Source of the DNA: an uncultured Pelagibacteraceae bacterium | GTDB lineage: Bacteria > Pseudomonadota > Alphaproteobacteria > Pelagibacterales > Pelagibacteraceae | DNA: 64,000 bases | Assembly (NCBI GenBank): GCA_902546375.1 | Contig: CACCJO010000001.1 | Coordinates: forward strand, 47,572-111,571 | Direction of reading: 5' to 3' | Shown: positions 1 to 64,000 of the stretch, in pieces | How positions within the stretch are numbered: the stretch's first letter is position 1 | How the letters are laid out: every line of letters begins with the position of its first letter | Notes under the pieces: model-generated | What the model saw: only the letters and a program-made list of their open reading frames with translations | Databases searched by the model: none | What the model was told of the DNA's origin: nothing | Made by a program: the position numbers and the translations under genes

Positions 1-209
1 TAAAAAACAAATCCTTTTTCACTATGACCTTTGAGTAAAACCATTCTTACTGAGGGAATACCCTCTTTATTTGCGGTACCAAGTGCTAAAGCATTAGGAT
101 CATTAATTTCTTTTTTTTTAGCCTCCTCAAACCATCTTTGAAATAGTTCAAATGGATTATCTAGATCTAAGAAGCATTTATTAAGCCCAAGTGAGTTTTT
201 TTGATTCAT
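1..209 (-). CDS. pdxH: Pyridoxamine 5'-phosphate oxidase (partial, runs off window start)
   Basis: Reverse-strand translation begins MNQKNSLGLNKCFLDLDNPFELFQRWFEEAKKKEINDPNALALGTANKEGIPSVRMVLLKGHSEKGFVFY, typical PdxH N-terminus. Confidence 0.85.
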   Translation of the reverse strand, partial: MNQKNSLGLNKCFLDLDNPFELFQRWFEEAKKKEINDPNALALGTANKEGIPSVRMVLLKGHSEKGFVF

Positions 210-242
210 AATTTTAACAAAATAATCTATACAATATAAATA

Positions 243-1325
243 ATGTCATTTAATACTTTTGGAAAGTCTTTTCGTTTTACAACTTGGGGAGAATCCCATG
301 GTCCAGCTATAGGGTGTATTATAGATGGATGTCCACCATTAGTACCATTAAAAGAAGCTGATATTCAAAAAGAATTAAACAAACGAAAACCTGGGCAATC
401 AAAGTTTACTACTCAGAGGAAGGAAAGTGACAAGGTTCAAATTCTTTCAGGGGTTTTTGAGGGAAAAACAACTGGGACACCAATATCATTGATAATTTAC
501 AATGAAGATATGCGTTCAAAGGATTATAATGATATTAAAGATAAATTTAGACCAGGACATGCTGATTTCACATATTTTAAAAAGTATGGAATAAGAGACT
601 ACAGAGGTGGTGGTAGATCATCTGCAAGAGAAACAGCTGCAAGAGTTGCAGCAGGTGCTGTGGCAAAAAAAGTTTTAGAAAAAAAATTAGGAAAAAAATT
701 TAAAATCTCTGGAGCTGTAACACAACTTGGAATATTAGGATGTGATACCAATAAATGGGATGATAAAATAATTTCTAAAAATCCATTTTTTTGTCCAGAT
801 AAATCAATGTTAAAAATTTGGGAAAAATACTTATTAAGTATTAGAAAAGCTGGATCGTCATGTGGAGCGATAATCGAAGTAAGAGCGAACGGAATTCCTG
901 TTGGATTAGGAGCACCTATATACTCAAAATTAGACTCTGACATAGCATCAGCTATGATGAGTATAAATGCTGTAAAAGGAGTTAATATTGGCTCAGGTAT
1001 GAATTCAGCACAATTGTCAGGTGAGGAAAATTCAGATGAAATTTCCCAAAATAGAAAAAAAACAAAATTCAAATCTAATAACGCTGGAGGGATTCTAGGA
1101 GGCATTTCCTCAGGTCAAGAGATAATCGTCTCTTTTGCTGTAAAGCCAACTTCTTCAATTTTAAAAAGTAGAAAAACAATCAATAAATTTGGAAAGAATA
1201 CAAGTATATCAGTAAAAGGTAGACATGATCCATGTGTGGGTATAAGAGCTGTACCTGTCGGTGAAGCAATGTTATCTTGTGTTTTATTAGATCATTATCT
1301 TCTACACAAAGCTCAGTGTAGTTAA
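243..1325 (+). CDS. aroC: Chorismate synthase
   Basis: ORF with [17 protein letters not shown] and [23 protein letters not shown] motifs. Confidence 0.97.
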
Positions 1326-3235
1326 TTTTGTTTTTTCAAAACTATATTGGAATTTAGTAAATCTAAAACTTTTTCCTCAATTGAAACTGAATCAAGATTT
1401 GCCACTTTATACATTTTATCTGGAGTATCCTGATCAATAAAAATATCTGGTAACGTTAATGATCTAAATTTTAAATTAGAGTCCATTAAACCTTTTTTTG
1501 TTAAAAAATTTACCACATGAGATCCAAAGCCACCAATTGAACCCTCCTCAATAGTCATGATCGCTTCATGAGTTGTAGCTAATTGCCAAATAAGATTTTC
1601 GTCTAAAGGTTTTGCAAATCTTGCATCGACAACTGTTATTGGCACACCTTTTTTTGACAAACTTTCTGCAGCCTTCAAAGTTTCATTCAATCTTGCTCCA
1701 AAATTAAGAATAGCTAATTTTTTTCCTTCTTTGATAATTTTTGATTTACCTATCTCAATTTTCTCGTTTATTGAAGGCAAAGTTGAACCCAATCCTGTGC
1801 CTCTTGGATACCTAAACGCGCAAGGTCTATCATTAATCTCTGTTGATGTATTTATCATTCTTACAAGCTCAGCTTCATCACTTGCTGCCATAACAATAAA
1901 ATTTGGTAAAGTAGTTAAATATGTTGTATCAAAACTTCCAGCATGTGTTGGTCCATCAGCCCCAACAAGTCCCGCTCTATCTATTGCGAATCTAACCGGT
2001 AAACTTTGAATTGCTACGTCATGAACTACTTGATCATAAGCTCTTTGAAGAAAAGTGGAATATATAGCTGCATAGGGTTTAAAGTTTTCAGTAGCTAAAC
2101 CTGCAGCAAATGTAACTGCATGTTGCTCGGCAATTCCAACGTCAAAAGTCCTATCTGGAAATTCTTTACGAAAAATATCAAGACCGGTGCCATCAGGCAT
2201 TGCAGCTGTAATAGCTACAATTTTACTGTCCTTTTTAGCATGTTGAATTAAGGTGTTTGCAAAAACTTTCGTATATGATGGTAATTTACTTACACTCTTA
2301 AATTGTTCACCAGTTTTAACATTAAATTTTGATACTCCATGATAATTATCCTTTGCTTCCTCTGCGAAAGTATAACCTTTTCCTTTTTTTGATTTAATGT
2401 GAATTAAAATTGGTCCTTCATGCTTAGAGTCTCTAGCATTTTTTAAAATTGGAATTAATGAATTTAAATCATGACCATCTATTGGGCCAATGTAATAAAA
2501 TCCGAGTGAGCTGAACAAAGTTCCACCTGTCACAGCTGATCTTAGTAAATCTTCTGCTTTACCAGCCTTAGCACTAAATCTTTTTGAAAAAGCTGACATA
2601 ATTAATTTAATAGTCTCTCTAAGACTAAAATAAATCTTTCCTGAAAAAATTTTTGCTAAATAAGTGCTCATTGCCCCAACTGGTCTAGCAATTGACATAT
2701 CATTATCATTTAGAATTACGATCATCTTAGTTTTTGAAGCACCAGCATTATTCATAGCTTCGTAAGCCATTCCTGCACTGATTGCCCCGTCACCAATTAC
2801 TGCAATTACATTATCTGATTTATTAGACAGTTTGTTTGCTTCTGCTATACCTAGAGCTGATGAAATTGATGTTGAGCTGTGTGCAGCACCAAAGGGATCA
2901 TATTCACTCTCTGATCTTTTTGTAAAACCAGAAAGACCATTTCCTTGTCTAAGAGTTCTTATTCTATCTTTTCTGCCAGTTAAAATTTTATGTGGATAGC
3001 ACTGATGACCCACATCCCAGATTAACTTATCATTGGGTGTATTGAAAATATAATGTAAAGCAACAGTTAATTCTACAACTCCAAGACTTGCCCCAAGATG
3101 ACCACCAGTCACCGAGACAGCATCAATCATTTCCTCTCTTAATTCATCAGCAACTTTTTGTAATTTTGATTCAGGTAATTTTTTTAAATCTGATGGAAAA
3201 TTAATTTCATCTAACAATTCGTATTTTTTTTTCAT
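1322..3235 (-). CDS. dxs: 1-deoxy-D-xylulose-5-phosphate synthase
   Basis: ORF with [41 protein letters not shown] and [18 protein letters not shown] motifs. Confidence 0.97.
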
Positions 3236-4104
3236 TTATTTCTATTCAAAATATAATTTAATGTTTCTGACAAATTTTTTGATTTAGATCCATATTTTTT
3301 TAATTTACTTTTTATTCTTAAGATTAAATTATTAGCATATTTAATAGTATTTTTGTATCCTAGTAAACTAATTAGAGTTGCTTTTCCTTTTTTTTTATCC
3401 TTACCAGTTTTTTTTCCTGCAATAAGCAAACTTCCTTTATAATCAATCAAATCATCAGCGACCTGAAATAACAAACCTATATCAGCACCAATATTTTCAA
3501 ATTTCTTAATATCACTTTTGTTTTTTTTCTTAATTATTAATGGTGCTGCACAACAAAAACTAAAAAGTTTTCCAGTTTTTTTAATTTCCATCTCTTCAAT
3601 CTTTTTTTTAGAAATTTTCTTACGTTCATAATTTAAATCTAAATATTGACCTCCTGCTATTCCAAGATGTCCTGAGCTTTCAGAAATTTTATTAATTAAA
3701 TCAATCTTAATTTTTTCACTAATTCTTAAGTCTTTATGACTTAAAATTTCAAAAGCCATTGTTAAAAGTGAATTTCCAGCTAAAACAGCAGTAGCCTCTC
3801 CAAATTTAATATGTGCTGATGGTTTGCCTCTTCTTATAGAGTCATCATCCATACATGGTAAATCGTCATGTATTAAAGAATACGCATGAATACATTCAAC
3901 CGCAGCACCAATAACAATAAGAGTTTTATAATCTAACTTAAATAGAAACCCAACATCAATTAAAATTTTGGATCTTATTTTTTTTCCTCCAGAAAAAAGA
4001 CCGTATTTCATTGCAACTATTAAATTTGTTTTTTTTTGTTTGGCAATAAATCTTCTTAAAAACAAATTTGTATCTTTTGCAATTTTATTTAATTTTCTTT
4101 GCAT
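3232..4104 (-). CDS. ispA: Farnesyl/polyprenyl diphosphate synthase
   Basis: [19 protein letters not shown] and [10 protein letters not shown] (aspartate-rich motifs); between dxs and xseB. Confidence 0.93.
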
Positions 4105-4339
4105 TATTTTTTTTATTTATCTTGGATATCTTCTCTTTTGTTTTCTCATTTATTTCTTTGGTATTCATTTGAAATTTTTTTTCAATTATATTATTAAGTT
4201 TAATTAATTCTTGATACTTATCTAAAGAGTTTGCTAAATCCTTTTGATTTTCCAATTCTTCAATCATCTTATTTGCCTCAGTGGTTAATTCTTCAAGAGA
4301 TAATGAATTATAATCATTTGGTAAATTTTTATCTTTCAT
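4085..4339 (-). CDS. xseB: Exodeoxyribonuclease VII small subunit
   Basis: Small ORF with SLEELTTEANKMIEELEN and SLDKYQELIKLNN; xseB-ispA-dxs synteny. Confidence 0.85.
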   Translation of the reverse strand: MKDKNLPNDYNSLSLEELTTEANKMIEELENQKDLANSLDKYQELIKLNNIIEKKFQMNTKEINEKTKEKISKINKKNNAKKIK

Positions 4340-4359
4340 ATAATACTCTCAAATAATAC

Positions 4360-5292
4360 ATGAAAATTAATCTTGTAAATATTAAAAAAGCGAGGAATCT
4401 CTTAAATAAAAGAGAGTGTGTTGCTATACCAACCGAAACTGTTTATGGAATAGCTGGGAATGCATATTCTGATACAGCGTGTAAAAAAATATTTAGATTA
4501 AAAAAAAGACCAATGAATAACCCTTTGATTATTCATTATTATGATTTAAAAAAATTAAAAGATGATTGTGATCTAAATAGTGATTTTTTAAAATTATATA
4601 AAAGATTTTGTCCTGGGCCAATAACATTTATCTTAAATCAAAAAAAAAAATCAAAAATTTCGAAAGTTGCAACTAATAAACAAAATACTCTTGCTGTGAG
4701 ATTTCCGAAACATCCAGTAGCAAGAATTCTGTTGAAACATTTGAAATTTCCTGTCGCAGCACCTAGTGCAAATATTTCTTCAAGAGTTAGTGCGGTAACT
4801 TCTTTAGATGTAAAAGACGATTTTGGAAAAAAAATTAAGTATATACTTGAAGGTGGAAGATCTTCGGTTGGGGTTGAGTCTACAATTGTTGATCTAAGAA
4901 AAAAACCAAAAATTTTAAGATTAGGTGGTTTAGAAGTTGGGACTATACAAAAAATATTAAAGAAAAAAATTTCAATTAATATAAATCCTTCCAAGATTTC
5001 AGCTCCTGGACAATTAAGAATTCATTATTCACCTGGAATCCCAATCAGACTTAATGTTAAAAAAATAAAAAAAGATGAGGCTTTTTTACTAATTAAGAAA
5101 AATAAGATTAACAAAACGAACTATTATTTTTTATCAAAAAAGGGCGATTTAAAAGAAGCTGCAAAAAATCTCTACACTATTTTAAGAAAGATAAAAAAAG
5201 ATAATTACAAATCTATAGCTGTAGACAAAATACCAAATATAGGAATCGGCAAAACTATTAACGATAGATTATTGAGGGCTTCAAAATTTTAA
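4360..5292 (+). CDS. L-threonylcarbamoyladenylate synthase (Sua5/YrdC/YwlC family)
   Basis: VAIPTETVYGIAGNAYSD, KRPMNNPLIIHYYD, APSANISSRVSAVT motifs plus Sua5-like C-terminal extension. Confidence 0.93.
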   Translation: MKINLVNIKKARNLLNKRECVAIPTETVYGIAGNAYSDTACKKIFRLKKRPMNNPLIIHYYDLKKLKDDCDLNSDFLKLYKRFCPGPITFILNQKKKSKISKVATNKQNTLAVRFPKHPVARILLKHLKFPVAAPSANISSRVSAVTSLDVKDDFGKKIKYILEGGRSSVGVESTIVDLRKKPKILRLGGLEVGTIQKILKKKISININPSKISAPGQLRIHYSPGIPIRLNVKKIKKDEAFLLIKKNKINKTNYYFLSKKGDLKEAAKNLYTILRKIKKDNYKSIAVDKIPNIGIGKTINDRLLRASKF

Positions 5293-6020
5293 TGACTATT
5301 CCTCTTGAAATAATTGATTTATCAAAAACTTATGAAACAAAAGAAGCTGTTCGAAATATTTCTTTTAAAGTAAATGAAAATGAAATCATTGGAATTCTTG
5401 GACCTAACGGATGTGGTAAAACTACAACAATAGGTATGATTCTTGGTTTGCTAAAGCCTACTAAAGGGAAGGTTCTTATCAATGGTATTGAAATAGAAAA
5501 GCAAAGAGTTAATTTATTAAATAAATTAAATTTTATTTCACCTTATATTGAGTTACCAAAAAAATTAACTGTAAAGCAAAATCTAGAAGTTTATGGAAGA
5601 CTTTATGATGTAAAAGAACTTAAAATTAAAATTGATTATCTTTGTGAAAAATTAAGACTTAATGAATTTATTAATAAAATAACTGGAGAACTTTCATCTG
5701 GGCAAAAAAATAGGGTCAGTCTAGCTAAATCAATAATTAATGATCCATCAGTTCTTCTTCTTGATGAACCAACCGCGTCTCTAGATCCCGAAACAGGAGA
5801 TTTTGTTAGAAGTTTTTTAGAGGAATACCAAAAAGAGAGAAAAACTTCTATTCTCCTTGCTTCACATAACATGGCAGAAGTTGAAAGATTATGTTCCTCA
5901 GTTCTTATGATGAATAAAGGATCTATTATTGATCAAGGAATTCCTGAGGAATTAATTAAAAAACATGGACGGAGAAATATGGAGGAAGTTTTTTTAAAAC
6001 TTACAAGAGATTTAATATGA
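5292..6020 (+). CDS. ABC transporter ATP-binding protein (ABC-2 type)
   Basis: Walker A GPNGCGKTT, signature LSSGQKNR, Walker B SVLLLDEPTASLDP. Confidence 0.95.
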   Translation: MTIPLEIIDLSKTYETKEAVRNISFKVNENEIIGILGPNGCGKTTTIGMILGLLKPTKGKVLINGIEIEKQRVNLLNKLNFISPYIELPKKLTVKQNLEVYGRLYDVKELKIKIDYLCEKLRLNEFINKITGELSSGQKNRVSLAKSIINDPSVLLLDEPTASLDPETGDFVRSFLEEYQKERKTSILLASHNMAEVERLCSSVLMMNKGSIIDQGIPEELIKKHGRRNMEEVFLKLTRDLI

Positions 6021-6808
6021 ATCTAAATAAAATGTATGGTCTTTTTTTAAGACATTTTTATCTCATCAAAAGTTCTTTGCCAAGAGTTTTAGATTTAATT
6101 TATTGGCCAACAATACAAATTATTCTTTGGGGTTTTATTTCAAAATTTTTTTCAATTTATAGTGATTATTACAATAATACGCTTGGAATAATTCTTACAT
6201 GCGCAATTCTTTATGACATACTTTTTAGATCAAGCATAAGTTTTAATATGCTTTTTTTAGAGGAAATCTGGAGTAGAAATTTTACGAATTTATTTATAGC
6301 GCCTTTGAAGCTTAAAGAAATAATTATATCTTTAATTTTTACTGCTTTGATAAGAACATTAATTGGGCTAGTGCCCGCAATTATTTTAACATCACCATTA
6401 TTTGGAGTTTCAATTTTAAAATTGGGTTTTCCACTATTTATATTATTTTTAAGTTTGTACATGTTTGGGATTACACTAGGTTTATTTGTGAGCTCAGGTT
6501 TAATGAGATACGGACCCTCTTTTGAGAATATAGCCTGGTCATCATTATTTTTACTTGCTCCATTAGGGTGTATCTACTATCCAATAGAAATTCTTCCTGA
6601 ATTTTTCCAAGTAATTGCAAAGGGGTTACCATTGGTTTACGTTTTTGATGAAACTAGAAATATTTTGATAAATGGTATGGTAAATTATGAAAATATAAAA
6701 CAAGCTTATTTATTAAATTTAGTTTATCTAATTTTTGGAATAGGATTGTTTTATCTATCTTTTTTAAGAGCGAGGATAAAAGGGACGTTAATAAATATGG
6801 GTGAATAA
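6017..6808 (+). CDS. ABC-2 type transporter permease
   Basis: Multi-TM ORF overlapping the ATPase gene by 4 nt; ABC-2 permease-like. Confidence 0.88.
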   Translation: MNLNKMYGLFLRHFYLIKSSLPRVLDLIYWPTIQIILWGFISKFFSIYSDYYNNTLGIILTCAILYDILFRSSISFNMLFLEEIWSRNFTNLFIAPLKLKEIIISLIFTALIRTLIGLVPAIILTSPLFGVSILKLGFPLFILFLSLYMFGITLGLFVSSGLMRYGPSFENIAWSSLFLLAPLGCIYYPIEILPEFFQVIAKGLPLVYVFDETRNILINGMVNYENIKQAYLLNLVYLIFGIGLFYLSFLRARIKGTLINMGE

Positions 6809-6809
6809 T

Positions 6810-6886
6810 TGGTGCGCCTGCTAGGAGTCGAACCCAGAACCTCCTGATCCGAAGTCAGGCGCTCTATCCAGTTGAGCTACAAGCGC
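6810..6886 (-). tRNA. tRNA-Arg (anticodon TCG), CCA encoded
   Basis: Reverse strand GCGCTTGTAGCTCAACTGGATAGAGCGCCTGACTTCGGATCAGGAGGTTCTGGGTTCGACTCCTAGCAGGCGCACCA folds as a cloverleaf; loop CTTCGGA. Confidence 0.95.
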
Positions 6887-6909
6887 ATATCATATTAATA
6901 TATCATTTT

Positions 6910-7890
6910 ATGGAAAAAAAAATAAATTTGACAGTTGATAAGTCCGAAAATGAACTCCGTGTTGATATTTTCATTAAAAAGAGAGAAGATATTATCAGTC
7001 GAACAAGAATAAAGAATCTTATTCTAGATAATAAGTTAAGAATAAATAATAAGGTAATAACTGATCCATCAAAAAAAATTTTTTTTAATGATGAAATAAA
7101 ATTGGTCATACCCGAACCAAAAAAAGCTTCCTTAAAACCTTATGAGTTTAATTTAGATATAGTTTATGAAGACAAAGATTTAATTGTTTTAAACAAACCA
7201 TCTGGAATAGTAATTCATCCCGGTGCAGGTAATTTTGATAATACAATCGTAAATGCGCTCATGAATTATAATAAAAATTCTTTTTCTAATATTGGAGGTG
7301 AACTTAGACCTGGTATAGTACATAGAATTGATAAAAATACATCTGGATTAATTGTTATTGCAAAAAACAATCAAACACACGAACACCTCTCTAATCAGTT
7401 TAACAAACATACAATTCTAAGAGTTTACCAGTTGCTAATATGGGGCAAAGTTAGACCATCTAAAGGTAAAATAGAAACATTTATTACAAGAAGCTCAAAA
7501 AATAGACAAATGATGGAGGTTAGTAACAGTAAAGGAAAAAAAGCAATTACAAATTACAAAACTTTAGAAATTTTTGAAAATAAAAATATTCCAACTTTTA
7601 GTTTATTAGAGTGTAAATTAGAAACAGGTAGGACTCATCAAATAAGAGTTCACATGAATTATTTAGGTAATAGTATTGTTGGCGACGATAAATATAAAAA
7701 AAAATTTAAAAAACTTAAAGATATAGAACCATCATTAGAAAAAATTTTAACAAAATTAAACAGACAATTTCTGCACGCTAAAACATTAGGCTTTGTACAT
7801 CCAAAAAAAAATAAGCAGATGATTTTTAATTCAATTTTACCAAATGAACTTGAAATAATACTAAAAACGCTCAGAAATACAGGTAAATAA
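6910..7890 (+). CDS. rluD: 23S rRNA pseudouridine synthase, RluA/RluD family
   Basis: RPGIVHRIDKNTSGLIVIAKN and LETGRTHQIRVHMNYLG motifs, N-terminal S4-like domain. Confidence 0.93.
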   Translation: MEKKINLTVDKSENELRVDIFIKKREDIISRTRIKNLILDNKLRINNKVITDPSKKIFFNDEIKLVIPEPKKASLKPYEFNLDIVYEDKDLIVLNKPSGIVIHPGAGNFDNTIVNALMNYNKNSFSNIGGELRPGIVHRIDKNTSGLIVIAKNNQTHEHLSNQFNKHTILRVYQLLIWGKVRPSKGKIETFITRSSKNRQMMEVSNSKGKKAITNYKTLEIFENKNIPTFSLLECKLETGRTHQIRVHMNYLGNSIVGDDKYKKKFKKLKDIEPSLEKILTKLNRQFLHAKTLGFVHPKKNKQMIFNSILPNELEIILKTLRNTGK

Positions 7891-7930
7891 AACATTGAAA
7901 AATTTTTAATATTAATTAGATAAACGGTCT

Positions 7931-10925
<2,995 letters not shown>

Positions 10926-10926
10926 A

Positions 10927-12258
10927 TTATCTAATTTTTTTCAAAATAATATTTAAACATTTTACAAGAAGTCTTTTATTTTCACTTTCTCCCATAATTC
11001 TTATTTTAGACTCTGTTCCAGATTTTCTTACAAGAATTCTGCCGCTCCCTCTTATTAATTTTGAAGCTAACCTAATAGATTTCTTAATTTCAGGTTTATT
11101 AATTATATTTTTATTTTTTACTTCAATATTTTTAAGTAATTGCGGCGTTTTCTTAAATTTTTCAAAAAACTCACTGGTTCTTTTTCCTTTTCTAAGAGCA
11201 AATAAAGATTCAAGGGCTACAAGTAAGCCATCTCCTGTAGTTGCAAATTTACCTAGAATAATATGTCCTGATTGTTCGCCACCTAAATTGAACTTATTTT
11301 TTTGCATTACCTCTTTTACGTATCTATCACCAACATTAGCACGTATAAATTTTATTCTTTTTTTTTTTAAATACTTTTCAAGGCCATAATTGGACATTAA
11401 TGTTCCAACAACCCCACCTTTTAACATTTTTTTATTTTTCCACCTTGTTGCTAATGCAGCAATTATTTGGTCACCATCTATAATATTACTTTTTTCGTCA
11501 CACATAATTATCCTATCTGCATCACCATCTAGTGAAATACCTATATGAGCCTTATACTTTTTAACTGCAGATTTTATTTTTTCAGGAAATGTAGAACCAC
11601 AGTTTTTGTTAATATTTAATCCATTAGGATTAACTCCTATTGCAAACACCTTAGCTCCCAAAGATTTTAATAATTCTGGTCCAGCTTTGTACCCTGCTCC
11701 ATTTGCACAATCAATTACAATTCTAAGTCCTCTTAAATTGAATTCTTTGGTAAAATTTTTTTTTAATATCTTGATGTAATCATTTGTACCTGTCTCTAAT
11801 CTTTTCACTCTACCTAATTTTTCTGGCTTAGAGAGATTTTTGATGATTTTTTTATCTATTAAACTTTCAATTTTTTTTTCAATTTTATCTGACAGTTTCA
11901 TGCCATCAGGTCCAAATAGTTTTAATCCATTATCATTATGAGGATTATGCGAAGCTGTTATCATAATTCCCATATTTGCCCTCATAGCTTTTGTGAGCAT
12001 CGCTAAACCATTTGTGGGTAAAGGTCCTAAAGTATATACATGCATACCTGCCGATGCTAATCCTGATACAAGTGCTGGTTCTAAAGTGTATCCAGATAAT
12101 CTAGTATCTTTTGCAATTATTGCGGTTTGTTTTCTTTTTTTTTGAGATTTAAAATATGTTCCACTAGCTAAGCCAAATTTAAAAAACATGTCTCCATTAA
12201 TATTTTCACTGTTAATAGCTCCCCTAATACCATCAGTTCCAAAATATTTTTTTGTCAT
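10927..12258 (-). CDS. glmM: Phosphoglucosamine mutase
   Basis: KYFGTDGIRG, ITASHNPHNDNGLKLFGPDG, SLDGDADRI, RKSGTESKIRIMGE. Confidence 0.97.
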   Translation of the reverse strand: MTKKYFGTDGIRGAINSENINGDMFFKFGLASGTYFKSQKKRKQTAIIAKDTRLSGYTLEPALVSGLASAGMHVYTLGPLPTNGLAMLTKAMRANMGIMITASHNPHNDNGLKLFGPDGMKLSDKIEKKIESLIDKKIIKNLSKPEKLGRVKRLETGTNDYIKILKKNFTKEFNLRGLRIVIDCANGAGYKAGPELLKSLGAKVFAIGVNPNGLNINKNCGSTFPEKIKSAVKKYKAHIGISLDGDADRIIMCDEKSNIIDGDQIIAALATRWKNKKMLKGGVVGTLMSNYGLEKYLKKKRIKFIRANVGDRYVKEVMQKNKFNLGGEQSGHIILGKFATTGDGLLVALESLFALRKGKRTSEFFEKFKKTPQLLKNIEVKNKNIINKPEIKKSIRLASKLIRGSGRILVRKSGTESKIRIMGESENKRLLVKCLNIILKKIR

Positions 12259-13313
12259 TAATTATTTATTATATTCTTAAAAATCTTTAAGCCTTGTATT
12301 GTTTCATTAACATCATGGATTCTTAAAATTTGAACGCCTTGCATCATAAGATATATTGATGATGCTATTGTTCCCCCATTTCTAAATTTACTGTCATTTT
12401 CTACAGAAATCTCCTTAATAAATCTTTTTCTTGAATTGCCTAGAAGTATAGGAAAACCAAGAGAATGGAAAATAGAAATATTGCGTATCAAATTCATATT
12501 ATGTTTCAAATTTTTTCCAAAACCTATACCTGGATCTATAATAATTTTATCATGCTTAATACCCTTCAATCTTAGAAGTTTTATTTTTTTTTCAAAAAAA
12601 TCGTATATGTCTAATAACTCATTTTTATATCTAGGATTTTTTTGCATATTTTCAGGAGTTCCTTGTGAATGCTGAATTACAAATGGTACTTTATATTTCT
12701 TTAATATATTTAAAGTTTGAGTGTCAAATTCTAATCCTGAGACATCATTAATTAATTTTACTCCTAGATTTATTCCTTTACTCATAATTTTAGACTTTCT
12801 GGTATCTAATGAAATTGGTATTTTTTTTTTAATTAATGATTTTAAAATTTTTTCAATTCTTTGCCATTCTAAATTTTCTCTAATTACTTTTGATCCTGGG
12901 CGTGTCGATTCACCACCAACATCAATCAAATTTGCACCGCTATTAATTAAATTAATTGCATGATCAATTCCTTTTTTTTTTGAATTAAATTTCCCACCAT
13001 CTGAGAAACTATCAGGTGTCAAGTTTAAGACACCCATAATATTAGGTATTTTACGAAAATTTAAATTTGAAAAATTTTTTTTTTTTGATTTAATCTTTTT
13101 TAAATCAGAATTAATTTTTTTCCTAATTAATTTAGGCAAATATTTTATTTGATTAACAAATATCTTTTTTTTTGAATTTCTTGTTAATATCTCTATTTGA
13201 TCAAATGAAATTTCTTTGTTTCCGTTAAGTGGTATAGTTTTATTTCTATTGACTAATTTTTTTGAGCTATTCCCATAGTAGAGATTACACAATCTTGTGT
13301 AATATCTAGACAT
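12258..13313 (-). CDS. folP: Dihydropteroate synthase
   Basis: IMGVLNLTPDSFSDGGKF, DVGGESTRPGS, DPGIGFGKNLKHN; adjacent to glmM/ftsH. Confidence 0.95.
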   Translation of the reverse strand: MSRYYTRLCNLYYGNSSKKLVNRNKTIPLNGNKEISFDQIEILTRNSKKKIFVNQIKYLPKLIRKKINSDLKKIKSKKKNFSNLNFRKIPNIMGVLNLTPDSFSDGGKFNSKKKGIDHAINLINSGANLIDVGGESTRPGSKVIRENLEWQRIEKILKSLIKKKIPISLDTRKSKIMSKGINLGVKLINDVSGLEFDTQTLNILKKYKVPFVIQHSQGTPENMQKNPRYKNELLDIYDFFEKKIKLLRLKGIKHDKIIIDPGIGFGKNLKHNMNLIRNISIFHSLGFPILLGNSRKRFIKEISVENDSKFRNGGTIASSIYLMMQGVQILRIHDVNETIQGLKIFKNIINN

Positions 13314-13318
13314 TAAGA

Positions 13319-15220
13319 TTAATGAACAATTTTAGGTTTAAGTCCCATTGCACCTAAAGCAGAGCTCTTATCATCGTCAACTTTTAGATCTTGTTTATCA
13401 GCAGGGTATATGTTTTTAGTAATTATATTTTCGATTTCTTCGCCTGTTAATGTTTCATATGTCATAAGAGCTTTTGCGATTTTGTGTAAATCATCAATTT
13501 TTTCGGTTAATATTTCTTTAGCTTTATTATAGCCCTCATCAACTAATTTTCTGATTTCTTTATCTATTTTTTGAGCCACTTCCTCAGAAACTGATTGTGT
13601 TTGAGTTACAGATCTTCCTAAGAAAACTTCTTCTTGATTTTCACCATACTCAACTGGTCCCATTTCTTCACTCATACCGTATTTTGTAACCATGGCTCTT
13701 GCAAGCTGGGTTGCTTGATTTATATCTGAACCACTTCCACCACCTGCGCCGGTTGAAATATTATCTTTTCCAAAAATAACTTCCTCTGCCACTCTTCCAC
13801 CAAAACAAACTGCTAATCTTGCTTTTAAGTATTTTATTGAATGACCATGTTTGTCTCTTTCAGGTAAATTCATTACCATTCCTAAAGCTCGACCTCTTGG
13901 TATAATTGTTGCTTTATGTATTGGATCGTAACTAGGCATATTAAAAGAAACCAAAGCATGTCCACCTTCGTGATATGCTGTTAATTTCTTCTCATCTTCA
14001 GTCATAACCATTGATCGTCTTTCAGCTCCCATCATTACTTTATCCTTTGCTTCTTCAAATTCATTTAAAGTAACAATTCTTTTATTTTTTCTAGCCGCTA
14101 ACAATGCAGACTCATTAACTAAATTAGCAAGATCAGCGCCTGAAAATCCAGGAGTTCCTCTTGCTATAGTTCTCAAATTTACATCAGGAGCCATCTTGAT
14201 CTTTTTGACGTGTACTTTAAGGATTTTTTCCCTTCCAATTATATCTGGGTTAGAAACTACAACTTGTCTATCAAATCTACCAGGTCTTAATAATGCAGGA
14301 TCAAGAACATCTGGTCTGTTTGTTGCTGCAATTATAATGACACCCTCATTAGTGTCAAAACCATCCATCTCAACAAGAAGCTGATTAAGGGTTTGTTCCC
14401 TTTCATCATTACCTCCACCTAGACCAGCGCCCCGACTTCTTCCAACGGCATCAATTTCATCAATAAATATTATACAAGGCGAATTTTTTTTTCCTTGTTC
14501 GAACATGTCTCTCACTCTTGATGCTCCCACACCAACAAACATTTCTACGAAATCTGATCCAGAGATTGTAAAGAAAGGAACACCTGCTTCACCAGCAATT
14601 GCTCTAGCTAATAAAGTTTTTCCTGTTCCTGGAGGACCAACAAGAAGTGCACCTCTAGGTATTTTTCCACCCAATCTACTAAATTTTTTTGGATCTTTTA
14701 AAAACTCAACAATTTCTTCTACTTCCTCTTTAGCTTCCTCTACTCCTGCAACGTCATTAAAGGTCACTTTACCTTTCATTTCATTCATCATTTTTGCTTT
14801 AGATCTTCCAAAGCCCATCGCTCCACCTTTTCCACCTTGCATTTGTCTCATAAAGAAAATCCAAACAGCTATTAATAATAACATTGGAAACCATGAGAGT
14901 AAGACACCAAATAATGAAGGCATCTTTTCCTCTATAGGTGCTGCAGATATACTCACGCCCTTCTCTGAAAGTTTTTCTATTAAATTAGGATCATTTGGTG
15001 AATAAGTTTTAAAACTTTTGCCATTTGCATAAACACCATTTATGTTATTTCCTTGAATCTCAACTTTTAACACCTCGCCTTGTTCTACAGACTCCAAAAA
15101 TTCTGAGAAAATTACTTCATTAGAACTTCTTATGTTTGCTTGAGGATTTTTAAACATATTGTAGAGACCAATAGTTAAAAAAACGATAATTGCCCACATT
15201 GCTAAGTTTTTAAGATTCAT
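13319..15220 (-). CDS. ftsH: ATP-dependent zinc metalloprotease FtsH
   Basis: [26 protein letters not shown] region, HEGGHAL zinc motif, N-terminal TMs. Confidence 0.98.
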
Positions 15221-15262
15221 GGTTATAAGATAAGAATTATTATAAATTTAACAAGTCTATTT

Positions 15263-16348
15263 TTACCATTCTTTTGTTAAAATCACAGTGTGATTTACCA
15301 TCTTAATGACGCATCCTCCCAATGTTTCTTTTCTCAGTTTCCTCTCTTTAATTTTATTCAAAATATTCTCTATTTTTTTACCTCTAACAAAATTCGGCTT
15401 TTTTCCCACTAAATGAATTAAATCGGATAGGGATCTAAAAATGACCTCATATGAATTGTCAAAAAAATTATCTTTCAATATAAGTTCATTTTTTCTGTAG
15501 TTAAAAATCGAGTTTTCTTTCTTATTCTTTTCAACATAAAACTTTATTGATTGGTCCGACTTTTTTAAATTTTCTATTGTTAATTGAAATTTTTTCTTAT
15601 CAAGGCCGAAATCCTCAAATTTATTAATTAAGTTTCTTACTTTAATTCTATTAAATTTGATATCATCATTAGTTGGATCATCTACATAAAAATTAAATAT
15701 AAATTTTGATAAAAATATTAAATCTTTTTTGTCAAATTCAATTAAAGGTCTAATTAAATTTATATTTTCAATTTGAGTATTTGTCCCAAGTGATACAAGT
15801 CCTTTTAAACCACTCCCCCTAGCCATTCTTAAAAAAAAGTTTTCAATTACATCATCTGTATGATGACCTAAGACTAAGTTGCCAATTTTAAGTTTTTTAC
15901 ATTTAAAGAATAAAAGCTCATATCGTTTACTCCTGGCGAGAGATTGAATATTGCTCATAGGTTTTTTTCCCTTCCAAGTAAGAACTTGAGAATTGATTTT
16001 AAAGGATTTAAGAATTCTTTTTACCTTATAAGCCTCATAAGTAGATTCTTTTCTAAGCTTATGATCTACAATAAAATACCTTGGATTTAAGTTTTTTTTT
16101 AAAGCATATACTTTTGTTAAAAAAGCTAAAGCCAAGCTGTCTGCTCCTCCAGATACTGCAACTATAAAATTAGTATCTATTTTGAATGACTTTTCAAATT
16201 TTTTAAAAATTTTATTTACTTTTTGATTTAAAGGTTTTGACTTATAGATTTTAAGAATTTTTTTTCTTACACTCAAATTTTTGAGACTCATACTTTGCTT
16301 TTTGAATAACAGACTGATTTGCGTCTGGGTATTGTTTTTCAACACCAC
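15263..16348 (-). CDS. tilS: tRNA(Ile)-lysidine synthase; true start may be an internal ATG near 16291 (MSLKNLSV...)
   Basis: VAVSGGADSLALAFL PP-loop and LGHHTDDVIENFFLRMARGSGLKGL; next to ftsH. Confidence 0.9.
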   Translation of the reverse strand: MVLKNNTQTQISLLFKKQSMSLKNLSVRKKILKIYKSKPLNQKVNKIFKKFEKSFKIDTNFIVAVSGGADSLALAFLTKVYALKKNLNPRYFIVDHKLRKESTYEAYKVKRILKSFKINSQVLTWKGKKPMSNIQSLARSKRYELLFFKCKKLKIGNLVLGHHTDDVIENFFLRMARGSGLKGLVSLGTNTQIENINLIRPLIEFDKKDLIFLSKFIFNFYVDDPTNDDIKFNRIKVRNLINKFEDFGLDKKKFQLTIENLKKSDQSIKFYVEKNKKENSIFNYRKNELILKDNFFDNSYEVIFRSLSDLIHLVGKKPNFVRGKKIENILNKIKERKLRKETLGGCVIKMVNHTVILTKEW

Positions 16349-17240
16349 TTATCATTTTACAGCCTTGATCTTTTTCTCCAATCTGGATCATTGATACACC
16401 TAGCTTTAATAAATTAATAGGAGCTTTTTCTCCTTTTGGGTATTTTTGATAACCTTCTAAATAAGCTGAAGCAGCATCAGTATATAATTGTCTTATTCTA
16501 AATGTTTCAGCATACCAATATTGTGCGTTACCTGCCAATTTATGATCAGGATTAGAAATTACAAATTCTCTAAATGCTCTTTCAGCGGTAGGGTAATCTC
16601 CAACTTTTAAAAAACTCGTAGCAAATTCATATTGTTCAGGCGCTGAAGCATCTGGTAAAATTTTTTCTTCTGCTTGAAATGTCTCAGTAACGATTGTTGC
16701 AGTCGTTTCAACTGATTGTATTTTTTGAGTTGTATCGCTTGTAGAATTATCTTTATAAGATATTGACCCTAAGTCTTGTGGTTGAGATGAGCCTGGTAAA
16801 ATTTCTGTATCTGGTTCTAAACTTTTTTTTGAAGTCAAATTTATAGTTTCACCATTTGATAGAGCAGTTTCCAAATCTTGAAATCTAAGTTGATTGTCTG
16901 ATTGAACTTTAGAAAGTCTATTTGATAACTTATCTAGCTTAAAATTTATTTCTTCAAATTTATTAGTAAGTTCTTGAAATTGATTTTCAATTTCAGATAA
17001 TTTCAACAAATGTCTTGTAAGTACATCTTCAGAGTTACTATCAACACTTAATGAGGATGAATTTGTGTTATTGAATTCACTTGAATTTGAGTAAACAGCT
17101 TTTTCAAGAGTTTTTAAATCTTTTTTGATCAGCTCAAGTGTATCGTAAATATTATGATTGTCGGCGAAAGAGGGGAAACAAAATAAAAAATTAAATAAAA
17201 AAAAATTTTTGAATTTTAATAATTGTTTAAAGTATTTCAT
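16251..17240 (-). CDS. cpoB: Tol-Pal system / cell division coordinator CpoB (YbgF)
   Basis: Signal peptide, coiled coil, C-terminal TPR (YEFATSFLKVGDYPTAERAFREFVISNPDHKLAGNAQYWYAETF); downstream of pal. Confidence 0.88.
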   Translation of the reverse strand: MKYFKQLLKFKNFFLFNFLFCFPSFADNHNIYDTLELIKKDLKTLEKAVYSNSSEFNNTNSSSLSVDSNSEDVLTRHLLKLSEIENQFQELTNKFEEINFKLDKLSNRLSKVQSDNQLRFQDLETALSNGETINLTSKKSLEPDTEILPGSSQPQDLGSISYKDNSTSDTTQKIQSVETTATIVTETFQAEEKILPDASAPEQYEFATSFLKVGDYPTAERAFREFVISNPDHKLAGNAQYWYAETFRIRQLYTDAASAYLEGYQKYPKGEKAPINLLKLGVSMIQIGEKDQGCKMISGVEKQYPDANQSVIQKAKYESQKFECKKKNS

Positions 17241-17274
17241 TCGATTAGGTTATGTCTAAAATAATGGCAAAAAA

Positions 17275-17309
17275 AAGACCTCTTAAATCATAATAATTTA
17301 AGAGGTCTT
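17275..17309 (-). terminator. Intrinsic terminator downstream of pal
   Basis: Perfect 14-bp inverted repeat AAGACCTCTTAAAT / ATTTAAGAGGTCTT with 7-nt loop, followed on the minus strand by a T-tract (AAAAAAAA on + strand). Confidence 0.85.
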
Positions 17310-17326
17310 AAATATTAAATGAGTAT

Positions 17327-17806
17327 TTAATTTGCTTTAACTGTTACAGATCTTCTATTTTTTGACCAAGCTAATGGGTTCGACCCAGAGTCTACTGGTC
17401 TTTCTTTTCCATAACTTAAAACTGAAATTCTGTCAGAAGATATTCCGTAAGTCATTAAATAATCTTTAGCTGCATTAGCTCTTCTCTCACCTAATGCTAA
17501 GTTATATTCTCTTGTTCCTCTTTCGTCAGCATGTCCCTCTAAAACAATTGTAATTTTAGAATTTTTTCTTAACCATGCAGCTTGCTTTCTAAGAGTTTCT
17601 CTAGAGGCTGTAGTTAGAACTGACTCGTTAGTTGCAAAAAATACTCTATCAGGAACACCTGAAGCTAAGTACTCAACTGTATCTGTTCCAGTATAAACAT
17701 CGCCTTGCATTTGCCCTGTAGATTTTTTTGATGTAGCACATGCAGAAAGTGCTAAACACGCAACTACTATTAAAAATCCATTTTTTAGAATTTTGCTTAA
17801 TTTCAT
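17327..17806 (-). CDS. pal: Peptidoglycan-associated lipoprotein Pal
   Basis: Lipobox LALSACA; OmpA-like VLEGHADERGTREYNLALGERRANAAKDYL. Confidence 0.96.
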   Translation of the reverse strand: MKLSKILKNGFLIVVACLALSACATSKKSTGQMQGDVYTGTDTVEYLASGVPDRVFFATNESVLTTASRETLRKQAAWLRKNSKITIVLEGHADERGTREYNLALGERRANAAKDYLMTYGISSDRISVLSYGKERPVDSGSNPLAWSKNRRSVTVKAN

Positions 17807-17892
17807 TATTACTCCTTGATCAATATTTCTTTAGTCTTAGTTTTTCACAACTAATTAGATCTTTCAAGGCTAAAAATCAAGCGAATTAATTA

Positions 17893-19233
17893 TTAATTAC
17901 TTAATAAAGATGACCATGATGGGTCTGATCCATCAGTTGGAGTAGGAACCTGTCTCTCATTATAACCCGTTAAATCTATAGACCATAATTTTGCAGAAAA
18001 ACCCTTTCCTTTAGAATCTGTTTTTGTCTCCCTATAAAAAATCAGTACTCTCCCATTGGGTGACCAGGATGGAGCTTCTTGATAAAAATTTTCAGTTAAT
18101 AATCTTTCACCGCTTCCATCAGTTCTCATTACGCCAATATAAAATTTTCCTTTATGTAATTTTGTAAATGCGATTAAATCTCCTCTGGGAGACCAAACTG
18201 GGGTACCATAAATTCCTTTACCAAAAGATATTCTTTTAACGTTACTTCCATCACTCTTCATTACGTAAATTTGTTGATAACCACTTCTGTCAGAGTTAAA
18301 AGAAATAAATTTTCCATCTGGAGAATAAGATGGTGATGTGTCTATAGATGGATGATTTGTTATTTTTTCGACTATTCTATTCTCTAAATCCATTGTGTAA
18401 ATTTCAGAATTACCATCCTTAGCAAAACTCATAATTATTTTTTTTCCATCTGGAGAAAATCTTGGTGCAAAAGTCATACCAGGAAAATCTCCTACAACTT
18501 CTTGGGTTCCTGTTTCAATATCCAATAAATAAACTCTTGGTAAATTTCTAAAATATGAGAGATAAGTTACCAATTGACTAGTTGGATTAAATCTTGGAGT
18601 TAAAACAAGTTCATTTCCTAATGTTAAAAATTTGTTGTTGGCTCCATCTTGATCCATGATTGCTAATTTTTTTACTCTTTGAGTTTTAGGTCCCTCTTCT
18701 GCAACATAAATAATCCTAGTATCAAAATAACCTCTTTCACCGGTTAATCTCTCATAGACTTTATCTGTAATTATGTGACCAACACGTCTCCAATTATTTG
18801 GAACAGTTGTGAATGCTAGCGCCATCATTTCCTTACCAGCAAGCACATCCCACAATCTAAATTCTACTCTTAGTTTTTCTTCTACATAACTAACTTTTCC
18901 AGTAATCAAAGCCTGAGCTTTAATTAAGTTCCAATCTTCAAATCTAGGCTTTAAATTTGCAATATCTGGTTCTTGTAAAAACGCATCTTTATTTAATGGA
19001 TTAAATAAACCTGAAACTTTTAAATTATTTTCTACAATTGAAGATATTTCTGAACCGATATTTTTCTTTTTAAGAATATTTTCAAAATTTTTTCTAGACT
19101 CCTCATCAATAGATAATGGAGAAACTGCAATAGGTAATGGATTTAAATTTCCTCTAGTGATATCAACTTCTATTAAACCAAATGATTTAACAGGTATTAA
19201 GATTAAAATTAAAATTATTAAAAATTTTTTCAT
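17893..19233 (-). CDS. tolB: Tol-Pal translocation protein TolB
   Basis: WD40-like repeats ([58 protein letters not shown]). Confidence 0.96.
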
Positions 19234-19249
19234 TTTTTTATTTTCTATA

Positions 19250-20059
19250 CTAACCCTCTAACATTTCTCTTGCATCAAAATTTAATTGTAATTCCTTCCA
19301 TCTTTCATAACCAGTGCTAGGAACTCTTAAAGGCTGACACAATTTAATAGCTCTTAAAGCACTTTCTGCTAATACTTTATAAAACCCCTGCCCTGGTTTA
19401 TTCATCCTAGCATGATCTAAAATTTCTGACTTAATAACTGACCCATCTGGTTTTAATTCAAGTTTTATTCTGACCAGTAAATTTTCATTATACGGTAGTC
19501 CAAGTGGAATACTCCAACAACCAAAAATTTGTGCTTTTAATGCATCTTCCTCACTTAATGATAGCCCTGTATTCTCAAAATTTTTATTTTGGTCTTGGCT
19601 TAAATCTGGATTTTTCTTTAAAGTCTCTGCTTTGCTCTCTTTAGATTTATCAATCAAAGCAGCAATATTATTTGGATCAAATAGTTCCTTCTTTTCAAAT
19701 TCAGAAACTTGCTTTACTTCATTGTCGATTTTTTCAGGGTTTTGTTTATCCTCTTTTATTTTTTCAACTTTCTTTACTTTATCCTCTGGCAGTGGGACAG
19801 CATCAGGCTTGATTTTTTTAACTTTTTTAGGTGGAGCTTGTTCTGATACTAATTTTTTTTCTTTTTCTTTTACTTTTTCAATTATTTTTTTTGCTTTGGG
19901 TGCAAATGGAATATTTGTTTTTTCAGTTATTTGAATTAATTCTACTGAAACAATTGGAGGAAGATCAATTGGTTTTTTTGCTAAAAAAGGAAGACTCATA
20001 GCCGTTAAAAAAATAACAAATAAGTGTAAAACAGATGAAATTACAATACTCCTATTCAC
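19250..20059 (-). CDS. tolA: TolA-like cell envelope protein
   Basis: N-terminal TM, K/E/P-rich linker, C-terminal TonB/TolA-like domain; between tolB and tolR. Confidence 0.85.
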
Positions 20060-20066
20060 AAAAAGA

Positions 20067-20483
20067 TTACCTTTCTTTGTATGGTTCTGAAATTAAAGCT
20101 ACTTTTGTAAATCCTGAACCTGAAAGTAACCCCATAATTTCAAGGACTCTACCGTAATTAATAGTTTTATCCCCTCTCACATAAATTCTTGTATCAGTCC
20201 GATTTTTTGAAACTGCTAACACTTTTGCAATGATTTTTTCATACTCAACTTTTGACTCTTGAATAAAAATTTCACCTTTTGAATTTATAGTTAAAGTTAG
20301 AGGCTCTTGCTCTTCTGGCAGCGAGTCAGCTGAACTTTCTGGTAAATCAACCTGAACTCCTACTGTTAATAAAGGTGCAGTTACCATAAAAATAATTAGT
20401 AGGACCAACATTACATCTACAAATGGTGTCACATTTATTTCACTCATTGGTTCTTTTGATGAGCGATTAAACTTGAATGCCAT
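20067..20483 (-). CDS. tolR: Biopolymer transport protein TolR (ExbD family)
   Basis: SEINVTPFVDVMLVLLIIFMVTAPLL. Confidence 0.95.
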   Translation of the reverse strand: MAFKFNRSSKEPMSEINVTPFVDVMLVLLIIFMVTAPLLTVGVQVDLPESSADSLPEEQEPLTLTINSKGEIFIQESKVEYEKIIAKVLAVSKNRTDTRIYVRGDKTINYGRVLEIMGLLSGSGFTKVALISEPYKER

Positions 20484-20484
20484 T

Positions 20485-21159
20485 CTAGATAATAGTTAAA
20501 AATCTTTTAGAAAAGTTTTCTAACTTTTGCGAATATTTTAAAGAATCATTATTAAATTTATTGTATGCGATTACCGCAGGAATTGCTGCCAATAAACCTA
20601 ATGCAGTAGCAAAAAGAGCTTCCGCAATTCCAGGCGCTACAATTGCTAAACTTGTATTCCTTGAAATTGCAATAGATTGAAAAGAATTCATTATACCCCA
20701 AACAGTCCCGAATAATCCGATAAAGGGTGCTGTTGATCCAACAGTTGCTAAAAAAGTAAATCCCTTTGTAATTTTAGACATTTGTTTTTCTATCCCAGTT
20801 TCTAACATTGAAGTCATTCTAGCATTCAAATCTGTTTTAGATCTTCTTTTAAGAAGATTTTGCATAGCGTCTTTAAAAATAAGTGCCATTGGATCATTTA
20901 TATTTCCTGGAAGATTATTGTAAAAAGACTCTGCAGATTTTGAATTCCAAAACTTAGTTTCGAATTCTTCTGAACTTTGATTTATTTTTTTAAATAATTT
21001 AAATTTTTCAAAGATTACCGCCCATGAGTAAACTGAACATGCAATTAGAATAACAATGACTGATTTTACAATTATGTCCGCTCTTATAAATAAGTTCATA
21101 AGCGAAAAATCAGCGCTTGATGCAAGTCCAACTGCTTGGGATGAAATATCAGCTTCCAT
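20485..21159 (-). CDS. tolQ: TolQ (MotA/TolQ/ExbB proton channel)
   Basis: TVGSTAPFIGLFGTVWGIMNSFQSIA ... VAPGIAEALFATALGLLAAIPAVIAYN. Confidence 0.95.
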   Translation of the reverse strand: MEADISSQAVGLASSADFSLMNLFIRADIIVKSVIVILIACSVYSWAVIFEKFKLFKKINQSSEEFETKFWNSKSAESFYNNLPGNINDPMALIFKDAMQNLLKRRSKTDLNARMTSMLETGIEKQMSKITKGFTFLATVGSTAPFIGLFGTVWGIMNSFQSIAISRNTSLAIVAPGIAEALFATALGLLAAIPAVIAYNKFNNDSLKYSQKLENFSKRFLTII

Positions 21160-21211
21160 AGGGTCTTCTCACACTTAAATGTGTCATGAATTTGACCTCA
21201 AAAATTAAAGA

Positions 21212-21703
21212 TTAATCCTCTTTTTGGTGAGTTTCATAATAAAAACTCGCAATTAGAATAGCATCAGCTTTGTTAGAGTCTTTTTTTTTTGAGAGTTGTG
21301 TTGAGAAATAAGGAAATATTTCGATTGCTCTTGTTCTGCTAGCATCTTTTTGAGAATTAATTAAATTAAAATATTTTTTCCATTTAGCTGGTCTTACGAA
21401 AAACATTGGTAATTGCATTGCAGAACATATCCCTTTTAAAATCCCAAAAGACTGACCAAAATTAAACATGCTAGTTACGCCTTGTCCTGGCATTGCAGAA
21501 ACTTGTTCTATCACAACTCTAATCTCATCCTCTTTTTTATTAATTCTTTTTAAAAATTCGTTATAAATTTGGGCACCGTTAACTTGTTTTTTATTTTTTT
21601 TACCCTCTGTCATGACCGGCATTTCAATTACTTCGAGAATTCTTCCATCTTTAAAAAAACAAATTGAGCCTGAAATACCTGGATCTATACCAATTATAAG
21701 CAT
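21212..21703 (-). CDS. ruvC: Holliday junction resolvase RuvC-like
   Basis: LIIGIDPGISGSICFF, VIEQVSAMPGQGVTSMFNFGQSFGIL; diverged from canonical RuvC, so could be a RuvC-fold homologue. Confidence 0.75.
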   Translation of the reverse strand: MLIIGIDPGISGSICFFKDGRILEVIEMPVMTEGKKNKKQVNGAQIYNEFLKRINKKEDEIRVVIEQVSAMPGQGVTSMFNFGQSFGILKGICSAMQLPMFFVRPAKWKKYFNLINSQKDASRTRAIEIFPYFSTQLSKKKDSNKADAILIASFYYETHQKED

Positions 21704-21712
21704 ATTCTATAT

Positions 21713-22435
21713 CTAGTTTGAAAATTTAGCATTTGAATAAATATTTTGCACATCATCATCGTCTTCCAATATTTCAAAAAAACTAATTAGCTCCTTTTTT
21801 TTCTCCTCTGAAATTTCAACTGCATTTATAGGCACCCACTCTATTCCTGTCGAAATAAAATTACTTATTTTTTTCTCCAGCTCTTTTTTAACATTGTAAA
21901 TATCATTTATTGAACACTGTATCTCATGAAATTCTTTATCCGATTTACACTCATTTGCACCAGCCTCAATAGCAAGTTCTAATATATCTTCATCCGAAAT
22001 TTCATTTTTATCGATTTTAATTACTCCTAATTGAGAAAAATTATGTGATGCTGAACCTTGAGTTCCCAAACTTCCTCCTGATTTTTGAAAAATTGTTCTT
22101 ATATTCGAAGCGGTTCTATTTTTATTATCAGTTAAGGTCTCAACTATAACAGCAACTCTATCAGGACCAAAACCTTCATATCTCAAATTTTCAAAATTTG
22201 ACTGATTGATCATTGAAGACTTATCTATAGCTCTCGATATATTGTCTTTAGGCATATTTGCTGACCTCGCAGCTTGCATAGCAGAACGCAATCTTGGGTT
22301 CATAGCTGGATCTTTATCACCTAACTTAGCTGCTACGGTAATCTCTTTAGATAGCTTAGAAAAGATTTTTGATCTTTGTTTGTCGGCTTTACCTTTTTTG
22401 TGTTTTATACCTGCCCAATGAGAATGTCCTGCCAT
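21713..22435 (-). CDS. yebC: YebC/PmpR family transcriptional/translation regulator
   Basis: MAGHSHWAGIKHKKGKADKQRSKIFSKLSKEI. Confidence 0.97.
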   Translation of the reverse strand: MAGHSHWAGIKHKKGKADKQRSKIFSKLSKEITVAAKLGDKDPAMNPRLRSAMQAARSANMPKDNISRAIDKSSMINQSNFENLRYEGFGPDRVAVIVETLTDNKNRTASNIRTIFQKSGGSLGTQGSASHNFSQLGVIKIDKNEISDEDILELAIEAGANECKSDKEFHEIQCSINDIYNVKKELEKKISNFISTGIEWVPINAVEISEEKKKELISFFEILEDDDDVQNIYSNAKFSN

Positions 22436-22443
22436 AAAAAAAA

Positions 22444-23247
22444 TTAAGTATTTTTTAAAAGACCTCCAAATATATAACTATCGATGCTATCTGCTAAGCC
22501 AGTTTCTAAATTACAATTTACTATAACTCCACTCAAAGAGGCTTCTCCATCAGCTGGAAAATGTTTGATTGAATCCTTTTTCATGAATCTATTAATAGAA
22601 TTATCTTTATTCATACCTATAACTGAGTCATAATCTCCACACATTCCCGCGTCCGTTTGATAAGCAGTGCCATTTTTTAAAACTCTTGCATCATTAGTAG
22701 GTATGTGGGTATGAGTTCCAACAACGAGTGTTGCTTTTCCATCAAAATAATGACCGATAGCATTTTTTTCACTTGTTATTTCTCCATGGAAATCAACAAT
22801 TAGAAAATCATAATCTTTTTTTAAATTATATTTTTCTAAAAAATCTTTTGAAGTTTTAAAAACATCATCACACTTTTTCATAAAAACATTTCCCATCAAA
22901 TTTAAAACTCCTACCTTGTAATTTTCTTTTGATTTATAAATCTCAAATCCTCTACCAGGAGCAGGTTCAAATAAATTTTTGGGTCTTAATAATCTGTTCT
23001 CCTTGTCAATAAAATTCATTATGCCTTTTTGATCCCAAACATGGTTTCCAGTTGTAATAACATCAACTCCATTTTCAAAAAAATTTTGACAAATTTCTTT
23101 AGTCAAACCAACGCCAGTATCATCAGCATTCTCAGCATTTATAATTACAAAATCGATATTATTTTTTTGAATTTGTCCTAATAAATCTTTAGTTATCTTT
23201 TTACATCCTGATAATCCAACAACATCACCTAAAAATAAAATTTTCAT
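22444..23247 (-). CDS. YmdB family metallophosphoesterase
   Basis: MKILFLGDVVGLSGCK, INAENADDTGVGLT, TGNHVWDQKGI, VGTHTHIPTNDARVL. Confidence 0.92.
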   Translation of the reverse strand: MKILFLGDVVGLSGCKKITKDLLGQIQKNNIDFVIINAENADDTGVGLTKEICQNFFENGVDVITTGNHVWDQKGIMNFIDKENRLLRPKNLFEPAPGRGFEIYKSKENYKVGVLNLMGNVFMKKCDDVFKTSKDFLEKYNLKKDYDFLIVDFHGEITSEKNAIGHYFDGKATLVVGTHTHIPTNDARVLKNGTAYQTDAGMCGDYDSVIGMNKDNSINRFMKKDSIKHFPADGEASLSGVIVNCNLETGLADSIDSYIFGGLLKNT

Positions 23248-23253
23248 AAAGAA

Positions 23254-23787
23254 TTATTTGTTTGTTATAATAAAATCTAATCTAATATCATAATTATTAG
23301 TTGGTATTTTTTTTACCTTTTGAAAAGAGTAGGCAAATCCAATTGTTAGAACTTTTTTTCGTTTTCTAACTTTATTAATATACCTATCATAAAATCCTCC
23401 ACCGTAGCCAATTCTGTTGAAATTTTTATCAAACGCTACAAGGGGCACTAACAACACATCTGGATATTTTATCATTTTTGAAATTGGTTCTGGTATCCCA
23501 AATTTATTTATAGCCAAAGGATCATTTGTTGACCATTGATAGAAGTTCATTTGTGAATTTTTCTTTATTTTGGGTAATGTTATAATATATTTTTTTTTCT
23601 CAAATTTTTCTAAGATTTGTAAAATATCTATTTCATAATTGTATGGGTAGTAACCACCAATTATTTTACCTGAGACATTTTTTTTTTTTAAAATATTCAA
23701 AATTAAATCAAAATTAAAAAGAAATTTTTTAATCTTTTTTTGTTTTCTTATTTTGAGGATTTTTTTTCTAATTTGAAATTTATTCAC
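23254..23787 (-). CDS. 5-formyltetrahydrofolate cyclo-ligase
   Basis: VPLVAFDKNFNRIGYGGGFYDRYI motif. Confidence 0.9.
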   Translation of the reverse strand: MNKFQIRKKILKIRKQKKIKKFLFNFDLILNILKKKNVSGKIIGGYYPYNYEIDILQILEKFEKKKYIITLPKIKKNSQMNFYQWSTNDPLAINKFGIPEPISKMIKYPDVLLVPLVAFDKNFNRIGYGGGFYDRYINKVRKRKKVLTIGFAYSFQKVKKIPTNNYDIRLDFIITNK

Positions 23788-23793
23788 GAAATT

Positions 23794-24240
23794 CTATTGA
23801 GATACTTTATCTGTATTTGCTTTTTCAACAAAATTTGAAATTTCATCAGTAGCAGTGTCAATTAACTCTTCATAATGTTTTTGACTTTGCTCAATTTCAT
23901 CTTTTAATTCAATGTGATTTTTATTCAAATTTTTAATTTCTTCTTCTTTTCTATCTCTGTATTCATAGACTAATGATTTTAACTCTCTAAATTTATTTGA
24001 AAGTTCTTTTAATTCTGTCTTTTTCTGCTCAACTTTTTTTTTGGTTTCATGATATTCATCCATCACTTTAACTGCAGTAATTAGTAAAAGTTTATTTTCA
24101 CCAATATTTCCTAAATCATTTTTTAAGTCATTAAACTTTCGATTGATTTGTATTAATAACTCCTCAAGATGTTCTTCTTGCCCGTCATCACATGACAACA
24201 AAAACTCTTTGCCATTAAATTTTATAGTTACATTTGCCAT
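23794..24240 (-). CDS. zapA: Cell division protein ZapA
   Basis: MANVTIKFNGKEFLLSCDDGQEEHLEEL... coiled-coil tail, adjacent to 5-FCL as in many Alphaproteobacteria. Confidence 0.8.
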   Translation of the reverse strand: MANVTIKFNGKEFLLSCDDGQEEHLEELLIQINRKFNDLKNDLGNIGENKLLLITAVKVMDEYHETKKKVEQKKTELKELSNKFRELKSLVYEYRDRKEEEIKNLNKNHIELKDEIEQSQKHYEELIDTATDEISNFVEKANTDKVSQ

Positions 24241-24551
24241 TTATCAATTTCATCCATCAAAGTATTGGTTTCTTGATTTAATTCATCTATTTTTTCCGAA
24301 AATTCTAATCTTTTTTTTTCTTCAATTTTTTCTCTATTTTGTAATTCCTCTAATTTTCTTGATAAATTGTCATGATCATTCGCTAAAGTTTTATATTTTT
24401 TCTCTAATTCTGATTTTTCAATTTCTAATTGATTTTTTTGTTCTCCAAGAATTTCAATATTTTTTTTTATGTCTGGATTCTCTAGGTTTAAATTTTTTAG
24501 TTTCGCCAATGCGATATTAAGCTTTTTTTCTTTTTCAAGAATAGAATTCAT
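24228..24551 (-). CDS. Small coiled-coil protein of unknown function
   Basis: 107-aa K/E-rich ORF overlapping the zapA start; coiled-coil composition. Confidence 0.65.
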   Translation of the reverse strand: MNSILEKEKKLNIALAKLKNLNLENPDIKKNIEILGEQKNQLEIEKSELEKKYKTLANDHDNLSRKLEELQNREKIEEKKRLEFSEKIDELNQETNTLMDEIDKWQM

Positions 24552-24604
24552 ATATATATGTTTATATTATTAAATAGAATCTTCTAAGTCTAGACAGGAT
24601 AAAT

Positions 24605-26536
24605 TTGAGTAAATTTTATAAAGAATTAGCTAATTGTATTAGATTTCTCTCAATTGATGCTGTTCAAAAAGCGAACTCAGGTCACCCTGGAATGCCGATG
24701 GGAATGGCAGATGTTGCTACAGTACTTTTTAAAGATTTTTTAAAATTTAATCCAAAAAATCCTAGCTGGATTAATAGAGACAGATTTGTTCTTTCTGCTG
24801 GGCATGGATCAATGTTACTTTACTCTCTTCTTTATCTAACTGGTTACAAAAGTGTTTCTTTAAATGACATTAAAAACTTTAGACAATTGGAATCCATATG
24901 TGCTGGCCATCCTGAATATCACCCAAATACTGGTATTGAAACAACTACGGGTCCATTGGGACAAGGAGTCTCAAATGCAGTTGGGTTTGCAATATCAGAA
25001 GAAGTTTTAAAAAAACAATTAGGAAAAAAAAAGATCAATCATAAAACTTATGTCCTCGCTGGAGACGGATGCTTAATGGAAGGTATTAGTCACGAGTCAT
25101 TAAGCTTAGCTGGACATCTAAAATTGAAGAATCTTATTTTATTATTTGATAATAACTCTATTTCAATTGATGGTCCCACTAATTTAGCTGTTTCAGATGA
25201 TCATGAAAAAAGATTTAAGAGCTACGGGTGGGACTTCTTAAAGATTAATGGTCATGATTTCAAAGAAATATCTAAAGCTCTAAAAAAAGCACAGAAATCA
25301 AAAAAACCTATGGCCATTTCATGTAAAACTACAATCGGTTATGGATCTCCAAACAAAGGTGGTAAGGCTTCATCTCATGGAAGTCCATTAGGTGATGAAG
25401 AAATAAAACTTGTAAGAAAAAAACTAAAATGGAAATATGAGCCTTTCAAGATTCCAGCTGAGTTGTTAAGTGAATGGAGAAAAATAGGAAAAAGGGCCTC
25501 ACAAAAAGCTCAAAAAAATAAAATAAACTTTTCAAATTTTAAAAATTTAAATTCATTTAAAAAATTAATTGAAAAAGAAAAAATTAAATATTTTAAAAAT
25601 CTAAAACCGATTGCTACAAGAAAATCATCTGAAATATTTTTAAACATTATAGCAAAGTTTCCTTACTTAATTGGTGGCTCAGCTGATTTAGCTGGATCAA
25701 ATAATACTAAAACTAAAGATCATAAAATAATTAAACCAGATAACTTTGCAGGAAATTATATTCATTATGGAGTTAGAGAGCACGCGATGTGTGGAATAAT
25801 GAATGGTATAGCCTTACACAGTAACCTCATTCCTTATGGTGGAACGTTTCTAATATTTAGTGACTATTGTAAACCATCTATCAGATTAGCTTCGATGATG
25901 AAACAAAGAGTCATTTATGTATTTACGCATGATTCTATAGGCTTAGGAGAGGATGGCCCAACTCATCAGCCAATTGAGCAATTAACAAGTTTAAGATCTA
26001 TTCCGAATTTAAATGTTTTTAGACCTTCAGATACCATTGAAACTTTTGAGTGTTGGCAATTAGCTCTTGAAAGTAAAAATACTCCAAGTGTAATTTCACT
26101 AACCAGACAAGTTGTCAATCCTATTAGACTTGAAAATTCTCTCGAAAATAAATCGTCTTTTGGCGCTTATGAAGTTTTGAGAACTGGGGATAATATAAGT
26201 GTAACAATTTTAGCAACTGGATCTGAAACAAGTTTAGCAAATGATGTGGGTCATAAATTAGCCACAGATGGTATTTATTCCAAAATCATATCAATGCCTT
26301 GTCAAAAAATTTTTGATCATCAAAAAGAAGAATACAAGAAAAAAATATTAGGCGAAAGTGATCTAGTTGTATCTATAGAGGCATCTGAAACGAATTATTG
26401 GAAAAAATATACTGGTACAAATGGATTAAATTTTGGAATTAACGACTTTGGAAAAAGCGCGCCTTATAAAAAAATTTATGACCATTTTGAGTTAAATTCT
26501 GAAAGTATTGTAAAAAAAATTAAAGAAAAATTATGA
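24605..26536 (+). CDS. tkt: Transketolase (TTG start)
   Basis: [56 protein letters not shown]. Confidence 0.97.
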
Positions 26537-27531
26537 AAATTAAAATTGGTATCAATGGAATGGGAAGAATAGGGAGAATGATTCTTCGTTCTATTTATGA
26601 AGGTAACAAAAAAATAGAGATTATGCATATTAATAATAGAACAAATTCTGAGACTTGCTCAACTCTTTTAAAATATGACTCAATCCATGGAAAATTTAAG
26701 GCTGATATTAAATATGATAAAAATAATCTTATTGTAAATAAAAACAAAATTTCTTTTGGTCAAGAGACTGATTTAAATAAAATTGATTGGAAGAAATATG
26801 GTGTTGATTATGTTTTAGAGTGTACTGGAAAATTTAATTCTAAAGATAAATTGCAACCACATCTAAATAATGGGGCAAAAAAAGTAATTGTCTCAGCTCC
26901 GTGTAAAAATGCAGATAAAACTGTTGTCTTTGGAGTAAATGAATCTGAATTAAATAAAGAAGATGAAATTATTTCTGCTGCTTCTTGCACAACAAATTGT
27001 CTGGCGCCAGTGGCTTATGTTTTAAATGAAAATTTTGGAATTGAGAAAGGTTTTATGACAACCATACATGCATTTACAAGTGATCAAAGAATTTTAGATA
27101 ATTCACATAAGGATCCTAGAAGAGCTAGATCTGCTAGTCAATCAATCGTCCCAACTTCGACTGGTGCATCTAAAGCTATAGGTGAAATAATTCCATCTCT
27201 TAAAGGAAAACTAGAGGGTGTCGCAATGAGAGTACCAACTCCGAATGTTTCATTAATTGAACTTGTCTTTTGTACAAAAAAAGATGTGAACATAGAAAAA
27301 ATTAATTCAGCATTTAAGGATTTTAGTAAAAAAAGTAATGTTATTGAAATCACAAAAGAAAAACTTGTTTCTATTGATTTTAATCATAATCCTGCCTCAT
27401 CAATAATTGATGCAAGTTTAACAAATGTGGTTGGTAAAAATATGGGAAAAATCTCAGCGTGGTATGATAATGAATGGGGTTTTTCAAATAGGATGTGTGA
27501 TATAGCTGAATACCTTCATAAGATTTCTTAA
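26533..27531 (+). CDS. gap: Glyceraldehyde-3-phosphate dehydrogenase
   Basis: [46 protein letters not shown]. Confidence 0.98.
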
Positions 27532-28709
27532 TGCATAGTATAAAAGATCAGAAAAATCTTAATAAAAAAAAAGTTTTGTTAAGATTAGATTTAAATGTTC
27601 CATTAAAAAATAGGTCAATTACCGACGAGACAAGAATAAATAAGATTATTCCAATGATAAATTTTTTAATAAAAGAAGAATCAAAGATCATAATAATTTC
27701 TCATGTAGGACGGCCAAAAGGTAAGGTAATTACAGATCTCTCATTAAAACCAATTTGTGAAAATATTGAAAAAAAAATAAATAAAAAAGTTAGATTAATA
27801 AAAGAAGATATTTTTAAATTAAAAAAAAAGGATTTATTTAAAGATCCAAATGATCAAATAATTTTTTTAGAGAATATTAGATTTTACAAAGAGGAAGAAA
27901 AAAATGACACTAACTTTGCACAACATTTAGCTAAACTCGCTGATTTATATGTAAACGATGCTTTTTCTTGCTCTCATAGAGCGCATGCTTCTGTGAGTAA
28001 AATTACTGAATTTCTCCCATCTTTTGCTGGATTACAACTTGAAACAGAAATTAGTGCTTTAAAAAAAGTTACAACAGAAATCAAAAAACCGATCACTTGT
28101 ATTATTGGGGGATCAAAAATTTCGACAAAAATTGGAATAATCAAAAATTTAATATCTAAATTTGATAATATTATTATTGTTGGTGGAATGGCTAATAACA
28201 TTATAAAATATAAAGGTAATCAAATAGGTAAATCAATTAAAGAGGAAAATTGTGATCTAATGATCAAGGAGATTTTTGAAACTTTAAAAAGTTATTCTTG
28301 TAAAATTACTTTCCCAGAGGACGTTTTGATTGGAAAAAATTTAAATGATGAACCTCAAATTAAAGAACTAAATAATATCAAAGATGATGATATCATTTTG
28401 GATATTGGTCCAAAGACATCAGATAAGATAAAAGGTATAATTAAAAATAGTGAAACAGTTCTTTGGAATGGACCGGCAGGTTATTTTGAAAACCCAAATT
28501 TTGCAAATGGTAGTTACGACATTGCAAAAGCTATCACAAAAAAAAATAAAGATAACTCAATTTACTCAGTTGTTGGAGGTGGAGATACGATAGCTCTTAT
28601 CAATAAAATTAAATTAATAGAAAATTTTAATTTTGTTTCAACTGCCGGTGGAGCATTTTTAGAATATCTTGAAGGAAAAGAGTTACCTGGTATAAAAGCT
28701 TTAAACTAA
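27531..28709 (+). CDS. pgk: Phosphoglycerate kinase
   Basis: VLLRLDLNVPLKN, ISHVGRPKG, SVVGGGDTIALI, STAGGAFLEYLEGKELPG. Confidence 0.98.
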   Translation: MHSIKDQKNLNKKKVLLRLDLNVPLKNRSITDETRINKIIPMINFLIKEESKIIIISHVGRPKGKVITDLSLKPICENIEKKINKKVRLIKEDIFKLKKKDLFKDPNDQIIFLENIRFYKEEEKNDTNFAQHLAKLADLYVNDAFSCSHRAHASVSKITEFLPSFAGLQLETEISALKKVTTEIKKPITCIIGGSKISTKIGIIKNLISKFDNIIIVGGMANNIIKYKGNQIGKSIKEENCDLMIKEIFETLKSYSCKITFPEDVLIGKNLNDEPQIKELNNIKDDDIILDIGPKTSDKIKGIIKNSETVLWNGPAGYFENPNFANGSYDIAKAITKKNKDNSIYSVVGGGDTIALINKIKLIENFNFVSTAGGAFLEYLEGKELPGIKALN

Positions 28710-28710
28710 A

Positions 28711-29718
28711 ATGTCTGAATTAAATAACATAGCGCTAAAAATGCTTAATAATGGAAAAGGTATTCTTGCAGCTGACGAGAGTACTGCAACTATGACTAAA
28801 AGATTAGAGTCGGTTAAAGTTAAATCAACATCTGAAAACCGTTTATTATTTAGAGAAACATTATTTAGTGCGTCTGGTATGACTAAATATATTGGAGGTG
28901 TAATTTTATACGATGAAACAATAAAACAAATAACATCAAAAAAAAATAAAATCCCAGAATTAATTTCTAATATGGGCAGTACCCCAGGTATTAAAGTTGA
29001 TACTGGAGCAAAAGTTTTAGCTGGTTCACCAAATGAAAAAATTACTGAGGGTTTGGATGGCTTAAGAGAAAGATTAAAAGAATACTATAAATTAGGAGCC
29101 AAGTTTACAAAATGGAGGGGTGTTTATAACATCTCAAAAGAACATCCAAGTAAACTCTCAATCCATTCTAATGCACATGCGTTAGCTAGATACTCTGCAT
29201 TAGTTCAAGAATGTAATATGGTTCCAATCGTTGAACCTGAAGTCTTGATGGATGGCGAACATTCGGAAAAAGAATGTTATGAAAAGACTTCTGAAGTAAT
29301 AAAAAAATGTTTTGAAGAATTAATTTTACATAAAGTTGATTTGAAAGGAATTATATTAAAGCCAAATATGATTTTAGCTGGTAATAAATGTAAAAATAAA
29401 ATATCAAATGAAGAGGTGGCAAAGTTAACTCTGAAATGTTTAAAAAATTCTGTTCCATCAGAGGTACCAGGAATAGCGTTTTTATCTGGTGGTCAATCAG
29501 AAATAGAGGCAACAGAAAATTTAAATTTAATTAATAAATACAATGATACCAACTTTTTAATGAGTTACTCTTATGGACGAGCTCTTCAACAAAGTGCACT
29601 AAAATTTTGGTCCCAAGACACATTAAATATTGAGGGAACTCAAAAAATTTTTAACCAGAGAGCAAAAATGAATTCATTAGCTGCTCAGGGTAAATGGTCT
29701 AAAGAACTTGAGAATTAA
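28711..29718 (+). CDS. Class I fructose-bisphosphate aldolase
   Basis: GKGILAADESTATMTKRL, KWRGVYNI, LKPNMILAG, FLSGGQSE. Confidence 0.96.
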   Translation: MSELNNIALKMLNNGKGILAADESTATMTKRLESVKVKSTSENRLLFRETLFSASGMTKYIGGVILYDETIKQITSKKNKIPELISNMGSTPGIKVDTGAKVLAGSPNEKITEGLDGLRERLKEYYKLGAKFTKWRGVYNISKEHPSKLSIHSNAHALARYSALVQECNMVPIVEPEVLMDGEHSEKECYEKTSEVIKKCFEELILHKVDLKGIILKPNMILAGNKCKNKISNEEVAKLTLKCLKNSVPSEVPGIAFLSGGQSEIEATENLNLINKYNDTNFLMSYSYGRALQQSALKFWSQDTLNIEGTQKIFNQRAKMNSLAAQGKWSKELEN

Positions 29719-30322
29719 CAAAAAAAAATTCATCTATCTCATTTCACCAGCCAAAATCAACAAGTCTTTCTATCAAGATTTAATCAAGGTTCTTCAGCAA
29801 AAAAAAGTGAGTTTTTTTCAACTAAGGCTTAAAAAAGAAACTCTTAAAAAAAAAATCATCATTGGTAAAAAAATAAGGAAAATTTGTAAAAAATTTAATG
29901 TCAAATTTCTTGTAAATGACGATGTTCAGGTTGCGAAAAAATTAAATGCAGATGGCTGTCATTTAGGTCAAAAAGATATGAAGATTATTAAAGCAAGAAA
30001 ATTGATTGGCAATAAGATAATAGGTGTTACCTGTCATAACTCTATAAAGTTATCAAAAATTGCTATAAAAAATAAAGCTAACTACATAGCTCTAGGAGCT
30101 TTTTATAATTCAAAAACCAAAAAAATAAAATACAAAGCCTCTATTAATTTAATCAGAAAAGTCAAAAAAATCACAAAAACTCCTGTAGTAGTTATTGGTG
30201 GCATTAATTCTAAAAATTATAAAAATCTTTTGTTGAATAAAGCAAACTTTTTAGCTATTTCAGGCTACATTTGGAATAACAATAAATTAAAACCAATAGA
30301 GGCAATTAAGTTATTAAAATGA
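29708..30322 (+). CDS. thiE: Thiamine phosphate synthase (ThiE/TenI family)
   Basis: FFQLRLKKET, FLVNDDVQVAKKLNADGCHLGQKDM, GVTCHNS, VVVIGGINSKN. Confidence 0.85.
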   Translation: MRINKKKFIYLISPAKINKSFYQDLIKVLQQKKVSFFQLRLKKETLKKKIIIGKKIRKICKKFNVKFLVNDDVQVAKKLNADGCHLGQKDMKIIKARKLIGNKIIGVTCHNSIKLSKIAIKNKANYIALGAFYNSKTKKIKYKASINLIRKVKKITKTPVVVIGGINSKNYKNLLLNKANFLAISGYIWNNNKLKPIEAIKLLK

Positions 30323-30879
30323 AAATAAATGCTGGAGAAATTAGAGTTGGCATGTTGTTAGAACACAAAAATGATTTGTGGCAAGTGCTTAAAACTCAAC
30401 ATGTTAAGCCTGGTAAAGGGGGTGCATTTGCACAAGTTGAAATGAAAAGTTTAAATAAAAACACAAAATTAAATGAAAGATTTAGATCAAGTGAAACTGT
30501 TGAAAAAGCATCATTAGATGAAACGAATTATAACTATCTATATGAAGATGAAAATAACTATTTTTTTATGGAACCAAAATCTTTTGAACAAATTGAAATA
30601 AAAAAAGATTTAATTGGTGAGAAAGGAAAATTATTAACTGAAAATCTAGAAGTTTCAGTCAGTTTTTACAATGGACTACCTATTTCAGTAGATTTACCAA
30701 AACAAGTTGTGTGTAAAATAGAAGTTACTGATGTTGCTTTAAAAGGACAAACTGTTTCCTCATCATATAAGCCAGCAACATTAATTAATGGTCTTAATAT
30801 TCAAGTACCTCCTTTTATTGAAGCTGGTGATGAGATAATTATAGATACAAAAAATCTTGAATATATTAAGAAAAATTAA
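30319..30879 (+). CDS. efp: Translation elongation factor P
   Basis: INAGEIRVGMLLEHKNDLWQVLKTQHVKPGKGGAFAQVEMKSL. Confidence 0.97.
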   Translation: MKINAGEIRVGMLLEHKNDLWQVLKTQHVKPGKGGAFAQVEMKSLNKNTKLNERFRSSETVEKASLDETNYNYLYEDENNYFFMEPKSFEQIEIKKDLIGEKGKLLTENLEVSVSFYNGLPISVDLPKQVVCKIEVTDVALKGQTVSSSYKPATLINGLNIQVPPFIEAGDEIIIDTKNLEYIKKN

Positions 30880-30881
30880 TT

Positions 30882-31625
30882 ATGAACTCAATTTCTGCTA
30901 ATTTGAATATAATGATTAAAGCTTGTGAAAAGGCATCGAAAGTATTAATTAGAGATTTTGGTGAAATTGAAAAGTTACAGGTAAAAAAAAAGGGACCCTC
31001 AGATTTTGTTACTAACGCAGATTTTAAAGCTGAAAAAATAATCATAGATGAGTTAAAAAAAGCTAAACCAAATTTTTCAATTTTGAGTGAGGAAGTTGGT
31101 TTTAAAAAAAATAAAGACACAGACAATACTTGGATTATTGACCCTATAGATGGAACTATAAATTTTTTACACGGTATACCTCACTTTGCTATTTCAATTG
31201 GTTTATTATCTAATAATGAAATTAAATCTGGTTTAATTTTTGATCCTATAAAAAACGAAATGTTTTATGCTGAAAAAAATAATGGTGCTTTTTTTAACAA
31301 TGAAAGAATTAGAGTTTCTAAAAAAAACGAATTATCAGAGTGTTTGTTTGCAACAGGTGGGAAAAAATATAATTCTATAAGTAAAATTTCTACAAGAAAA
31401 TCTGGTTGTGCAGCTTTAGATTTGGCTTATGTTGCTTCTGGAAGATACGATGGGTACTGTCAAAACAACCTTAATCTCTGGGATATAGCAGCGGGATTAA
31501 TTATTTTGCAAGAAGCAGGTGGTGTGATTAATGATATTGACCTCCATAATCATAAAAATTTAAATGTGATCGCATCAAGTCCCAATATTAACGATAAATT
31601 CATCAAAAAAATAAGTAACTTTTAA
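30882..31625 (+). CDS. suhB: Inositol monophosphatase family protein
   Basis: [46 protein letters not shown]. Confidence 0.93.
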
Positions 31626-31660
31626 TTGTTTTAAAAAAAACTTTTGTTATAAGTCTCGAA

Positions 31661-31885
31661 ATGAAAAAAAAAATTCACCCTAATTATCATTCAATAAAAG
31701 TTGAAATGACTGATGGAACTCAATTTGAAACTAGATCAACTTGGGGAAAAGAGGGTGATTTACTAAAATTAGAAATTGATCCAAAATCTCACTCTGCATG
31801 GACTGGCGGAAAACAAAAGTTGATGGACAAAGGAAGAATAAGTAAATTTAACAAAAAATTTCAAAACTTTAAAAGTGAAAAATAA
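31661..31885 (+). CDS. rpmE: 50S ribosomal protein L31
   Basis: [49 protein letters not shown]. Confidence 0.95.
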
Positions 31886-31888
31886 TTA

Positions 31889-32458
31889 ATGTCTAATGCA
31901 CCATTAATGCCAATGGCAACGGCCGTTTGGCTTGTAGAAAACACCACCTTAACTTTTAAACAAATTGCAGAGTTCTGTAAGCTACATGTTGTTGAAGTTC
32001 AAGGAATAGCTGATGGAGAAGTAGCCAAAGGTATTAAAGGATATAATCCTATAATTGCTGGTCAACTTACTAGAGATGAGATTAACTTATCATCTAAAGA
32101 TGAGAGTAGACCTTTGCAAATTCAAAATACTGACGTTGAAATATCTTTTTCTGAAAAAAAGAACAAGAAATATATTCCACTATCAAAAAGACAAGATAAG
32201 CCAGACTCTGCCTTATGGTTAATTAAACACTATTCTCAACTTAAAGACTCACAAATCGCAAAATTAATTGGAATGACAAAAAATTCTGTTTCATCTATTA
32301 GGAACAAAAGTTATTGGAATTTTAATAATCTGAATTCTAAAGATCCAGTAGCGCTAGGTCTTTTTTCACAAAAAGATTTAATTGAAGCAGATGAAAAGGC
32401 GCAAAGAAGATTAAAAAGAGAAAAAAAAGAGAAAGAAAAAGCTCAAAAAAATCAATGA
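31889..32458 (+). CDS. DUF1013 family protein (alphaproteobacterial TrcR-like regulator)
   Basis: PLMPMATAVWLVENTTLTFKQIAEFCKLHVVEVQGIADGEVAKGIKGYNPI. Confidence 0.9.
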   Translation: MSNAPLMPMATAVWLVENTTLTFKQIAEFCKLHVVEVQGIADGEVAKGIKGYNPIIAGQLTRDEINLSSKDESRPLQIQNTDVEISFSEKKNKKYIPLSKRQDKPDSALWLIKHYSQLKDSQIAKLIGMTKNSVSSIRNKSYWNFNNLNSKDPVALGLFSQKDLIEADEKAQRRLKREKKEKEKAQKNQ

Positions 32459-32515
32459 CCCTATTAAATAAAAATTATAGACATAAAATTTTAAAAATGC
32501 TAACTAAATTCTCTT

Positions 32516-32722
32516 TTGGAGGTTGTTATTAAAATAGAAGTCAAAGATAATAATGTTGAGCAAGCGTTAAGAGTTTTAAAAAGAAAACTCCAACGTGATG
32601 GTTTTTTTAAAATAATAAAATTGAAGAACACCTACGAAAAACCCTCAGAGAAAAAAAAGAGAATTTTACAGGAAAATATTAAGAGAGTAAAAAAACTCAA
32701 TAAACTAAGAAATAGAATTTAG
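32516..32722 (+). CDS. rpsU: 30S ribosomal protein S21; functional start probably ATT at 32528 (see findings)
   Basis: KIEVKDNNVEQALRVLKRKLQRDGFFKIIKLKNTYEKPSEKKKR matches bS21. Confidence 0.93.
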   Translation: MEVVIKIEVKDNNVEQALRVLKRKLQRDGFFKIIKLKNTYEKPSEKKKRILQENIKRVKKLNKLRNRI

Positions 32723-32728
32723 AAATAT

Positions 32729-32805
<77 letters not shown>

Positions 32806-32848
32806 AATAATTAAATTAACTTTTTTTATAAATCTTTTATTATAAATT

Positions 32849-33556
32849 GTGAACAATATATCTTTGATTATACCTCTTTATAATGAGGAAAATAGGATTA
32901 AAAAAAATCTTCACCTTATTCAAAATTTTTTAAAAAAAAAAAAGAATGAAGTTATTTTTGTTAATGATGGAAGTAATGATAACTCAGATAAAATTATTAA
33001 AAAATTTAAATCAAAAAATGAAAATAAAAGATTAATCACATATATATCTTATAAAAAAAATGTAGGAAAGGGTTATGCTGTCAAAAAAGGAGTTCTTAAG
33101 TCTAAAAAAGAATGGATTTTAATTTGTGATTTAGATATGTCAGTTCAACCGAGTCAAATAGATATTTGGTATAAGAAAAATCTTATTTCAAAAAAAAATG
33201 AGGCTTATTTTGCATCCAGAAAACATTCATTATCAAATATCAAAACTTCTTTTTTTAGAAAAGTATTGGGTTTTATTTTCAACTTAGTCATTTTTATTCT
33301 TTTTGGGATTAAAATTAAAGATACTCAATGTGGATTTAAATTATTTAATAAAAAATACGCAAAATCTATATTTCGTGAGATTAGATCTTATAGATTTTCA
33401 TTCGATGTTGAACTAGTCTTGTTATTAAAAAAAAAAAATATCAAGATAAGAGAATTACCAGTAAACTGGGTGCATAAAAGCGGAAGTAAACTTAACATTT
33501 TTTATGACATGCCATTAATGTTATATGACCTTTTAAAAATTAAATTTAGAGGTTAA
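32849..33556 (+). CDS. Family 2 glycosyltransferase (dolichyl-phosphate glucosyltransferase-like)
   Basis: NISLIIPLYNEENRIKKN, FVNDGSNDNS, CDLDMSVQPSQI, FFRKVLGFIFN...DTQCGFKLF. Confidence 0.9.
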   Translation: MNNISLIIPLYNEENRIKKNLHLIQNFLKKKKNEVIFVNDGSNDNSDKIIKKFKSKNENKRLITYISYKKNVGKGYAVKKGVLKSKKEWILICDLDMSVQPSQIDIWYKKNLISKKNEAYFASRKHSLSNIKTSFFRKVLGFIFNLVIFILFGIKIKDTQCGFKLFNKKYAKSIFREIRSYRFSFDVELVLLLKKKNIKIRELPVNWVHKSGSKLNIFYDMPLMLYDLLKIKFRG

Positions 33557-34195
33557 ATGAAAAACTTGATATTAAAATTCAAATTTTTTTATAGACTTTA
33601 TCAAAAAGTAATAAGGAGGAGGAGGAGTGAATATGACTTTATAAGATATGTCTTTAATCAAACTGAAAAAGTGAATGTATTAGACCTTTGCTGTGGAGAT
33701 AGCTATGTATTAAATTTTATTAACAATAATATTGAAAATTATATCGGTGTAGATAATAATGAAAATTATCTTAAAAACTCTAAGTTAAAATACCCAAAAT
33801 TCAAATTTATAAATTCTAACGTTGAAAATATAAACAAGATTAAAGAATTAGATTTAAACAACATTAATTTTATTTTTCTTAATGGAGCTATCCATCATTT
33901 AGATGACGACATTGTGGAAAATTTACTGAGTTTTTTAAATAAGAAATACCCTAGTGCTAAGTATTTAACTATAGATCCAATTATTTATAATAATAAATTT
34001 TTAAACAAAATTATGATCAATTTTGATAGAGGTGATTTCATTAGAGATACAAATAAATACAAAATATTGATGAAAAAATTTGACTCTTTTATAACTGACG
34101 ATTTTTTTATAATGAGTTTTAAATTAATATTTCATTATAAGAACATAGATTTAGAAAAAATTTATAAAAATTGGAAAAACTCACACATCAATTAA
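33557..34195 (+). CDS. Class I SAM-dependent methyltransferase-like protein
   Basis: NVLDLCCGDSYVLNFI, GVDNNENYL motif I/II pattern. Confidence 0.78.
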   Translation: MKNLILKFKFFYRLYQKVIRRRRSEYDFIRYVFNQTEKVNVLDLCCGDSYVLNFINNNIENYIGVDNNENYLKNSKLKYPKFKFINSNVENINKIKELDLNNINFIFLNGAIHHLDDDIVENLLSFLNKKYPSAKYLTIDPIIYNNKFLNKIMINFDRGDFIRDTNKYKILMKKFDSFITDDFFIMSFKLIFHYKNIDLEKIYKNWKNSHIN

Positions 34196-36278
34196 ATTCA
34201 ATTTCCTCAACTAATATTCCTAAAAGTCTACCATCAATGCTAGTAAGTTTAGATAGCGGTGTTGATGGATTCAATATATTGAATGTAATTATATTAACAC
34301 CATTAAAAAGATAATCTTCAATTTTTTCAAGATTAATTTTTTTACTCTTTAAATCTAAAGAGATCTCTTTATAATTTTTATCATTTATCAGAATTTTTAT
34401 TCTTAAATCCTCATTATGGTCAGTAAAAACTTGCTTTAAAAAGACATTAATTGTCTCAATTTTTGTATCTTGTAATCTAAAAATAAAGCTTGAAAAATAT
34501 CCTTCAGACCAAACGCCACTTGCACCTATGCTTCTCCCATAATTTGGATGTGACCAACCTAGCCCCAAAATTCCATCTTTAGAATTTTCTTTAATTTTAA
34601 TTTTTTCGTTGTTAACTACCCTAGCCTCTACTGATTCTAATTTTGCTAAATCGTTTTTTGACATCAATTTTTTTTGTCCAGGTAAAAGTGTCCAAAATCC
34701 ATTTCTCTTAAAAAATCCATGATCACTTTCTTGAAATAAAAATTTTATATGTCTAAGATGATCTTGATTTTCAATCACAAAAACTTTATTTAAATCTATT
34801 TCTTTTAGCATCAATTTTTTTACAAATTTTGATCTATATTCTGATGCAATTTCTCTATTGTATCTACCTAAGCGGAAATAATTTGTGCTTTCAAAATTAT
34901 TATCTATTAAAAGATTTGATATAAGTCTAAATGATTCTGTTCTATTAGAAATCTTTGTAGTTGAAATATTTGTATAATTTTCTGATATAAATTTCCAAAT
35001 TGGATCATTCAACTCATTATCTCTAACTCTTTTCTCTTTAAATAAATTTGTGTTTAAGGAATTTGAAAAATCAAAAATTTGAATCAATAAAAAAATAAAC
35101 AGAAAAAAAGAATGACTTTTTTGCATTAGATTATAAAATTTGTAAATACTAAAAATAATAATTATGTAATAAACGGGCCAAATTAATCTGCCAGAGGCAC
35201 GTAAAACACTTAGAGGTGCGTAGAGAAAATTCGGTAAATCTATACTTACAAGATTAAAAGAACCAAAACTAATATTATTGCTTAATGCCAATAAAAACAA
35301 AAACAAACACAATGAAAAGTATTTGTAATTTATTTGAATATTAATCAAATTTTTAATTTTCGTTACTGTCAAATAAAAGATGAGAATTAGAATTCCAAGA
35401 CCAAGATATGCAAATCCCTCTCTCTCTCCACTAAAATTATAAATATCAGGTAAAATTATCGACCAGTCATTTGACTTTGATGATGGCATAGGATCAATAA
35501 AACTTAAAAAATTTGTTTTGTAATAACCATAACCAAAACCTAATGCATCTGTTGCTGGAATATGAAAATATCCCACAAAATACATTGCAATTATCAAAAA
35601 CAAAAATACTAAAAAATTTTCTTTAAAAAGATTGTATGTAAATCTTAGATTATTATTAAAAAAGGAAAAAAAAAGGTTCATAAATATTAGTATTATAGTG
35701 AAATAAAAATGAACAAGTGAAGAAAATACGATTAACAAAATTTTTTTAGTTAATACATTCTTCTGATTTTTATCTATATCTAAAAAAATTGCAGCAAGGA
35801 TCAACCAATGTGCTCCTAAAGATAAATGAAGATTTAACCTATAAATTAGAATTGGAGATATTAAAAAGAAAAGTCCAGATATAAGAGAATACGAATTATT
35901 TTTTGTAAAAAAATAAATTATTTTATAGCCAAACAAAAATTGAAGAGAGAAACAAAGGATTATCCAGATAGAAAAAAAATGAAAATTCTCAGGTAACGTT
36001 GAATTTAATAACTTTGAGATTAAAGAAAAAATTGGAACTGCACCTGAAAACACAATCGAATTTGGAATTTCACCATAATTTGGATTTAATCCAATAGGGA
36101 ATCTCCAATTATCATTTAAAAAAAATTTAAAAGCTAACAAATCACTCTTTAAATCGTATGAGGTAAACCAATCCGTATTTTCTAAGCCAATATTAGATAA
36201 TCCAAGAAATAATATAGTAAAAATAAACCCAATCAAAAAACTTAAAGAAAAAATTAATACCTCAGATTTGTTTATCAT
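34188..36278 (-). CDS. Multi-pass membrane protein, possible GT-C type glycosyltransferase
   Basis: About 10 hydrophobic segments followed by a soluble C-terminal domain; no diagnostic motif recognised. Confidence 0.6.
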   Translation of the reverse strand: MINKSEVLIFSLSFLIGFIFTILFLGLSNIGLENTDWFTSYDLKSDLLAFKFFLNDNWRFPIGLNPNYGEIPNSIVFSGAVPIFSLISKLLNSTLPENFHFFSIWIILCFSLQFLFGYKIIYFFTKNNSYSLISGLFFLISPILIYRLNLHLSLGAHWLILAAIFLDIDKNQKNVLTKKILLIVFSSLVHFYFTIILIFMNLFFSFFNNNLRFTYNLFKENFLVFLFLIIAMYFVGYFHIPATDALGFGYGYYKTNFLSFIDPMPSSKSNDWSIILPDIYNFSGEREGFAYLGLGILILIFYLTVTKIKNLINIQINYKYFSLCLFLFLLALSNNISFGSFNLVSIDLPNFLYAPLSVLRASGRLIWPVYYIIIIFSIYKFYNLMQKSHSFFLFIFLLIQIFDFSNSLNTNLFKEKRVRDNELNDPIWKFISENYTNISTTKISNRTESFRLISNLLIDNNFESTNYFRLGRYNREIASEYRSKFVKKLMLKEIDLNKVFVIENQDHLRHIKFLFQESDHGFFKRNGFWTLLPGQKKLMSKNDLAKLESVEARVVNNEKIKIKENSKDGILGLGWSHPNYGRSIGASGVWSEGYFSSFIFRLQDTKIETINVFLKQVFTDHNEDLRIKILINDKNYKEISLDLKSKKINLEKIEDYLFNGVNIITFNILNPSTPLSKLTSIDGRLLGILVEEIEFN

Positions 36279-36309
36279 TCTTATTGATAATTTTTAAAAT
36301 ACGCTTAAT

Positions 36310-36999
36310 TTGCAACAATATTATATGTATAAAAAAGAAATATTTAGAGATCTAGATAAAAAATATAATTCCCATCTCTATACAGGTTTTTTAGGTATCT
36401 TAATGAACTACTGTCATAAAAAGCTTGAAAATTTCCAAAAAAAAGAGGCTTATGATAAAATTTTAGAGATTGGGGCTGGCAGTGCACCTCACATAAAATA
36501 TCTATCACATGATTATAACGAGTATCATATTGTAGATACCTCTGACTATGCTGATGAAATTTATAAAAATGAAAAAAATTCAAAAATAAAGTTTAAAAAA
36601 TATGATGGACGTAAATTACCTTACGATAATGATTATTTTGATAGAATTATAATTTCTCACTGCTTGGAGCATATTTTAAATCCTGAAGAATTTATTTTTG
36701 AAATGATGAGTAAATTAAAAAAAGGGGGTGTTTTATCAATAGCATTACCTACAGATCCTGGATTTGCATGGCGATTGGGTAGATTGATGATAAGACTATT
36801 TTCAATAAGAAAAACTTACAATATTTCTGGAGAGGAATATGAATATATAAATGCAACAGAACATATAAACTCTGTATTCAACTTACGATCAATTATAAGA
36901 TTTCATTTTAAAAATTCAATATATGAGGATTTTCTTCCATTAAAAATTAAATCTCCTGACTTAAATTTATTCTATAACGTTCAGATTTATAAAAACTAA
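36310..36999 (+). CDS. Class I SAM-dependent methyltransferase (start may be the downstream ATG, MYKKEIF)
   Basis: ILEIGAGSAPHIKYLS, LPYDNDYFDRIIISHCLEHILNPEEFI. Confidence 0.88.
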   Translation: MQQYYMYKKEIFRDLDKKYNSHLYTGFLGILMNYCHKKLENFQKKEAYDKILEIGAGSAPHIKYLSHDYNEYHIVDTSDYADEIYKNEKNSKIKFKKYDGRKLPYDNDYFDRIIISHCLEHILNPEEFIFEMMSKLKKGGVLSIALPTDPGFAWRLGRLMIRLFSIRKTYNISGEEYEYINATEHINSVFNLRSIIRFHFKNSIYEDFLPLKIKSPDLNLFYNVQIYKN

Positions 37000-37691
37000 A
37001 GTTTAAATTTAGAAATTTTACTATCAATTAAAAAAGTTCTTACTGTATCAATTGTTAATGAATTATATGATTTTCCAAATTTTTCAATTTTTTCGATTAT
37101 TTTTGGTGGTATTGTAATTATATGACACCCTAGTTGTTTAGCTTGTAAATAGTTGTATGGCTCTCTTACACTTGCCCATAAAATTTCCACATTTTTAAAT
37201 GCTTTAGAAATTGAAATACTTTTTTTAAATTCTGGAATTGGATCTTTTCCTGTATCTGCTGCCCTACCAGCAAAAATTGAAATTATTACTTTTGATTTTT
37301 TGTTTAAACATTTTAAAATTTTTTTAGTCTGATAAGCATTATATACAGCTGTAATGTTTAATTTGATATTTCTACTATTTAATTCTTTAATAATTTTACC
37401 CATAAAAACACCCTTTGAATTTACTACAGGTATTTTTACATAAACATTTGTGCCCCAAGATTTGATAATCAAAGCTTGTCTTCTTATTGAGTTATAGTCG
37501 TCACCAAACACTTCAAATGAAATAGGTTTATTGCAAACTTTTAATATTTTTTTTGAATAGTTTTGATAATTTTTCGCACCCGCCAATCTCATAAGGCTCG
37601 GGTTAGTTGTGAAACCTTTCACAATTTTTTTTTTAGTAAATTTCTTTATTAGTTTTATATCTGCAATATCACAAAATATTTTTGTGCTCAT
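36996..37691 (-). CDS. Transaldolase / fructose-6-phosphate aldolase-like protein
   Basis: IFCDIADIKLIKKF...VKGFTTNPSLM, NVYVKIPVV (Schiff-base Lys context), AGRAADTGKDP. Confidence 0.88.
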   Translation of the reverse strand: MSTKIFCDIADIKLIKKFTKKKIVKGFTTNPSLMRLAGAKNYQNYSKKILKVCNKPISFEVFGDDYNSIRRQALIIKSWGTNVYVKIPVVNSKGVFMGKIIKELNSRNIKLNITAVYNAYQTKKILKCLNKKSKVIISIFAGRAADTGKDPIPEFKKSISISKAFKNVEILWASVREPYNYLQAKQLGCHIITIPPKIIEKIEKFGKSYNSLTIDTVRTFLIDSKISKFKL

Positions 37692-37701
37692 TTAATATTA
37701 A

Positions 37702-39099
37702 TTATAAATTTTTTGTTATATCTTCAGTCATTTTTTTTGCATCTGCAAATAACATCAAAGTATTTTCTTTATAGAATAGATCATTATCAATACCTGCGTA
37801 TCCTGGGGATAAACTTCTTTTTACAAATAACACTGATTTACATTTTTCTACATCCAGAACTGGCATTCCATAAATAGGACTTTGGGGGTCAGTTTTAGCA
37901 ACTGGGTTGGTTACATCGTTTGCGCCGATTACAAATGCTACATCTGCATTAGCAAAATCATTATTAATTTCTTCTAATTCAAATACCTCATCATATGGAA
38001 CATTAGCCTCAGCTAATAACACATTCATATGGCCAGGCATTCTTCCAGCAACAGGATGAATTGCATAGGAAACTTTTATGTCATTCTTTTTTAATGTATC
38101 AACCATTTCTCTTAAAGCATGTTGTGCTTGGGCTACCGCCATCCCATATCCTGGAACAATTATAACTGATGAAGCATTTTTCATTAGAAATGCAGCATCA
38201 TCAGCATTACCACTTTTTACTGGTCTTTGCTCTTTATTTGCAGAGCTGGTACTACTATCTGTTGCTCCAAATCCTCCTAAAATAACATTAAAGAATGAAC
38301 GATTCATGCCTTTACACATTATGTAAGATAAAATTGCACCAGATGAACCTACGAGTGCTCCAGTAATTATCAATGCAGTATTCTCAAGAGTAAATCCAAT
38401 TCCTGCAGCTGCCCACCCAGAATATGAATTTAGCATTGAGATTACAACTGGCATATCAGCTCCACCAATTGGTATAATTAAAAGAAATCCAATTAAAAAG
38501 GATACTGCCAATAAAATCCAAAATAAATTAGATGACTGTGAGGCACATAATAAATAAATCAGAATAATTATAGAGATAAGAATTATTGCATTAAGTGGAT
38601 GCTGACCTTTGAATACAATAGGTGAGCCAGACATAATTCCTTGAAGCTTTAAAAAAGCGATAATAGACCCTGAAAAAGTTATCGCTCCAACTGCTGCTCC
38701 AATTGACATTTCAATTAAACTACCAAGTTTAATATCTCCTCTTACTCCAAGATTAAATGCTTCAGGATTTACAAAGGCTGAAATTGCTACAAAGACTGCT
38801 GCTAAACCTACCAAGCTATGAAAGCCAGCAACTAATTCTGGCATTGCAGTCATTGGTATTCTGTAGGCTATGAATGCTCCAATTGAACCTCCAATCAATA
38901 TAAATATTAAAACAAAAATGAAACCTGTTGAAAAATTACCTATTGATAAAAAAGTTACTGTGATAGCAATAATCATTCCCAAAATTCCAAATAAATTACC
39001 TTGTCTCGAAGTTTCGGGAGAAGATAAACCTCTCAATGCAAGAATGAATAGTACCCCAGAAATTAAATAGAAAATTGCTGATAAATTCGCTGATATCAT
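37702..39099 (-). CDS. pntB: NAD(P) transhydrogenase subunit beta
   Basis: PELVAGFHSLVGLAAVFVA, VPGYGMAVAQAQHALREM, HPVAGRMPGHMNVLLAEA. Confidence 0.97.
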   Translation of the reverse strand: MISANLSAIFYLISGVLFILALRGLSSPETSRQGNLFGILGMIIAITVTFLSIGNFSTGFIFVLIFILIGGSIGAFIAYRIPMTAMPELVAGFHSLVGLAAVFVAISAFVNPEAFNLGVRGDIKLGSLIEMSIGAAVGAITFSGSIIAFLKLQGIMSGSPIVFKGQHPLNAIILISIIILIYLLCASQSSNLFWILLAVSFLIGFLLIIPIGGADMPVVISMLNSYSGWAAAGIGFTLENTALIITGALVGSSGAILSYIMCKGMNRSFFNVILGGFGATDSSTSSANKEQRPVKSGNADDAAFLMKNASSVIIVPGYGMAVAQAQHALREMVDTLKKNDIKVSYAIHPVAGRMPGHMNVLLAEANVPYDEVFELEEINNDFANADVAFVIGANDVTNPVAKTDPQSPIYGMPVLDVEKCKSVLFVKRSLSPGYAGIDNDLFYKENTLMLFADAKKMTEDITKNL

Positions 39100-39407
39100 T
39101 ATTTATCCTTTTTCTTTTTTTTATACATTGCTAACATTCTTTGAGTTACAAGGAACCCACCAAAAATATTTATTGCTGCTAATGCTATAGCTAAAAAACC
39201 AAAAATACTTGAAGTGTTAAATATACTTTCTGAATTTCCAGATAATCCTGCAATTATAGCACCAACAATAATTACAGATGAGATAGCATTAGTAACTGAC
39301 ATCAAAGGTGTATGCAAAGATGGAGTTACGCTCCAAACTACATAGTACCCAACAAATATTGACAGGATAAATATGCTCAATCTAAAAATTAAAGGATCTA
39401 TTTCCAT
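39099..39407 (-). CDS. NAD(P) transhydrogenase subunit alpha, TM part (PntAB)
   Basis: Small TM ORF with VWSVTPSLHTPLMSVTNAISSVIIVGA between pntA and pntB. Confidence 0.94.
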   Translation of the reverse strand: MEIDPLIFRLSIFILSIFVGYYVVWSVTPSLHTPLMSVTNAISSVIIVGAIIAGLSGNSESIFNTSSIFGFLAIALAAINIFGGFLVTQRMLAMYKKKKKDK

Positions 39408-39408
39408 A

Positions 39409-40497
39409 TTATTTAATTAATGTTTTTTCAATTATTTCATCTTCTAGATTAATGTTTATTTTTTTATCCTTTTTATCAAATAAATTATCTACAAAATTAA
39501 ACACATTTTTTGCATATAGACTAGATGATGAAATAGGTAATTTATTTAAAATATTACTTTCTCCCATTATTTTAACTCCATTTTTTTCAATAATTTTATT
39601 AGCTTCTGTAAAAGCTGTGTTTCCACCTTGAATTGCAGCTAAGTCATAAATTACTGAACCAGGTTGCATATCATTAATCATATTGTCTTTAACAATTAAT
39701 GGAGCTTTTTTCCCGGGAATTAAAGCCGTGCAAATTACAATATCAATTTTTTTTAAGGTTTCAGTTAATAGTTCCTCTTGTCTATTCTTGAAATCCTCTG
39801 AAGCCTCTTTTGCATATCCACCTTCAGTTTCAAGATTTTCAGATCCTTCAACTGTTAAAAATTTTCCACCTAAGCTTTCAACTTGCTCTTTTGAAGCCAT
39901 CCGAACATCTGTAGCAAATACTATCGCCCCCATTCTTTTTGCTGTTGCAATTGCTTGGAGCCCAGCAACTCCAGCCCCAATTACTAAGACTTTAGCAGCT
40001 GGAATTGTTCCTGCCGCTGTCATCATCATTGGTATCGCTTTTTTAAAGTTAGCAAAAGACTCTATTACAGCTTTATATCCAGCTAAATTTGCTTGTGATG
40101 ATAATATATCCATAGATTGAGCTCTTGTAATTCTTGGAAGTAATTCTAGAGAGAAGAGTTTAATTTTCTTTTTAGCTAAGCTTTCTAATTTATCTTTATT
40201 GTCATAAGGGTTTAAAACTCCAATTAATATTTGGTTTTCTTTTATTATCGAGCTTTTATCATCTGGAAGCATTCCTAATTGTACGATTATATCAGATGAA
40301 CTTAGAATCTCTTTATCATCTTTTAAAATTTTTACACCTAAATTTAAATATTCATCATCATTTATTCCAATATGACGACCATAATTTTCACTTAAAAGAA
40401 CTTCAAATCCCAAAGAAGTATATTTTTTTATAACATCAGGAGTGATAGATATTCTTTTTTCATTTTCTTGATTTTCTAAAACAGATCCGATTTTCAT
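39409..40497 (-). CDS. pntA: NAD(P) transhydrogenase subunit alpha, soluble part (PntAA)
   Basis: MKIGSVLENQENEKRISITPDVIKKY, VLVIGAGVAGLQAIATAKRMGA, CTALIPGKKAPLIV. Confidence 0.96.
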   Translation of the reverse strand: MKIGSVLENQENEKRISITPDVIKKYTSLGFEVLLSENYGRHIGINDDEYLNLGVKILKDDKEILSSSDIIVQLGMLPDDKSSIIKENQILIGVLNPYDNKDKLESLAKKKIKLFSLELLPRITRAQSMDILSSQANLAGYKAVIESFANFKKAIPMMMTAAGTIPAAKVLVIGAGVAGLQAIATAKRMGAIVFATDVRMASKEQVESLGGKFLTVEGSENLETEGGYAKEASEDFKNRQEELLTETLKKIDIVICTALIPGKKAPLIVKDNMINDMQPGSVIYDLAAIQGGNTAFTEANKIIEKNGVKIMGESNILNKLPISSSSLYAKNVFNFVDNLFDKKDKKININLEDEIIEKTLIK

Positions 40498-40506
40498 AAA
40501 AGGAAC

Positions 40507-40617
40507 TTACAATAAGAAGATGGCCATTAAAACTAATACAACTATAACAGCGACAGTTCCCCACATAACAAATTTAGTAAAATTGTTCCAAGTATTTTTG
40601 TGACTTTCATTATCCAT
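40507..40617 (-). CDS. 36-aa single-TM protein resembling bacterial aa3-type cytochrome c oxidase subunit IV (COX4_pro_2-like)
   Basis: Not in ORF track; reverse strand reads MDNESHKNTWNNFTKFVMWGTVAVIVVLVLMAIFLL*. Confidence 0.7.
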   Translation of the reverse strand: MDNESHKNTWNNFTKFVMWGTVAVIVVLVLMAIFLL

Positions 40618-40622
40618 AAGGA

Positions 40623-40748
40623 CTATTTTTGTCTTGCTTTAAATTTTGGATTAGTTTTATTTATTATGTAAATTCTTCCTCTTCTTCTAACAAGTTTAGA
40701 ATTTAAGTCTCGTTTTTTTAACGATTTTAATGAACTTTTTATTTTCAT
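40623..40748 (-). CDS. rpmJ: 50S ribosomal protein L36
   Basis: Not in ORF track; reverse strand reads [41 protein letters not shown], matching L36. Confidence 0.94.
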
Positions 40749-40763
40749 AATACTAAATCAAAA

Positions 40764-40879
40764 TGCCGGCAACGTCCTACTCTCCCATGTCTTAAGACAA
40801 AGTATCATCGGCGCAGAAAGGCTTGACTTCCGAGTTCGGAATGGTATCGGGTATAACTCTTTCGCAATAATTACCGGCA
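40764..40879 (-). rRNA. rrf: 5S ribosomal RNA
   Basis: Reverse strand TGCCGGTAATTATTGCG...ACCCGATACCATTCCGAACTCGGAAGTCAAGCC...GGGAGAGTAGGACGTTGCCGGCA; conserved 5S core and complementary ends. Confidence 0.96.
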
Positions 40880-40884
40880 AATGG

Positions 40885-40912
40885 TTTATACATAAAATAA
40901 GTTTATTGTAAA
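40885..40912 (-). promoter_or_regulatory. Putative sigma70 promoter of the 5S rRNA gene
   Basis: Minus strand TTTACA (40912-40907) - 16 nt - TATAAA (40890-40885), 5 nt before the 5S 5' end. Confidence 0.65.
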
Positions 40913-40916
40913 CTCT

Positions 40917-41813
40917 TTAAGTATTGATTTTTTGATGATTTACGATGTTTTTAATATAATTTTTAAGGCTAATTTTACCAAATATTTTATAAACTTTATT
41001 TGAAAGATTCATATTTGTTAATGCTGAAGCATATCTCTCACCTTTTCTAGCTGCTAAAAATTTAATTTTCGTGTCAAACATTTTGGCCACTTCTAAAATT
41101 GTATAACTTTTTTTATTAGAAATACTGTAATGACGACAATTGTTTTTTTTCCAAGCATAAAGGCAAGCATCAACTGTATCATCAATATGAGTAAATCTAC
41201 GAGACTGACTTCCGGGTTTAACAACTGTTAAAGGTTTGTTATTTTTATATTGGTTTTCAAAAATACCTATCACAGTAGCCATGTTTCCTATAGAGATCTG
41301 TTTAGGTCCATACACATTATAAAAATATAAAATTTCATATTTAAAATTAAACCAATTTTTTAAATTCTCTAGCATTTCTAAGTTTTTAGCTTTTGTAAAA
41401 GCATAGGGAGATAAATCTTTATCTTTTCCCTTGTTTCCTATACTGGCAGAAGTTGCTGAGTAAACTAACTTGATCTTATTTGATAAACAAAAATTGAACA
41501 CAGCATGTGATCCAATTGAATTTGATTTAATGCATTCATCCATTTTTAAAAAACTTTGATATATTCTTGAAAATTCACCAAAGTGAAAAATTGTATGAAT
41601 TTTGGATTTGTATTTGTTCAATATTTTTGAAATATTATATGTTGAGTCTTTTATATACTTTACTCTAGAATGACTTATATGATTTTTAATTGATCCAGAA
41701 CTATAATTATCTAAGCTAATTATTTTATATTTGGTATTTTTCAAAAGTTTATCAATGAGATTTCCACCAACAAAACCAGCACCACCTGTTACCACTATAA
41801 TTTTTTTAGTCAT
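40917..41813 (-). CDS. NAD-dependent epimerase/dehydratase family protein
   Basis: VVTGGAGFVGGNLIDKLL, YSATSASIGNKG...LSPYAFTKAKNLEM, YFYNVYGPKQ. Confidence 0.9.
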   Translation of the reverse strand: MTKKIIVVTGGAGFVGGNLIDKLLKNTKYKIISLDNYSSGSIKNHISHSRVKYIKDSTYNISKILNKYKSKIHTIFHFGEFSRIYQSFLKMDECIKSNSIGSHAVFNFCLSNKIKLVYSATSASIGNKGKDKDLSPYAFTKAKNLEMLENLKNWFNFKYEILYFYNVYGPKQISIGNMATVIGIFENQYKNNKPLTVVKPGSQSRRFTHIDDTVDACLYAWKKNNCRHYSISNKKSYTILEVAKMFDTKIKFLAARKGERYASALTNMNLSNKVYKIFGKISLKNYIKNIVNHQKINT

Positions 41814-43461
41814 TATCTGATCTAATCTTTTTAATTAAATCTCTGTTCAAAACAATATAAAATTTTTCTCCATTGTTATTTCTTTTCTTTTCTGCTTTTG
41901 ATAGTAAATCAATAAAATGGTTAGCATTGGGATTTATATAATAATGAGCATTGATTAAAGGATTAAAATTATATTTTTCATTTTCTTTAAGTAATCTATT
42001 AACATTTTTTGATAAAAAAAATAGAAAAGATAAACAAATTAATATTGTTATTTTTTTTTTTAATTTAAAATCTGAAATAAGATTTCTTTCTATGAATAAG
42101 CTTAAAGGAACAAAAAAAAGCAACGCAATTAATGTATAACCACCATATCTTAAAGCTGGATGGTTTAAAAACCATTCAATTAACAAAATTAATATCGAGA
42201 AGTAAAATAAGTGAATTTTTTTTTTCAATAATCTTTCATTTTTAAATTGAATTAAAAAGATTGAACAAATGATAATAATTAAAAATAGAGATAATAAATA
42301 ATCTGAAATTTTATTAAAAAAATGATTTTGTATCCAATTAGGAACCCAATTTAAACCAGACAAATATTGGTCAATATTTTCAATTCGATAAGTTGGGCTT
42401 GCTCCTGCTTTGGACCAAAGCTCATACCAGGTTTTCATCTGAATAACTTGGCTCTTTGGTATTGACCAAGAAAATGAGTCAAAACATGTAAAACTGGCGG
42501 GATAAATAAGGCAACCAGTATTTGAAAATATAGTAATTAAAATAATAAGAATACTAAATATAAAAAAATATGTAATTCTCTGTGAAAATAATTTTTTATA
42601 AAAGCTACTTTCAAATAAAGTTTTTCTAAACTCATAAAAAAATATCACTATAAAAATCAAATATATCAAATAAAAACTTTTCAATGAGGCTATTAAAATA
42701 ATTAATATTAAAATTTTTTGATAAAAATAATTAAAGTTAATTATACTTTTCCTTATATTGGTTCCCTCCAAATAATAAATAGCTAGAATAAAAATTAGAA
42801 TTAATGCTGATCTATCTGTTCCATGTTCAGCTAATCTATGAAAAATTGAATTAACAAATATTAACGAAAATAATGATAATATTAGTATAAAATCATATCT
42901 TTTGTTTTTTAATTTATTGAATATTTTTTGAATAAAAAAAATATTTGAAAAAATCAAAAAAAAGATAGCTCCACTATTAATTAATGATTTTTCTAAAATC
43001 GGAAGATAAAATAGAGAATTTAAGTAAAATATAGAAGATGGCGTCCTAAATCCATGCTCTAAATTACCAACACCAAAGATTTTTTTGAATTCAATTAATG
43101 ATATTGTGTAAGGAAAATGATAATAGAAAAAATCATCATGAGTTTTATGCATTATAAGCCCGATAAATAATAAGGTTGAAACTAATAAAATTAACTTAAT
43201 TTTTTTTTTTAATAATCCTTTTTTTGTAAACATGAAAAAAGCAATTAGTCCCAATATAATAAATACAGAATTATGAATAAAATTATGTGCAAAAAAAAAA
43301 TTAGTTATGTACGACAAAACAGTCATAAATAAAATCCCACTTAAACCCAATTCACCTAAAGAAAGTCGAAGTGAAAGAAATTTTGTTGAAATAAATCCAA
43401 ATCCAACTATAGAAAATATAATTACTAGATAACCTAAATATAATTCAAGCAGAGTTATCAT
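41806..43461 (-). CDS. Large multi-pass membrane protein of unknown function (GT-C/LIC_10190-like topology)
   Basis: 551 aa, many hydrophobic helices; surface-polysaccharide context. Confidence 0.6.
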   Translation of the reverse strand: MITLLELYLGYLVIIFSIVGFGFISTKFLSLRLSLGELGLSGILFMTVLSYITNFFFAHNFIHNSVFIILGLIAFFMFTKKGLLKKKIKLILLVSTLLFIGLIMHKTHDDFFYYHFPYTISLIEFKKIFGVGNLEHGFRTPSSIFYLNSLFYLPILEKSLINSGAIFFLIFSNIFFIQKIFNKLKNKRYDFILILSLFSLIFVNSIFHRLAEHGTDRSALILIFILAIYYLEGTNIRKSIINFNYFYQKILILIILIASLKSFYLIYLIFIVIFFYEFRKTLFESSFYKKLFSQRITYFFIFSILIILITIFSNTGCLIYPASFTCFDSFSWSIPKSQVIQMKTWYELWSKAGASPTYRIENIDQYLSGLNWVPNWIQNHFFNKISDYLLSLFLIIIICSIFLIQFKNERLLKKKIHLFYFSILILLIEWFLNHPALRYGGYTLIALLFFVPLSLFIERNLISDFKLKKKITILICLSFLFFLSKNVNRLLKENEKYNFNPLINAHYYINPNANHFIDLLSKAEKKRNNNGEKFYIVLNRDLIKKIRSDND

Positions 43462-43473
43462 TTCAATAAGTAT

Positions 43474-44736
43474 TTATATCGAGTCAATTTTAAAGAAAGC
43501 GTCGTGAATTAGTTTTAACTTATTTTTATCAATTTTTTTTGTATGAAGACCAATCAAAAAACCAAGTTCTTGAACTGCCTGGGTATTTGGATACTTTCTT
43601 TTTTCTTTGTTAAGTTTATAAAGCTTTGCTGCCGGTTGATTTAAGAAATTTCCACTTATGATTGGTCTTGTTTCTATACCTTTAGAGTCTAAATAGTTAA
43701 CAAATCTTTTTTTTTTATTTCTAAATCTCTTCGATAATAAGATTGGAAAACCCATCCAGCTAGGCTTAAAATTAGGGGGTATATTAATGAACTTAAATTG
43801 ATTATTCCACTTTTTTGAGGATATAAGAGTTTTTATAATTATATTCCTATTTTGATTTCTTTCTCTCATTAATGAGTTTAACCTTTTAAATTGATTGTGA
43901 GCAATTGCACCCTGGATATCAGTTGGCCTTAAATTAAAACCAGAATTTATGAAAATGTATCTTGGATCTAATTGAGGATTTTTTTTAGCATATGATTTAT
44001 ACAATCTAAGATTTCTTTTGTAAAATCTTGTTCCACCCAACCAACCATGAGATCTTAATGCAAAAAGAATATCATAATCTTCTTTTGTTTTACAAACTAC
44101 CATCCCTCCTTCACCAGATGTTATTTGATGTGAATAAAAAAATGAAAAACTTGCAAAATCTCCAAATGTTCCCAGATATTTATTTTTTAATCTTGATCCT
44201 AAAGACTCACAATTATCCTCAATAATTGTTAAATTATTTTTTTTTGCTAATTTACTAATATCAAAAAGATTTGCACTAATTCCTAAAACATTTATTAACA
44301 TTATTGCTTTAGTTTTTTTTGAAATATTTTTTTTTAGTTCATCAATTTTTATATTAAGAGTTTCCAAATCAATATCGATAAATTTTAATTTTAATCCAAA
44401 TTGAACTAATGGCCATATGGAAGTTGACCAACATAAAGCTGGAACCAAAACTTCATCTCCTCTCTTGAGAGAATTTTTTCTCATTAAATTTCCAGCAGCA
44501 AAAGTTGCTAATAAGTTAGCAGAAGACCCTGAGTTAACCATTAATGCATATTTTGCTCCAATTTTTTTTGCAAATGCCGTCTCAAACTTTCTTGTAAAAG
44601 ATGCCATTGTAATTTGTCTTGAATTTAAGACCTTCTTACCAATTAAAATATCTTCCTTTGAGAAACCATTCTCTAAAAGTTGATACTTATATTTTTTATT
44701 TATTAAGTTGTTAATTTTTTGTTTATTTTTTTTCAT
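43474..44736 (-). CDS. DegT/DnrJ/EryC1/StrS-fold PLP enzyme; probable sugar 3-dehydratase (ColD-like) since PLP Lys is replaced by His
   Basis: YALMVNSGSSANLLATFA, VPALCWSTSIWPLVQFGL, EDNCESLGSRL, SFFYSHQITSGEGGMVV, SGFNLRPTDIQGAI. Confidence 0.85.
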   Translation of the reverse strand: MKKNKQKINNLINKKYKYQLLENGFSKEDILIGKKVLNSRQITMASFTRKFETAFAKKIGAKYALMVNSGSSANLLATFAAGNLMRKNSLKRGDEVLVPALCWSTSIWPLVQFGLKLKFIDIDLETLNIKIDELKKNISKKTKAIMLINVLGISANLFDISKLAKKNNLTIIEDNCESLGSRLKNKYLGTFGDFASFSFFYSHQITSGEGGMVVCKTKEDYDILFALRSHGWLGGTRFYKRNLRLYKSYAKKNPQLDPRYIFINSGFNLRPTDIQGAIAHNQFKRLNSLMRERNQNRNIIIKTLISSKKWNNQFKFINIPPNFKPSWMGFPILLSKRFRNKKKRFVNYLDSKGIETRPIISGNFLNQPAAKLYKLNKEKRKYPNTQAVQELGFLIGLHTKKIDKNKLKLIHDAFFKIDSI

Positions 44737-44833
44737 ATAAAATATGTTTCAAGTAAGTTAATAATACAAAAAATACAATTGTAAAATAAACAAATAAGTT
44801 TAGGAGTTATTGAAATTTGCATAAATCAGACTT

Positions 44834-46117
44834 TTGAATTCATTAATGTATATGTTCAGTAAAACATCGATATTTTTATTTACTCTTATACCCATCTCAT
44901 TAATTTTGGGAAATTTTGCGATTAATCTTAATATTTTGATAATAAATATTTTTACACTCTATGTTTGTTTTCTTACAAAAAATTGGGGTTGGACTAAAGA
45001 AAAGTTTTTTAAATTATTAATAATTTTTTATATTTATCTAATTATTAACTCACTATACGCTTATTTTTTCTCAGCTCATACATCAAGTGCAGGTTTAATT
45101 AGATCAATTACATTCATAAAATTTATAATATTTGCTTACTCTTTCAAAATATTAATTTCAGACTCAAAAACTTTAAAAAAGATAATGTTTTTTTGGAGCT
45201 GCATAATTGCATTTTTAATATTTGATATTTTTTTTGAAAGTATTTTTGGTCATAACATTATTGGCTACGAAAGTCCTGATGGAACAAGAATAGTCAGTTT
45301 TTTTAAAGATGAGGCTGTGGTCGGTGCTTTTATTTTATGTTTTGGATACATAATAGCTACATATAATTTATATAAGAATATAAAATTTGATTCAAAATTA
45401 ATGTTCAACTTTTTATTATTATTAATTCCTATTACTATTTTAGTAACTGGAGAAAGATCGAATTTTATTAAAAGTTTAATAATATTTACATCAATTATTT
45501 TTTTTATAAATCAGCAAAAATTAATTTTTAAAAAGAAAAATTTTTTTATTATAATTGTAATTTCATTTTTAAGCTTGATGTTTTTTAGTCCCAACATATA
45601 TAAAAAACAAACAGAGTTTTTTAAAAGATTTATTGAAATTAGTAAGACAGATGACGATTTTGTAGAAGGTAAAAATTTTTTTAGTCGATTTCAAAATATT
45701 AAATATTTTGCACATTATGATGTTTCTTTAAAAATTTTTCAAGAATATCCCATTACCGGAGTAGCAAATAAAAATTTTAGATATGAGTGTCATAATGATA
45801 AATATTTTGATGAAAAAATTAGACTTACTAATCTTAGGTGTAATACTCATCCACATCAAATTCATTTTGAGTTATTATCTGAACATGGAATAGTTGGATA
45901 TATATTTTTTATTTATCTTATGTTTGTTGGTTTAAAAAATATTTTTTATAATTATACATTAACAAAAAATATTTTATATTTTTCTACTTTGTCCTATCTG
46001 ATTATTTTTCTTATTCCAATCTTGCCTAGTGGGTCCTTTTTTTCAACTTTCAATGGAACACTTTTTTGGTTAATTTTTTCTTTAGGAAATATAAAACCAA
46101 AAAGTTTTTCTAATTAA
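44834..46117 (+). CDS. O-antigen polymerase/ligase-like membrane protein (Wzy/WaaL superfamily); start uncertain (TTG, or ATG ~44846)
   Basis: Multi-TM ORF with VTGERSNFIKSLIIF, large periplasmic loop TNLRCNTHPHQIHFELLSEHGIVGYIFFI. Confidence 0.82.
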   Translation: MNSLMYMFSKTSIFLFTLIPISLILGNFAINLNILIINIFTLYVCFLTKNWGWTKEKFFKLLIIFYIYLIINSLYAYFFSAHTSSAGLIRSITFIKFIIFAYSFKILISDSKTLKKIMFFWSCIIAFLIFDIFFESIFGHNIIGYESPDGTRIVSFFKDEAVVGAFILCFGYIIATYNLYKNIKFDSKLMFNFLLLLIPITILVTGERSNFIKSLIIFTSIIFFINQQKLIFKKKNFFIIIVISFLSLMFFSPNIYKKQTEFFKRFIEISKTDDDFVEGKNFFSRFQNIKYFAHYDVSLKIFQEYPITGVANKNFRYECHNDKYFDEKIRLTNLRCNTHPHQIHFELLSEHGIVGYIFFIYLMFVGLKNIFYNYTLTKNILYFSTLSYLIIFLIPILPSGSFFSTFNGTLFWLIFSLGNIKPKSFSN

Positions 46118-46119
46118 AT

Positions 46120-47133
46120 TTATTTTTCAGATTTATTAAGACAGTAGTAGATTAAATTGTAAACAAACAAACTTGATATATTTATGAGTACAAGATTTTT
46201 AGTTTGAGAAACATTTTCAAAGGCTGCATAAAAAATAATTAAATTAAACGAATTAATAGTTAATCCAGTAAGTGTATTTAAAAAGTTTTCTTTTAAATTA
46301 AATTTACGTTTTAAAAATAATAATATTAAATGATGTAAATGACGATTATCTGGCTCAGCAACAGATTTTTTAGCTTTGAGTTTTCTTATGATTGAAAATA
46401 AGCACTCATATGCAGGATACCATAAAAGACAAGAAACAAAATATGGTGATACTCTATTGGATGAATTAGCTAGATCAATCAAAAAATAACCAATTACGAA
46501 TGAGATTAAATAAGCTCCACTATCACCCGATATCAATTTTCCAAAAAAATTTGGCCAAAAAATTAGAAAAAGAATTAAAGCTAAAATATAAAAATTACTC
46601 ACATCATAGAAAAGATTAAATTTTTCAATTGAAATAAGAGTTACAAACAATAATGCTAAAAAATATCCTATCAAAAGTGTATTTATTCCATCCATAAAAT
46701 TTGAGCCATTAATCAAAACTAAAAAACAAAATAAAGTAAAAAAATATTTAAAATAAATATTAGTTAAAAGAAAATCAAAAGCCTCTATTCTGATGGAATT
46801 AATAAAAATTTGATCAATATTTATGAAAATTAAAATAATTATAATTTGTAAAAAAAGTCTTTTAATTGGAGAAATTAAATAATTTATATCAGATAAAAAT
46901 CCTATAAGAAATATGAGTATTAAAAGAATTTTTAGATATTGATTCTCAAAATTTAAAAAAAATAAAATTGATGTTGAAAATACGAAACCACCAGTGATTG
47001 GCACAACACTTTTTGATGCAAAAGATTTGTGAATATTAAATTTTTTGTCAGTTAAAAATTGTTTTTTTTTTGAAATATAGTTAGAAATAAATATTAAAAA
47101 TAATGTAAAAAAAATTACATAAATTTCTAACAT
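46120..47133 (-). CDS. MraY/WecA family undecaprenyl-phosphate sugar-1-phosphate transferase
   Basis: SKKQFLTDKKFNIHK, LINGSNFMDGINTLLIGY, LISGDSGAYLISFVIGY, DNRHLHHLI. Confidence 0.9.
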   Translation of the reverse strand: MLEIYVIFFTLFLIFISNYISKKKQFLTDKKFNIHKSFASKSVVPITGGFVFSTSILFFLNFENQYLKILLILIFLIGFLSDINYLISPIKRLFLQIIIILIFINIDQIFINSIRIEAFDFLLTNIYFKYFFTLFCFLVLINGSNFMDGINTLLIGYFLALLFVTLISIEKFNLFYDVSNFYILALILFLIFWPNFFGKLISGDSGAYLISFVIGYFLIDLANSSNRVSPYFVSCLLWYPAYECLFSIIRKLKAKKSVAEPDNRHLHHLILLFLKRKFNLKENFLNTLTGLTINSFNLIIFYAAFENVSQTKNLVLINISSLFVYNLIYYCLNKSEK

Positions 47134-47136
47134 TTT

Positions 47137-48195
47137 TTACTTAAGTAGTTCTTTTTGTGCCTTTTTTAAATCACTTTCAAGCATTTCTCTCACTAAATCT
47201 CTAAATGAATACTTGGGTTTAAAATTGAGATCTTTAAATGCCTTTGATGCATTTCCTTTTAAATAATTTACTTCATTTGGTCTAAAGTAATTTTTGTCAA
47301 TTTTTATAATCGTTCTATTATTATTTTTTTTATCTTTAATATATCCTACTTCATTTAATCCCTTACCTCTCCAGTAAATTTTAATTCCTAAATATCCTGA
47401 TGCAATATTAATAAACTCTCTTACTGAATATGCTTCCCCAGTCGCAATTACATAATCTGAAGGTTTTTTTTGTTGTAAAATCCTCCATTGCATCTCGGTA
47501 TAATCTTTTGCATGACCCCAGTCTCTTTTTGCATTTAAATTACCTAAGTACAAAATATCTCTACTTCCTAATTTTTTTTTTGCTAAAAATCTAGTAATTT
47601 TTCTGGTCACGAAAGTTTCACCTCTTCTTGGGCTTTCATGATTAAATAAAATACCATTGCATGCAAAAATTCCATATGCTTCTCTATAAACCGATGTAAT
47701 CCAATATGAATATAATTTAGCTACTCCATAAGGTGATTTTGGATGAAATTTAGACTTCTCATTAAAAACATTTTTTCCATAAGTTTCTCCAAAAAGTTCG
47801 GACGTACTAGCCTGATAAAATTTAACATTTTTTATTTTTAAGAATCTTATTGCTTCTAAGAGCCTTAATGTACCCACTCCTGATACTTCAGAGGTATATT
47901 CCGGATTTTCAAAAGAAACACCAACATGACTTTGAGCCCCTAAATTATATATTTCATTAGGTCTAATTTTATGAATAATATTATAAACACTATTTGTGTC
48001 TGTAAGATCTCCATAATGTAAAAAAAAATTTGTTTTATTATGAGGGTCTATATAAAGATGATCAATTCTTTTAGTATTAAAAGATGATGATTTTCTGATA
48101 AGTCCATGCACTACATAATTTTTTTTTAATAAAAATTCAGCTAAATAAGAGCCGTCTTGACCAGTAATTCCAGTTATAAGTGCTATTTTTTTCAT
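47137..48195 (-). CDS. gmd: GDP-mannose 4,6-dehydratase
   Basis: [82 protein letters not shown]. Confidence 0.96.
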
Positions 48196-48866
48196 TTTTT
48201 AAATATAAATAATCTTAATATAGAAATTAAAATTAGAAAGCCATCCTTTAACTCATTTACTTTCTTTTTTCCACTAATTCTTGGTCTCTCATAGGATGGG
48301 AAATCATGCATTCTAAAAGATTTAAATTTTGCCTTGATCGGCAATTCTACACAAAAAGTAAAATCATTGTGGTCTAATGCTAAATCTTGAAACGCTTTAG
48401 TCTTTCCCATAACGTAGGTATAAAGAATATCAGAAATATTTAATTGAAATAATACCTTACTCAAAAAAGTAAAAAAATAATTTCCAATAAATGTAAGGAT
48501 AGTGTCATCATCACTACCACCTGGCTTTTTATATCTTGTGCTAAAAATAAACTCAAAATTATCTTTATTTCTTTTTAACATTTCATCTAAATATTTAGGA
48601 TCAAAAGAACCATCAGCATTAAAGATGCATGAGTATTCAGTTTTAGAGTGATTTAAGCCTTCAATGAGAGCGCTTCCAAATCCTTCTCCTTTTTGTATTA
48701 AAACTTCACAATCACTAATTTTTAAGACTTCCAATGTTTCTTTATCATATTTTGGTACAACAACAATTTTTTTACAATTAAGATTTAATTTCTCAATTTC
48801 TTTTAAGACAACTGGAAGTGTTGTTGCTTCATACTTTGCAGGTATTACTAAAGTTAAATTTTCCAT
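48192..48866 (-). CDS. Family 2 glycosyltransferase
   Basis: [56 protein letters not shown]. Confidence 0.88.
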
Positions 48867-49636
48867 TAAAACTTCGAGTACATTATATATTTTTTTATTA
48901 CAGCATACATGCTCAATCTATACACACAATAAATTGAATAGAAGAAACTTAAATTTAAATGATTTTTATATAATCTAAAAGCATCACTCAGTTTCTGGAT
49001 ATTTGAAGATGATAGAGATTGTTCTAATTGTCTCCAATAAACTAAGCTCCTATTTATGCCAATAAATGATTTTAAATGTTTATTTAACTTAAACCATAAT
49101 AAATAATCCTCTTTGGTTTTTAAATTTGAAAAAGGATTATTTTTCAATAATGATCTAGAAACCATAACTGATGATAATCCAATATCACAACTTTTAATTA
49201 ATTGATTAAATGAAATAGTTTTTGGAACAGTAAATTTACCAATTTTTTTTGAATTAATATTTATTATATAATAATTTGTATGTGAAAACTGTAAATTTCT
49301 TCTTTTCATAAAATTCAATTGTATTTTTAACTTATCCTTCGTCCATAAATCATCAGCATCACAAAAAGCAATAAATTGACCTCTGCAAACCTTTATTCCT
49401 TTATTCCTAGAGAGTCCTGCACCAATAGTTTTATTATTAATTAATAACTTTTTTTTGAATTTAAAATTTCTCAAAATTTTCTTTACATAATTTAATTCTG
49501 ATTTATCACTGTCATCATAAATAACTATAACCTCAAAATTTTTATAAGATTGATTACTAATAGACTGAATAGTTTCTTTAAAAAAAGATTTTTTTTTATG
49601 ATAAGGTATAATAATTGATATGAAATTCTTTTTCAT
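48866..49636 (-). CDS. Family 2 glycosyltransferase (track ORF extends to 49732; MKKNFISIIIPYHKKK start near 49636/49639 preferred)
   Basis: ISIIIPYHKKKSFFKETIQSISNQSYKNFEVIVIYDDS, SRNKGIKVCRGQFIAFCDADDLW. Confidence 0.88.
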   Translation of the reverse strand: MKKNFISIIIPYHKKKSFFKETIQSISNQSYKNFEVIVIYDDSDKSELNYVKKILRNFKFKKKLLINNKTIGAGLSRNKGIKVCRGQFIAFCDADDLWTKDKLKIQLNFMKRRNLQFSHTNYYIININSKKIGKFTVPKTISFNQLIKSCDIGLSSVMVSRSLLKNNPFSNLKTKEDYLLWFKLNKHLKSFIGINRSLVYWRQLEQSLSSSNIQKLSDAFRLYKNHLNLSFFYSIYCVYRLSMYAVIKKYIMYSKF

Positions 49637-50954
49637 CATTATTGATAAGCTTTCAATAAATAAATATTTTATTTGGGTATTTACAACTTTTTTAATAATT
49701 ACATTATTAATAAGTTTTTTATTAAAAATCAATTTATCAAATTTATTAGGTGTATTTTCTTACAATGAATATTTATTAGACAAGGGTATTGAAACAAAAG
49801 AAGGTGGTGTTGTAAATGATTTGAGAACCCATTGGGAATATATCATCCTTCTTAAAAAAGATTTGAGCAATCTATTAAATTTAACTTTAGGAGTTGATAC
49901 AAATTTAATTAATTTTCCTTTACACAATTTGATATTTTCTCAATTTGATTTTATAAATTCTCTTGACAGTTATTTAATTTCTGTCTTTACAGTTTCATTT
50001 TTTCTTCCAATAATTTTATATTTTTCTTTAAGGGAAAGATTTCAAATTATTTACAAACCTAATATTGCTTTAATATGCTCACTTATATTAGTTTTACCAG
50101 TTTTTCAATATTCTGCGATTTGGGGTAATAATCACAATACAGCTCTGATCTTTTTTACTTTAGGGATTTTTTATTTGAATTTTTTCATAAAGTCTAATTT
50201 TACAAACAATAATAGATTGTTAATTTCAATAATATTTTTTTCTTTAGCTTGTTACAGTAAACAATTTTACGTTTTTTTTTTTATTTTCTTATTAATCTTT
50301 TTATTTAATAATTTGAGTTTTAAAAGATATATACTTTTTTCAATATTTATATTTTCATTATCAATACCAGGTATTTATTTTTTAATATTAAATCCTTTAT
50401 TATTTTACGGTATTAAACAAAATACCACCAACTTTAATTCCTCAATTTTGATAAGTGCATCAATAATGATGTTTTATTTAATTCCATTTATAATTCAGAA
50501 TTTAATAAATAGTTATGAAAATAAAAAATTTAGATTAATTACTTTTTTTGACAAAAAACTTTGTTTGTTAAGTTTAGTAATAACAATTTTATGTAGTCTT
50601 AATTTTTATTATGATGGAGAAATTGGAGGTGGTGTTTTTTTAAAAATATCACATTTTTTATTTGATAGTCATTATTTAGTTTTTCCTGCAGCCTTTTTAG
50701 GAATTTATTTTCTTTTATATTTCAGTCAAAATTCAATTTCTAACTACGCTTTAGTTGTTTTATTATTAATTACCTTTAATACAGGTTATTTTATTTTTCA
50801 AAAATATTTTGAACCTATGTTTTATATTATTTTTTTAAATTTTTTTGATAAAAATAAAATCATACAATCAATTAGAAAAAATAATTATGTTATAATTTTT
50901 TATTATTGTTTTTATTATTTTATATCTAACTATATATATTTTTTAGGTTTATAA
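49620..50954 (+). CDS. Multi-pass membrane protein of unknown function (GT-C-like topology)
   Basis: 444-aa ORF with many TM segments in polysaccharide cluster. Confidence 0.6.
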   Translation: MKFFFIIIDKLSINKYFIWVFTTFLIITLLISFLLKINLSNLLGVFSYNEYLLDKGIETKEGGVVNDLRTHWEYIILLKKDLSNLLNLTLGVDTNLINFPLHNLIFSQFDFINSLDSYLISVFTVSFFLPIILYFSLRERFQIIYKPNIALICSLILVLPVFQYSAIWGNNHNTALIFFTLGIFYLNFFIKSNFTNNNRLLISIIFFSLACYSKQFYVFFFIFLLIFLFNNLSFKRYILFSIFIFSLSIPGIYFLILNPLLFYGIKQNTTNFNSSILISASIMMFYLIPFIIQNLINSYENKKFRLITFFDKKLCLLSLVITILCSLNFYYDGEIGGGVFLKISHFLFDSHYLVFPAAFLGIYFLLYFSQNSISNYALVVLLLITFNTGYFIFQKYFEPMFYIIFLNFFDKNKIIQSIRKNNYVIIFYYCFYYFISNYIYFLGL

Positions 50955-51811
50955 TTAAAAAGTTCCACAAATCTACCTATAGCTCTTAATAAAAGGAAGG
51001 ATGCTTTTACATTACTTTTCCTATTGGGGACCAGAAGTAAAATCAGTGAAGTACAAATTAAGTAAAATATTTTTATAATAATCATTATTGAACACATTTT
51101 TCCATAAATTTCCTTATCTATAAGATTTCCAGAATATCCATATCTTAAATTTCTTTTTAAAAACCATAATTTTTTTTCTCTTTGAAGATTATAATTTTCA
51201 GTAGTGAAAGATTTCGTATTCCATTTAATAATAAATTTTTCTTTATAAAGCTTTCTAAAGAATAATTGATCACTTCCTCCATAACTAGCAAGCTTAGTAT
51301 CAAAAAAAAAATTTGATTTAATAATTTTATTAGAAAAAAAACAATTATTAGTAGCAACCCATCTTACTAATTCTCCATGTTGTCTTCTGGGCTCTAAGAT
51401 ATCGTAATAATTTTTAAATATTATATTTTTTAATTTATGTTTTTGAGGACCACCAACAATATCACAATTTTTTTGATTAATAAATTTTATCATGTTTAAA
51501 AGCCAATCTCTATTGACCATGCAATCATCATCTAAAAATCCAGCATATCTAAAATTTTTATTTTTTAAAAATTTTAAAAAAATGTTTCTGGAAGAAGGGA
51601 TGTTATCTTTTGTACTTTTAAGAATTACATAATCAATTTTATTCAAAAATTTCTTAAATAAATATTTACAAGAAATAATTCTTGGATGAATAACAAATAC
51701 CATTTTAAAACTATAGTTCTTAGGTTTTTTAAGTTGATTTAGAGAATTCAAATGGGAGTTTAAAAATTGTTGATTTTTTTTACTTATTAGAGAACAAATA
51801 TATATTTTCAT
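50930..51811 (-). CDS. Family 2-like glycosyltransferase
   Basis: FRYAGFLDDDCMVNRDWLLNMIKFINQKNCDIVGGPQ, YGGSDQLFFRKLY. Confidence 0.82.
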   Translation of the reverse strand: MKIYICSLISKKNQQFLNSHLNSLNQLKKPKNYSFKMVFVIHPRIISCKYLFKKFLNKIDYVILKSTKDNIPSSRNIFLKFLKNKNFRYAGFLDDDCMVNRDWLLNMIKFINQKNCDIVGGPQKHKLKNIIFKNYYDILEPRRQHGELVRWVATNNCFFSNKIIKSNFFFDTKLASYGGSDQLFFRKLYKEKFIIKWNTKSFTTENYNLQREKKLWFLKRNLRYGYSGNLIDKEIYGKMCSIMIIIKIFYLICTSLILLLVPNRKSNVKASFLLLRAIGRFVELFNYKPKKYI

Positions 51812-52548
51812 TTAATAATTTTTTTGAAATTTTTTAATATTCTTAATAAAAAAATTATATAAACTTGGATAAAATTTTGGCCATTATTTAATCTAATTTT
51901 GTTACATTCTATTAAATAATCCAAAAAATTTATTTTTGAAGAAAGTCCACCAGGTCTAAATTTCCCGAAAATTTCCTCTTTTTTAGTTGATAAACCTCTT
52001 AATTTAAATTTTTTTATCATTCTTAGAAATAAATCATAATCAGCTGAATAATTATATTTCAAATCATAAAGTCCAACTTTTAATTGAGATTTTTTTTTTA
52101 TAAAAAAACCGACAGAATGAGTTGTGTAAAAACCAAAACTCCAATCAATTATATTTGGTTTATAACCCGACAAAAGTTTATGCTTATAAACACTACCAAA
52201 TAAAAAATCTAAATCTTTATATTCATTAAAATATTTATTTACTATTTTAAGGGTGTTCTTAAAATAGATATCATCAGAATTCAATATACCAATTATATCA
52301 CCTGAGGAGTTTTTTATACCAACATTCATTGCATGATATAAGCCTTTATCATTTTTATTTTTAATTAACTTAATTTTTTTTTTTTTATATGATTTTATAA
52401 TTTTTAAAGTCTTATCCTTTGAATTACCATCTACAAGTATGTGCTCAAAATTTTTATAATTTTGTGACTTAACACTTGAAATATTTTGACGCAAAAATTT
52501 TTCAGAATTTTTAGTTACTGTAATTATTGATATTTTATAGTTTTTCAT
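51808..52548 (-). CDS. Family 2 glycosyltransferase
   Basis: ISIITVTKNSEKFLRQNISSVKSQNYKNFEHILVDGNSKDKT, GILNSDDIYFKNTL. Confidence 0.9.
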   Translation of the reverse strand: MKNYKISIITVTKNSEKFLRQNISSVKSQNYKNFEHILVDGNSKDKTLKIIKSYKKKKIKLIKNKNDKGLYHAMNVGIKNSSGDIIGILNSDDIYFKNTLKIVNKYFNEYKDLDFLFGSVYKHKLLSGYKPNIIDWSFGFYTTHSVGFFIKKKSQLKVGLYDLKYNYSADYDLFLRMIKKFKLRGLSTKKEEIFGKFRPGGLSSKINFLDYLIECNKIRLNNGQNFIQVYIIFLLRILKNFKKIIK

Positions 52549-53615
52549 AAATATTCAGAAATTAGATCAAAATATTTTTTTGAATTTTTTTCTGGATCGA
52601 ATCTTTTTAAATATTTTTTTGCATTAATAGATTTTAATTTTAAATTTTTTTTATTTTTAGAAAATTCAAACAACTTATTGGCTAAATTATGATAATCACC
52701 AACAGAAAATAATTCCCCTAACTTACCATTCATCAAAATTTCATTGGGTCCTGTTGGACAGTTGCTTGAAATTATGGGTACGCCATATTTTTGAGACTCA
52801 ATTAAAACATTCGGTAAACCCTCAAATTTAGAGGATAAAACGAAAATATCACTGTCTGACAAATATTCTTCAGCTTTATTTTTAAAACCTACTAATTTTA
52901 CATTTTTATTGAGATTTAACTTAGCAATTTCAATTTTAAGTTTATCTTTTAATGACCCTCTTCCAATAATACAGCATCTAAAATTAACTTTTTTTTCCTT
53001 TAAAATTTTTAAACTTTTAATTAATGTTAATTGATCTTTTTGGTCTGTTAATCTACCAATATTTAATATTTTTAGTCCTTTGAATCTTTTAAAAAAATCT
53101 AATTTTTTTTTCTTTTTTTCATAATCATTCAAATTATAGATTAATTGAGATTTTAAATTGAATTCATTTAATTCATTCTGAAAAAATTTTGAATTCACAA
53201 TTATAGCGTCGGATAATGAGTAAAAAAATTTAAAAATAATCGTTTTAAATAGATTATTCACATATTTATTTAGACTTGTATTAAGTCTTATTAGAACCTT
53301 AAACCCTAAAAATTTTGATGTGATTATAGAAGTAATATTTGATTGAAAAGATAAAATTACAGCTTTTGAAGACCAAAAATTTTTAATTAATAAATAAATA
53401 CAAATTATATTTTTTATTGTCCGATTTTTTTTACTCCAGTAATCTGAATTTGGACAAACATATTTTATATCTTTCGATTTATTATTTTTCCTATCCGCGG
53501 TAATAATGAATATTTTATTGTTTTTTTTAGGTAAATATTTTATCAATGAATATAGATTTTTTTCAACACCACCACCTTCTATCGAAGGGATATAAAAAAT
53601 TATCTTTTTATTCAC
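52545..53615 (-). CDS. Family 4 glycosyltransferase
   Basis: GGGVEKNLYSLI, ILNIGRLTDQKDQLTLIKSL, SDIFVLSSKFEGLPNVLIESQKYGVPIISSNCPTGPNEIL. Confidence 0.93.
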   Translation of the reverse strand: MNKKIIFYIPSIEGGGVEKNLYSLIKYLPKKNNKIFIITADRKNNKSKDIKYVCPNSDYWSKKNRTIKNIICIYLLIKNFWSSKAVILSFQSNITSIITSKFLGFKVLIRLNTSLNKYVNNLFKTIIFKFFYSLSDAIIVNSKFFQNELNEFNLKSQLIYNLNDYEKKKKKLDFFKRFKGLKILNIGRLTDQKDQLTLIKSLKILKEKKVNFRCCIIGRGSLKDKLKIEIAKLNLNKNVKLVGFKNKAEEYLSDSDIFVLSSKFEGLPNVLIESQKYGVPIISSNCPTGPNEILMNGKLGELFSVGDYHNLANKLFEFSKNKKNLKLKSINAKKYLKRFDPEKNSKKYFDLISEYL

Positions 53616-54427
53616 AATCCAAATAAAATATTAAAAATTTTTCTTAAGCATCTGCCTACAATTATGTACAACAAAACTAGTTTATTTTGACCATTATCAT
53701 TTCTAATTATAATTTCATTAAATAGAGTTTTCCTAAAATTATGTTTTTTAGAAAAACCACTATCTCCTAAATCACCAAAAACTTCCTTACCAGAGGAATT
53801 AATTCCTTTAAGATTGTGTTTTACGATCATTCTATACAATAAATCGTAATCTGCTTGTATCTTATATTTTAGATTTAAATATCCTACTTTTCTTAAAGAA
53901 GATCTTTTGATAAAAAAACCCACTACTGAGGATGGTATTATATTAAATTTTATCGTTATTTTTTCAGGATTAAAACCTCCATAGATTCTTCCATCTTTTT
54001 TGACTGTTCCACAAACAAAGTCAAAATTTTGATTTTTTTTTATATAATTTGAGAGTATTTTCATAGCATCTGGATATAGCTTGTTAGTTGAGTCAACTAT
54101 TCCAACAAATCTACCTCTAGCTAATTTTAAACCTTTGTTCCATGCATCCCACATGCCCTTATCTTTTTCACTTAACCAAAAATCAATTTTATTGTTATAC
54201 TTTTTTAAAATTTGAATAGTTTTTTTTCCAGAGTCTCCATCAACTAAAATTAATTCAACATTTTTATAAGTTTGATTCAAAACGGATTTAATTGATTTTT
54301 CTAAATTAGTAGATTTGTAATTTGGCATTATGACCGAAATCAATGGATAATTTTTTTTGTCTTTCTTTTCAAAAGATTTTAACCATAAACCGCCTAATTT
54401 AGTATATTTACTAAATCTTTTTTTCAT
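53612..54427 (-). CDS. Family 2 glycosyltransferase
   Basis: ISVIMPNYKSTNLEKSIKSVLNQTYKNVELILVDGDSGKKT, NKGLKLARGRFVGIVDS. Confidence 0.9.
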   Translation of the reverse strand: MKKRFSKYTKLGGLWLKSFEKKDKKNYPLISVIMPNYKSTNLEKSIKSVLNQTYKNVELILVDGDSGKKTIQILKKYNNKIDFWLSEKDKGMWDAWNKGLKLARGRFVGIVDSTNKLYPDAMKILSNYIKKNQNFDFVCGTVKKDGRIYGGFNPEKITIKFNIIPSSVVGFFIKRSSLRKVGYLNLKYKIQADYDLLYRMIVKHNLKGINSSGKEVFGDLGDSGFSKKHNFRKTLFNEIIIRNDNGQNKLVLLYIIVGRCLRKIFNILFGL

Positions 54428-54443
54428 TTAATAATTAAACATA

Positions 54444-55415
54444 CTAGTAATTTGTTTTATACCAGCTAATTGTATTTCGTAGACCATCATTAAGGTTTAT
54501 TTTGGATTTCCATCCAATTTTTTTTAAAGTTGAAATATCTAAAATTTTTCTTTTCGTGCCATCAGGAAACTTTCTATTAAATCTTAATCTTTTGTTTGAT
54601 AGGGTTAATTTATTAATAATTTCAGCGAACTTCTTTATTTGAAATTCTTGACCAGAACCAACGTTTATTAACGAATTAATCTTTATAATTTTTAAAAGTT
54701 TTTTATTATTATTGATCTTTAGTTTTAATAAATATCCTATTGCATTTGCTAAATCATCTACATGCATCACTTCTCTTCGAGGCAAACCTGATCCCCAAAT
54801 TTCAACTACATTCTTTTTTTTTCTTTTTGCTTGAATAAATTTTTTAATTAATGCGGGGATAAAGTGGCTATTTTTTGAGTGAAAATTGTCAAAAGGACCA
54901 TAAAGATTGCAGGGCATTAGTGTAAAGAAATTTGTTTTATATTGTTGATTGTAAAATTCACAAACTTTTAATCCAACAATTTTTGCTAAAGCATATGCCT
55001 CGTTAGTTTTTTCAAGTTCATTAGATAATAGATATTGTTCTTTAATAGGCTGTTTTGAATTTTTCGGATAAATACAAGAGCTTCCCAGATTTATAAAGTG
55101 TTTAATTTTATATTTATAAGCAAGATTAATTAAATTTAACTGTATAAATATATTTTCATTTATAAATTCAACAGGATAACTAGCATTTGCTAATATTCCG
55201 CCAACTTTACCTGCACAATTAATTATTATATCTGGTTTTTGTGACCTAATAAATTTTTCTAAATCTTTACTATTAAGTAAATTAAGTTTTTTTCTATTTT
55301 CAAAAATTAATTTTTTAACACCTTCATGTTTCAAATACCTTATTACAGCTCTACCAACCATACCATTGTGACCAGCAACATATATTTTGAATTTTTTTAA
55401 AAGTTTATTTTTCAT
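54444..55415 (-). CDS. GDP-L-fucose synthase-like epimerase/reductase (track ORF extends to 55526; MKNKLLKKFKIYVAGHNGMVG start preferred)
   Basis: IYVAGHNGMVGRAVIRYL, GGILANASYPVEFINEN, NLGSSCIYPKNSKQPIKE, YALAKIVGLKVCEFYNQQY, NLYGPFDNFHSKNSHFIPALI. Confidence 0.92.
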   Translation of the reverse strand: MKNKLLKKFKIYVAGHNGMVGRAVIRYLKHEGVKKLIFENRKKLNLLNSKDLEKFIRSQKPDIIINCAGKVGGILANASYPVEFINENIFIQLNLINLAYKYKIKHFINLGSSCIYPKNSKQPIKEQYLLSNELEKTNEAYALAKIVGLKVCEFYNQQYKTNFFTLMPCNLYGPFDNFHSKNSHFIPALIKKFIQAKRKKKNVVEIWGSGLPRREVMHVDDLANAIGYLLKLKINNNKKLLKIIKINSLINVGSGQEFQIKKFAEIINKLTLSNKRLRFNRKFPDGTKRKILDISTLKKIGWKSKINLNDGLRNTISWYKTNY

Positions 55416-55519
55416 TATTATTTTAAATTGCTTATAAATGTTATATATTTTTAATTTAAAAAATATATTTTTTTTTAATAAAAAATTACAAATTTTAATA
55501 AATTTTTTTAATCTAAGAT

Positions 55520-56434
55520 ATGTCAATTACAGGTAACAATAAATGCCCCAACCATATATGTGATGGAAAAATTAAAGTAAGATATCACTTTGGAGATTTA
55601 GACCACAAAAAAATTAATTTTAATTGTACAACTGATAGTTATGAAAAGCCCTCTATATATGAATGCACTAAGTGTAAAATTATTTTCTCCGAATTAATTT
55701 TTAAAATGGAAAATAATGAAATAGAAAAAAATTATCAAGAAGTTGCTGATAATAAATACATATCTCAGATTAAATTTAAAAGATATTATTTTGAAAAACT
55801 AATTAATAAGATAAATAAATATATTAAAGAAGATATGGATGTACTTGAAATAGGTTCGTATTACGGAGTCTTGGGGTCATTATTAAAAAATAAAGTTAAA
55901 AACTATTCAGGATTAGAACTTTCTACTCATGGTTCAAGTTACGCAAAAAATAATTTCAAGTTAAATATTTTTAATGAAACCATTGAAAGTCATTTAAAAA
56001 AAAAGATTAAATACGATTTAATTATAATGGCAGATGTAATAGAACACTTTAAAGATCCATTCAAAGTTTTATATCAAATAAATGAATTACTTAATCAAAA
56101 AGGAAAACTAATTCTTACTACTTTTAACATTGACTCCTTGTACGCGAAAATTACAGGTAGAAATTATCACTGGATAATACCATTTCATATGGTTTTTTTT
56201 TCAAATAGCACTTTAGAAAATTTTGGAAAAAACAATAATCTGAAATTAGTTAAAATATTGAATGATCCTAGATATGTAAGTTTTGGTTATCTAATTGAAA
56301 AATTAATTTTGATTTTTCCAAGACTGAGTTTTATTTTTAAATTTCTATCTAAAATAAAATTACTTAAAGATATTAACGTTAAAGTTGATTTAAAAGACTT
56401 AAAAATTTACTATTTTGAAAAAATAAGTAAGTAA
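55520..56434 (+). CDS. Class I SAM-dependent methyltransferase with N-terminal Cys-rich (zinc-binding-like) segment
   Basis: CPNHICDGKI...YECTKCKIIF; MDVLEIGSYYGVLGSLLK; YDLIIMADVIEHFKDPFKVL. Confidence 0.87.
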   Translation: MSITGNNKCPNHICDGKIKVRYHFGDLDHKKINFNCTTDSYEKPSIYECTKCKIIFSELIFKMENNEIEKNYQEVADNKYISQIKFKRYYFEKLINKINKYIKEDMDVLEIGSYYGVLGSLLKNKVKNYSGLELSTHGSSYAKNNFKLNIFNETIESHLKKKIKYDLIIMADVIEHFKDPFKVLYQINELLNQKGKLILTTFNIDSLYAKITGRNYHWIIPFHMVFFSNSTLENFGKNNNLKLVKILNDPRYVSFGYLIEKLILIFPRLSFIFKFLSKIKLLKDINVKVDLKDLKIYYFEKISK

Positions 56435-56438
56435 AAAA

Positions 56439-57539
56439 ATGAAAAAAAATCTTATTTTTTTTTTAGCAAGATTTGGTAAAGGTGGAGCAGGTAATTCTGT
56501 TTTTAAACTTTGTTGTTCTTTAGATCAAAAAAAATATAATATTTTTGTAATTTGCATGAACAATTGTGCATACAAAAAAGAATTTTTAAAAGCAGGTATT
56601 AAAGTTAAGATAATAAATTCCAGAAGAGCCTTTTTTGCAGTTTTTTACTTAAAAAAGATTATTTTAAAAATTATTAAAAATGATGCTCAAAATTATCTTA
56701 TATCTAATATTAATTATACAAATTTACTTTGTTCGATTTTTATAAAAAAAGAAAATAATTTAAAATTTATTGCTATTGAGCGGACACCTTTTAAAGAATT
56801 AGACATTTATTTTAGCTTAATTGATCGAATTAAAAAAATACTAATTAAATCTCTTATACCAATTTTTTATAAAAAATTTGATTTAGTTATTTGCAACTCT
56901 GAGTATTTAGGGAAATATTTGAAAAAAAAATATGGGATTTTTTCAAAGACTTTATTTCCACCATCAATCACAGATTTTCGAATAATTAAGAAAAAATTTA
57001 AAAGAAAAATATCAAAAAAATCAAAAATAAAGCTTATAACTGTCTGTAGGTTATCAAAAGAAAAGAATATTTACGAAATAATTCAAGCTATTAGCGAAGT
57101 TAAAAAAAAAATTAGCCTTCATATTATTGGTGTCGGCCCAGAAAAAGATAATATATCTAATTTTGTGAATTCTCTTAATTTAAAAAAGAAAATAAAACTT
57201 ATTGGTTTTAAAAAGAATCCATACAATCACCTTATCAAAGCAGATCTTTATATAAATTCATCATATTTTGAGGGTTTTCCAAATTCAGTTGTTGAGGCTG
57301 CTCATGTTGGTTTACCAATTATCGCTTCTCAAAGTCATGGGGGTATTAATGAAATTTTATCTGGAGGAAAAGGAGGCACGATTTATAAAAATTTAGAAGA
57401 TCTAAAAAAATCAATTGAAAAATTTGCAAACAATCCTCAAATATTTATTAATAAATCCAAATTTACACAAAAAAAAATTTTAGAATTTAGTTTAAAAAAT
57501 CATGTCACTAATTTTGACAAAATGCTAAACGATATTTAA
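56439..57539 (+). CDS. Family 4 glycosyltransferase
   Basis: LITVCRLSKEKNIYEIIQAI, ADLYINSSYFEGFPNSVVEAAHVGLPIIASQSHGGINEIL. Confidence 0.93.
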   Translation: MKKNLIFFLARFGKGGAGNSVFKLCCSLDQKKYNIFVICMNNCAYKKEFLKAGIKVKIINSRRAFFAVFYLKKIILKIIKNDAQNYLISNINYTNLLCSIFIKKENNLKFIAIERTPFKELDIYFSLIDRIKKILIKSLIPIFYKKFDLVICNSEYLGKYLKKKYGIFSKTLFPPSITDFRIIKKKFKRKISKKSKIKLITVCRLSKEKNIYEIIQAISEVKKKISLHIIGVGPEKDNISNFVNSLNLKKKIKLIGFKKNPYNHLIKADLYINSSYFEGFPNSVVEAAHVGLPIIASQSHGGINEILSGGKGGTIYKNLEDLKKSIEKFANNPQIFINKSKFTQKKILEFSLKNHVTNFDKMLNDI

Positions 57540-58498
57540 CATTTGTAATAATTTTTAAACCAATTGACAGTGTTCTTCAAACCATGATCTATTGATGTAA
57601 AATTTTGCTTTCCAACAAAACTTCTAATTTTTTTGTTTGTTCCATGAGTTTTAACAACGTCAGCTTTTTGTAATTTCCTTTTTAGTAATTTTGGTTTTTT
57701 TTGTGTTAAAAAATCAATCTTTTTTATTATATCTGTTAATTTTTGAGGATTATTTGAACAAACATTAAAAATCTCATGTTTTATTTTTTTTTTTATAAAA
57801 ACAAGTTTTGACATTATTTTACAGACATCTGAGATATAAGTAAAATCACGAGTATGTTTACCGTAATTATTTAAATAGAAATTTATCTTTTGATTATAAC
57901 TTGAGGTTAAATATTTCATCATAAACATATCTGGTCTACCCCATTCTCCATATACTGTAAAAAACCTCAATCCGATAAAAGTAATATTATATTGTCTAGA
58001 AAATACCTCCGCCATTTCCTCGTTGATTTTTTTTGATAAAGCATAAATATTCTTTGGCATTACGTTTTGAGCTTCATTTAAAGGAAATTTTTTTGAGTCA
58101 CCATAGATGGAACTAGAGGATGCATAAATAATTTTTTTAGTCTTATACTTTTTTGCTACATCAATAAGATTATAGAATCCTTGAATATTATTATCAACAA
58201 ACTCATTTGGTTTCTCTAATGAATAGCGTACACCTGCTTGTGCTGCTAAATTTATTACTAAGTCTATCTTTCTTAATTTAAAAATTTTTTCCAGTTTTTT
58301 TTTATTTAAGATATTTATTTTGAAAAACGAAAATTTTTTGTATCTAGATAATTCCCTAACACGATCTTTTTTAAGTTTTTTTGAGTAATAATTATTTAAA
58401 CTATCAATACCAACTACTGTGGCATCAGATGTGCTCAATAAATATTTAGTGAAATTGAAACCTATGAAACCAGCTGCACCTGTAATTAATATTTGCAT
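57536..58498 (-). CDS. UDP-glucuronate 4-epimerase-like SDR
   Basis: ILITGAAGFIGFNFTKYLL, GIDSLNNYYSKKLKKDRVREL, AAQAGVRYSLEKPNEFVDNNIQGFYNLID. Confidence 0.9.
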   Translation of the reverse strand: MQILITGAAGFIGFNFTKYLLSTSDATVVGIDSLNNYYSKKLKKDRVRELSRYKKFSFFKINILNKKKLEKIFKLRKIDLVINLAAQAGVRYSLEKPNEFVDNNIQGFYNLIDVAKKYKTKKIIYASSSSIYGDSKKFPLNEAQNVMPKNIYALSKKINEEMAEVFSRQYNITFIGLRFFTVYGEWGRPDMFMMKYLTSSYNQKINFYLNNYGKHTRDFTYISDVCKIMSKLVFIKKKIKHEIFNVCSNNPQKLTDIIKKIDFLTQKKPKLLKRKLQKADVVKTHGTNKKIRSFVGKQNFTSIDHGLKNTVNWFKNYYKC

Positions 58499-58503
58499 AA
58501 AAA

Positions 58504-58525
58504 TAATATTGATATATCAATATTA
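58504..58525. promoter_or_regulatory. 22-bp perfect palindrome in divergent intergenic region (candidate operator)
   Basis: TAATATTGATATATCAATATTA, 11-bp arms with no spacer. Confidence 0.5.
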
Positions 58526-58549
58526 ATTCATTAACGATATAAATATTTC

Positions 58550-59746
58550 ATGTTGAAAATATGTGTAATAGGTCTTGGGTATGTAGGTCTGCCTATTTGT
58601 TTAAAATTAGCAAAAAATTTCAAAACTATTGGTTATGATATCAATTCAAAAAGAATTGACACCTTAAAAAGAGGGGTTGACCTCAATAATGAATTTGAAA
58701 AAAAAGAGATTAATATAAAAAATTTAAAATTTTCCAAAAAAATTGAAGATTTAAATAGTAGTAATTTTTATATTATTTGTGTTCCAACTCCTATTACAAA
58801 TTCTAAAAAACCAGATCTAAGATATATTGATAAGAGTTTTAACTTACTCTCAAAAATTTTAAAAATAGGAGATATAATAGTTTTGGAGTCAACTGTTTAT
58901 CCTGGAGTAACTAGATCATTCACAAAAAAATTAGAAAAAAAAACAAAATTATTGAATAATCATGATTTTAGCACATGCTACAGTCCTGAAAGAATTAATC
59001 CTGGTGATAAAGACAGAAATCTGAATAATATTAATAAAATTCTTGCCTATGAAGGTAATGATGAAAAAGTAAGAAGAGTAATAACTAATGTATATAAAAA
59101 AATATCTAAAAAATTAATTTTTTCTAAGAGTATTAGAGAGGCAGAAACAGCAAAAGGTATTGAAAATATTCAAAGAGACCTAAATATTGCATTATTCAAT
59201 GAAATATTAATGATTTGTAATAAGTTAAAATTAGATTTTAATGAAGTAGTTCGTCTAGCTTCAACTAAATGGAATTTTATAAATTTTTCTCCTGGCTTGG
59301 TAGGAGGTCACTGTCTTCCAGTAGATCCGTTTTATTTAACCTATATTGCAAAAAAACGAGGTTATAAATCTAAGGTTACTTTATCTGGTAGAAGTGTAAA
59401 TAATTACATGAAGAAGTATGTAATTAATTTTACTAATTTTTCAATTAAAACAAGTAAAATTAAAAAAAATAAAATTAAGATTTGTATAGTGGGACTTACA
59501 TATAAGTATGGAGTAGCTGATACAAGAAACTCTCAAAAAATTGATATCCTAAAATATTTTAAGAGAAGATATAAATATACAAAAGGTTTTGATCCATTTT
59601 TAAAAACAACAGATAATTTAAAAAACCATGAATTAAAAAAATATAATTTTTTCCTTTTTCTTTCTAAAGGTCCAAAATTTAAAAAAATTGCAGATTTAGT
59701 AGATAAAAAAAAGATAATTGATCCTTTTTTTTATTATTCTAATTAG
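58550..59746 (+). CDS. Nucleotide sugar dehydrogenase (UDP-N-acetylhexosamine 6-dehydrogenase-like, TviB/WbpA type)
   Basis: KICVIGLGYVGLPICLKLA, VLESTVYPGVT, CYSPERINPGDKDR, GLVGGHCLPVDPFYLTYIA. Confidence 0.93.
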   Translation: MLKICVIGLGYVGLPICLKLAKNFKTIGYDINSKRIDTLKRGVDLNNEFEKKEINIKNLKFSKKIEDLNSSNFYIICVPTPITNSKKPDLRYIDKSFNLLSKILKIGDIIVLESTVYPGVTRSFTKKLEKKTKLLNNHDFSTCYSPERINPGDKDRNLNNINKILAYEGNDEKVRRVITNVYKKISKKLIFSKSIREAETAKGIENIQRDLNIALFNEILMICNKLKLDFNEVVRLASTKWNFINFSPGLVGGHCLPVDPFYLTYIAKKRGYKSKVTLSGRSVNNYMKKYVINFTNFSIKTSKIKKNKIKICIVGLTYKYGVADTRNSQKIDILKYFKRRYKYTKGFDPFLKTTDNLKNHELKKYNFFLFLSKGPKFKKIADLVDKKKIIDPFFYYSN

Positions 59747-60881
59747 ATAGAATTTTTTCAAGAATTTGAAAATGTTTAAAAATTGAAAAATTTTTAGAAA
59801 ATTTTTTAAGATTAATTTTTTTGTTCATCACTTCTTGAATATTTGATTTTTTAAATTTTAAATATTCATCAACAAGAGAAATTCTATCATTATTTTTAAA
59901 TAAAAAACCATTGTTAGAATTATTTAATATTTCTGTTGGACCAGTGTTAGAGTCTGCGGCTATAACGGGCTTATTTAAGAATCCTGACTCGATTAAACTA
60001 AAACCTGGATCTTCATATAAAGATGATGAGATATAGCATTCACAGTGATATAAATAATTAAATATATTTTTTTTATATCCTTCTAAAAAAACATGACCAT
60101 TCAAATTTAAACCTTCTATCAGCTTTTCAAGTTTTTTTCTCTCTTCACCTTCTCCTAGAATAATCAATTTTAAATTTGGATACTCTTTTTTGATTTCTTT
60201 AAAAGCTGTTATTAATAAAGAAAAATTTTTTTGTTTAGTCAATCTACCAATACTAAGTATATAATCCATTTTAATAAATCTATTTTCTATTTTTTCTTTT
60301 TTTTTTATATTTATGGAGTTTACGTTTAATATTGGATCATAAAGAAGTTTTAATTTCTCTTCTGGAAAAATTTTAAGCTTAGAAAATTTTTTTAAGGTTG
60401 ATTTAGTTGGACAGGTTACAACATGAACATTTTTGGAAAGTAGGGTCCAAAAAAATCGCCTTATTATATTAAGTTTTGGTGTTCCTGAAATTCTTATAAT
60501 TAATTTTGTTTGAAACTTAAAAAAAAAAAACAGGACCAGTGGTAAGGATATTATCAGGTGTGCAATCAAAAATTCTGGTTTTTCTTTAAGTAATAATTTT
60601 CTTAATAAATTAAAATTCAATATAAAAATTATCATTTGTGATAATCGACTTTTAAAAAAATTACCTTTTGGTAAAAAATTATGATAATTTTTTTTATATA
60701 ATTTAACAATATCAATTCCTAAAGTTTTATCTAATTTGCTCTGCCATTCGCCTGAGGAGTCGATTAAAAAAGTTTTAAAATTATTTTCTTTATCATATTT
60801 TTTTAATGAATTTATTGAATTTGTAACTGCGCTAACTGTTGCGATATTCGTTAAAAAAGGTGACCAATAATATAATTTCAT
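59739..60881 (-). CDS. Family 4 glycosyltransferase
   Basis: ILSIGRLTKQKNFSLLITAFKEI, CECYISSSLYEDPGFSLIESGFLNKPVIAADSNTGPTEIL. Confidence 0.93.
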   Translation of the reverse strand: MKLYYWSPFLTNIATVSAVTNSINSLKKYDKENNFKTFLIDSSGEWQSKLDKTLGIDIVKLYKKNYHNFLPKGNFFKSRLSQMIIFILNFNLLRKLLLKEKPEFLIAHLIISLPLVLFFFFKFQTKLIIRISGTPKLNIIRRFFWTLLSKNVHVVTCPTKSTLKKFSKLKIFPEEKLKLLYDPILNVNSINIKKKEKIENRFIKMDYILSIGRLTKQKNFSLLITAFKEIKKEYPNLKLIILGEGEERKKLEKLIEGLNLNGHVFLEGYKKNIFNYLYHCECYISSSLYEDPGFSLIESGFLNKPVIAADSNTGPTEILNNSNNGFLFKNNDRISLVDEYLKFKKSNIQEVMNKKINLKKFSKNFSIFKHFQILEKILSN

Positions 60882-61768
60882 TAAGTTTGTTTCAAATAGT
60901 ATGATTTCATAATATTGAAAGTTTTTTCCAATCCCTTTTCAATATCAAATTGAGGTTCCCACCCTGTAATATCTGAGATTTTTTTAATATTTGTATTAAA
61001 TTCCATAGGCCCACTAACTGGTTGATCTTTTGAAATTATTTTTTTTCCTGAGAGATCCTCAATTATTTCTGAGATTAATTTTAATGATGACATTTTGCCT
61101 GATCCCAAGTTTATTATGCCAGTAAAATCTGTATTCAATATTTTAAGAACAGCATCAGCAGCATCTTCTGTAAATATAAAATCTCTTTTTGGTTTATTTG
61201 ACCATATCTCAACTTTTTCTCTTTCAAAAATATCTTGCATAATTGTGGGTATTAAATCAGGTCTTCTTAATTCTGTGTAACCATAAATATTACTTAATCT
61301 AACTATAATTGATGGTACTGATTTTTGATAAAACTTAACTATCTGTTCAGACAAAAATTTACTAAAAATATATTTATTAGTATAAGGATTTATCTCTTGC
61401 TTTTCATCAACTGGTATGACTAATTTATTTTGGTCATACAAAAGAATTGTTGTGAAACAAATAAATTTCTTTAAATTTCTTTTTGAAAAATAATCAAGCG
61501 CCTTATTTAGTGGGTATACATTAAAATCAATACCCATATCAATATTAAGATTTATCTCGTGATGATTGGAACTACCAATCAAAAAAATTACTTTATCAAA
61601 TTCTAATTTATCTAACTTATGGAGTTCATTTAAATCTTTAATTTGAATGTGTTGATTTTTACAATGTTTGGGAGGGGGTGTTCTACCTACCGAAATAATA
61701 TCTTCATCTTTAGACAAAATTACTGGTCCAAAAAAGCCACTACCCCCAAATAAAAGTGTTTTTGTCAT
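60881..61768 (-). CDS. NAD-dependent epimerase/dehydratase family protein
   Basis: TKTLLFGGSGFFGPVIL, NPYTNKYIFSKFLSEQIV, VRLSNIYGYTELRRPDLIPT. Confidence 0.87.
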   Translation of the reverse strand: MTKTLLFGGSGFFGPVILSKDEDIISVGRTPPPKHCKNQHIQIKDLNELHKLDKLEFDKVIFLIGSSNHHEINLNIDMGIDFNVYPLNKALDYFSKRNLKKFICFTTILLYDQNKLVIPVDEKQEINPYTNKYIFSKFLSEQIVKFYQKSVPSIIVRLSNIYGYTELRRPDLIPTIMQDIFEREKVEIWSNKPKRDFIFTEDAADAVLKILNTDFTGIINLGSGKMSSLKLISEIIEDLSGKKIISKDQPVSGPMEFNTNIKKISDITGWEPQFDIEKGLEKTFNIMKSYYLKQT

Positions 61769-62670
61769 TTTTTTAATTTTTCGTATATTTCTCTAATTCC
61801 CACTGATAATTGAGTTAATTTAAAATTTGGAAAATTTTTTTCAAATCTACTTGTGTCAATATCTTTTCTCATTTGTCCATTGGGTCTATCAGGATTATAT
61901 TTTATTTTTAAATGTTCGGCATCACAAACCTTTAAAGCAATTTTTGCTATTTCAGATACTGTATAATTTTCATCAGTAGCAATATTCATATTCAAGTATT
62001 TATCTTCTTCTATCATTTTACAAATTATTCTAGCTACATCCCTTGCATGCATAAATTGTCTTAGAGGTGTGCCATCTCCAAATAATTCAATAAAATTTTT
62101 GTTTGAATTTTTTGCTGCTATAATTTTATGAATTAAAGCACCTACAAAATGTCCTTGAATTTGATCAAATTTATCAAATTCTCCGTACAAATTACATGGG
62201 ATTAAGTAGTTATAATTTGTATTGTATTTTTTATTGTACATATCAACTTGAATAGCTAAACATCTTTTGGCATAGGAATAGGAAAAAAGATCTTGGTGTG
62301 GTGCGCCCTCTATTAATTGATCTTCTTTTATAGGATAATTCGAAATTTTATCTGGATAAATACATGAGCTTAATATTCCAGTAAATCTTTTTACTTTAAA
62401 TTTATAACTTTCTTTGAGAACAAAAGTATTAATCAATAAGTTTTCCTCAAAGTATCTTACAGGTTCCTGAATGTTATGATGAACACCTCCAACAAGTGCC
62501 GCTAGGTGTATCACAATATTTGGCTTTATATCCTGGAACATTCTAATAACTTCATTATTTTTGGTTAAATTATAATCAGACGACCCCACATATACTGCAT
62601 TTGGCATTTGTTGTTGTAAGTATTTCCCGATAAGTCCGGTTCCACCAGTAACAAGTATTTTATTTTTCAT
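61765..62670 (-). CDS. GDP-L-fucose synthase-like NAD-dependent epimerase
   Basis: ILVTGGTGLIGKYLQQQM, ALVGGVHHNIQEPVRYFEENLLIN, LSSCIYPDKISNYPIKE, NLYGEFDKFDQIQGHFVGALI. Confidence 0.88.
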   Translation of the reverse strand: MKNKILVTGGTGLIGKYLQQQMPNAVYVGSSDYNLTKNNEVIRMFQDIKPNIVIHLAALVGGVHHNIQEPVRYFEENLLINTFVLKESYKFKVKRFTGILSSCIYPDKISNYPIKEDQLIEGAPHQDLFSYSYAKRCLAIQVDMYNKKYNTNYNYLIPCNLYGEFDKFDQIQGHFVGALIHKIIAAKNSNKNFIELFGDGTPLRQFMHARDVARIICKMIEEDKYLNMNIATDENYTVSEIAKIALKVCDAEHLKIKYNPDRPNGQMRKDIDTSRFEKNFPNFKLTQLSVGIREIYEKLKK

Positions 62671-62673
62671 AAT

Positions 62674-63321
62674 TCAATTATTATTTGCAAAAAAGATGTA
62701 ACCTATAGGGTAAATTTTTTTAGGATCAGTTTTGATGAATAATTTAATTAACTTATCAAAAACTAAGGCCAACGAAACTAACAATTGATAAAAAATAGGC
62801 AAATACTTTAAATAACTTCTCAGCAAAGAAACACATGCTAAAAATGGACCAGTGCCCAGCTCAATAATTTCTATATTTTTAAAGTTATTTGACTTTAATA
62901 ATTCTATTAAGTGATCTTTTGTAAATCTTGAATAATCTTTAGGTGCTCCGTGAACTCTAAAGAGAAAAGGGGTGGATCCAATAATCTTACCATCTTTTTT
63001 ACAAATTGTTGATAAATTTCTCAAGGCCAGATTAGGATCTAAAAGATGCTCTAAAACATTAAAAATAACAATACAGTCATATTTTATCTCTGAAGAGATT
63101 TTTTTCTGTAAATCAATATTTAAATATTCCTTGTTTGATGGATTAATATTGGAATATGTTATTTTGCAATTCTTTGAAATAGAATTACAAAAATTTTTAT
63201 TAACAATTTCAGAAGCGCCAAATTCTATTATATCTCCTTCAAATTTGAATTTTTTAAAAATTTCAAGTTGAAATATTCTTAAAATAGATTTGTTAGAAAA
63301 TATCAAATTAAAATAATTCAT
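62674..63321 (-). CDS. Class I SAM-dependent methyltransferase
   Basis: YDCIVIFNVLEHLLDPNLALRNLSTICKKDGKIIGSTPFLFRVHGAPKDYSRFT. Confidence 0.85.
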   Translation of the reverse strand: MNYFNLIFSNKSILRIFQLEIFKKFKFEGDIIEFGASEIVNKNFCNSISKNCKITYSNINPSNKEYLNIDLQKKISSEIKYDCIVIFNVLEHLLDPNLALRNLSTICKKDGKIIGSTPFLFRVHGAPKDYSRFTKDHLIELLKSNNFKNIEIIELGTGPFLACVSLLRSYLKYLPIFYQLLVSLALVFDKLIKLFIKTDPKKIYPIGYIFFANNN

Positions 63322-64000
63322 TATTAATCATCTTGTGAATTATAGTCTTAAATTTTAAACTAGGTTTCCATTTTAGAATTTTTTGAGTTTCTGCAATGTT
63401 CGCTTTGTAACCTCTTAAATCAATTTTTCTCTTATATTTTGATACATTAGTTTTTAAATTTTTTTTGCTTATATTTAAATATTTAAAAACTTCATTTACA
63501 AATTCTTTTAGTGAATGTGTTTTTCCAGATCCTATGAGAAAATCTCTAGGTTTGTTTCTTTGCATCATTAACCATATAGCTTTAACATAATCAGGTGCCC
63601 ACCCCCAGTCTCTGAATATGTCAATGTTTCCTAATTCTAATTTTGACTCTTTTCGTCTTTTAATTTTAAGAGCTGTATCGACAATTTTTTTTGTAACAAA
63701 CTCTTTAGATCTCAGAGGAGACTCGTGATTAAATAAAATTCCTGTACAACAATAAATCCCATATTTTTCCCTGTAAATTTTGGTAAACCAATAAGCTGCT
63801 GCTTTGGATACCCCATATGGGCTTTGTGGTTCTATCTTAGAATTAATGTTGTAAAAATTTTTTTTATTATCTCCATAAAATTGTCCTGAGCCTGCATTAA
63901 ATAATTTTGCTTTATATTTTTTTCGCTTTAAAATTTGTAAAATATTTAAGACACCTTCTGTATTACTTTTTAATGAAATGTCAGGTGTTTCAAAAGATTT
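63308..64000 (-). CDS. GDP-mannose 4,6-dehydratase-like enzyme (second copy, partial; runs off window end)
   Basis: Frame stays open past the 63568 Met in the track: ...[137 protein letters not shown]. Confidence 0.92.
   Translation of the reverse strand, partial: KSFETPDISLKSNTEGVLNILQILKRKKYKAKLFNAGSGQFYGDNKKNFYNINSKIEPQSPYGVSKAAAYWFTKIYREKYGIYCCTGILFNHESPLRSKEFVTKKIVDTALKIKRRKESKLELGNIDIFRDWGWAPDYVKAIWLMMQRNKPRDFLIGSGKTHSLKEFVNEVFKYLNISKKNLKTNVSKYKRKIDLRGYKANIAETQKILKWKPSLKFKTIIHKMINNELF

Follow-up and report, generated by a model that had tools for sequence, protein, structure and literature searches.

3,6-Dideoxyhexoses are familiar chiefly as O-antigen determinants in enteric bacteria, and GDP-4-keto-6-deoxymannose, made by GDP-mannose 4,6-dehydratase (gmd), also feeds the fucose, rhamnose and perosamine branches. 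In E1 (RfbH), the CDP-6-deoxy-D-xylo-4-hexulose 3-dehydrase, Cys193, Cys251, Cys253 and Cys261 are presumably the ligands of the [2Fe-2S] cluster. In the cycle of ColD (WbdK of E. coli O55), a ketimine is formed and deprotonated at C4', the C3 hydroxyl leaves and hydrolysis follows, with glutamate regenerating PMP, and the histidine found in the 3-dehydratases at ColD position 188 is their catalytic acid/base (PMC8987622). GDP-6-deoxy-4-keto-heptose is the substrate of C. jejuni 3-dehydratases that share 62-67% identity with ColD (PMC10440746). As for SAR11, which dominates the surface ocean, the O-chain cluster of Pelagibacterales is located between the 16S-23S rRNA and the 5S rRNA, has a G+C content of about 24% and is extremely variable (PMC11898729). 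A partial literature search, which is no proof of absence, retrieved no report linking SAR11 to 3,6-dideoxyhexoses, nor any account of its surface sugars covering this branch.

Within the window (the whole stretch of DNA analysed, 64,000 nucleotides in length, whose closest relatives are Pelagibacteraceae, i.e., SAR11), an ORF of 420 aa with an ATG start was confirmed on the minus strand at 43474-44736, the plus strand across the same interval being stop-rich. The ORF contains the active-site segment SFFYSHQITSGEGGM. Its sequence and active-site residues, its position in the tree and the predicted fold indicate that the product is very probably a PMP-dependent 3-dehydratase acting on nucleotide sugars by a mechanism of the ColD type. 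The same evidence supports its place with the His-type 3-dehydratases, apart from the Lys aminotransferases, as the preliminary description had proposed. Among solved enzymes, ColD was the best match by sequence (1e-77; 38% identity over 365 residues), followed by E1 (3e-49) and by Lys aminotransferases such as GDP-perosamine synthase (1e-29). An AlphaFold model built from a 70-sequence alignment was confident over almost the whole length (pLDDT 94, pTM 0.91; an earlier model from five SAR11 sequences, with pLDDT 51, was set aside), and Foldseek aligned it to ColD 2gms at 2.8e-37 (TM 0.83/0.89), with ColD chains at ranks 1-12, E1 at ranks 13-15 and Lys aminotransferases after them.

The protein carries a histidine, residue 203, in place of the PLP lysine that aminotransferases have, as the preliminary description had read it; alignment to the solved structures places it in the column of ColD His188 and E1 His220. 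The register is secure, since the ColD mutant entries 2r0t, 3b8x and 3gr9 have K or N in this column. No lysine was found at the Schiff-base position in the alignment with ColD and E1, the nearest ones, Lys216 and Lys218, lying outside the motif. The replacement is not due to chance, because His-Gln was present in 47/47 SAR11 sequences read (from 43 genomes and four loci of single-cell genomes) and the histidine is invariant in the 70-sequence alignment, which includes viral relatives.

A sugar aminotransferase of the perosamine type, working without the lysine, would agree with the annotated family name, since the ORF is assigned to Pfam DegT_DnrJ_EryC1 and such genes are labelled aminotransferases in public records; moreover, SpnQ transaminates under forcing conditions (PMC8987622). 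GDP-perosamine synthase (3bn1/3dr4) and other DegT aminotransferases indeed share fold type I with the window enzyme (TM 0.8-0.9), but they differ in having the catalytic Lys, in an identity of about 25% in the structural alignment and in their separate position in the first tree. The histidine of all the SAR11 relatives, together with the separation in this tree of His enzymes, as one clade, from Lys enzymes (support 100/99), makes the aminotransferase reading very unlikely. In the second tree the Lys enzymes lie on a very long branch adjoining E1, although the root of this tree should not be over-read because of its different taxon set and midpoint rooting. Naming a dehydratase an aminotransferase is a recurrent error, and once it is corrected a deoxy sugar, not an amino sugar, is predicted in the glycan. 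The RefSeq name of E. coli ColD itself (locus L107, 6756-7922) is 'DegT/DnrJ/EryC1/StrS family aminotransferase', and that of the ColC beside it 'GDP-L-fucose synthase family protein'.

The window enzyme shares with E1/RfbH (3bcx) the fold, the catalytic histidine and the motif HxITxGEGG. A CDP-4-keto-6-deoxyglucose 3-dehydrase of the E1/RfbH type, needing [2Fe-2S] and the E3 reductase, had therefore to be weighed. RfbH was the top NCBIfam match, although its 268 bits fall short of the cut-off of 423 (no equivalog cut-off was reached), and seven positions side with E1 rather than with ColD, against nine. On the contrary, E1 Cys251, Cys253 and Cys261 correspond to T, F and Y in the window enzyme, which has three cysteines in total and retains only E1 Cys193 (as Cys176), a cysteine that ColD has too, whereas all four are conserved in 11/11 E1-group sequences compared; the CxC-type motif of E1, which the preliminary description had not seen, is indeed absent. 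E1 also forms a separate clade in the trees and, unlike the enzyme studied here, is linked to CDP-glucose 4,6-dehydratase, a gene that was found neither in the window's genome (72% complete) nor on the contig of the dehydratase gene in any relative. An E1-type enzyme is thus extremely improbable, and as an Fe-S enzyme it was ruled out on the cysteines. With three of the four Fe-S cysteines missing, the sequence supports a mechanism like that of ColD (PMP and glutamate, no [2Fe-2S]) rather than that of E1, and no external reductase would be expected.

In a survey of 297 sampled Pelagibacteraceae genomes, the gene, counted at an identity of at least 48%, was present in 43, a few others having different ColD-like enzymes. 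Residues Trp88, Glu162, Ser187, His188 and Arg250 of the ColD pocket (ColD numbering) are retained in 100% of the 47 SAR11 members, whereas E1 differs from ColD at Trp88, Glu162, Ser187 and Arg250. The SAR11 sequences form one clade in both the first (100/99) and the second tree (100/100), located beside, and not inside, the clade of ColD and of a group near HddA-like kinases, the node that joins the two being weak (85/94 and 89/67, respectively). The SAR11 clade is a new clade of a known kind of enzyme. Regarding the ColD type originally proposed, class and mechanism are supported, but the gene is no ColD ortholog. The window enzyme and ColD (2gms, 2r0t, 3b8x, 3gr9) have in common the fold, the histidine in place of the PLP lysine, the HGW motif, the pocket residues Trp88, Glu162, Ser187 and Arg250, the lack of the Fe-S cysteine set and the linkage to gmd; they differ in the low identity, in the separate deep clade, in ColD His189, which is Gln in all 47 SAR11 members, in Arg219 and a loop insertion (window subclade, see below) and in the adjoining genes, among which no ColC ortholog was identified.

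A degenerate or inactive enzyme in a hypervariable O-chain island appears highly improbable. A single in-frame stop does occur in 3/43 copies (G242:C3:15198-16397, G110:C3:38452-39636 and G208:C24:2142-3350), either by sequencing error or in pseudogenes, and Arg219 of ColD is replaced in the window subclade; however, the window ORF is intact, an intact copy with 89% identity is present in another single-cell genome, the pocket residues are fully retained and the structural model is confident over nearly the full length.

The features of the locus are listed in Table 1. The dehydratase gene lies about 2.6 kb inside the 5S rRNA border, beyond which the G+C content is 22-26%, whereas the window's first 32 kb has about 27-32%. 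The position of the 5S rRNA, the drop in G+C and the published borders of the cluster therefore identify it as a gene of the O-chain cluster. On its own strand it has a membrane protein gene (41806) and an SDR gene (40917) for neighbours, while upstream a Wzy_C-type gene on the opposite strand is followed by a WecA-like transferase gene (46120) and gmd, both on the strand of the dehydratase. The membrane protein, of the LIC_10190 family (41806-43461, directly downstream of the dehydratase), has homologs recurring in several SAR11 O-chain loci and is possibly a membrane glycosyltransferase. At the cluster border, a pntA sRNA (RF01810) adjoins the 5S rRNA (window 40560-40878).

Table 1. Positions in the window of the predicted dehydratase, its active-site codons and the associated genes.
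Feature	Positions	Strand	Evidence or remarks
5S rRNA, right-hand border of the O-chain cluster	40764-40878	-	Border as published in PMC11898729
SDR, nucleotide-sugar epimerase/reductase type, candidate 4-ketoreductase	40917-41813	-	Tyr-x3-Lys; without the Fcl/ColC catalytic Cys
Predicted PMP-dependent NDP-4-keto-6-deoxyhexose 3-dehydratase, ColD type	43474-44736	-	ORF, ColD match, Foldseek, tree
GGTRFY loop after HGW, residues 234-239	44020-44037	-	Coordinates computed from the ORF start
Gln204 codon	44125-44127	-	Second His in ColD and E1; Gln in 47/47 SAR11 relatives
His203 codon, at the PLP-lysine position of aminotransferases	44128-44130	-	Codon CAT (plus-strand positions); = ColD His188, E1 His220
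gmd, GDP-mannose 4,6-dehydratase, source of GDP-4-keto-6-deoxymannose, the presumed substrate	47137-48195	-	TIGR01472, 516 bits (cut-off 415)
GDP-L-fucose synthase (Fcl) homolog, full catalytic set	54444-55415	-	372 bits, NF047922; 37% identical to ColC
SDR, partner of 61765	60881-61768	-	In L068 and L069, homologs directly precede the dehydratase
Fcl/ColC-like SDR, candidate epimerase/reductase	61765-62670	-	177 bits, GDPFucSynFcl; catalytic Cys, Tyr-x3-Lys and His retained

The gmd gene, already reported near the dehydratase in the preliminary description, proved to be real and lies 2.4 kb from it. A strong gmd match was found in 31/43 genomes with the dehydratase gene and in 68/254 without it (odds ratio 7; Fisher p 2.5e-8, an optimistic value, because the genomes are related and the test ignores both relatedness and completeness). 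In 23 genomes gmd lies within 15 kb of the dehydratase gene, and in 12 it is co-directional and touches it or is at most 50 bases away. No strong match was retrieved in 12/43 genomes with the gene, several of which are incomplete, and in two relatives of the window subclade (L068 and L069) the dehydratase gene lies beside SDRs rather than gmd. The window's genome also contains a GDP-mannose pyrophosphorylase-like gene, as a partial match to model positions 1-283 out of 467. SAR11 genomes hold, in addition, a large group of Gmd-like proteins that are shorter, at about 330 aa (e.g., G025:C44:4074-5033 and G108:C15:9539-10498), and score 387-414 bits, just below the cut-off of 415; they could be another kind of 4,6-dehydratase, or a reductase.

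Two other sugar nucleotides were considered. CDP-glucose 4,6-dehydratase was detected in 19/46 genomes searched but never on the contig of the dehydratase, and a CDP-sugar substrate was ruled out on these grounds. The same chemistry could also act on a different GDP-sugar, e.g., GDP-6-deoxy-4-keto-heptose, leading to a 3,6-dideoxyheptose, as the heptose specificity of the ColD homologs of C. jejuni HS:5/HS:11 would recommend. Like ColD, to which they are homologous, these enzymes need PLP and glutamate to deoxygenate a GDP-4-keto sugar at C3 (PMC10440746), but, in a comparison by description, they differ in the heptose substrate and in the hddA/gmhA/hddC genes, the SAR11 gene being found with gmd. 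Another SAR11 ColD-like group does occur near HddA-like kinases, adjoining in L105 and within a few kb in L090 and L106. However, HddA-like genes were found in only 3/42 genomes searched among those with the SHQ enzyme and never close (nearest at about 21 kb, in G029), no HddA match was retrieved in the window's 72%-complete genome, and a strong gmd adjoins the dehydratase in 12 genomes; the heptose reading was lowered because of the HddA search and is unlikely. The linkage to gmd, the rarity of HddA and the constant absence of CDP-glucose 4,6-dehydratase from the contig instead make GDP-4-keto-6-deoxymannose the likely substrate, a conclusion we hold with reasonable confidence. As regards the second ColD-like group (L105 10642-11811, L106 9479-10645, L090 9108-10274 and L124), the proximity of the kinases in L105, L106 and L090 suggests a GDP-3,6-dideoxyheptose branch.

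With GDP-4-keto-6-deoxymannose as substrate, glutamate would convert the bound PLP to PMP, which would condense with the Gmd product at its C4 ketone to give a ketimine. His203, which unlike the lysine of aminotransferases cannot form an internal aldimine, would then abstract the C4' proton of PMP, with departure of the C3 hydroxyl, and hydrolysis of the enamine would release GDP-4-keto-3,6-dideoxymannose, ammonia and PLP. Reduction by a neighbouring SDR, with or without epimerisation at C5, would finally supply the O-chain with a GDP-3,6-dideoxyhexose. Of the colitose-like GDP-3,6-dideoxyhexose originally suggested, the GDP branch is supported through the gmd linkage, whereas a colitose-like sugar is just one possible outcome: L-colitose would require C5 epimerisation as well as reduction, and a sugar of the D series would result if reduction occurred without epimerisation. 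Since the partner reductase varies and the window subclade has the changes at Arg219 and in the adjoining loop described below, the assignment of colitose as end product is tentative and rather doubtful.

Fcl-like reductases, whose vicinity had been pointed out before, were found at 54444 and 61765. Set against a ColC-type GDP-L-colitose synthase, both keep the catalytic Cys/Tyr/Lys/His but are only 32-37% identical to ColC, and they lie 10-17 kb away from the dehydratase; the closest solved relatives of 61765, which is 32% identical to E. coli ColC, are GDP-L-fucose synthases. An SDR lies within 8.5 kb of the dehydratase in 21/25 loci and is adjacent and co-directional in 14, but its identity varies: in many loci it is a short SDR (cluster c3) that has Tyr-x3-Lys but lacks both the Cys and the His of Fcl/ColC, in others an Fcl-like gene with the full catalytic set. 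In L068 and L069, the dehydratase is preceded, in one co-directional run, by an Fcl-like gene sharing 62% identity with window 61765 and then by an SDR sharing 65-66% identity with window 60881; because of this run, 61765 and 60881 are the best candidate partners despite their distance of 16-17 kb. The SDR at 40917, with homologs near the dehydratase in L002, L073 and L074, and the Fcl homolog at 54444 are alternative partners, the latter possibly belonging to a separate fucose branch.

Together with its four closest relatives, the window enzyme constitutes a five-member subclade in which the nearly invariant ColD Arg219, after HGW, is Gly, while this position is Arg in 73/89 family sequences and Lys in four; the replacement is accompanied by the loop insertion GGTRFY. 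Given these two changes, the exact substrate of ColD should not be assumed. The SAR11 clade, or at least the GGTRFY subclade without Arg219, might even represent a separate 3-dehydratase that has a sugar-nucleotide specificity of its own and makes, with SDRs of the 60881/61765 type, a GDP-dideoxy sugar other than L-colitose, although we regard this as speculative and somewhat improbable. If so, this dideoxy sugar would vary among strains as a surface component of the most abundant bacteria in the ocean. More generally, the clade predicts GDP-linked 3,6-dideoxyhexoses in a sizeable minority of SAR11 (43/297 sampled genomes) and suggests that some SAR11 cells are coated with rare 3,6-dideoxy sugars, as are some gut bacteria.

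No SHQ member was found outside Pelagibacteraceae in 399 genomes of the phylum and 240 of the class, L109 and L110 reading SHH. Viral scans with a single query (the window protein or ColD alone) gave no match, but alignment-based scans did: 3-dehydratase relatives are encoded in 556/600 candidate stretches of virus-labelled contigs and include both ColD-like (HGW) and E1-like (CYC) forms. The catalytic histidine was present in 62/62 of the viral relatives read (among L128-L212), with Lys in none, and is followed by N, V, I or T in single copies. Four of them (L128-L130 and L132) have His-Gln too, so that this pair was ruled out as a signature exclusive to SAR11; since these viral sequences fall inside the ColD/heptose-linked clade, Gln after the histidine arose more than once. 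A relative of the window protein is also found in cyanophages such as ACG-2014f.
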